From NCBI GenBank assembly GCA_018221135.1, contig JAAOYB010000023.1, positions 1 to 33,272 on the forward strand: a DNA stretch of 33,272 bases, read 5' to 3'. The translations under genes were made by a program, and so were the position numbers. The DNA comes from Candidatus Woesearchaeota archaeon. Lineage in GTDB: Archaea > Nanobdellota > Nanobdellia > Woesearchaeales > BM511. Of the stretch, positions 1-33,272 are shown one piece after another. The notes under the pieces are model-generated. The model searched no databases, was not told where the DNA came from, and saw nothing but the letters and a program-made list of their open reading frames with translations. Numbering within the stretch: the first letter of the stretch is position 1; the number at the start of each line of letters is the position of its first letter.

Positions 1-1422
1 ATGGATGAATCAGATAATTACAAAGTACGAGATCTCAGCTTAGCTGAGTGGGGAAGAAAAGAAATAGAGATAGCACAAAAAGAGATGCCAGGACTCATGA
101 GTCTAAGACAAAAATACAAAGAAGAAAAACCCTTATCAGGAGCAAGAATAACTGGTTCTTTGCATATGACTATACAAACCGCGGTCCTAATAGAAACCCT
201 AGTTGAACTAGGCGCGTATGTTAGGTGGGCGAGCTGCAATATTTTCTCAACTCAAGACCACGCAGCAGCAGCGATAGCAAAAACAGGAGTACCTGTCTTT
301 GCTTGGAAAGGAGAAACCCTAGAAGAATACTGGTGGTGCACAGAGAAAGCGCTAGAATTCAGAAATGAGCACGGAGAAATCATAGGGCCAAACCTCATAG
401 TAGATGACGGCGGAGACGCAACACTAATGATTCACAAACTAGTAAACGCAGAAAAAGACGCAGACTTCCTAAACCACGATTACTCAGATGACGGCGAAGA
501 CTACCAAGAACTAATAAAAAAAGTAAAGGACATGCACTATAACAAAAAAGGCAACTGGACGCAAATACTAGAACAACTAAAAGGAGTAAGTGAAGAAACC
601 ACAACAGGAGTCCACAGATTATACCAGATGCTTGAGAGAAACGAATTATTATTTCCAGCAATAAACGTTAACGACTCAGTAACTAAGAGCAAATTCGACA
701 ACTTATACGGCTGCAGAGAAAGCCTAGCAGACGGCATAAAAAGAGCGACAGACGTGATGATAGCCGGGAAAACAGTAGTTGTCTGCGGATACGGAGACGT
801 AGGCAAAGGCTGCGCGCAGTCAATGAGAGGTTTCGGGGCTAACGTGATAATAACCGAGATAGACCCTATATGCGCCCTGCAAGCAGCTATGGAAGGCTAC
901 AAAGTAACCACTATAGAAGACACCCTAGGCACAGCAGACATCTACGTCACAACCACAGGGAACAAAGACGTGATAAGACTCGAGCACATGCAAAGAATGA
1001 AAGACCAAGCAATCGTTTGCAACATCGGACACTTCGATAACGAAATCCAAGTAGACAAACTAAACGCCTCAGACGCAAAGAAAACCAATATCAAACCCCA
1101 AGTAGACAAATACGGGTTCCAAGAAGGAAACGAGATATTCTTGTTAGCAGAAGGAAGACTAGTCAACCTCGGCTGCGCCACGGGTCACCCAAGCTTTGTG
1201 ATGAGCAACAGCTTCACCAACCAAGTATTAGCACAAATCGACTTATGGAATAAGGAATACGAGTTAGGAGTCTACACATTACCTAAAGAATTAGATGAAG
1301 AAGTAGCACGCTTACACCTAGAAAAAATAGGTGTTAAACTAACAAGTCTCTCACAAGAACAAGCTGATTACATAGGAGTACCAATAAAAGGGCCTTTCAA
1401 ACAAGAAAACTACAGATACTAA
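1..1422 (+). CDS. ahcY: S-adenosylhomocysteinase (adenosylhomocysteinase), long form
   Basis: 473 aa; [42 protein letters not shown] Rossmann motif, C-terminal [10 protein letters not shown] typical of AHCY. Confidence 0.97.
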
Positions 1423-1485
1423 CTAATAAGTAGTGAAAAAATAGTAGTTTTTTTAAATGTGAACTGTTTTCTTTTTACGTTATCC

Positions 1486-2265
1486 ATGTTTGAAGAAAAC
1501 ACTTTTTACAAAAAAATATTAGAAAACAACCCGGTCTTAGATGCTGACAAACAAAAAGAACTATACCAACAACATCTAGACGGAGACGATAACGCTAAAG
1601 AAATCTTAATAGCTACAAATATGGGCTTAGTGCTTTCTTTATCTACAAAAATAGCTTATTCTTATGGAATAACTGATCCTAAAAGAATTGATGATGTCAT
1701 AAGCGGTGGTTTCGAAGGAATGCTTAAAGGATTTGATAGGTACGACCCAGTTAACTTTGACACAAAATTTTCTTCGTATATCGGAGATTGGATAAAATCT
1801 TATGCTACTAAATCAGCTAAGAGCGTATATTACCCAGTCATAAAAATCCCACCTCATGCTTTTAAAGATACAGATTTAATAATATATTCGCTTGACCAAG
1901 AATTATTTGATGACGAAGATGACAATGGAAAAACAATGATGGCTTTAGTTGAGGATAGAGAAGAACTACGACCTGATAATCTTGTTGAAAGAGTTTTAAT
2001 GATAGAAAAAGTATTCGAAATCATTGATGAAGCAAACTTAACACCAGACGAATTATTAACAATTAGGTTAAGTTACGGCTTAGGATACGAAAACGGTATA
2101 AGCATAGGTTTTGATTACGAATTAAATCTCACAGAAATAGGTAATATAAGAGGTTACAGTCGCCAATACTCAAGTATAGTAATGCAAAAAGCAAGAAAAA
2201 AACTAGAAGAAACCATACAACAAGCAGGACATAAACCCTCTGACTTCATTGATGTAGCAGCATAA
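1486..2265 (+). CDS. Sigma-70 family-like transcription factor (regions 2, 3.2-like linker and 4)
   Basis: ORF track starts at GTG 1459; internal ATG at 1486 (MFEENTFYKK) looks more likely. ILIATNMGLVLSLSTKIAYSYG...DDVISGGFEGMLKGFDRYDPVNFDTKFSSYIGDWIKSYA resembles sigma region 2; SLDQELFDDEDDNGKTMMALVEDREELRPDNLVER resembles 3.2; LTPDELLTIRLSYGL...LNLTEIGNIRGYSRQYSSIVMQKARKKLEE resembles the region 4 HTH. Confidence 0.85.
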   Translation: MFEENTFYKKILENNPVLDADKQKELYQQHLDGDDNAKEILIATNMGLVLSLSTKIAYSYGITDPKRIDDVISGGFEGMLKGFDRYDPVNFDTKFSSYIGDWIKSYATKSAKSVYYPVIKIPPHAFKDTDLIIYSLDQELFDDEDDNGKTMMALVEDREELRPDNLVERVLMIEKVFEIIDEANLTPDELLTIRLSYGLGYENGISIGFDYELNLTEIGNIRGYSRQYSSIVMQKARKKLEETIQQAGHKPSDFIDVAA

Positions 2266-2270
2266 AAAAT

Positions 2271-2279
2271 TATATAAAT
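2271..2279 (+). promoter_or_regulatory. Putative archaeal TATA box
   Basis: tatataaat about 25-30 nt upstream of the ATG at 2302; fits a leaderless transcript. Confidence 0.5.
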
Positions 2280-2301
2280 ACAATATTAATCCTATAAAAA
2301 T

Positions 2302-2943
2302 ATGGCTAGAACTATTTTTTACAAACCAAAAAAGAGAAAAAATCAAGAACAAGTAGAGAAAAGAAACAAGGTAATCCTAGGAGTCTTCATCTCAGTCCTA
2401 ATGGCTGGAAGCATGTTTGGAATCTTCGCCTCACAAGGAGGAGACACAACGCCCTCAATAACTTATACTAATACTCTTGGAGAAGAATACGATTTTCAAA
2501 TAGGCCAAGACGGCTTCTACACATTAGAAATAGACGAAGAAGAACTAACATTCTATTTTCACCCACTAGACTTACAAAGCTTTAATAACGACACACAAAG
2601 AATAAGTAGTGCGCTAACCTCTCCGTACATAGTAAGCATATTCGACGTAGACGACCCCGACGTTACATACATAGACTTAGCACGCCTCGAATTAGCAGAG
2701 AACCTAGCCAAAAAAAACGTTTATCTAACAAGTGCGAAAACTACTAATTCAACTCTTTACAGCGCGTACCCAACACTAACATGCGAGAACGCAACTGATA
2801 ACATACCTTTCTTATACTTCAAAAAAAGCAACAAAACACAAATAATACAAGAAGGCAACTGCTTTTATCTCGAAGGCAACCAATACGATTTCTTACGCTA
2901 CAGAGACTTAATAACATACGTGTTATACGAGGTAATACCATGA
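2302..2943 (+). CDS. Single-TM anchored hypothetical protein (paralog A)
   Basis: K/R-rich N-terminus, one TM (VILGVFISVLMAGSMFGIFA), extracytoplasmic domain with two Cys (LTCENATD...EGNCFYLEG). Confidence 0.7.
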   Translation: MARTIFYKPKKRKNQEQVEKRNKVILGVFISVLMAGSMFGIFASQGGDTTPSITYTNTLGEEYDFQIGQDGFYTLEIDEEELTFYFHPLDLQSFNNDTQRISSALTSPYIVSIFDVDDPDVTYIDLARLELAENLAKKNVYLTSAKTTNSTLYSAYPTLTCENATDNIPFLYFKKSNKTQIIQEGNCFYLEGNQYDFLRYRDLITYVLYEVIP

Positions 2944-3638
2944 AAACAAATAAGAAACCAGCGCATAAGAAGATAATGAAGAAAAAAAAAGTTGATTACA
3001 TAAGCCTAAGCATACTAGTGCTAATCATAATCACACTAACATTTCTAGGGTTCAACCCAGACATCATAACCGAAATAAGAAATAACGAGACAAAATTCTT
3101 TGAAAAAGAAGAAGTCCCAGACCAATACGCGTACAACGGCTTCGAATTCACAAAAACCGATGGGATATGGTACACCCAAATAGAAAAAGACGGCGTGCCT
3201 TTCGTGATAATGACACAGTACAGCCCAAAAGAAGTAGAAGACACAAAAATAACTTATCAAGAAAACCTTTTTCCCAGCCTCACACACAGAGGAGACGAAG
3301 TATACTTAAGTTTTGATCCTAGAGAAGAAAACAAAAGCGACGTAACCGTGGCAGCTGTTGATTTTGCAAAAGGACTAAGCATAGTTTTTGGCTTAAGAGT
3401 CAACAGTGCATGCACAGTCAACGAGACAGGATGCCAAGAAGTCTTAAGCTGTGACTCAAGAAACGACACCGCGATAATAGAATTAATTCGAGACGAAATC
3501 CCAAGAGCAGAATATCAAGGTAACTGCCTTAAAGTTTACGGTACAGGGCAAGATTTAATAAGAGTTGTTAACAGATTAATGTTTGAGTGGTATGACATCA
3601 TAAAAGTTGATGAAGCCGGAAAAATATACTACCCATAA
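2940..3638 (+). CDS. Single-TM anchored hypothetical protein (paralog B)
   Basis: ATGA overlap with previous gene; K-rich N-terminus, one TM (YISLSILVLIIITLTFLGF), same C-terminal Cys pattern (LSCDSRND...QGNCLKVYGTGQDLIRVVNRLMFEWYDII). Confidence 0.7.
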   Translation: MKTNKKPAHKKIMKKKKVDYISLSILVLIIITLTFLGFNPDIITEIRNNETKFFEKEEVPDQYAYNGFEFTKTDGIWYTQIEKDGVPFVIMTQYSPKEVEDTKITYQENLFPSLTHRGDEVYLSFDPREENKSDVTVAAVDFAKGLSIVFGLRVNSACTVNETGCQEVLSCDSRNDTAIIELIRDEIPRAEYQGNCLKVYGTGQDLIRVVNRLMFEWYDIIKVDEAGKIYYP

Positions 3639-3644
3639 AAAAAT

Positions 3645-4262
3645 ATGAAGCAAGAAACGACTCACTACTACACAGAAAAACAACAAGGAAGCTACGCGCC
3701 GATCCCACTAAAATTCTATCTTAAAAAAAGAAAAATAGAAGTAAGCATCTTCTCTGCTCCAGGAATTTTTTCAAGCAAGAAACTCGACAAAGGAAGCGCG
3801 CTTCTAATTAACGAATCCAAAATCGAAAAAGATTGGAAAGTACTCGACATGGGCTGCGGATACGGAGCAGTAGGAATAAGTCTTGCATTATATGAGCCAA
3901 GCTTAATAATTGATTTATGCGATGTTAACGAGAGAGCGATAGAGGTAACCACTAAGAACGTAAAAGAAAAGAGTTTAACAAGCAGAACAAACGTGTACTA
4001 CTCAAACACGTACCAAAACGTAAAATTACTTGATTACGACACCATCCTAATCAACCCCCCACAAACAGCAGGGAAAAAAGTATGCGAAGAAATGATAATC
4101 GGCGCCAAGAAACACCTAAGAAGAGGTGGCTTAGTCCAAGTAGTAGCACGCCACCAAAAAGGCGGAAAAGCATTCGAGAAACTACTAAATGAAACTTATG
4201 GCAACGTAGAAACCGTAGCGAAGAAAAGCGGTTTTAGGATATATGCATCCAAAAAAAAATAG
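3645..4262 (+). CDS. Class I SAM-dependent methyltransferase, RsmC/MTS-domain-like
   Basis: VLDMGCGYGAVGISLALYEP (motif I), DTILINPPQTAGKKV (NPP catalytic motif). Confidence 0.88.
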   Translation: MKQETTHYYTEKQQGSYAPIPLKFYLKKRKIEVSIFSAPGIFSSKKLDKGSALLINESKIEKDWKVLDMGCGYGAVGISLALYEPSLIIDLCDVNERAIEVTTKNVKEKSLTSRTNVYYSNTYQNVKLLDYDTILINPPQTAGKKVCEEMIIGAKKHLRRGGLVQVVARHQKGGKAFEKLLNETYGNVETVAKKSGFRIYASKKK

Positions 4263-4265
4263 TGT

Positions 4266-4613
4266 TCAAAGCTGTACTAGTCCTTCTTTTGTCATAGCAA
4301 CCAATCGAAAACCAGCACCGCTTCTTATAAGAGCAGCGATTATTGCCATGTGCTCTTTACCAGTCCCGCTGACAAGGTTAAGACCTACTTCTCCGAACAT
4401 AAAACTTAGTTTGCTCTTAATATCATTTATGACTTCTTGAATGGGCTTACCAGGATCGATTTCTATATAAATCACGGATTTATCAAATTTGAACTCAGAC
4501 TTAACCTCATGTCTTGTGACTACAAAGATCCTACTCCAATCAGTTTCGTTAATAAGCCTCTTAACGTGGCGATACCCTTTTTTCTCTGTTAAGCAAACTA
4601 CTAAATCAGTCAT
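4266..4613 (-). CDS. Small Rossmann-like protein, possibly CARF-like
   Basis: Preferred internal start MTDLVVCLTEKKG; LNLVSGTGKEHMAIIAALIRSGAGFRLVAMTKEG resembles the N(x)SGG/GT(x)(x)M motif region of CARF-type domains. Confidence 0.55.
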   Translation of the reverse strand: MTDLVVCLTEKKGYRHVKRLINETDWSRIFVVTRHEVKSEFKFDKSVIYIEIDPGKPIQEVINDIKSKLSFMFGEVGLNLVSGTGKEHMAIIAALIRSGAGFRLVAMTKEGLVQL

Positions 4614-4654
4614 AGAAAAACAAGAAAACTTTTTTTTATTTAAAAAACTATACG

Positions 4655-5068
4655 TTATTTGCAAATAATCGCGTCGCACTCCTCACAAACGAATACGCAG
4701 TGATCGTCTCCTCTGCACTTATCAGCGTCTTTAACCTTAGCAACGACCTTACCATCTTTTTCGACCATTTCAAAGTTGTGCTCAGGGCATACCTTAACAC
4801 AACGCTCGCAAGCATCACATTTCTTTTCGTCAACGCTAACGACGCGCTCACCATTTTTTTTTGGGTTTTTCTTAACTAGGATGGGCTCACCATTTTTTTC
4901 GCAATGAACAAAGCACAACCCACAATTACTGCATTTCTCGGCGTACTTAACACTACTAATTATTTGTCCTTGGTCTTCAACCATTTCAAAGACGTCTTCT
5001 CGACAGATCTGAACGCATTTCTCACAAGCTTTGCAAGTCGCGCGATCTATTTTTGATAGCTTAAGCAT
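4655..5068 (-). CDS. Ferredoxin-like polyferredoxin with duplicated 2[4Fe-4S] unit
   Basis: Cys clusters CKACEKCVQIC, CSNCGLCFVHC, CDACERCVKVC, CRGDDHCVFVCEECDAIIC. Confidence 0.88.
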   Translation of the reverse strand: MLKLSKIDRATCKACEKCVQICREDVFEMVEDQGQIISSVKYAEKCSNCGLCFVHCEKNGEPILVKKNPKKNGERVVSVDEKKCDACERCVKVCPEHNFEMVEKDGKVVAKVKDADKCRGDDHCVFVCEECDAIICK

Positions 5069-5080
5069 TTTCTAATTTTA

Positions 5081-5094
5081 TGTATGGTCATACA
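5081..5094. promoter_or_regulatory. 14-bp dyad upstream of ferredoxin gene
   Basis: TGTATG-GT-CATACA, perfect 6-bp arms, 13 nt upstream of the minus-strand start codon. Confidence 0.5.
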
Positions 5095-5113
5095 AGTTAT
5101 TTTTTACAATTTT

Positions 5114-5147
5114 AAAATGTTTTGTTTGAACAACAACAAAATGTTTT
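5114..5147. repeat. Direct repeat aaaatgtttt x2 (5114-5123, 5138-5147)
   Basis: Two identical 10-mers with 24-bp period in the ferredoxin/5S intergenic region. Confidence 0.5.
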
Positions 5148-5190
5148 AAAAACAAAGAATTAGTTACTTAACCATAACCTTTATACAAAA

Positions 5191-5240
5191 AGAGCGATTT
5201 TAGCGCTCTAGGCATAAAAGTTTGAAATCCAAACTTTTAT
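5191..5240. repeat. Two consecutive perfect inverted repeats upstream of 5S rRNA
   Basis: agagcg-attttag-cgctct (5191-5209) and ATAAAAGTTTG-aaatc-CAAACTTTTAT (5214-5240). Confidence 0.8.
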
Positions 5241-5243
5241 AAA
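5236..5243 (+). promoter_or_regulatory. Putative TATA box of 5S rRNA
   Basis: tttataaa about 25 nt upstream of the predicted 5S 5' end. Confidence 0.6.
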
Positions 5244-5263
5244 TAAAACAGGGTTTCTAGTGT

Positions 5264-5380
5264 CTTAGACGGCCATAGTGGACTGGTACACCCGATCCCA
5301 TTTCGAACTCGGAAGTTAAGAAGTCCTACGTCGTATGGTGTACTGCACTTATGTGCGGGAAACATGCGAAGCCGTTCCCT
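5264..5380 (+). rRNA. rrf: 5S ribosomal RNA (ends approximate)
   Basis: acggccatagtg...acacccgatcccatttcgaactcggaagttaagaagtcc...gccgt: canonical 5S core; no 16S/23S nearby. Confidence 0.92.
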
Positions 5381-5427
5381 TTATTTTCTACACAAAAAAT
5401 ATAAACAAATAATCCAAAGTTTTATTT

Positions 5428-5547
5428 ATGAATAAGAGAGGACACCATGAAATAGGTCTAACACCATATCTATTATTATTAGCGTTTATTAGCTTTATAA
5501 CATTCTTAATAAGAAAAGTTTTCTCAAAAATAAGAAAAAAGAAATAA
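5428..5547 (+). CDS. 39-aa single-TM miniprotein
   Basis: MNKRGHHEIGLTPYLLLLAFISFITFLIRKVFSKIRKKK; preceded by tataaa-like element about 25 nt upstream; below the ORF-track cutoff. Confidence 0.5.
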   Translation: MNKRGHHEIGLTPYLLLLAFISFITFLIRKVFSKIRKKK

Positions 5548-5548
5548 C

Positions 5549-6415
5549 TTATTTTTTTATTAGTTTAGAAATAAAAAAGCCCTGAGTACCGGTTTTATGA
5601 GGCCAAAGCTTAACTCCAAAACCAGTATCTACACCAACACCCAAACTAACTTTTTCTAATTTGAAACCAAGTTCTTTAACAGCCCACCGAACTACGTCCT
5701 CGTCTTCTTCGACTTCCAAGCTACAAGTACTATAAACTAACTCTCCTCCTTTTCTTAGTACGTCATAAGCCTCGCTAATAAGTTGTTTTTGTACTTCACC
5801 ACTTTTTTTGATGTCTTCTATGCTTCTTTTAAGAAACCAAGAATCCTCTATACAATAATTACCTGTGCATGGAGCATCAAGTAAGACTTTGTCAAAAACG
5901 ATTCCTAAGTCAGATGCGTAGCGAGCGTCTTTGTTGTACACAACGCAGTTCTCCACGCCCATCCTCTCTAAATTATTACCTAGGCTTCTTATCCTGGGAT
6001 TGCTGATATCAAGAGCGACAACAACCCCTTTATTATTCATGCTTTGAGATATCTGAGTAGTTTTTGCACCGGGAGCAGCACTCATATCTAAGACGACATC
6101 ACCACTCTTAGGGCTTAGTACTTCTACAGGGATTTGAGAAGCTGCTTCTTGCAAGAAATAAAAACCGCTAAGAAACTCTATAGTTGAGCCGAGGCTAAAC
6201 TCGGATTCGTATTCATAAGCGTTTCTTAACCAAGCAATTTTTCTTAGCTTAACTCCTTTACTTCTAAGAGTCTTAACTAGTTCTTCCTCGCCGATTTTTA
6301 GGGTGTTAACCCTAATAGCGTTCTTAACTACTCGCTTAGCAACAAAACCTTTGTTTTGCGTGGAGTACCTCTCCTTAAAAAAACCTGGGACATTAACAAT
6401 ATTATCAGAATTCAA
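5549..6415 (-). CDS. NOL1/NOP2/Sun (RsmB/Trm4-type) RNA m5C methyltransferase
   Basis: DMSAAPGAKTTQI, LLDAPCTGNY, VYSTCSLEVEEDEDVV (catalytic PC and TC cysteines). Confidence 0.94.
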   Translation of the reverse strand: MNSDNIVNVPGFFKERYSTQNKGFVAKRVVKNAIRVNTLKIGEEELVKTLRSKGVKLRKIAWLRNAYEYESEFSLGSTIEFLSGFYFLQEAASQIPVEVLSPKSGDVVLDMSAAPGAKTTQISQSMNNKGVVVALDISNPRIRSLGNNLERMGVENCVVYNKDARYASDLGIVFDKVLLDAPCTGNYCIEDSWFLKRSIEDIKKSGEVQKQLISEAYDVLRKGGELVYSTCSLEVEEDEDVVRWAVKELGFKLEKVSLGVGVDTGFGVKLWPHKTGTQGFFISKLIKK

Positions 6416-6421
6416 ATCTCA

Positions 6422-7525
6422 TCACACCTTCATAGTTATAGTCTTATTTTTTTCATCTAAATCATTTATTAACTTTTTTTGTTTTAGTTTTTCTTTTATC
6501 TCAGCGTAAGAATGCTTTTTCTTCGCATCGCGTATTACTTCTAATAATTCTTTTATCTTTGAGTAATTCTCGTAGATTTCTTCGCCGACTCTTTGTTTTA
6601 TTTTTATCTCAACTTCTAATTTCTTAATTGTTTCTTCTTGCTTCTCTAAGATTCTTCTTATCTTATCAAGGTTTGAATCAACTTTTTTTTGTTCTAATTC
6701 CTTGTTTTTCTCAACGTACTTCTCACCTAAATAACTGCCAAGACTAAGACTAAAACTCTCTTTTAAAACTATTGGTTCTTCACTTCTTGAAGTTAACTTA
6801 AACGGGTAAACACCTTCTTCGTACAACACAGGTTTTATCTTCTTATCTCTTATTTTTTGTATTCCTAAAAAAATTTTTACTAAATCTTCTTCTACAGGCT
6901 TAGCCAAGTCTTTACTAACACCACTAGAAGCACAGATTTCTTCGGCGTAAACCCCTCCGAAACCCAGATTTATAGCTAGTGTTTTAACAACGCTTTTCTT
7001 ATCACTACTACCAAAAACCTTGATTAACGCGTCTTGTGTTATTAACAAACTATTATACTCTTTTAAGAGCGGAGCATAAATCAAGCCGCCACGAACACTC
7101 CTATCCTTAGTGTGAGTAGAGTTCTGCATAGATAACACTTTATCATCAGAATCAACTAAGACGAAGTTCCCAGGAGGCAACAACTCAACGACTAAGTAGT
7201 GCGTAACACCACTTTTTTCAAACCCTATTTTTACTATTCTCTCAAAACCTATTTGTTCTAAGCTCTTAAGCCTTGACACACCCAACTTTTTCCTAAGGTA
7301 CAAACAAAAACCGCTGGCTTCTTCGTCTACTAATGGTTTCTTCTTAGATAACAAAGATGTTGATGGAAGCTTAAAAAACAAGAAGACCTTCTTAGTAGTC
7401 GTGCTGTAGAGCTGAATTACTAATTCGTCACTTCGATGGTAAACTTTATCAACTCTGGCACCAAGTAAGTCTTGGTATTCTTTTACTAAGTAATATAAGT
7501 CTAACGCGCTTATTTCTTCTCTCAT
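6422..7525 (-). CDS. NFACT-N/HhH/coiled-coil protein (Rqc2/FbpA family), lacking NFACT-R
   Basis: MREEISALDLYYLVKEYQDLLGARVDKVYH..., LVVELLPPGNFVLVD, C-terminal coiled coil ending in KNKTITMKV. Confidence 0.88.
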   Translation of the reverse strand: MREEISALDLYYLVKEYQDLLGARVDKVYHRSDELVIQLYSTTTKKVFLFFKLPSTSLLSKKKPLVDEEASGFCLYLRKKLGVSRLKSLEQIGFERIVKIGFEKSGVTHYLVVELLPPGNFVLVDSDDKVLSMQNSTHTKDRSVRGGLIYAPLLKEYNSLLITQDALIKVFGSSDKKSVVKTLAINLGFGGVYAEEICASSGVSKDLAKPVEEDLVKIFLGIQKIRDKKIKPVLYEEGVYPFKLTSRSEEPIVLKESFSLSLGSYLGEKYVEKNKELEQKKVDSNLDKIRRILEKQEETIKKLEVEIKIKQRVGEEIYENYSKIKELLEVIRDAKKKHSYAEIKEKLKQKKLINDLDEKNKTITMKV

Positions 7526-7546
7526 AAAAAAAGTAGATGTAAATAT

Positions 7547-8671
<1,125 letters not shown>

Positions 8672-8675
8672 TTAG

Positions 8676-10427
8676 TCAATGCACAGTGACGCTTTTAGCT
8701 AGGTTTCTAGGCTTATCAATACTCACGCCTCGAAGAACGCCGATGTAATAACTAAGAAGATGACCAATCATAGTACTATAAATCGAGAATTGGGCGTCGT
8801 CTGACTCAGGCACTAAGAAATCAACTTCTTTGTTACTTTTATCATTACTTATTACTATGACCTCTGCTCCTCTAGCTTCTACTTCTTTAGCACTACTAAG
8901 CATGGAAGGATTATTTTTTGGAATCAAACAAATAATAGGGGTATCCTTCTCAACAAGAGCGATGGTTCCGTGTTTTAACTCCCCTGCCATCATGCCCTCT
9001 GCGTGGACGTACGGAATCTCTTTTAATTTTAGCGCAATCTCTCTAGCGATAGGGTAAGTGGCTCCTTTGCCAAGAACGAACACATCCTTTTTTTTGTATA
9101 GTTTCTTAGCGTAAACCTTAACTTTGTCCTCGTTATCTTCTAAGGTCTTCTTTATCTTATCAGGAATAAGCGATAAGTCTTCTTTGTAACTGAAAAGCTT
9201 AGCAATAAAGAACAAGGTTATTAACTGGTTAGTAAACGTCTTAGTGCTAGCAACGCATACTTCTTGACCAGCTCTTATCTCAAGGCTCACATCGCTGTGA
9301 CGTTGGATAGTGCTGTATGGCACGTTAACTACACTAACAATTTTTGCGCCTTCTTCCTTGGCTTTTTTGATAACAGTCACTACATCCATGGTCTCACCGC
9401 TTTGACTAACAGCGATTATGAGAGTCTTATCATCAACTAAGTAAAAACTCTCAAATTCAGATGCGATGACTGCGTGGCTCTCAACGCCGCGACGATTAAG
9501 CAAGTGAACCCCGATAAGAGACGCGTGATAACTAGTGCCGCTAGCTACGAACACAACTCTTTTTGCTTCTCCTATCAAATCTTTTATCTTGGACAACTCT
9601 TTTTTTTGCTCTGTCTCCAAACTATTAATGAGGCGCTTACTAGTCTTGGGTTGCTCATGGATTTCTTTAATCATAAAATGAGGGTAATCCTGTACGTCTT
9701 CTTCTTCTACGCCCCAATCAAAAACCGTTATTTCCGTACTTTGAACATCTCCGTTAGAATCATAGAATGAGTAAGCGTTTTTCTTTATCTCTGCGTAGGT
9801 GTCGTCTTCAAAAAAAATTGCTTTGTTAGTCTCATCACTAAACGCGAATATATCACTAGCAAGCATGAAACCATCATCTAGTATTCCAAGTGCTAATGGG
9901 CTGTCACGCTTAAGAGCATACAACTTATCATCATTTTTAATTGTTAAAATAATAGCGAAAGTACCCCTTGCACGCTTAATGAATTCTTTAGCGGCTTCGC
10001 CAAAACTTTTCTTGTTCTTAATCATCTCATCATAGAAAAAGAAAGGGATAACCTCGGAATCCGTCTCGGTAACGAAATCGTATCCTTTTCTTTCTAATTC
10101 TTCTCTTATCTCATCATAATTCTCAATTATACCATTATGAACAACAAAAACTGTTTTTGTACTATCAAAGTGGGGGTGAGCATTAACATGGGTTACGCCG
10201 CCGTGAGTCGCCCACCTAGTATGACTAATACTAACAAAACTCTTAACATCTTCGTCTACTTCGCTTATGAACTCGCTCATAGGAGAGGTGCTCTTAGAAA
10301 AAACGCCGTTGTTTGTAGCAAAGCCAACACTATCATAACCACGATACTCTAAACGCTTAAGACTCCTAAGCAAATCACGTCTTACGCCGTGTTCTTCGAT
10401 GCTTATCTTAGCTGTTATCCCACACAT
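8676..10427 (-). CDS. glmS: Glutamine--fructose-6-phosphate aminotransferase (isomerizing)
   Basis: MCGITAKIS N-terminal Ntn Cys, LEYRGYDS, SHTRWATHG, SIS domains VASGTSYHA, C-terminal DKPRNLAKSVTVH. Confidence 0.98.
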   Translation of the reverse strand: MCGITAKISIEEHGVRRDLLRSLKRLEYRGYDSVGFATNNGVFSKSTSPMSEFISEVDEDVKSFVSISHTRWATHGGVTHVNAHPHFDSTKTVFVVHNGIIENYDEIREELERKGYDFVTETDSEVIPFFFYDEMIKNKKSFGEAAKEFIKRARGTFAIILTIKNDDKLYALKRDSPLALGILDDGFMLASDIFAFSDETNKAIFFEDDTYAEIKKNAYSFYDSNGDVQSTEITVFDWGVEEEDVQDYPHFMIKEIHEQPKTSKRLINSLETEQKKELSKIKDLIGEAKRVVFVASGTSYHASLIGVHLLNRRGVESHAVIASEFESFYLVDDKTLIIAVSQSGETMDVVTVIKKAKEEGAKIVSVVNVPYSTIQRHSDVSLEIRAGQEVCVASTKTFTNQLITLFFIAKLFSYKEDLSLIPDKIKKTLEDNEDKVKVYAKKLYKKKDVFVLGKGATYPIAREIALKLKEIPYVHAEGMMAGELKHGTIALVEKDTPIICLIPKNNPSMLSSAKEVEARGAEVIVISNDKSNKEVDFLVPESDDAQFSIYSTMIGHLLSYYIGVLRGVSIDKPRNLAKSVTVH

Positions 10428-10436
10428 TTTATATTA

Positions 10437-11078
10437 TCAACAACTTAAATTCTTTAATTCATTAATATCACTTATTATTTTATCGGCTTCTCCAAAGACG
10501 CCTTCATCAAAAGTCGTGGTGATTCCTATCGCTTTCATCCCAGCAGCCTTAGCGGCTACTACGCCGTTAACAGCGTCTTCAACAACGCAGCAACTAATAG
10601 GATTAACGCCGAGTTTCTTAGCTGCTAACAAGAAAAGATCCGGTGCGGGTTTTGAATGCTCTACTTCTCCGCTAAAACAAGCAGCATCAAAGTAATCACT
10701 AAGACCAAACCGGTTAACAACGTACTCATACATGTGTTTAAGAGCACTAGTAGCTAAAGCCAACTTATAACCTTTTTTTCTTAGAACACCTAATGTTTCT
10801 TTTACTCCACTAAACAATTCGAGTTCTTCATCAAGGATTCCTTTTTCTGTGTCAAATTTTTCTTTAACGATATCCTCTGGTTTCTCATCTAAGCCGTGAT
10901 CTTCTATCAATTTTTCCCCGATTTCATACGTGCTAGTCCCGTTGTACTTCTCAAAAATCTTAAGGCTGAAAGAAACATTTCTTTTCTCAAACATATTCTT
11001 CCAAATCTTTAAGTGCATGGGCATACTATTAACTATTACGCCATCCATGTCAAAAATAAAAGCCTTAACCTCTCCCAT
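10437..11078 (-). CDS. HAD-superfamily hydrolase (beta-phosphoglucomutase-like subfamily)
   Basis: FDMDGVIVNSMPMH, ATSALKHMYEYV, VVEDAVNGVVAAKAAGM. Confidence 0.92.
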   Translation of the reverse strand: MGEVKAFIFDMDGVIVNSMPMHLKIWKNMFEKRNVSFSLKIFEKYNGTSTYEIGEKLIEDHGLDEKPEDIVKEKFDTEKGILDEELELFSGVKETLGVLRKKGYKLALATSALKHMYEYVVNRFGLSDYFDAACFSGEVEHSKPAPDLFLLAAKKLGVNPISCCVVEDAVNGVVAAKAAGMKAIGITTTFDEGVFGEADKIISDINELKNLSC

Positions 11079-11086
11079 CTTTTTTT

Positions 11087-12280
11087 TTATTTGGTTTTGT
11101 CTTTCTCAACGACTTCCCCAGGCCTAGTACTAGTATTCGGCCAAAACTTACGACCAGGCAATATACTAGTATTAACACCGGTCATCACTCCATCACCAAT
11201 TATTGTTCCTAACTTCTTCATACCAGTATCAACTAATTCGTCTCTAAGCATTGACTTAATATTTTCTTTGTCATGACGCAGATTAGCAACCACGGTACCC
11301 GCGCCTACGTTACAACCCTCACCGATTACGCTATCTCCTACGTAGCTAAGATGAGGAATATTACTATCATCACCAATAATGGAGTTCTTAATATCGCAGC
11401 CTTGACCAACGTGGCAATTACTACCGATACTAGTACTGCCTCGAATATAACAATTAGGACCAATCTTAGAATTATCACCAATAATTACTGGGCCTTCGAT
11501 GTACGAGCCGCTCATAACAACACTGTTTCTCCCAACGCTTACTCGTCCTTTGATCATAACACCGTTTTCTATCTCGCCAGAGATATCGTTTCTTATTTCT
11601 TTTAAGACTCGCTCATTTGCTTTTAGTAAATCCCAAGGGTAACTAACAGCCATCCAACTATCTGTCTCAACAACTCTTACTTTGTAATCCTTACACAACT
11701 CGCTTATCACATCTGTGAATTCGAGTTCTCCACGCGCACTCTTCTTAACGTTTTTAAAATAATCAAAAACTTTAGGTTTCAATTTAAAAGCTGAGCAATT
11801 AACAAAATCGCTTACGTGCTCTTTTGGCTTCTCAACTATTCTTTTAAGAAAATCTTCATCTCTTAATTCTAAGATGCCAAAACGACTAGGATTCTCAACT
11901 CTTTGACCTAAGATGGCATAATCATGTTTTCTTAGTTTCTCAAAATCCTCTTTTTTGTACATGTCATCTCCTACGGCTAAGAAGAAATCGTCTTCGCCAA
12001 CAAAACTTTCTGCTTGGAGCACGGCGTGAGCTGTTCCTAACTGCTCTTTTTGCTCAACGCACACAATTCTTATCCCAGAGTACTCCTCACCCAAGGCGTC
12101 AATTATCATTTCTTTTTTGTAACCGACAACGATTACGGCCTCGTCAACCAAGCCAACTAATTCGTCAAGTAAGTGCTTAATTAACTCCTTATTACCCACT
12201 TTTAACAACGGTTTAGGCCTAGTAATAGTAAGTGGTTCGGTTCTTGTACTCTTTCCAGCCGCGAGAATCACTGCTTTCAT
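11087..12280 (-). CDS. glmU: Bifunctional sugar-1-phosphate nucleotidylyltransferase/acetyltransferase (archaeal GlmU type)
   Basis: MKAVILAAGKSTRTEPLTITRPKPLLKV, GTAHAVL, C-terminal left-handed beta-helix hexapeptides. Start moved to 12280 from 12301. Confidence 0.93.
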   Translation of the reverse strand: MKAVILAAGKSTRTEPLTITRPKPLLKVGNKELIKHLLDELVGLVDEAVIVVGYKKEMIIDALGEEYSGIRIVCVEQKEQLGTAHAVLQAESFVGEDDFFLAVGDDMYKKEDFEKLRKHDYAILGQRVENPSRFGILELRDEDFLKRIVEKPKEHVSDFVNCSAFKLKPKVFDYFKNVKKSARGELEFTDVISELCKDYKVRVVETDSWMAVSYPWDLLKANERVLKEIRNDISGEIENGVMIKGRVSVGRNSVVMSGSYIEGPVIIGDNSKIGPNCYIRGSTSIGSNCHVGQGCDIKNSIIGDDSNIPHLSYVGDSVIGEGCNVGAGTVVANLRHDKENIKSMLRDELVDTGMKKLGTIIGDGVMTGVNTSILPGRKFWPNTSTRPGEVVEKDKTK

Positions 12281-12284
12281 TTTT

Positions 12285-13625
12285 TTAGTTTGTTTCCTCA
12301 ACGATTTTTTTTGAGATCGTATCAGCTATCCTTTTTATTTCTTCCTCGTCGCTTCCTTCAACCATGACGCGACACAAATTCTCGGTTCCGCTGTAGCGAA
12401 CAAGGATTCTTCCATCGAGGTTCTTAGAGAAATCCTTAACCAAATAACTAGTTTCTTTTAATTCATCAAGAGGCTTCTTCTCTTTGACTTTGACGTTAAT
12501 CAATACTTGAGGATACTTTACTAATTTATTTCTAAGCTCGGATAAGCGAACCTTTTTCTCTTTTAGTATCATAAGGATTTGCAAAGCCGTGATGGTTCCG
12601 TCCCCTGTAGTGGTGTGATCAGAGAGTATGATATGCCCTGATTGCTCCCCGCCCAATACGAAATCGTTGTTTTTCATCTCTTCAATAACGTAGCGGTCCC
12701 CAACAGCGGTTTGCACCAACTTAATATTTTTTGCTTCCAAAAACTTTTTTAAACCTACGTTGTTCATAACCGTGCTCACAACGATATTATTTCTTAATTT
12801 TTTCTTCTCAAATAAGTATTCTGCGAGGATTGCTAAGATGTGATCTCCATCTAAGACTCCGCCTTTTTCATCAACTAGTATGACTCTGTCTGCGTCTCCA
12901 TCAAGAGCTATGCCTAAATCAGCTTTTTCTTCTAAGACTCTTTGTTTTATTATCTCAGGGTACAAGGCCCCGCAACTCATATTAATGTTTTTGCCGTTTG
13001 GTCGATTATTAAGAACAATGACTTGCGCTCCTAGTTCCTCAAATATTAACGGCGCGATTTTGTAAGCGGCTCCGTTAGCGCAATCAACAACGATTCTTAA
13101 TCCTTTCAAAACCTTGTTCTTAATCGTGCTCTTAGCAAATTCGATATACCTACCAGCGGCGGCGTCTATACGATGAGCTCTTCCTATTTTCTCACCAACA
13201 TAATTCTTAGTTTCTATTTTCTCACCAAAGACCAAGTTTTCTATCATTTTTTCTTTTTCGTCATTTAATTTATAGCCGTCTTTATCAAAGAATTTAATGC
13301 CGTTATCCTCAAAGTTGTTATGGGACGCGCTAATAACTATTCCGCAGTCAGCGGCGAAGCTCTTAGTAAGGTGGGCAATCGCGGGTGTCGGCATAGGACC
13401 TACGAGTAATACGTCTGCGCCCATACTAATAATCCCGCTTGTAAGAGCGTATTCGATCATGTAACCAGAAAGGCGTGTGTCTTTGCCAATGAGTATTTTT
13501 GGTCTTGGTTTTCCGTTTCTAAAAATCTCGGCGGCGGCTTGGCCTAGTCTTAGTGCTATCTCAGCGCTTATTGGGTGCGTATTAGCTAATCCTCTAACCC
13601 CATCAGTCCCAAACAATTTTTTCAT
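12285..13625 (-). CDS. glmM: Phosphoglucosamine mutase
   Basis: MKKLFGTDGVRGLANTHPISAEIALRLG, ISASHNNFEDNGIK, ALDGDADRVILVDEKG, VRYSGTENLCRVMVEG. Confidence 0.96.
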   Translation of the reverse strand: MKKLFGTDGVRGLANTHPISAEIALRLGQAAAEIFRNGKPRPKILIGKDTRLSGYMIEYALTSGIISMGADVLLVGPMPTPAIAHLTKSFAADCGIVISASHNNFEDNGIKFFDKDGYKLNDEKEKMIENLVFGEKIETKNYVGEKIGRAHRIDAAAGRYIEFAKSTIKNKVLKGLRIVVDCANGAAYKIAPLIFEELGAQVIVLNNRPNGKNINMSCGALYPEIIKQRVLEEKADLGIALDGDADRVILVDEKGGVLDGDHILAILAEYLFEKKKLRNNIVVSTVMNNVGLKKFLEAKNIKLVQTAVGDRYVIEEMKNNDFVLGGEQSGHIILSDHTTTGDGTITALQILMILKEKKVRLSELRNKLVKYPQVLINVKVKEKKPLDELKETSYLVKDFSKNLDGRILVRYSGTENLCRVMVEGSDEEEIKRIADTISKKIVEETN

Positions 13626-13673
13626 AACAAGAAAAGCTAACCATGAATTATTTATAAATTTTTAGAAATAAGA

Positions 13674-14144
13674 TTAGATTAGTTTTAGAGTTTTTAGTTG
13701 TTCCTCAACGTTTTTTTTATCTGTCCAGACAACTATTGGTTCATGGCCTTTCTCGCTTGCTTCTATTCTGCACACATCAAAGATTTCGCTGTCAAGGTTT
13801 TCTCTGACTTTTTCTTCTGAGTAACTTCTTTTCTCTAAGCGTTTCTTTAACACTTTAATATCGCACTTTGTCACAATGCACAAATCAATTATTTCTGAGC
13901 TAATATGGTGGCTTAGGTGAGAGTCAAGCACGACGTCTTTATTAACGAATTCTTTTCTTACAACGCCACTTAGCTTATCCTCGTCGATTACGTCACAATT
14001 ATTTATTTCGTCGCGGTCAACAACCAATCCTTTCTTCTTTGCAAAAACGCCAAGATCAACGTACTCAAAACCTTTCTTCTCTGCTATTAGTTTAGCGACG
14101 CTCGTCTTACCACTCCCTGGAGTCCCAGTAACAATAATCATCAT
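13674..14144 (-). CDS. Adenylate kinase AK6/Fap7-like P-loop NTPase
   Basis: IIVTGTPGSGKTSVAK Walker A, LDSHLSHH, RSYSEEKVRENLDSEIFDVCRIEA. Confidence 0.9.
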   Translation of the reverse strand: MMIIVTGTPGSGKTSVAKLIAEKKGFEYVDLGVFAKKKGLVVDRDEINNCDVIDEDKLSGVVRKEFVNKDVVLDSHLSHHISSEIIDLCIVTKCDIKVLKKRLEKRSYSEEKVRENLDSEIFDVCRIEASEKGHEPIVVWTDKKNVEEQLKTLKLI

Positions 14145-14182
14145 AGAATAAGAATAAGAAACAACTTTATTAATATAAACTT

Positions 14183-16261
14183 CTATTTCTTCTCAATTTT
14201 TTTCTCAACACTTATCCCTGCCTCAGCGCTTTTCTCGTCTTTTTGTACCGGCGCAGGCGGAGGAGTCGCGACCTGAGCAGCAGTGGCAGCACTCATAGCT
14301 CGTTTGAGCAAGAAAATAATGTCTTCTTTTTTCTTTTTCTCTTTTACTTTCTCAGCTAACTCAATATTTTTTTGGACTTCAACAATCCACCTAGCAATAA
14401 CGTTTTTGCCTTTGATGTGTTTTTTGAAATCTTTCTCGCTCATATGACGAATAACTTTTATCAAGCCATCAAGGTCTGTTACGGACTCGTTATTTATCTT
14501 AAAATAATCTTTGATATTAGTTTTTTTGCTAATCTTGACTTTTTTACGATCAAAACTAGAGAGGTACGTGAACTTCATAACTTGCTGGATGGCTATCATC
14601 AACAACAATATGACCATGCTAAAACCTATAAGTGTCCACAAATCACTTTTTAAGAATTCATACTTAACATTAAAAAGCATGGCTTCTCTAAGAGTCTCGC
14701 TACCAAGCACGAAAGGGTTAAGCTTGGCCACTTTTAAGATGTAAGGAGGCATGCTCTCCAAAGGCAATATGAGATCAGATAATAACAAAAATAATGAAGT
14801 AATACTTATAGCGCCTATCATAGCTGTTTCTTCACTGTTAAAAACGTAACCTATAGCCATCCCGATGAATATGAAAACAGACTCGATAATAAAAACTAAA
14901 ACAACAATTAAGCCGAGGTTATCAAGTATGGGCGCTTTGAAAAGCAGCGCTGCTATTACTAGGACCAAAGCGATCTGAAAAGTAGTCATAACAATCCCTG
15001 TGAGGTAAGTTGATAAAATAAACAAAGAATCATTAGTGGGCGTTGTGAAATTCCTAAAATAAGCTTTAGAGTTCTTCTCCATTAAGATAAGGTTGCTTGA
15101 AAGCAAGATGCTAATAAACATGATTAACAAGACAATCAGGCTAGGAAACAAATAACCAAGGTGCGTGTTTTGAGGGTTTATAGTCTCAATCGTAGTAGTT
15201 ATGGGGTTGACGATGCTCTCAGCTTCGCTTATCTCGATGTTATCAATAAGCGCGGTAATCCCTGCTAAGTCGTTTTTGATATCGCCAATCATATCTATTT
15301 TTTCATCTATTCCTGCGTCGATATCATCTTTTAAACTCTCACTTACTCTGTTAATATTTTTTTTTGCTTCGTCAACGTCATCTAGCATCATAGTAACTGA
15401 GCCGGTCAATCCAGAAACGCTACTCATCAAAGCAAGCCTAGCACCCTCGGTGTCATTCCAAGCATAGAAAATGACGGCGTCATCATTGTAATCAAACAAT
15501 AAATTTGTGGTGTCAGACCAGTTATCTTGTTGGCTAGGCGCTGCTACGCCGTATGTTTCTAATAGAACTGCTTCGTCAAGGACTTCGTTTGATAAATCTT
15601 TAAAATCTTTTAGATTATCTCTTAAGGCGTAACCAGCACTGCTAATACTTCCAGAAGTCTTGCTTGCTTCTTTGGTATCAATTACTATTGTGTTGAGCTT
15701 TTTTTGCATGTCAAAACTTTCTTCTTTTAACTCCTCGTTTAACTCGATTAATTCATCGAGGTCTTCTTGGGTTAATAGGATTCCTTGCTTGTTCAAAACT
15801 AAGATTTCAAGGATGTTACCGGTTAGTTCCATGCTAAGGTTGCTGCTTGCCAAGCTAAAACCCCTCTTGACAGTATCAATAATGTTATAAACAAGGTTTA
15901 TCTTTGATTTATCAACGTAGAATATTATCTCGTTAGTCTTATTGTTTGTTATCTCGAAGTCTTGTGGGAAACTAATACAGGCGTGTATGCTGCTAAGCTT
16001 GATGTTTTCTTTGCACTCCTCAATACTTGAATATTTTTGAAGCGTATAAGTCTCTGTGTCTATTTGTGAGATGTAACTATTTACTAATTCGTTATCTTCA
16101 TATGAGTGGTACCCGACGTTGACGCTAAGAGCGCTACTATTACTAAAAGCTAAGCCGACAAGAATTATTAAGACTAAAGGACCAAGTATTATTACTAGCG
16201 CAGAGGACTTACTTCTAAAGAGGATCTTGAAGTTCTTGTACATTATCTTGTCTAGCTTCAC
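14183..16261 (-). CDS. ABC-2-type transporter permease (YhgE/Pip-like ectodomain) with C-terminal cytosolic extension
   Basis: N-terminal TM, long coiled-coil ectodomain, cluster of C-terminal TMs, then about 130-aa charged tail with Pro/Ala linker. Confidence 0.85.
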   Translation of the reverse strand: MKLDKIMYKNFKILFRSKSSALVIILGPLVLIILVGLAFSNSSALSVNVGYHSYEDNELVNSYISQIDTETYTLQKYSSIEECKENIKLSSIHACISFPQDFEITNNKTNEIIFYVDKSKINLVYNIIDTVKRGFSLASSNLSMELTGNILEILVLNKQGILLTQEDLDELIELNEELKEESFDMQKKLNTIVIDTKEASKTSGSISSAGYALRDNLKDFKDLSNEVLDEAVLLETYGVAAPSQQDNWSDTTNLLFDYNDDAVIFYAWNDTEGARLALMSSVSGLTGSVTMMLDDVDEAKKNINRVSESLKDDIDAGIDEKIDMIGDIKNDLAGITALIDNIEISEAESIVNPITTTIETINPQNTHLGYLFPSLIVLLIMFISILLSSNLILMEKNSKAYFRNFTTPTNDSLFILSTYLTGIVMTTFQIALVLVIAALLFKAPILDNLGLIVVLVFIIESVFIFIGMAIGYVFNSEETAMIGAISITSLFLLLSDLILPLESMPPYILKVAKLNPFVLGSETLREAMLFNVKYEFLKSDLWTLIGFSMVILLLMIAIQQVMKFTYLSSFDRKKVKISKKTNIKDYFKINNESVTDLDGLIKVIRHMSEKDFKKHIKGKNVIARWIVEVQKNIELAEKVKEKKKKEDIIFLLKRAMSAATAAQVATPPPAPVQKDEKSAEAGISVEKKIEKK

Positions 16262-16284
16262 TTTATTTCTCTCTTATCCTTTTT

Positions 16285-17289
16285 TTAGTCGTCTTTTTCT
16301 TTTCCGCCGAGTTTCTTTCTGCTCTTTTTTGCTAAGCTCAAAAATACTTCGTCAAGGCTTGGTTTTGATAAGCGAACATCTATTAGGCTCTCGTTGTTTT
16401 TTTCTATTAAGTGTAATAATTCATGAAGAACTTTTTCTGCTTGGCTCGTGTAAATTACTAGTTCTGTTCCTTTATTTTCCATCTTAGTAATGTTTTTGTG
16501 TTGTAACGACCCTATTAATTTCTTGTAGTTTCCTGGGAATGTTTCTAAGTGGATTTCTTCATCTTTTGAATATTTATCTTTTAGTTGGTCTGGGGTGCCT
16601 ACACTAACAATTTTTGATTGGTGCAATATGCTTATCCTATTGCACAAAGTTTCTAGTTCTTGTAAGTTGTGGCTTGCTAAGACTATCGTTGTTCCTTTCT
16701 TATTGATTTTTTTTATTAGTTTCCAGAAATGTTTTCTAAGAAAGGGGTCTAAGTCAGCTGTTGGTTCGTCAAGGATTAATACTTTTGGGTCGTGGATTAA
16801 TGCGCACGCGATGTCTAGTCTTTTCTGCATACCTCCTGATAAGTGATCTGCGAGTACGTCTTTTGCTGTTACTAATCCCATTAGGTTTAGCAGGGTTATT
16901 ATGTTTGTTCGCCTATCTGGTTTTGAGAGTCCGTAGAGTGAGCCGAAGTAATCTAGGTTTTCGTACACGGTTAGTTTTGTGTAAAAACTAGGTTCTTGAC
17001 TTGCGAAGCCAAAGATTCTTTTGACTTCGTTTTGTTTTTTGAAAACGCTTCTAAATGGTTGTTGGTTGTCGTAGAAGTCAAGTAGGTGTTCTTCTTTGAA
17101 TAATATGTCTCCGCTATCAATTTTTAGAAATCCTATCATGGATGAGAGAAGCGTTGTTTTTCCGCTTCCACTCGCTCCGATTATCCCAAAGATTTCCCCG
17201 GCGAATATGTCTAGGTTTACGTGATCGAGAACTAAGTTATTGCCGTATTGTTTGGCTACGTCTTTGAAGCGGAGAATCACGTTCGACAT
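16285..17289 (-). CDS. ABC transporter ATP-binding protein
   Basis: GIIGASGSGKTTLL Walker A, HLSGGMQKRLDIACAL signature, VLILDEPTADLDPF Walker B. Confidence 0.96.
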   Translation of the reverse strand: MSNVILRFKDVAKQYGNNLVLDHVNLDIFAGEIFGIIGASGSGKTTLLSSMIGFLKIDSGDILFKEEHLLDFYDNQQPFRSVFKKQNEVKRIFGFASQEPSFYTKLTVYENLDYFGSLYGLSKPDRRTNIITLLNLMGLVTAKDVLADHLSGGMQKRLDIACALIHDPKVLILDEPTADLDPFLRKHFWKLIKKINKKGTTIVLASHNLQELETLCNRISILHQSKIVSVGTPDQLKDKYSKDEEIHLETFPGNYKKLIGSLQHKNITKMENKGTELVIYTSQAEKVLHELLHLIEKNNESLIDVRLSKPSLDEVFLSLAKKSRKKLGGKEKDD

Positions 17290-17349
17290 AGTAAACTTAT
17301 AATCTGAGACTATTTTTAAACTTAATTAATCATTCTATAATAGTAAAGA

Positions 17350-17769
17350 TTAATGGTGTTTGTGGTAGAAACGTTTTTCTAAGTAGTTTTCAATCGCCAT
17401 CTTAGAAGCATCAAAATGAGGTAGTGGCAGGTTTTCTGGGTCCTCCCAACTCCACCCTTCGCACTTATCAGGTTCTAAGAGTTTTGGCTCACCACTAAAA
17501 TCGTCGCAGAACAACACCACGCTTACACTATGAAATTTTTCTTTTTTGTAAGTCTCCAAATTATTAGTTAAACCAATAACTTCGATTTTGTTTAAGATGA
17601 GACTTGTTTCTTCTAGGATTTCTCGCTTCGCCCCGTCTTCAAAAGTTTCTCCGTCATCAAGTCCTCCTCCTGGGATACTATAGAAAGGAGCAATAATATT
17701 TTTTCTTTTCCCAACTAAGACCTTACCGTCGCTATTAACAATGATTACTCCTAAACCAACTTTTGCCAT
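17350..17769 (-). CDS. NUDIX hydrolase
   Basis: Nudix box GGGLDDGETFEDGAKREILEETSLI. Confidence 0.95.
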   Translation of the reverse strand: MAKVGLGVIIVNSDGKVLVGKRKNIIAPFYSIPGGGLDDGETFEDGAKREILEETSLILNKIEVIGLTNNLETYKKEKFHSVSVVLFCDDFSGEPKLLEPDKCEGWSWEDPENLPLPHFDASKMAIENYLEKRFYHKHH

Positions 17770-17843
17770 GAAAAAACACTAAAACACTGCTTATTTTTAA
17801 GTTTTAGCAAAACATTTAAGAATAAAACCGTTTTTCTAAAGGT

Positions 17844-18185
17844 TTGTAGGTCGATGTTTTGGCAGTCGCAGATTGTTGTGAGGAAAGTCCACGCACCAGT
17901 ATAGGCCTGCTCGTGGCAACGCGAGACCGAGAAATCGGTGTTTGCCGCTCAGAAACGAAACCACCAAAAGATGAGCAAATGATGCGCGCGAGACGAATCG
18001 GAGACGAATCGTTAGTTAACCCGCAGAAGCGTTTGAGTTTTTTGGAAAGGATGAAACGGCGAGACAGCCAGGCGGTGCAAGCCCGCCAGGGTGCTAAGTT
18101 GAATGCCAAGACCAACCATCGTAACAAAACAAGAAATGTTTGTTATTTGGGTTGAGGACAGAACGTGGCTTACTTCGACCTACAA
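17844..18185 (+). ncRNA. rnpB: RNase P RNA
   Basis: Terminal helix ttgtaggtcga/tcgacctacaa; conserved gaggaaagtccacgc and gaggacagaacgtggcttacttcgacctacaa blocks. Confidence 0.93.
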
Positions 18186-18213
18186 CTTTTTTAAACAAAA
18201 AAAACAAAATAAA

Positions 18214-18393
18214 ATGGCTCGAGACAACAAGATAAACCTTCCAAGTAGCGGAGCAGGACTAACAAGATACTTTGATGAGTACAAAAGCAAAATAGAGCTC
18301 AAGCCAAGCGTGATAATCGTCCTAGTAATAGTAATCATAATAATAGAGATATTCTTACACACACAAGGACTAAAACTCTTAGGAATAGTATAA
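18214..18393 (+). CDS. Preprotein translocase subunit Sec61-beta
   Basis: MARDNKINLPSSGAGLTRYFDEYKSKIELKPSVIIVLVIVIIIIEIFLH; 59 aa, single C-terminal TM. Confidence 0.92.
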   Translation: MARDNKINLPSSGAGLTRYFDEYKSKIELKPSVIIVLVIVIIIIEIFLHTQGLKLLGIV

Positions 18394-18401
18394 ATAATAA
18401 A

Positions 18402-18746
18402 ATGATGCCCGGAATGAACCCTAGACAGATGCGCCAAGCAATGCAAAAAATGGGCGTACAACAAGAAGACATAGAAGCAGAACAAGTAATAATTAGGTGC
18501 GCTGATAAAGACATCATAATCGAAGATCCTCAAGTAGCAAAAGTAACGATGATGGGCCAAAAAACTTGGCAAGTAGTAGGAGAAGGAAGAGAAGAAAGAC
18601 GCGACACCACCCCGGACATAGACGAAGAAGACGTAAAAACAGTGATGGACCAAACAGGCAAAGACGAAGAAACAGCCAAAAAAGCGTTAGAAGAAAACAA
18701 AGGCGACATCGCAAAAACCATTATGGAACTATCAGAAAAAGACTAA
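18402..18746 (+). CDS. nac: Nascent polypeptide-associated complex protein
   Basis: MMPGMNPRQMRQAMQKMG, NAC core, C-terminal UBA (VKTVMDQTGKDEETAKKALEENKGDIAKTIMEL). Confidence 0.96.
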   Translation: MMPGMNPRQMRQAMQKMGVQQEDIEAEQVIIRCADKDIIIEDPQVAKVTMMGQKTWQVVGEGREERRDTTPDIDEEDVKTVMDQTGKDEETAKKALEENKGDIAKTIMELSEKD

Positions 18747-18799
18747 TAACACCTTTTTTTAGTTAATTATTTAAAAAACAAACACCTCTCATTTTTTTT

Positions 18800-19276
18800 A
18801 TGGATAAAGTTCTTTCTAGTCTTGGCAGGGCTCAACGAAAAATAAAAACCGCGGATTACATGCTTACCATGACTTATGAAACCCTAAAAGAACCCAAGTT
18901 ATTGCTAACTATTTCAACAACTGTTTTTGACGCCTCAAAAAACGCGCTCGACGCAGCCTTAGCGTACGAGCGGTACTTTAAAAGAATCCCTGCATACAAC
19001 GAGAACAGCTTCGAAGCCAAGCTAAGCGTGTTCAAACAAAGACTAGTAGAAAAATATGGTGTGAGCACAAAAGAACTAGAATACCTTAACTTTCTTAGAA
19101 ACGTCTCAATAGAACACCAAAAAAGCGCGGTGGAGTTTACAAGAAAAGAAAAATTTTTCATATTCGATAATGATTACAGGGGTGAAAAAATCTCGAAAGA
19201 CGACGTGAAAAACGCTATTTTAAAAGCAAAAATATTTATAGAGAAAATCTATCAAGTAATAAAAAACAAAAAATGA
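18800..19276 (+). CDS. Alpha-helical HEPN-like hypothetical protein
   Basis: All-helical; RNVSIEH fits the HEPN Rx4-6H consensus with polar residue after R. Confidence 0.55.
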   Translation: MDKVLSSLGRAQRKIKTADYMLTMTYETLKEPKLLLTISTTVFDASKNALDAALAYERYFKRIPAYNENSFEAKLSVFKQRLVEKYGVSTKELEYLNFLRNVSIEHQKSAVEFTRKEKFFIFDNDYRGEKISKDDVKNAILKAKIFIEKIYQVIKNKK

Positions 19277-19728
19277 GAGAATCCTTAGACAGCGCCAGAG
19301 AAGAACTAAAAAGAGTAGACCACCTAATATTTGTAAGCTTAAAATACACGCGTACAGTAGACGTATTAAAAAACGTTGTTAACCGCATAATAGAAGCCTA
19401 CGACTACATAATAGAAGCCCTATTAAAGTACTGCGAAGAAAAAAACTTGATATTTGAAGAACCAATACAACCAATACCAAGAGCGATGACTCTTATAAAA
19501 ACTTTAAACGATCAAATAATAACAGAGCACATGCAACATTTCATATTATTCAAAAAAATACTTAAGAAAACAGAGTACGAGTCCATTAATGAGTTTAGGC
19601 GACACGTAGCGCTAATAACCGAGATAGATGATGAAACAGTAACGATTAACATCGATTTTGTCACAGAACACTTTAAGAACATGAAAGAGTTTTTAATGTA
19701 CGTCGATAGCGAGATAATAAGCACATAA
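19273..19728 (+). CDS. Alpha-helical hypothetical protein, apparent paralog of upstream gene
   Basis: 4-nt overlap; same helical layout, equivalent site reads LNDQIITEH (no Arg). Confidence 0.55.
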   Translation: MRESLDSAREELKRVDHLIFVSLKYTRTVDVLKNVVNRIIEAYDYIIEALLKYCEEKNLIFEEPIQPIPRAMTLIKTLNDQIITEHMQHFILFKKILKKTEYESINEFRRHVALITEIDDETVTINIDFVTEHFKNMKEFLMYVDSEIIST

Positions 19729-19776
19729 ATTTTTTTTAAAAAAATGGGTTTTTTTGGTGAGGTGAGTTTTAGTTAA

Positions 19777-20556
19777 ATGACGCGTTTTGTAGTAATCGCT
19801 TCTGGAAAAGGAGGAGTGGGGAAGACAACGACGACTCTTAACTTAGCAAGCGCTCTTCAAAACTTCGGGCGAGAAGCAATTGTTTTGGATGCGAACATCA
19901 CCACCCCAAATATTTGTTTGCACTTAGGAACCCCGAGCCTTCCAGTCACTCTGCAAGATGCGCTTAGAGGAAAAAAACACATAAAAGACGCGGTGTACCT
20001 TCACCCTTCAGGTCTTAAAATTATTCCTTCTAGTATTAGTTTAGAAGAAAACCCTGATGAATTATTAGAAAACTTAAAACACGTAGTCCCAGAACTAAAA
20101 GACAGCGGGGAAGTCGTGCTTATAGACGCCGCTGCGGGACTTGGAAGCGAAGCAGTTCACGCTTTAAGAGTCGCGCACGACGCGATAATCGTGTCTTCAC
20201 CTGATATTCCTAGTGTTACAGACGCCTTAAAAACTATTAAGAGAGCTGAAAAAGAAGGAACAAAAGTCTTAGGGGTCGTGGTGACTAAGGTAAGAAATGA
20301 TAATTTGGAGTTAAGCATCACTAATATCGAGACAATCCTTGAAAAACCTGTTATTGGCATAATCCCTTATGATCAGAGCATCAGAAAGAGTCTGCACTTA
20401 AAAAACCCAGTGCTTTACACGCACCCTGAGAGCAGGGCGAGCGTTGCTTATAAGAAACTCGCAGCGAACCTCATAGGGCAAAGATACGTTGAATCATTTA
20501 TTGAGAGGGAAGGATTATTTAATTACGTTCTTAAAAAACTTGGGTTTAGAAGATGA
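19777..20556 (+). CDS. minD: MinD/ParA-family ATPase
   Basis: ASGKGGVGKTTTTLNLASAL deviant Walker A; VLIDAAAGLGSEAV; SD-like gaggtgag upstream. Confidence 0.93.
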   Translation: MTRFVVIASGKGGVGKTTTTLNLASALQNFGREAIVLDANITTPNICLHLGTPSLPVTLQDALRGKKHIKDAVYLHPSGLKIIPSSISLEENPDELLENLKHVVPELKDSGEVVLIDAAAGLGSEAVHALRVAHDAIIVSSPDIPSVTDALKTIKRAEKEGTKVLGVVVTKVRNDNLELSITNIETILEKPVIGIIPYDQSIRKSLHLKNPVLYTHPESRASVAYKKLAANLIGQRYVESFIEREGLFNYVLKKLGFRR

Positions 20557-21068
20557 AAAAAGATTTGTCACAAAGATTAAAAGAGAAAGGTTGGTCCCAA
20601 GAAGAAATAGAGCGAGCTCTTGATACCATGGAAAAAACTGATAAGCACCCCTTAATTGCTCGCCTTGACAAAATCGTTTATTGGGTTGCGCTTTTCATAC
20701 TAATCTTTGGGAATTTTTTGATTAGTGTTATGCTTATCCCTTTCTTGATTGTTATGAGTGGAAAAGTCTTGTACTTATTAATAACGGTGTTGGCTCTTAC
20801 TTTTGGCTTCTTATTTAACATACTCATAGAAGACATAGAAAAACTTGATACAGAGTACAAGATAATGCCAGAGTTATTCATACCAGCCTTAGCGATTATA
20901 ACGATGTACATAATAGTTAGTGTATCTAATCACTTCATCGAAATACTTAATCTTAACAGGTATAACAACCCTATAATCATTAGTAGTTTCTACCTTGTGG
21001 CTTTTATCTTCCCCTACATCATTAACTTAGGAAAAGACATAATCTATAATTCTACAAATACCAATTAA
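20553..21068 (+). CDS. Multi-pass membrane protein with N-terminal helical motif
   Basis: ATGA overlap with minD; about 4 predicted TM segments. Confidence 0.7.
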   Translation: MKKDLSQRLKEKGWSQEEIERALDTMEKTDKHPLIARLDKIVYWVALFILIFGNFLISVMLIPFLIVMSGKVLYLLITVLALTFGFLFNILIEDIEKLDTEYKIMPELFIPALAIITMYIIVSVSNHFIEILNLNRYNNPIIISSFYLVAFIFPYIINLGKDIIYNSTNTN

Positions 21069-21172
21069 GGTTATGGACAAATACTGTATCTATCTAGGTA
21101 ACATCTCTTTGAGACAACACCCCGGGTTTAAAGCACAAATTATTTAAACAAAACACGAATTCTTAAAAGGTT

Positions 21173-21301
21173 ATGAAACAAATTTTTAGATGCGAGGCTT
21201 GCGGTAAAGTAAGCGAGAAAACAGGTGAGTGCTGCGGACACCAAATGACTGATTTATCAAGTGCTGGTTGCATGACTTGCCAAGGATGCGGACACCACTA
21301 A
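21173..21301 (+). CDS. 42-aa Cys/His-rich miniprotein
   Basis: MKQIFRCEACGKVSEKTGECCGHQMTDLSSAGCMTCQGCGHH; TATA-like attatttaaac about 30 nt upstream. Confidence 0.65.
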   Translation: MKQIFRCEACGKVSEKTGECCGHQMTDLSSAGCMTCQGCGHH

Positions 21302-21367
21302 AAAAAAGTTTTTTTATTATTTCTTTAAAAATTTATAGAAAACAATTAATTAGAAGACGCAAAATTT

Positions 21368-21640
21368 TTATTCGTCTTCGTCTTCTGAGCTGTAACTCGG
21401 AACAGCGCTTTTTGAGATTATCATTATATCCCCAATTGATTTTACTAATTGGTGAGGCACGATTACTCCTTTAGCGCTTCCTAGCACTTTGTTTAAGAAA
21501 CTGTTCCTAGTAGCTTTTACTCTCCAACCAAAAATCTTACTAGTGGTAAGTATGCATTCTTCGATATCGCCAAAGTAATCTCCTGTGTCAGTGAAAACTT
21601 TCATGTCATAACTATCCGAGATTTTTTTCATCTTAAGCAT
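21368..21640 (-). CDS. PRC-barrel domain protein
   Basis: MKVFTDTGDYFGDIEECILTTSKIFGWRVKA...GVIVPHQLVKSIGDIMIISK; SD taggaggg upstream of ATG. Confidence 0.8.
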   Translation of the reverse strand: MLKMKKISDSYDMKVFTDTGDYFGDIEECILTTSKIFGWRVKATRNSFLNKVLGSAKGVIVPHQLVKSIGDIMIISKSAVPSYSSEDEDE

Positions 21641-21739
21641 ATTATTTATCCCTCCTAAAAAAACCCAAATAATGGTTTTATATTAATATAATGTAATGAA
21701 TAGATAATTATCACCTATATAAAACTTATGATTTAAGCG

Positions 21740-21768
21740 GGGTTTATAGAAGAGGAAAACCCTTTTTT
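21740..21768 (+). terminator. Hairpin plus T-tract (terminator/attenuator-like)
   Basis: GGGTTT-N11-AAACCC followed by TTTTTT. Confidence 0.4.
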
Positions 21769-21809
21769 GAAAAGAGAAAGATTAATAAATAATATTGTTT
21801 TTTTAACTA

Positions 21810-21922
21810 TTGCCGCACAGTGAAAGCTTATCAGCACTGCGCAATGGTTGAGGTACTCTTTATAGTAGTACCAAACTGTCATAAACTAAAAGGGGTGAAC
21901 GACTAAGCTAGAACAAGCTTAG
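21810..21922 (+). promoter_or_regulatory. Structured 5' leader of TrmB-like gene (three hairpins)
   Basis: Imperfect stem 21810-21844; GGTACT-N9-AGTACC 21852-21872; CTAAGCT-N6-AGCTTAG 21903-21922. Confidence 0.5.
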
Positions 21923-21930
21923 ATTACAAA

Positions 21931-22755
21931 ATGATAGTAAAAGACGAATTTTTAAGCAAATTAAGAAGATATTTTAGACTAAATCTCTACGAAGTAAAGA
22001 TTTGGGCTGCTCTTCTATCAAGAGGGGTAAGCACAGCTGGGGAACTCTCAGACATAGCTGATGTTCCAAGAAGCAGAAGCTACGACGTCTTAGAAAGCCT
22101 AGAAAAAAAAGGTTTTGTCATAATGAAGCTTGGCAAACCAATCAAGTACATAGCGGTTCCTCCAAACGAAGTCGTAGACAGAGTAAAAAAGAACGTTAAA
22201 AACGAAGCGGACGAAGCGATTAAGAGATTAGAAACACTAAAAGACACCGAGATTCTTGACGAGTTAAACACTCTTCACACCCAAGGCGTAGAAATAGTAG
22301 AGCCAAGCGACTTAGCAGGGAGTATGAAAGGAAGACAAAACTTGTATAACCACTTAGAACTAACTATTCGAAACGCAGAGGAAACCGTTACTATAATGAC
22401 GACGAGCCAAGGCTTAATCCGAAAAATAGAAGGCTTAAAACCTGTTTTTGAACAACTCAAAAAAAGAGGGGTTAAGATAAGAATCAGCGCTCCGCTAACA
22501 CCTGACACCGCAAAAGTCGAAAAAGACATGGAAGGCGTAGCAGAAGTTCGACACACTGATTCAAAAGCTCGGTTCGTAATAGTTGATTCAAAAGAATTAA
22601 TCTTCATGGTTTTAAACGATGACGAAGTACACCCAACTTACGATGTTGGAATCTGGGTTAATACGCCTTTCTTTGCAGGAGCATTAGAAGAATTATTTGA
22701 GCTTGCATGGAAAGAAATGAAAAAACCAGAAGCAGCGATTAAAACAAAAAAATAA
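21931..22755 (+). CDS. TrmB-family transcriptional regulator
   Basis: N-terminal wHTH (YEVKIWAALLSRGVSTAGELSDIADVPRSRSYDVLESLEKKGFV), C-terminal PLD-like TrmB sensor domain. Confidence 0.9.
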   Translation: MIVKDEFLSKLRRYFRLNLYEVKIWAALLSRGVSTAGELSDIADVPRSRSYDVLESLEKKGFVIMKLGKPIKYIAVPPNEVVDRVKKNVKNEADEAIKRLETLKDTEILDELNTLHTQGVEIVEPSDLAGSMKGRQNLYNHLELTIRNAEETVTIMTTSQGLIRKIEGLKPVFEQLKKRGVKIRISAPLTPDTAKVEKDMEGVAEVRHTDSKARFVIVDSKELIFMVLNDDEVHPTYDVGIWVNTPFFAGALEELFELAWKEMKKPEAAIKTKK

Positions 22756-22765
22756 GATGAACTAA

Positions 22766-22798
22766 TTTTTTTGTTCTTTCTTTTTTTTCTTTTTTTTT
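22766..22798 (+). terminator. T-rich archaeal-type terminator
   Basis: tttttttgttctttcttttttttcttttttttt downstream of the TrmB-like stop. Confidence 0.5.
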
Positions 22799-22841
22799 CG
22801 AAATGTTTATATAAAAATCTCTAATTATTATTCTTGTAAGA

Positions 22842-24374
22842 ATGAGCGCAGAAAAAATTCTAAAAACTTTGCATCCTCTAGAGAGAAAAACCTTGCCTTT
22901 TCTAAAACAAGGAATACTCTTTGAAGACTTAGTAAAAATTAGTGGTTTAAAAGATGTTGAGGTTATGAGAGCGCTTCAATGGCTAAACAATAAGAAAGCT
23001 TTAGAGATAAGAGAAGAAATAAGCGAAGTCTTGAACCTTGATAAAAATGGTTTTGAATACAAAAAGAAAGGCTTGCCAGAAAAAAAGTTCTTAAAAGAGA
23101 TAAAGAACAAGGCTTTAACAATTCAAGAATTAGAAAGAAAAGGTCTTAGTAGAGAAGAAATCAATGGGTGCATTGGGGTTTTAAAGCAAAAAGCGGCTGT
23201 TGATGTTAAAAAAGACAAGACATTAACTTTTTCAATAACTAATTTTGGACGGGTTTTCTTAGAAAAAACTAGTTTGGAAGAAAAACTCTTATCAAAAAAG
23301 TTCCCTGTAAACATGAGTGGCTTAGAAGATGAAGAAAGATTCGCCGCTGATAACTTGCTAAGAAGAAAAGGGATACTAAAAAAGGAAAAAATTAAGAAGA
23401 AAACAGTTGAGCTCTCTAGTCTTGGTCTTAAACTTGTCAAGAACAGCTCGAAAATAGGGGATGTTAGTGACAGATTAACACCTGCAATGCTAAAAACAGG
23501 TTCGTGGAAGAAGAAAAGTTTTCGAGAGTACGACGTCTCAATTAATGTTCCTAAAATTAGTTCTGGAAGGCGTCACTTTGTTAACAAAGCAATTAATTAC
23601 ATGAAAAGCATTTGGTTAGAGATGGGTTTCACAGAGATGAAAGGCTCAATAGTGCAATCAGGGTTTTGGAACCTAGACACCTTATTCGTCCCTCAAGATC
23701 ACCCAGCAAGAGCCATGCAAGACACGTTCTACGTAAAAGAACCAAAAAACGCGAAGATACCTGAGTGGTATAAGAAAGTAAAAGACGTCCACGAAAACGG
23801 CGCAGACACAGGCAGCACTGGTTGGGGTGGGAAGTGGAGTAAGGAAGAAGCAAGCGAGAACATGTTAAGAACACACACCACAGGGCTCTCAGCGATGTAT
23901 CTTGATAAGATAAGAAGCGGCGAGTACGAGATGCCAGCAAAATTCTTCTCAGTTAACAAAGTTTTTAGAAACGAAGCCTTGGACTGGAAACACTTATTTG
24001 AGTTCAACCAAGTCGAAGGAATCGTGATAGACCCAAACGCCAACCTAAAACACCTAAAAGGATACTTAAAAGAATTCTTTGGAAAAATGGGGTTCACAGA
24101 TATCAGGATGAGACCAGGGCACTTCCCATACACAGAGCCATCAGTAGAAGTAGACGTGTACAACCCCAAAAAAAAGGAGTGGATAGAACTCGGCGGCGCA
24201 GGGATATTCCGCCCAGAGGTAACAAAGACATTAATAGGAATAGAAGTCCCAGTACTAGCGTGGGGCCTTGGGATGGAGCGAATAATCGTGGATTACTTCG
24301 GATTCAAAGACCTAAGAGACTTATACAACAACAAACTAGACTTATTAAGAAACATGAAGGAGTGGCTAAAATAA
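22842..24374 (+). CDS. pheS: Phenylalanyl-tRNA synthetase alpha subunit
   Basis: MGFTEMKGSIVQSGFWNLDTLFVPQDHPARAMQDTFYV; FNQVEGIVID; ELGGAGIFRPEV; WGLGMERI. Confidence 0.98.
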   Translation: MSAEKILKTLHPLERKTLPFLKQGILFEDLVKISGLKDVEVMRALQWLNNKKALEIREEISEVLNLDKNGFEYKKKGLPEKKFLKEIKNKALTIQELERKGLSREEINGCIGVLKQKAAVDVKKDKTLTFSITNFGRVFLEKTSLEEKLLSKKFPVNMSGLEDEERFAADNLLRRKGILKKEKIKKKTVELSSLGLKLVKNSSKIGDVSDRLTPAMLKTGSWKKKSFREYDVSINVPKISSGRRHFVNKAINYMKSIWLEMGFTEMKGSIVQSGFWNLDTLFVPQDHPARAMQDTFYVKEPKNAKIPEWYKKVKDVHENGADTGSTGWGGKWSKEEASENMLRTHTTGLSAMYLDKIRSGEYEMPAKFFSVNKVFRNEALDWKHLFEFNQVEGIVIDPNANLKHLKGYLKEFFGKMGFTDIRMRPGHFPYTEPSVEVDVYNPKKKEWIELGGAGIFRPEVTKTLIGIEVPVLAWGLGMERIIVDYFGFKDLRDLYNNKLDLLRNMKEWLK

Positions 24375-24375
24375 G

Positions 24376-26025
24376 ATGCCTACAATAACTCTTAACAGGA
24401 AAGTCTTCGAGAACCTAGTAGGGAAAAAACTATCAGATGAGAAGCTAAGAGATAGAATCTCGATGATAGGAACAGACCTAGAAGAACTAGGAGAAGAAGA
24501 AATCGTAGTCGAAGTCTTCCCAAACCGCCCAGACATGCTCTCCGAGCAAGGATTCGCAAGAGCGTTTAGCACTTTTGTAGGGGCAAAGAAAGGCCTCTCA
24601 AAATTCGTTGTCACAGATTCTAAAGAGAAAGTAATAATAGATAAGAATTTGAAAGATGTGAGGCCCTACACGGCTTGCGCAATCGCGAAAAACATATCGT
24701 TTGATGATGAGAAGATAAGAGAATTAATACAAGTCCAAGAAAAACTTCACGTAACGTACGGTCGTAACAGGAAAAAAGTCGCGATAGGCGTTTACCCATT
24801 AGAAAAAATTGAGATGCCAATAACGTTCAAAGCAGAAAACCCGTCCGAGATAGTATTCCAACCACTTGAAGGCGATAAAGAAATGGATGCTTACCAAATA
24901 CTAAAAGAGCACCCAACAGGAGAGGACTACGCGCACCTCTTAGATGGCCTTGACAAATACCCTGTGTTTCGAGACGCGAAAGGAAAAGTGTTATCTATGC
25001 CTCCAATAATTAATAGTCACGACGTAGGAAAAATCACGGAAGACACAAAAGATGTCTTTATAGAATGCTCAGGTTTTGATTTTGACGTGCTTCACTTAGC
25101 TCTTAACATGATAGTCACAACACTACATGACATGGGAGCAAAGATAGAATCAATGACTCTCGAATACCCTGATAAGAAACGAAAAACACCCATATTAGAG
25201 CCTAGCAGCATGAGAGTAGACTTATCTTATGTTAACAAAATCTTAGGCACAGAATTAGGCGAGAAAGAATTAAAGAGTTGCTTGGAAAAAATGGGGTATG
25301 CTTACGAGAACAAAAAAGTGTTAGTCCCAGCTTACAGAGCAGACATCTTGCACCAAGTAGACTTAATAGAAGACGTAGCCATAGCTTACGGTTACGAGAA
25401 CTTCGAAGAAGTCATTCCTAACGTGGCAACACTAGGGCAAAGCGATGATTTTGAGGGGTTTAAGAACAAAATACTCAACATACTAGTCGGGCTTGGTTAT
25501 TTGGAGACGTGCACTTATTGTATCACTAATCAAAAACACCAAAAAGAAAGGATGAACTTAGACTTGGACACGGTGACTTTAGCTAATAGCATCTCAGAAG
25601 AATACGATAGCTTGCGGTCTTGGATGATTCCGAGCTTATTGGATGTACTCGCGTCTAACATGCACCAAGAATACCCTCAGAACTTATACGAAGCGGGTTG
25701 GGTGTTCAAAAAAGATTCAAAACAAGAGACAAACATCCTTGAACAAACCCGTTTAGGAGTCGTGCTATGCGGCCAAGACGCGGATTACACAAAGATAAGA
25801 CAAGTCCTTGACTTAATACTGAATTACTTAGAAGTAAAGTACTCTGTAGAGTCAACAACGCATAATAGTTTTATTAAAGGAAGAGTAGCAAGAGCCAAAA
25901 TAGGTGGTAAGGGCGTAGCGTACATAGGCGAGATAAGCCCTGAAGTATTAGAGAACTACGAGTTAGAAATGCCGGTTGCGGCGCTAGAATTAAACCTAAG
26001 CGAACTCTACAAAATAATAAAATAA
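24376..26025 (+). CDS. pheT: Phenylalanyl-tRNA synthetase beta subunit (archaeal/eukaryotic type)
   Basis: VEVFPNRPDMLSEQGFARA; VAIGVYPLEKI; PPIINS; DLIEDVAIAYGYENF. Confidence 0.98.
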   Translation: MPTITLNRKVFENLVGKKLSDEKLRDRISMIGTDLEELGEEEIVVEVFPNRPDMLSEQGFARAFSTFVGAKKGLSKFVVTDSKEKVIIDKNLKDVRPYTACAIAKNISFDDEKIRELIQVQEKLHVTYGRNRKKVAIGVYPLEKIEMPITFKAENPSEIVFQPLEGDKEMDAYQILKEHPTGEDYAHLLDGLDKYPVFRDAKGKVLSMPPIINSHDVGKITEDTKDVFIECSGFDFDVLHLALNMIVTTLHDMGAKIESMTLEYPDKKRKTPILEPSSMRVDLSYVNKILGTELGEKELKSCLEKMGYAYENKKVLVPAYRADILHQVDLIEDVAIAYGYENFEEVIPNVATLGQSDDFEGFKNKILNILVGLGYLETCTYCITNQKHQKERMNLDLDTVTLANSISEEYDSLRSWMIPSLLDVLASNMHQEYPQNLYEAGWVFKKDSKQETNILEQTRLGVVLCGQDADYTKIRQVLDLILNYLEVKYSVESTTHNSFIKGRVARAKIGGKGVAYIGEISPEVLENYELEMPVAALELNLSELYKIIK

Positions 26026-26033
26026 GAAAACTT

Positions 26034-26486
26034 TTACTTTTTACTTGTTTTTTTCTTAGGAGAAACTTTTTTCTTTACTTCTTCTTTTGGTGCAGTTACA
26101 GAAGCAACCTTTTTCTCTAATTCTTTTTTTGCAGTGGCGATAATAGATTCTTTTTTGGGTTTCTTTTTCTTTACTTCTTCTTTTGCTGGTTTAACTTTAA
26201 CTTTTCTGACTTTCTTAGGTCGCTCCCCTGCTTTTTTTGCCTTAACCTTTTTAGGGATGTCAATCCCTAACTTTTTGAATTCTTTAGAAACATCGCTGTG
26301 ACTAGCGCCTTTTTTGAGCTTGATAACTTCTCCTAAAGGCTCTAAGTGATGAACGTTACACTTCCTCCTCCGAGTAAGGCCATCTATAAGTACGTAATTA
26401 TCTTCTAATAAGTCAACGACTACGCATCTCTGCCCAGCGTCTCTCCCAGCGAGCTTAACACAAACCCTTCCAACTTCGAAGATCAT
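26034..26486 (-). CDS. rpl14e: Ribosomal protein L14e with Lys-rich C-terminal extension
   Basis: MIFEVGRVCVKLAGRDAGQRCVVVDLLEDNYVLIDGLTRRRKCNVHHLEPL. Confidence 0.93.
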   Translation of the reverse strand: MIFEVGRVCVKLAGRDAGQRCVVVDLLEDNYVLIDGLTRRRKCNVHHLEPLGEVIKLKKGASHSDVSKEFKKLGIDIPKKVKAKKAGERPKKVRKVKVKPAKEEVKKKKPKKESIIATAKKELEKKVASVTAPKEEVKKKVSPKKKTSKK

Positions 26487-26749
26487 GTTCTCACCTGTTT
26501 TCTGATTTTCTCTCTAGAACAACTACTGCAAAGAACTCCGCCGTAAGGCCTCTCAGGTCTCTTATGCGTCTTAGCAAGAGTCATCATCTTATAAGGTCTT
26601 TCTCTTGGGACGCCTGGAAGAACTTTTTTGCACTCACTACAAACGTGGTTCTTAGGCTTTCTCTTCCTATACGTAAGAGTGTTTCTTCCTCCTGGAGTCT
26701 TTCTAAAAACTCTTCTTAGAGTCCTACTCTTAAACATTCCTCTAACCAT
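26483..26749 (-). CDS. rpl34e: Ribosomal protein L34e
   Basis: SRTLRRVFRKTPGGRNTLTYRKRKPKNHVCSECKKVLPGVPRERP; CSSCSREKIRK. Confidence 0.96.
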   Translation of the reverse strand: MVRGMFKSRTLRRVFRKTPGGRNTLTYRKRKPKNHVCSECKKVLPGVPRERPYKMMTLAKTHKRPERPYGGVLCSSCSREKIRKQVRT

Positions 26750-26795
26750 GATAAACTCAAAGAAACTATGAGGTATTTATAAATATTACTATGAG

Positions 26796-28370
26796 CTAAA
26801 CACGGGGTTTTTCGTCTTTAACCTTTGTTTTTTTGGGTTCTTTTCTGTGTTTTGCTTTTCTCTTGGCGTACTGAGCAGGGTTTTTTATCTTCTCACACAA
26901 ATTATCAGGTTTGCAAATACCAAAGTCTAAATAATACATTTTGTTGTCGCAATTAGGAGGGAGAACCCTTTTTTGTTGTTGTTTAGCATACCTTATCTGC
27001 CCTAGTAGGTTAACTTCTCTTAAGGCTTCTGGGTTTTTCTTATTCCACTCAACCAAGATTTCTTCTATGCGATCATAATCGTAACCAGTGCTTGATAAAA
27101 AATTAATGAGTGTAAAGACGAAGCGTTTCTTTCCATCTTCTAAGCCGTTAAGTCCAAGTCTTATGCATGGTGGGAAGAGCTCGAAAGGTATTTCGTGCTC
27201 TAAGCGCTCAACTTCTTCGAAACGCATAGCCCCACCTTTTTTCTCTTCTTGTTTTTCTTCTACGTAGTTATAATCATAAGCTTTAATAAAAAGAGGGGTG
27301 GCTTCTCCTACAACCGCGTTTTCTCTGTCTAGAAACTTGTATTTTCCAATCTTAAAATTGGAGGGGGTGCAAAAACTTTTTTTGAACTTATCAACTTTGT
27401 CAGGGTTAAACGGCGCGCTTACAAGCCCTGTTTTTTCGTGAAGGCTATAAACCGTTCTGTAAAGGTGCCGACTACTAATAAGGACTGTGTCTATTTCTAT
27501 CAACGCGAAGCGATTCTCAGGATTCTTTTTTGAGTTGCAACCAAGACATCCTTCTTTTCTTTTCTTGCTTACTAATTCTTTTTGAGTAACAAGAGATTTG
27601 CACTTATCACACGTAACGTATTTTTCTTCGCCGACTACCTCAAAATTTTTTTGGCAATTAGAACAGATAAAAACGTGTTTTGGGATGGTTCTCTTCTCAT
27701 TTCTTGGCTTGTGACAATCCGGGCACACCACTTCAACTATTTCTTCACGTTTAAGACCTGTTAATTCAATTAGTTCATTAAGCGTGTACGTTCTGTCATC
27801 AAAAACTAGTTTGTCATCAACGAATTTGTACTTTTCTTTGATGTAATTAATTAGGTACGCGCCTACGCGCCTAGTCGTATCAGGAAACAACATCTTTGTA
27901 GGAACGCCATTAATAGTTTCTGGGAACGACTCGAACGGGACGCCTATGTGAAATCCTTTGTTTCCGCTGAACTTAATCCCAACACTTTTTTTTACGCCGT
28001 TATCTCTAAGCGCGTTTATTATGAGCTTAGCGATAAGCTTGGATAACTCCCAGCAAGGGATATCAATATCTAATACTAAATCCCAGCCGATGCGCAACGC
28101 GTCTAACTCCCCTTTTTTTAGGGTTGGGCTTAAATCCATGGGGTTACTCCACCTCTCTTCAGACGCGTGAAAACTAGTGGCTCCTTTCTTAACAGCGTCG
28201 ATTATCTCGTCAGGGTAACTAAGAATATCAGGTCTCTTACTAAAGAAGTTGTTATCAAAATTAGGAACTACTTCTAAGTCTTTTGAAGATTCAACAATAG
28301 AGTTTCGGATGTCTTTTCTCTTATAATACAATAAGAACTCACTCCGCCTCTTAAAACTTTCATCACTCAT
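26796..28370 (-). CDS. priS: Fused archaeo-eukaryotic DNA primase (PriS catalytic + PriL C-terminal Fe-S domain)
   Basis: DLVLDIDIP, FSGNKGFHIGVPF, IEIDTVLISSRHLYRTVYSLHEKTGLVSAPF; C-terminal FPPCIRLGL...LPPNCDNKMYYLDFGICKPDNLC. Start set at 28370 (MSDESF). Confidence 0.88.
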   Translation of the reverse strand: MSDESFKRRSEFLLYYKRKDIRNSIVESSKDLEVVPNFDNNFFSKRPDILSYPDEIIDAVKKGATSFHASEERWSNPMDLSPTLKKGELDALRIGWDLVLDIDIPCWELSKLIAKLIINALRDNGVKKSVGIKFSGNKGFHIGVPFESFPETINGVPTKMLFPDTTRRVGAYLINYIKEKYKFVDDKLVFDDRTYTLNELIELTGLKREEIVEVVCPDCHKPRNEKRTIPKHVFICSNCQKNFEVVGEEKYVTCDKCKSLVTQKELVSKKRKEGCLGCNSKKNPENRFALIEIDTVLISSRHLYRTVYSLHEKTGLVSAPFNPDKVDKFKKSFCTPSNFKIGKYKFLDRENAVVGEATPLFIKAYDYNYVEEKQEEKKGGAMRFEEVERLEHEIPFELFPPCIRLGLNGLEDGKKRFVFTLINFLSSTGYDYDRIEEILVEWNKKNPEALREVNLLGQIRYAKQQQKRVLPPNCDNKMYYLDFGICKPDNLCEKIKNPAQYAKRKAKHRKEPKKTKVKDEKPRV

Positions 28371-30576
28371 AGTCTTTGTAATCCTCATTAATTATGTCAA
28401 AGATCTCCTTGGCTTTCTTATCACCTATTAGCCGAGTTTTTTTCAAATCTTCTTCTTCAGAACTAAATATTTTTTTGATACTCTTAAACTCTTTTAGTAA
28501 GGGCTTACTAAGACTGCTACCAACGCCTGGTAAGCTAGCCACTATGTATTCTTGGAGTTGCCTAGTACTAGTTGGTTTTAAGTTGTGCATCGAAAAACCC
28601 CTTTTTTCTTGTAGTTGTTCTTTTTTGCTTATTAAGCTAAGTAAATCAGCTGTTTCTTCTTTGTTCTTACTAAAATAGATTGGGATGCCATAAGTAATCA
28701 TCGCAGCCGCAATTGCGCCTCTAATACTATTAGGTGTGAGGTTTCTTTGACTATAAAGGTCTTCTCCTCCTTCAACTAACACTATTGGTTTCTCGTATTT
28801 TCTAAGAATCTTAAGCTGAGATAATAATCTTCCATCAATTATTGAATTCACAAAGTCAGACACTGTTTTGTACTCCACGCAAACCCTATCACTTAGTAAA
28901 TAGTCTCCGATGTCAAGTTTTTCCAAACTTATACTTATCCCTCGCTCCATCAAAGACTTCACTACTTTATTAGCTTTTTCTCGGTGATCAACAACTATTT
29001 TAACATCTCCTGAAACTGTTTCTTCTTTTTGTGCGTAATCACTTAGCTTCGCGTCACGCCTAGGCTTTAACTCTGAACCTTTGTTTTCCTTTAGGCCTCG
29101 AAGCACTTTGTACATCTTGTTTTCTTTGTGATACGCACTCCACTTATACGCTTCGTCACGAGTATTCTTAGCAACTAATAATATTGCTTGTCCCTCACTA
29201 TGTCTACCCGTTCTTCCTCTTCTTTGAATCTGTCTGATAGCGCTAGGAACAGGCTCGTAGAACACGACTAAGTCAACGTTTGGTATGTCAAGGCCTTCTT
29301 CTGCGACGCTAGTCGCGATTAAGACTTCGAACTTTCCTTCTCGAAAATCATCAATTATCTCTTTTTGTTTTTTTTGTGTTATCCCTGTTCCGTTTTTTTT
29401 GGCTTGGCCTACGAAGACTTCGCAGCTAACACCCATCGCTTCTAATTCGTCTCTTATAGTCTTAGCTGTTTCTCGAAAATGACTAAAAACAATTTTTTTA
29501 CTCTCAGGATTCTTTAATAAGATTTTTTGGACTTCACCTATTTTTGGGTGCTTAACACCCCTCTCAACCGTTTTCTTTGTTAAGGAGTACGCAGCTTTAT
29601 ACGCTTCGTCTCGTACTAAGTTAACTACGGCTTTACTCTTAGATTTCGAGGCGTCATCAAAACTTTTCTTCATGTATTCAAGTAATTGAATTGCGCCTTG
29701 GCTTTCTATTAATTCTTTTGCGTGCTCAACTTTTATGATCTCAGCCAAGACTGATATCCCTCTCATGAGCTCAGGAGTTTTTTCTCCTTTAGCAATCCTT
29801 GCTTGGACCTCGACTTGCAGTCTTAAGACTTCTTTTTTGTTAAGACCAAAATCACTAATCTTACTAATCACGCCCAAACTCTTCAAAGTTTTTAGTCGAT
29901 CTTTTATCACGTACTCAAAATACTTTTTTATCTTCAGATACTCCTCAGGTAATTCGACCTCGGCCCAGGATACTTTTGTTTCTTGTATGTAGGGTTTTAC
30001 ATCTTCGTCGTCTTCGTTTCTGACCTCAACTTTTTCGATAAATAAATTATTTATTACGCTCTCTATTTTTTCTTTGTCACTTCCAGGACTAGCTGTTAAG
30101 CCAATAAGCCTTGCTTTTGGGCCGGTCTCGTAATACTTTTTAGCTATGAATGTGTACGCGTAGTCATCTATTGCTCTGTGAGCCTCGTCAAAGCCTATCA
30201 AACTAAACTTTTTTATGTCAACGCGGCGCGTTATCATATCGTTCTCGATGCATTGCGGCGTACTAAAAACAATCTTGGCTTTTTCGTAGACTTCTTTTCT
30301 CTTATCAGGACTCACCGCCCCGGTAATAACTGCTATTTCATCTTCTCGTACATCGAAGTTTTCCAAAAAAGCTTTTTTGTACTGCTCAATTAATGGCCTG
30401 GTCGGTCCGAGTAACATGACTTTCATATCAGGGTAATCACTTAGTCGCTTCGCGGTTATCATCAAGAAAACATTGGTTTTTCCAAGCCCGGTTGGAAGCA
30501 CAACTAATGTGTTGTGAAGTGAACAAGTACTAAAAATTGTTTGTTGATAAAGCCTAGGCTCAAAACCCTTAATCAT
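28363..30576 (-). CDS. hef: Hef/FANCM-like helicase with ERCC4/XPF-type nuclease and HhH domains
   Basis: VVLPTGLGKT, GFDEAHRA, QRRGRTGRH, IVVDHREK, CVEYKTVSDFVNSIIDGRLLSQL, C-terminal HhH LPGVGSSLSKPLLKEF. Confidence 0.95.
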   Translation of the reverse strand: MIKGFEPRLYQQTIFSTCSLHNTLVVLPTGLGKTNVFLMITAKRLSDYPDMKVMLLGPTRPLIEQYKKAFLENFDVREDEIAVITGAVSPDKRKEVYEKAKIVFSTPQCIENDMITRRVDIKKFSLIGFDEAHRAIDDYAYTFIAKKYYETGPKARLIGLTASPGSDKEKIESVINNLFIEKVEVRNEDDEDVKPYIQETKVSWAEVELPEEYLKIKKYFEYVIKDRLKTLKSLGVISKISDFGLNKKEVLRLQVEVQARIAKGEKTPELMRGISVLAEIIKVEHAKELIESQGAIQLLEYMKKSFDDASKSKSKAVVNLVRDEAYKAAYSLTKKTVERGVKHPKIGEVQKILLKNPESKKIVFSHFRETAKTIRDELEAMGVSCEVFVGQAKKNGTGITQKKQKEIIDDFREGKFEVLIATSVAEEGLDIPNVDLVVFYEPVPSAIRQIQRRGRTGRHSEGQAILLVAKNTRDEAYKWSAYHKENKMYKVLRGLKENKGSELKPRRDAKLSDYAQKEETVSGDVKIVVDHREKANKVVKSLMERGISISLEKLDIGDYLLSDRVCVEYKTVSDFVNSIIDGRLLSQLKILRKYEKPIVLVEGGEDLYSQRNLTPNSIRGAIAAAMITYGIPIYFSKNKEETADLLSLISKKEQLQEKRGFSMHNLKPTSTRQLQEYIVASLPGVGSSLSKPLLKEFKSIKKIFSSEEEDLKKTRLIGDKKAKEIFDIINEDYKDYE

Positions 30577-30682
30577 CTTCGATTAGAAAAGAGAGCAACG
30601 ATTATTTAAAAACGTATTCTAAAAATGTCCAGTGAGAAAAAACAACTCGTTTTTTATACTAACCCTTTTTTACTATTTTGTT

Positions 30683-31039
30683 ATGGGTTTTAGAAACAAG
30701 AAAGTTTATGGGCAGAGCAAAGAAGAAAACTGTTTTTTTTGTGATAAAAAAGCTTTTTTTAAGAACAAGCAAGGATTAAATGCGTGCGCAGACCACAAAA
30801 CCAGTTTTAGTGATGAGAAACCGTGTGTTTGCGGAGAGAAACTAAGTGTTAAGCAAAGCAAGTGGGGGCCTTTCTTCTTATGTCCTAATTGCGGGCCTAT
30901 AAGCCAAAAAAAAGCAGAGGAGATGGAAGCTGATGAAGGTTATAACATTAACAAGAAATACAAGACTCCAAAGAAAAGAGTTGTTTACGAAAAAGACAGG
31001 GTGTACACTTTAAGTGAGTTAGAAGAACTCTGGGACTGA
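30683..31039 (+). CDS. Small zinc-binding protein with topoisomerase-like zinc ribbon
   Basis: CFFCDKKAFF...CADH and CVCGEKLSVKQSKWGPFFLCPNCGPIS; internal ATG 30683 supported by ttttatact about 30 nt upstream. Confidence 0.65.
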   Translation: MGFRNKKVYGQSKEENCFFCDKKAFFKNKQGLNACADHKTSFSDEKPCVCGEKLSVKQSKWGPFFLCPNCGPISQKKAEEMEADEGYNINKKYKTPKKRVVYEKDRVYTLSELEELWD

Positions 31040-31666
31040 TTAATACCCAAACTTTTTTTCTAGCCCGGCTTTTTTTATGAATTTAGGAACAGGCTTAGCC
31101 TCGCAATCATGGCCAGGGCATAAATGCTTGAAATCATAACTTACAAGGTTCATTAAGGACTCGCTCATCTTCTCAGGCTTGCTTGTTGGCAAATCAACTC
31201 GGCCAAGGATGTTGTTATCAAAGACGGTGTCGCCTGAGAACAACACTTTTTCTTTTTCATACAACAAACAAACACTCCCCGCTGTGTGACCTGGCGTCTC
31301 TATCACTCTTAGCACACTAAGTTTTTTAGGTAGGGGTTTTATCTCTATTTTTCTTAATATAGTGGTGATTTGTTTGTTAAGAACCGCTCCTACACCAACT
31401 TTTTCTAAGTCTTCAACAGCTTTTTTTGAAGCATAGAACTCAGCGTTACTAAAAAGGTCTGCGTTGCCGGTGTGATCGTAGTGGAGGTGGGTGAAGATGA
31501 CTACGTCGACTCTCTCAAAATCAACTAGTTTTGAGAGCCACAACTTAACATCGCCGCGATCTTTTCTGTCTCCTGTATCTATGATTATCTTCTTGTTAAG
31601 GTCTAAGAAGTAGATGTTTGAACTAAGAACTAATTTGTAAACATTACTAACTATTTTTTTTATCAT
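31040..31666 (-). CDS. Metallo-beta-lactamase fold hydrolase
   Basis: FTHLHYDHTGN, TPGHTAGSVCLLY, LFSGDTVFDNNILGRVDLP, CPGHD. Start MIKK at 31666 preferred. Confidence 0.92.
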   Translation of the reverse strand: MIKKIVSNVYKLVLSSNIYFLDLNKKIIIDTGDRKDRGDVKLWLSKLVDFERVDVVIFTHLHYDHTGNADLFSNAEFYASKKAVEDLEKVGVGAVLNKQITTILRKIEIKPLPKKLSVLRVIETPGHTAGSVCLLYEKEKVLFSGDTVFDNNILGRVDLPTSKPEKMSESLMNLVSYDFKHLCPGHDCEAKPVPKFIKKAGLEKKFGY

Positions 31667-32012
31667 TTTTGCCGTTATCAAGAACAAATATTTTTTTCTT
31701 AAAAAGCATGTGCCCATTAACTAACCCGATTAGAAACAATAAGATAATAGCGAATTTGCTAGCCTGAAAACTGCCAAGCAAGTAACCAAGCAAGAAACCA
31801 ATTATAATAAGCCAAACAGGGAAACGCATAGTCCTCTTCATACTAGTATAAGTAACCACTCCGCATTGCAAACCCGCGACGTAAGAAACCAAGTAAACAA
31901 TTACTAAGTTATCAATACTAAAACTAATAGCGAAACCCATTACTAATAAGAAAATGAATACGTACTCAACCCAGTGAACACTAAAATCCCCTTTTTTACC
32001 CCAACGAATCAT
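31647..32012 (-). CDS. Multi-pass membrane protein of unknown function
   Basis: About 4 hydrophobic segments; overlaps the MBL gene start. Confidence 0.6.
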   Translation of the reverse strand: MIRWGKKGDFSVHWVEYVFIFLLVMGFAISFSIDNLVIVYLVSYVAGLQCGVVTYTSMKRTMRFPVWLIIIGFLLGYLLGSFQASKFAIILLFLIGLVNGHMLFKKKIFVLDNGKNDKKNS

Positions 32013-32058
32013 AGAGTTACTTATTTAAATCATTATTTATAAACCTAACCCAATAAGG

Positions 32059-32325
32059 ATGTTAATAAAAATATTTGGTCTTCTAGACTTACTAGCAGCG
32101 ACGAGCATGCTATTAATACACTTTAATGTTATTAGTTGGCACTTGGGCTTTGGCTTAGCAACTTACCTAATAATAAAAAGCCTGGTTTTCAGGGGGGACT
32201 TCGCAAGCCTACTAGATTTACTTAGCGGCGTTTATTTTATCATGGTACTCTTTGGAATCAAAACATTAATGGTGTACGTAGTACTAATATACTTAGTGCA
32301 AAAAAGTTTTCTCAGCCTAAAATAA
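32059..32325 (+). CDS. 88-aa small membrane protein
   Basis: 2-3 hydrophobic segments; divergent from 31647-32012 with shared short AT-rich promoter region. Confidence 0.6.
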   Translation: MLIKIFGLLDLLAATSMLLIHFNVISWHLGFGLATYLIIKSLVFRGDFASLLDLLSGVYFIMVLFGIKTLMVYVVLIYLVQKSFLSLK

Positions 32326-32330
32326 TTATT

Positions 32331-33047
32331 TTATTTGTCTATTTTCGTTGACCAAAAAATTATTCCTACAAAACCAAAAAAGAAAGCGAAGAACAGCGTC
32401 CCCCAAAAACTAATAGTCAATTTTATCATGGCATACGCTGCTATGAACGCAAATAATAAATACGCGAATAGGCTTCGTTGACCAAAAAAGATGTTTATCC
32501 CATTATTCTCAGGAACAGGGATTAATGAGTAAAAAGCTAAGGCAATGTTAATCTTTACGAATAAGTCAACAAAAGGGTTTCCGGGAGCGCTAACATGAGC
32601 TATTAATGCTAATAACACAAATATTGTTGCTCCGCCAGCGGCTCCCCTAGCCCAATCACGCATCCTAAGGCCGTACCTGAATTTTCCAAGACGCAAAGCC
32701 TCGTTTAAATGAATCGTGGCGAAACCAGGAGCTAAGTACCAAAAATAGCCGTTACTAGCAAAAGCGAGCATAGCACCTATTAATAATCCATTAATGCTAA
32801 AGCGATACTCTGCTTCGTAACCCATTTTTAATGTGAGAAGTCTAATTACTAAGTTGCTAATAAACAAGCTAAAAGCAACGATTAATATCGCGGCTAACAT
32901 GTTAGTCAAGTACGCAGACCATATGAACTCTTCTGACCTATCATTAAAACCTATTATGAAACCAAGAACTAAACTCGTAATTAAGTAATGTTTTATCTCT
33001 GTCGCGCTTGGCTTACCATACTTTCTGAGACGCTCCAATACTTCCAT
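32331..33047 (-). CDS. Peptidase M50 (site-2 protease)-like membrane protein, apparently inactive
   Basis: M50-like layout (KMGYEAEYRFSINGLLIGAMLAF...YLAPGFATIHL...INIALAFYSLIPVPENNGINIFFG), but no HExxH and no LDG Asp. Confidence 0.65.
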   Translation of the reverse strand: MEVLERLRKYGKPSATEIKHYLITSLVLGFIIGFNDRSEEFIWSAYLTNMLAAILIVAFSLFISNLVIRLLTLKMGYEAEYRFSINGLLIGAMLAFASNGYFWYLAPGFATIHLNEALRLGKFRYGLRMRDWARGAAGGATIFVLLALIAHVSAPGNPFVDLFVKINIALAFYSLIPVPENNGINIFFGQRSLFAYLLFAFIAAYAMIKLTISFWGTLFFAFFFGFVGIIFWSTKIDK

Positions 33048-33099
33048 AATAAAAGATTCTTGGCAAAGTATGTTTAAATAATTTACTAAGAAAAAAGAA

Positions 33100-33179
33100 T
33101 ACGCACCTGAAGGGAATATAAAGAAAAAAATTCTTCAAACCCCTCATACGCTTAGTTAAGACTTACGCGCCTGAAGGGA
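33100..33179. repeat. Imperfect 16-bp direct repeat of the tRNA 3' end (33100-33115 and 33164-33179)
   Basis: tacgcAcctgaaggga vs tacgcGcctgaaggga, 15/16 identical, 64-bp period. Confidence 0.7.
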
Positions 33180-33272
33180 TTCGAACCCTCGGCCTAACGC
33201 TCACACCAACAAAAAAATAGTTGTTTTAGGAGGCGTTCGCTCTATTTACCCTAACAGGTCAATCCCACAAAA
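33166..33272 (-). tRNA. tRNA-Arg(CCU), intron-containing, 5' part unresolved at window edge
   Basis: Minus strand: GAGGG-TTCGAAT-CCCTT T-arm, CAGGCGC-G acceptor 3' strand, anticodon stem AACGC/GCGTT, loop CTCCTA(A) interrupted by about 25-nt intron. Confidence 0.75.

Follow-up and report, generated by a model that had tools for sequence, protein, structure and literature searches.

A derived sigma-70 family protein in a woesearchaeal genome that also encodes TBP and TFB

Woesearchaeota have been reported to carry sigma-70 genes (fam00359) with particular frequency, their control being left unclear; for this set mis-binning was ruled out and anti-sigma factors were not found (Castelle et al. 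2021, PMC8204110). The occurrence of sigma-70 proteins in Woesearchaeota has been a known phenomenon since then, and the premise of an earlier note on the DNA described here, that sigma factors are bacterial and not archaeal, is outdated. No functional study of archaeal sigmas was found in searches of the open literature. Among bacterial sigmas, ECF factors have regions 2 and 4 only (PMC6372665), and archaeal TFB combines contacts to promoter DNA with a B-reader and B-linker that engage the RNAP active site (PMC7289017). Sigma and TFB/TBP are two separate solutions to transcription initiation, and a lineage that holds both, together with an archaeal RNAP only, allows testing whether a sigma works on a polymerase of the other type. 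The sigmas of the whole order, from RpoD-like proteins to stripped-down forms like the one considered here, are a natural series for that question.

The window, by which we mean the whole stretch of 33,272 nucleotides that was analysed, is the entire contig 55 of a 1.05-Mb genome that is 95% complete and 1% contaminated. Its sigma gene runs on the forward strand from an ATG at 1486 to a stop at 2265, 1.5 kb from the contig end, and encodes 259 amino acids in a frame that is intact and free of internal stops; no other sigma of the assembly exceeds the cut-off. A TATA-like box (TTTTTAAATG, 1450..1459, forward strand), a predicted promoter, precedes the ATG by ~27-36 nt, and we infer from its position a fit with a leaderless archaeal transcript; an alternative start, GTG at 1459, would overlap the box. 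Upstream lies the gene for adenosylhomocysteinase (ahcY, 1..1422, forward strand). Two forward-strand genes for uncharacterised proteins follow downstream, the first with one N-terminal hydrophobic segment and its own TATA-like box, both noted by eye (2302..2943), the second with one hydrophobic segment, also read by eye (2940..3638). A Pfam scan of these two products returned no match, and no anti-sigma candidate adjoins the sigma gene. The same 33-kb contig carries archaeal markers, among them L34e, a DEAD-ERCC4 (Hef-type) helicase-nuclease, archaeal MinD and archaeal GlmU, and profile searches of the host genome find TFB, TBP and archaeal RpoA'. At 0.235, the GC3 of the sigma gene is the lowest among the 19 window ORFs compared (others 0.318-0.425).

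Further genes of the window, all on the reverse strand, are recorded here as separate observations. A tRNA-guanine transglycosylase (7547-8641) is of the bacterial queuosine type, with TIGR00430 over cut-off and the archaeosine model TIGR00432 far below; queuosine genes in DPANN were described by Castelle et al. 2021 (PMC8204110). GlmM (12285-13625) and an adjoining GlmU-like gene (11087-12301) make up a mixed amino-sugar pathway, in which GlmM scores over the cut-off of the general (bacterial) glmM model and below that of the archaeal one, and the GlmU-like gene is of archaeal type. A multi-[4Fe-4S] ferredoxin-like gene (4655-5068) overlaps a gene for what looks by eye like a ligand-sensing Rossmann-like domain (4266-4679).

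The window protein belongs to the sigma-70 family, a membership confirmed by curated profile matches and not by the residues of region 2.2. TIGR02937, the sigma70-ECF superfamily model, matches with 44.8 bits (E 9.9e-12) against a cut-off of 42.9 bits, PHROG 351 ('RNA polymerase sigma factor') matches with E 2.8e-18, and SigA and RpoS chains are matched in the PDB with E 7.5e-8 to 2e-6, all of which upholds the earlier proposal of a sigma-70-like factor in an archaeal genome. The Pfam comparison came out less cleanly: Sigma70_r2 (E 7.9e-4) and Sigma70_r4 (E 0.07) match at the right positions, yet both stay under their gathering scores. An AlphaFold prediction of the protein alone, which had been suggested as a check, returned a sigma-like fold (mean pLDDT 65.7 for the whole model) in which domain 2 is helical and fairly confident (pLDDT mostly 72-87), the linker is disordered and domain 4 is again helical, and Foldseek places the model closest to sigma-32, sigma-S and sigma-A in the PDB (E 9e-7). 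The predicted structure serves as supporting evidence only, since its input alignment of 24 bacterial RpoD sequences biases the prediction in favour of such an outcome, and since a single-sequence control was poor and of low confidence.

The protein had been read as following sigma-70 order from end to end. The motifs quoted for that reading are present, but most of region 3 (3.0-3.1) is not: a profile of archaeal sigmas aligns to residues 8-132 and 135-246 and skips the ~42 positions that make up this region, which gives the region order 1.2 - 2 - (3.0 remnant) - 3.2 - 4. A region 1.2-like segment (residues 8-40, 1507..1605) is delimited by the profile match from residue 8, the alignment and an RpoS model that begins at residue 7; region 2 (residues 41-112, 1606..1821) by the profile and PDB alignment and the helical predicted domain. 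From the profile alignment, a remnant of region 3.0 (IKIPPHAF..., 1822..1884) follows, with the rest of 3.0-3.1 deleted. The second profile segment (135-246) and the SigA alignment then place a region 3.2-like acidic linker (SLDQELFDDEDDNGKTMMALVEDREELRPDN, 1888..1995), low in confidence or disordered in the AlphaFold model, and the region 4 helix-turn-helix (residues 171-246, 1996..2223) is given by profile match, model and alignment; all these segments lie on the forward strand. None of the 42 region 3 profile positions is filled in the window protein, and region 3 is present in all 68 archaeal relatives examined and in 79 of 80 bacterial RpoD proteins.

Residues are numbered here after E. 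coli sigma-70 (RpoD), and the presumed contact roles of these positions (core, -10, -35) follow sigma-70 studies. The window protein keeps the equivalents of D403, F427, Y430, W434, T440, R584 and K593. From the core-binding set of region 2.2 only D403 survives, and the changes Q406S, E407G and N409F make RNAP binding in the bacterial style less likely. The -10 recognition set retains F427, Y430 and W434 and has changed at W433D, Q437S and R441K; in the -35 helix R584 alone is kept, next to E585Q, R586Y, R588S and Q589I. Judged by these alignments, the protein is a derived sigma that has undergone deletion of region 3 and no longer has the core-contact triad or the -35 helix. It retains a putative region 1.2 and some of the -10 surface, as well as region 4 and the 3.2-like linker.

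A search of related genomes finds a sigma over cut-off in 143 of the 353 genomes of the same order (~40%), a one-contig genome included, so that the gene is no lone contaminant; at E 1e-6 the count rises to 169 of 353, and a single genome can have as many as seven matches. Several of these sigmas are RpoD-like: their regions 1.2, 2, 3 and 4 all exceed the Pfam thresholds, and they have long N-terminal extensions. Two very long proteins (L058 4316-9541, 1741 aa; L063 5344-8745, 1133 aa) carry their sigma domains terminally or internally and have unassigned N-terminal parts, and in other loci two or three sigma paralogues lie in tandem in the same direction (L068 2557-6994, L069 86-4498, L070 8450-10194, L061 8298-11025). 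Across 68 archaeal sigmas with a mean pairwise identity of 33%, a sample chosen by profile score and thus favouring conserved members, the positions of bacterial contacts to core, -10 and -35 are kept in 68-99%, far more than the 48% averaged over columns. Core contacts are kept in 93% (D403), 73% (Q406), 79% (E407) and 84% (N409) of the 67-68 sequences, -10 contacts in 93% (F427), 91% (Y430), 68% (W433) and 87% (W434), and the -35 helix R584-Q589 in 85-89%. This conservation of contact residues in 68 diverged archaeal relatives is new here and points to selection on a sigma-like function.

The polymerase available to these proteins is of a different make. Bacterial beta' is absent from 352 of the 353 genomes of the order, which leaves the archaeal RNAP as the only one within reach of the sigmas. 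The single bacterial rpoC (L196, G231:C1:4763-8362, 1491 bits) shares its genome with an archaeal RpoA' and is probably contamination. In the archaeal clamp helices, I, L, D and H stand at E. coli beta' R275, E295, R297 and A302, the sigma-contact positions of the bacterial enzyme. Binding of the window protein to the clamp helices, which the earlier note had suggested, is conjectural given these differences and its changes at Q406, E407 and N409. The helices are alike in 29 genomes with and 30 genomes without a sigma, and the bacterial sigma-contact residues are missing in all 29; co-evolution of the clamp helices with sigma presence was looked for in this comparison and not seen. In bacteria the flap-tip segment of RpoB holds sigma region 4; the segment found in E. 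coli is missing in the host genome and the relatives shown. That the resident RNAP has archaeal clamp helices, alike with and without a sigma, and lacks the flap tip is a second new observation.

Archaeal TATA boxes located between -35 and -26 relative to the start codon number ~0.61 per gene for 28 sigma genes and ~0.37 for 288 other genes, against a background of ~0.05 per 5 nt, and indicate that archaeal systems host and probably express the sigma genes. In all archaeal genomes tested, TATA shows a strong peak at a distance of 26-33 nt upstream of the ATG, which the bacteria lack. Promoters of the form TTGACA-N16-18-TATAAT are not in excess in genomes with a sigma (1.41 per genome in 81 genomes, reversed control 1.16; 1.70 per genome in 101 genomes without a sigma, reversed control 0.95), although counts of exact consensus promoters are a weak test. 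With one mismatch per hexamer allowed, upstream regions of the bacterial control show a clear peak at 17-bp spacing (16 pairs vs ~3.8 elsewhere), and none appears in four archaeal genomes with a sigma, where counts are small; one genome without a sigma shows a few pairs. The combination of strong archaeal TATA boxes with sigma-type promoters that were not found in the genomes tested is likewise new here, and implies that TBP/TFB runs most genes and that any sigma regulon is small or uses other elements.

In five relatives, a protein with a signal peptide, a single transmembrane segment and a cytoplasmic winged helix adjoins the sigma genes (L065 10345-11073, L068 1817-2524, L069 4565-5275, L073 11181-11888, L044 near 65-850); it is DUF7343 in the two of the five that were scanned, and an outer domain is present. 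This conserved membrane-anchored neighbour is a candidate signal input and suggests native regulation of the sigmas. In two further cases, large HATPase_c_3 (GHKL) proteins adjoin RpoD-like sigma genes in two genomes (L056 5320-7359, L072 11065-13446); they are reminiscent of GHKL anti-sigma kinases but belong to a different GHKL family. Neither a DUF7343-type nor an HATPase_c_3 gene was seen beside the window sigma, and the neighbours in relatives are to be taken as leads and not as functional evidence.

The likeliest single account, which we put forward tentatively, is that of a chromosomal sigma with bacterial ancestors that this archaeon and many relatives keep alongside TBP/TFB, and that would play a minor, specialised part on the cell's own archaeal RNAP, either in initiation itself or as a modulator. 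Its gene would be transcribed by TBP/TFB from the leaderless promoter to which the observed box may belong; domain 2 would dock at or close to the coiled coil of the clamp, a site of TFB and TFE action as well, the 3.2-like linker could enter the cleft in the manner of a B-reader, and the domain 2 aromatics together with domain 4 might read or melt a few promoters that depart from consensus. The sigma is not the main initiation system. The account draws on the sigma family and fold, the archaeal context (TFB, TBP, RpoA', L34e and the Hef-type helicase-nuclease), the availability of an archaeal RNAP only, the more frequent TATA boxes before sigma genes than before others, the retention of sigmas in the order with contacts conserved in the 68 diverged sequences, the survival of the 3.2-like linker despite the loss of region 3, and the winged-helix neighbour in five relatives. 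Against it stand the loss of Q406, E407, N409 and most -35 residues, clamp helices without the bacterial contact residues and an absent flap tip, the lack of a consensus excess or a 17-bp peak in genomes with a sigma, and the want of a close relative of exactly this protein. In a more particular version, to which we give a somewhat smaller chance, the sigma would have been domesticated as a cross-domain initiation factor that starts or steers transcription by archaeal RNAP in company with TBP/TFB; it would have shed region 3 and remodelled its core-contact surface to fit the archaeal clamp. The conflict in the data, bacterial contact residues conserved in relatives while partner residues and promoters are absent, sharpens the choice between a new docking mode and sigmas that do not serve their own cell in initiation.

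Two real rivals to a minor factor on archaeal RNAP rank below it in turn. The first, less probable and still substantial, is a repurposed DNA-binding regulator that would use the aromatics of domain 2, the helix-turn-helix of domain 4 or both to activate or repress without entering RNAP. The lost core-contact triad, W433 wedge and -35 helix would agree with such a protein, as would an RpoB without flap tip and the failure to find sigma-type promoters in relatives; a plain helix-turn-helix regulator would, however, need neither the 3.2-like linker nor region 1.2, both of which are kept here and for which we know of no use outside RNAP.

The second, rather unlikely, is that the gene was taken up, recently or at some earlier time, and is now in decay or close to neutral here, with functional copies persisting in relatives. 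It would account for the lowest GC3 of the 19 ORFs, for a long branch without close relatives, and for a patchy distribution in which two of three genomes of the same family lack a sigma, but a full-length stop-free frame, clear domain boundaries and a TATA-like box in place speak for an intact gene. The best matches within the order are near 30% identity, and a pattern search of genome-contig and viral-contig collections found no close relatives. Horizontal acquisition, as the earlier note had supposed, is plausible from the low GC3, the lack of close relatives and the bacterial family, but a tree of 92 sequences scatters the archaeal sigmas around bacterial RpoD on long branches and assigns the window protein neither a firm place nor a donor. 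A phage or plasmid origin was considered and rejected, as such matches are weak; the best phage match (28% identity, faecal scaffold MT838392) also lacks region 3, and its tree support of 77 is not reliable.

It is improbable that the archaeal sigmas act instead on a bacterial RNAP, in a partner cell or on foreign DNA. Such a role would explain why relatives conserve bacterial core, -10 and -35 residues in cells whose own RNAP lacks the partner residues and whose genomes lack such promoters, and some Woesearchaeota have been suggested to be episymbionts of bacteria (Castelle et al. 2021, PMC8204110); yet no secretion signal was seen by eye in the window protein, which has itself lost the bacterial core-contact residues, and sigma clusters adjoin native membrane regulators in some relatives. 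Bacterial or phage DNA brought in by a binning or assembly error, to which the bacterial family, the low GC and the position near the contig end might hint, is very improbable given the archaeal genes on the same contig, the completeness and low contamination of the genome, the many relatives with a sigma, the one-contig genome among them, the archaeal TATA box and the exclusion of mis-binning in the set of Castelle et al. 2021, and the earlier judgement that archaeal neighbours make contamination less likely is strengthened by the contig markers and by TBP, TFB and RpoA'.

Among the known systems close to the window protein are the fam00359 Woesearchaeota sigmas, mentioned in a short remark (PMC8204110), which are likewise sigma-70 genes in DPANN beside TBP/TFB; no anti-sigma factor was found there or beside the window gene, and what sets the window protein apart is the absence of region 3 and of the usual contact residues. 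RpoD/SigA and RpoS provide its best PDB and fold matches, and their regions 1.2, 2, 3.2 and 4 are recognisable in it; it differs from them in an identity of at most ~29%, in lacking region 3, in altered core-contact and -35 residues and in an archaeal RNAP, and with region 3 empty and R584 alone left of the -35 helix it falls outside Group 1/2 (RpoD-like). Like ECF (group 4) sigmas it links regions 2 and 4 without region 3, but the 1.2-like segment and recognisable 3.2 that it keeps, and that ECF sigmas lack, place it outside that group as well. The job proposed for it is analogous to that of archaeal TFB, from which it is distinguished by having no TFIIB-family match and by a host genome that has a separate TFB.
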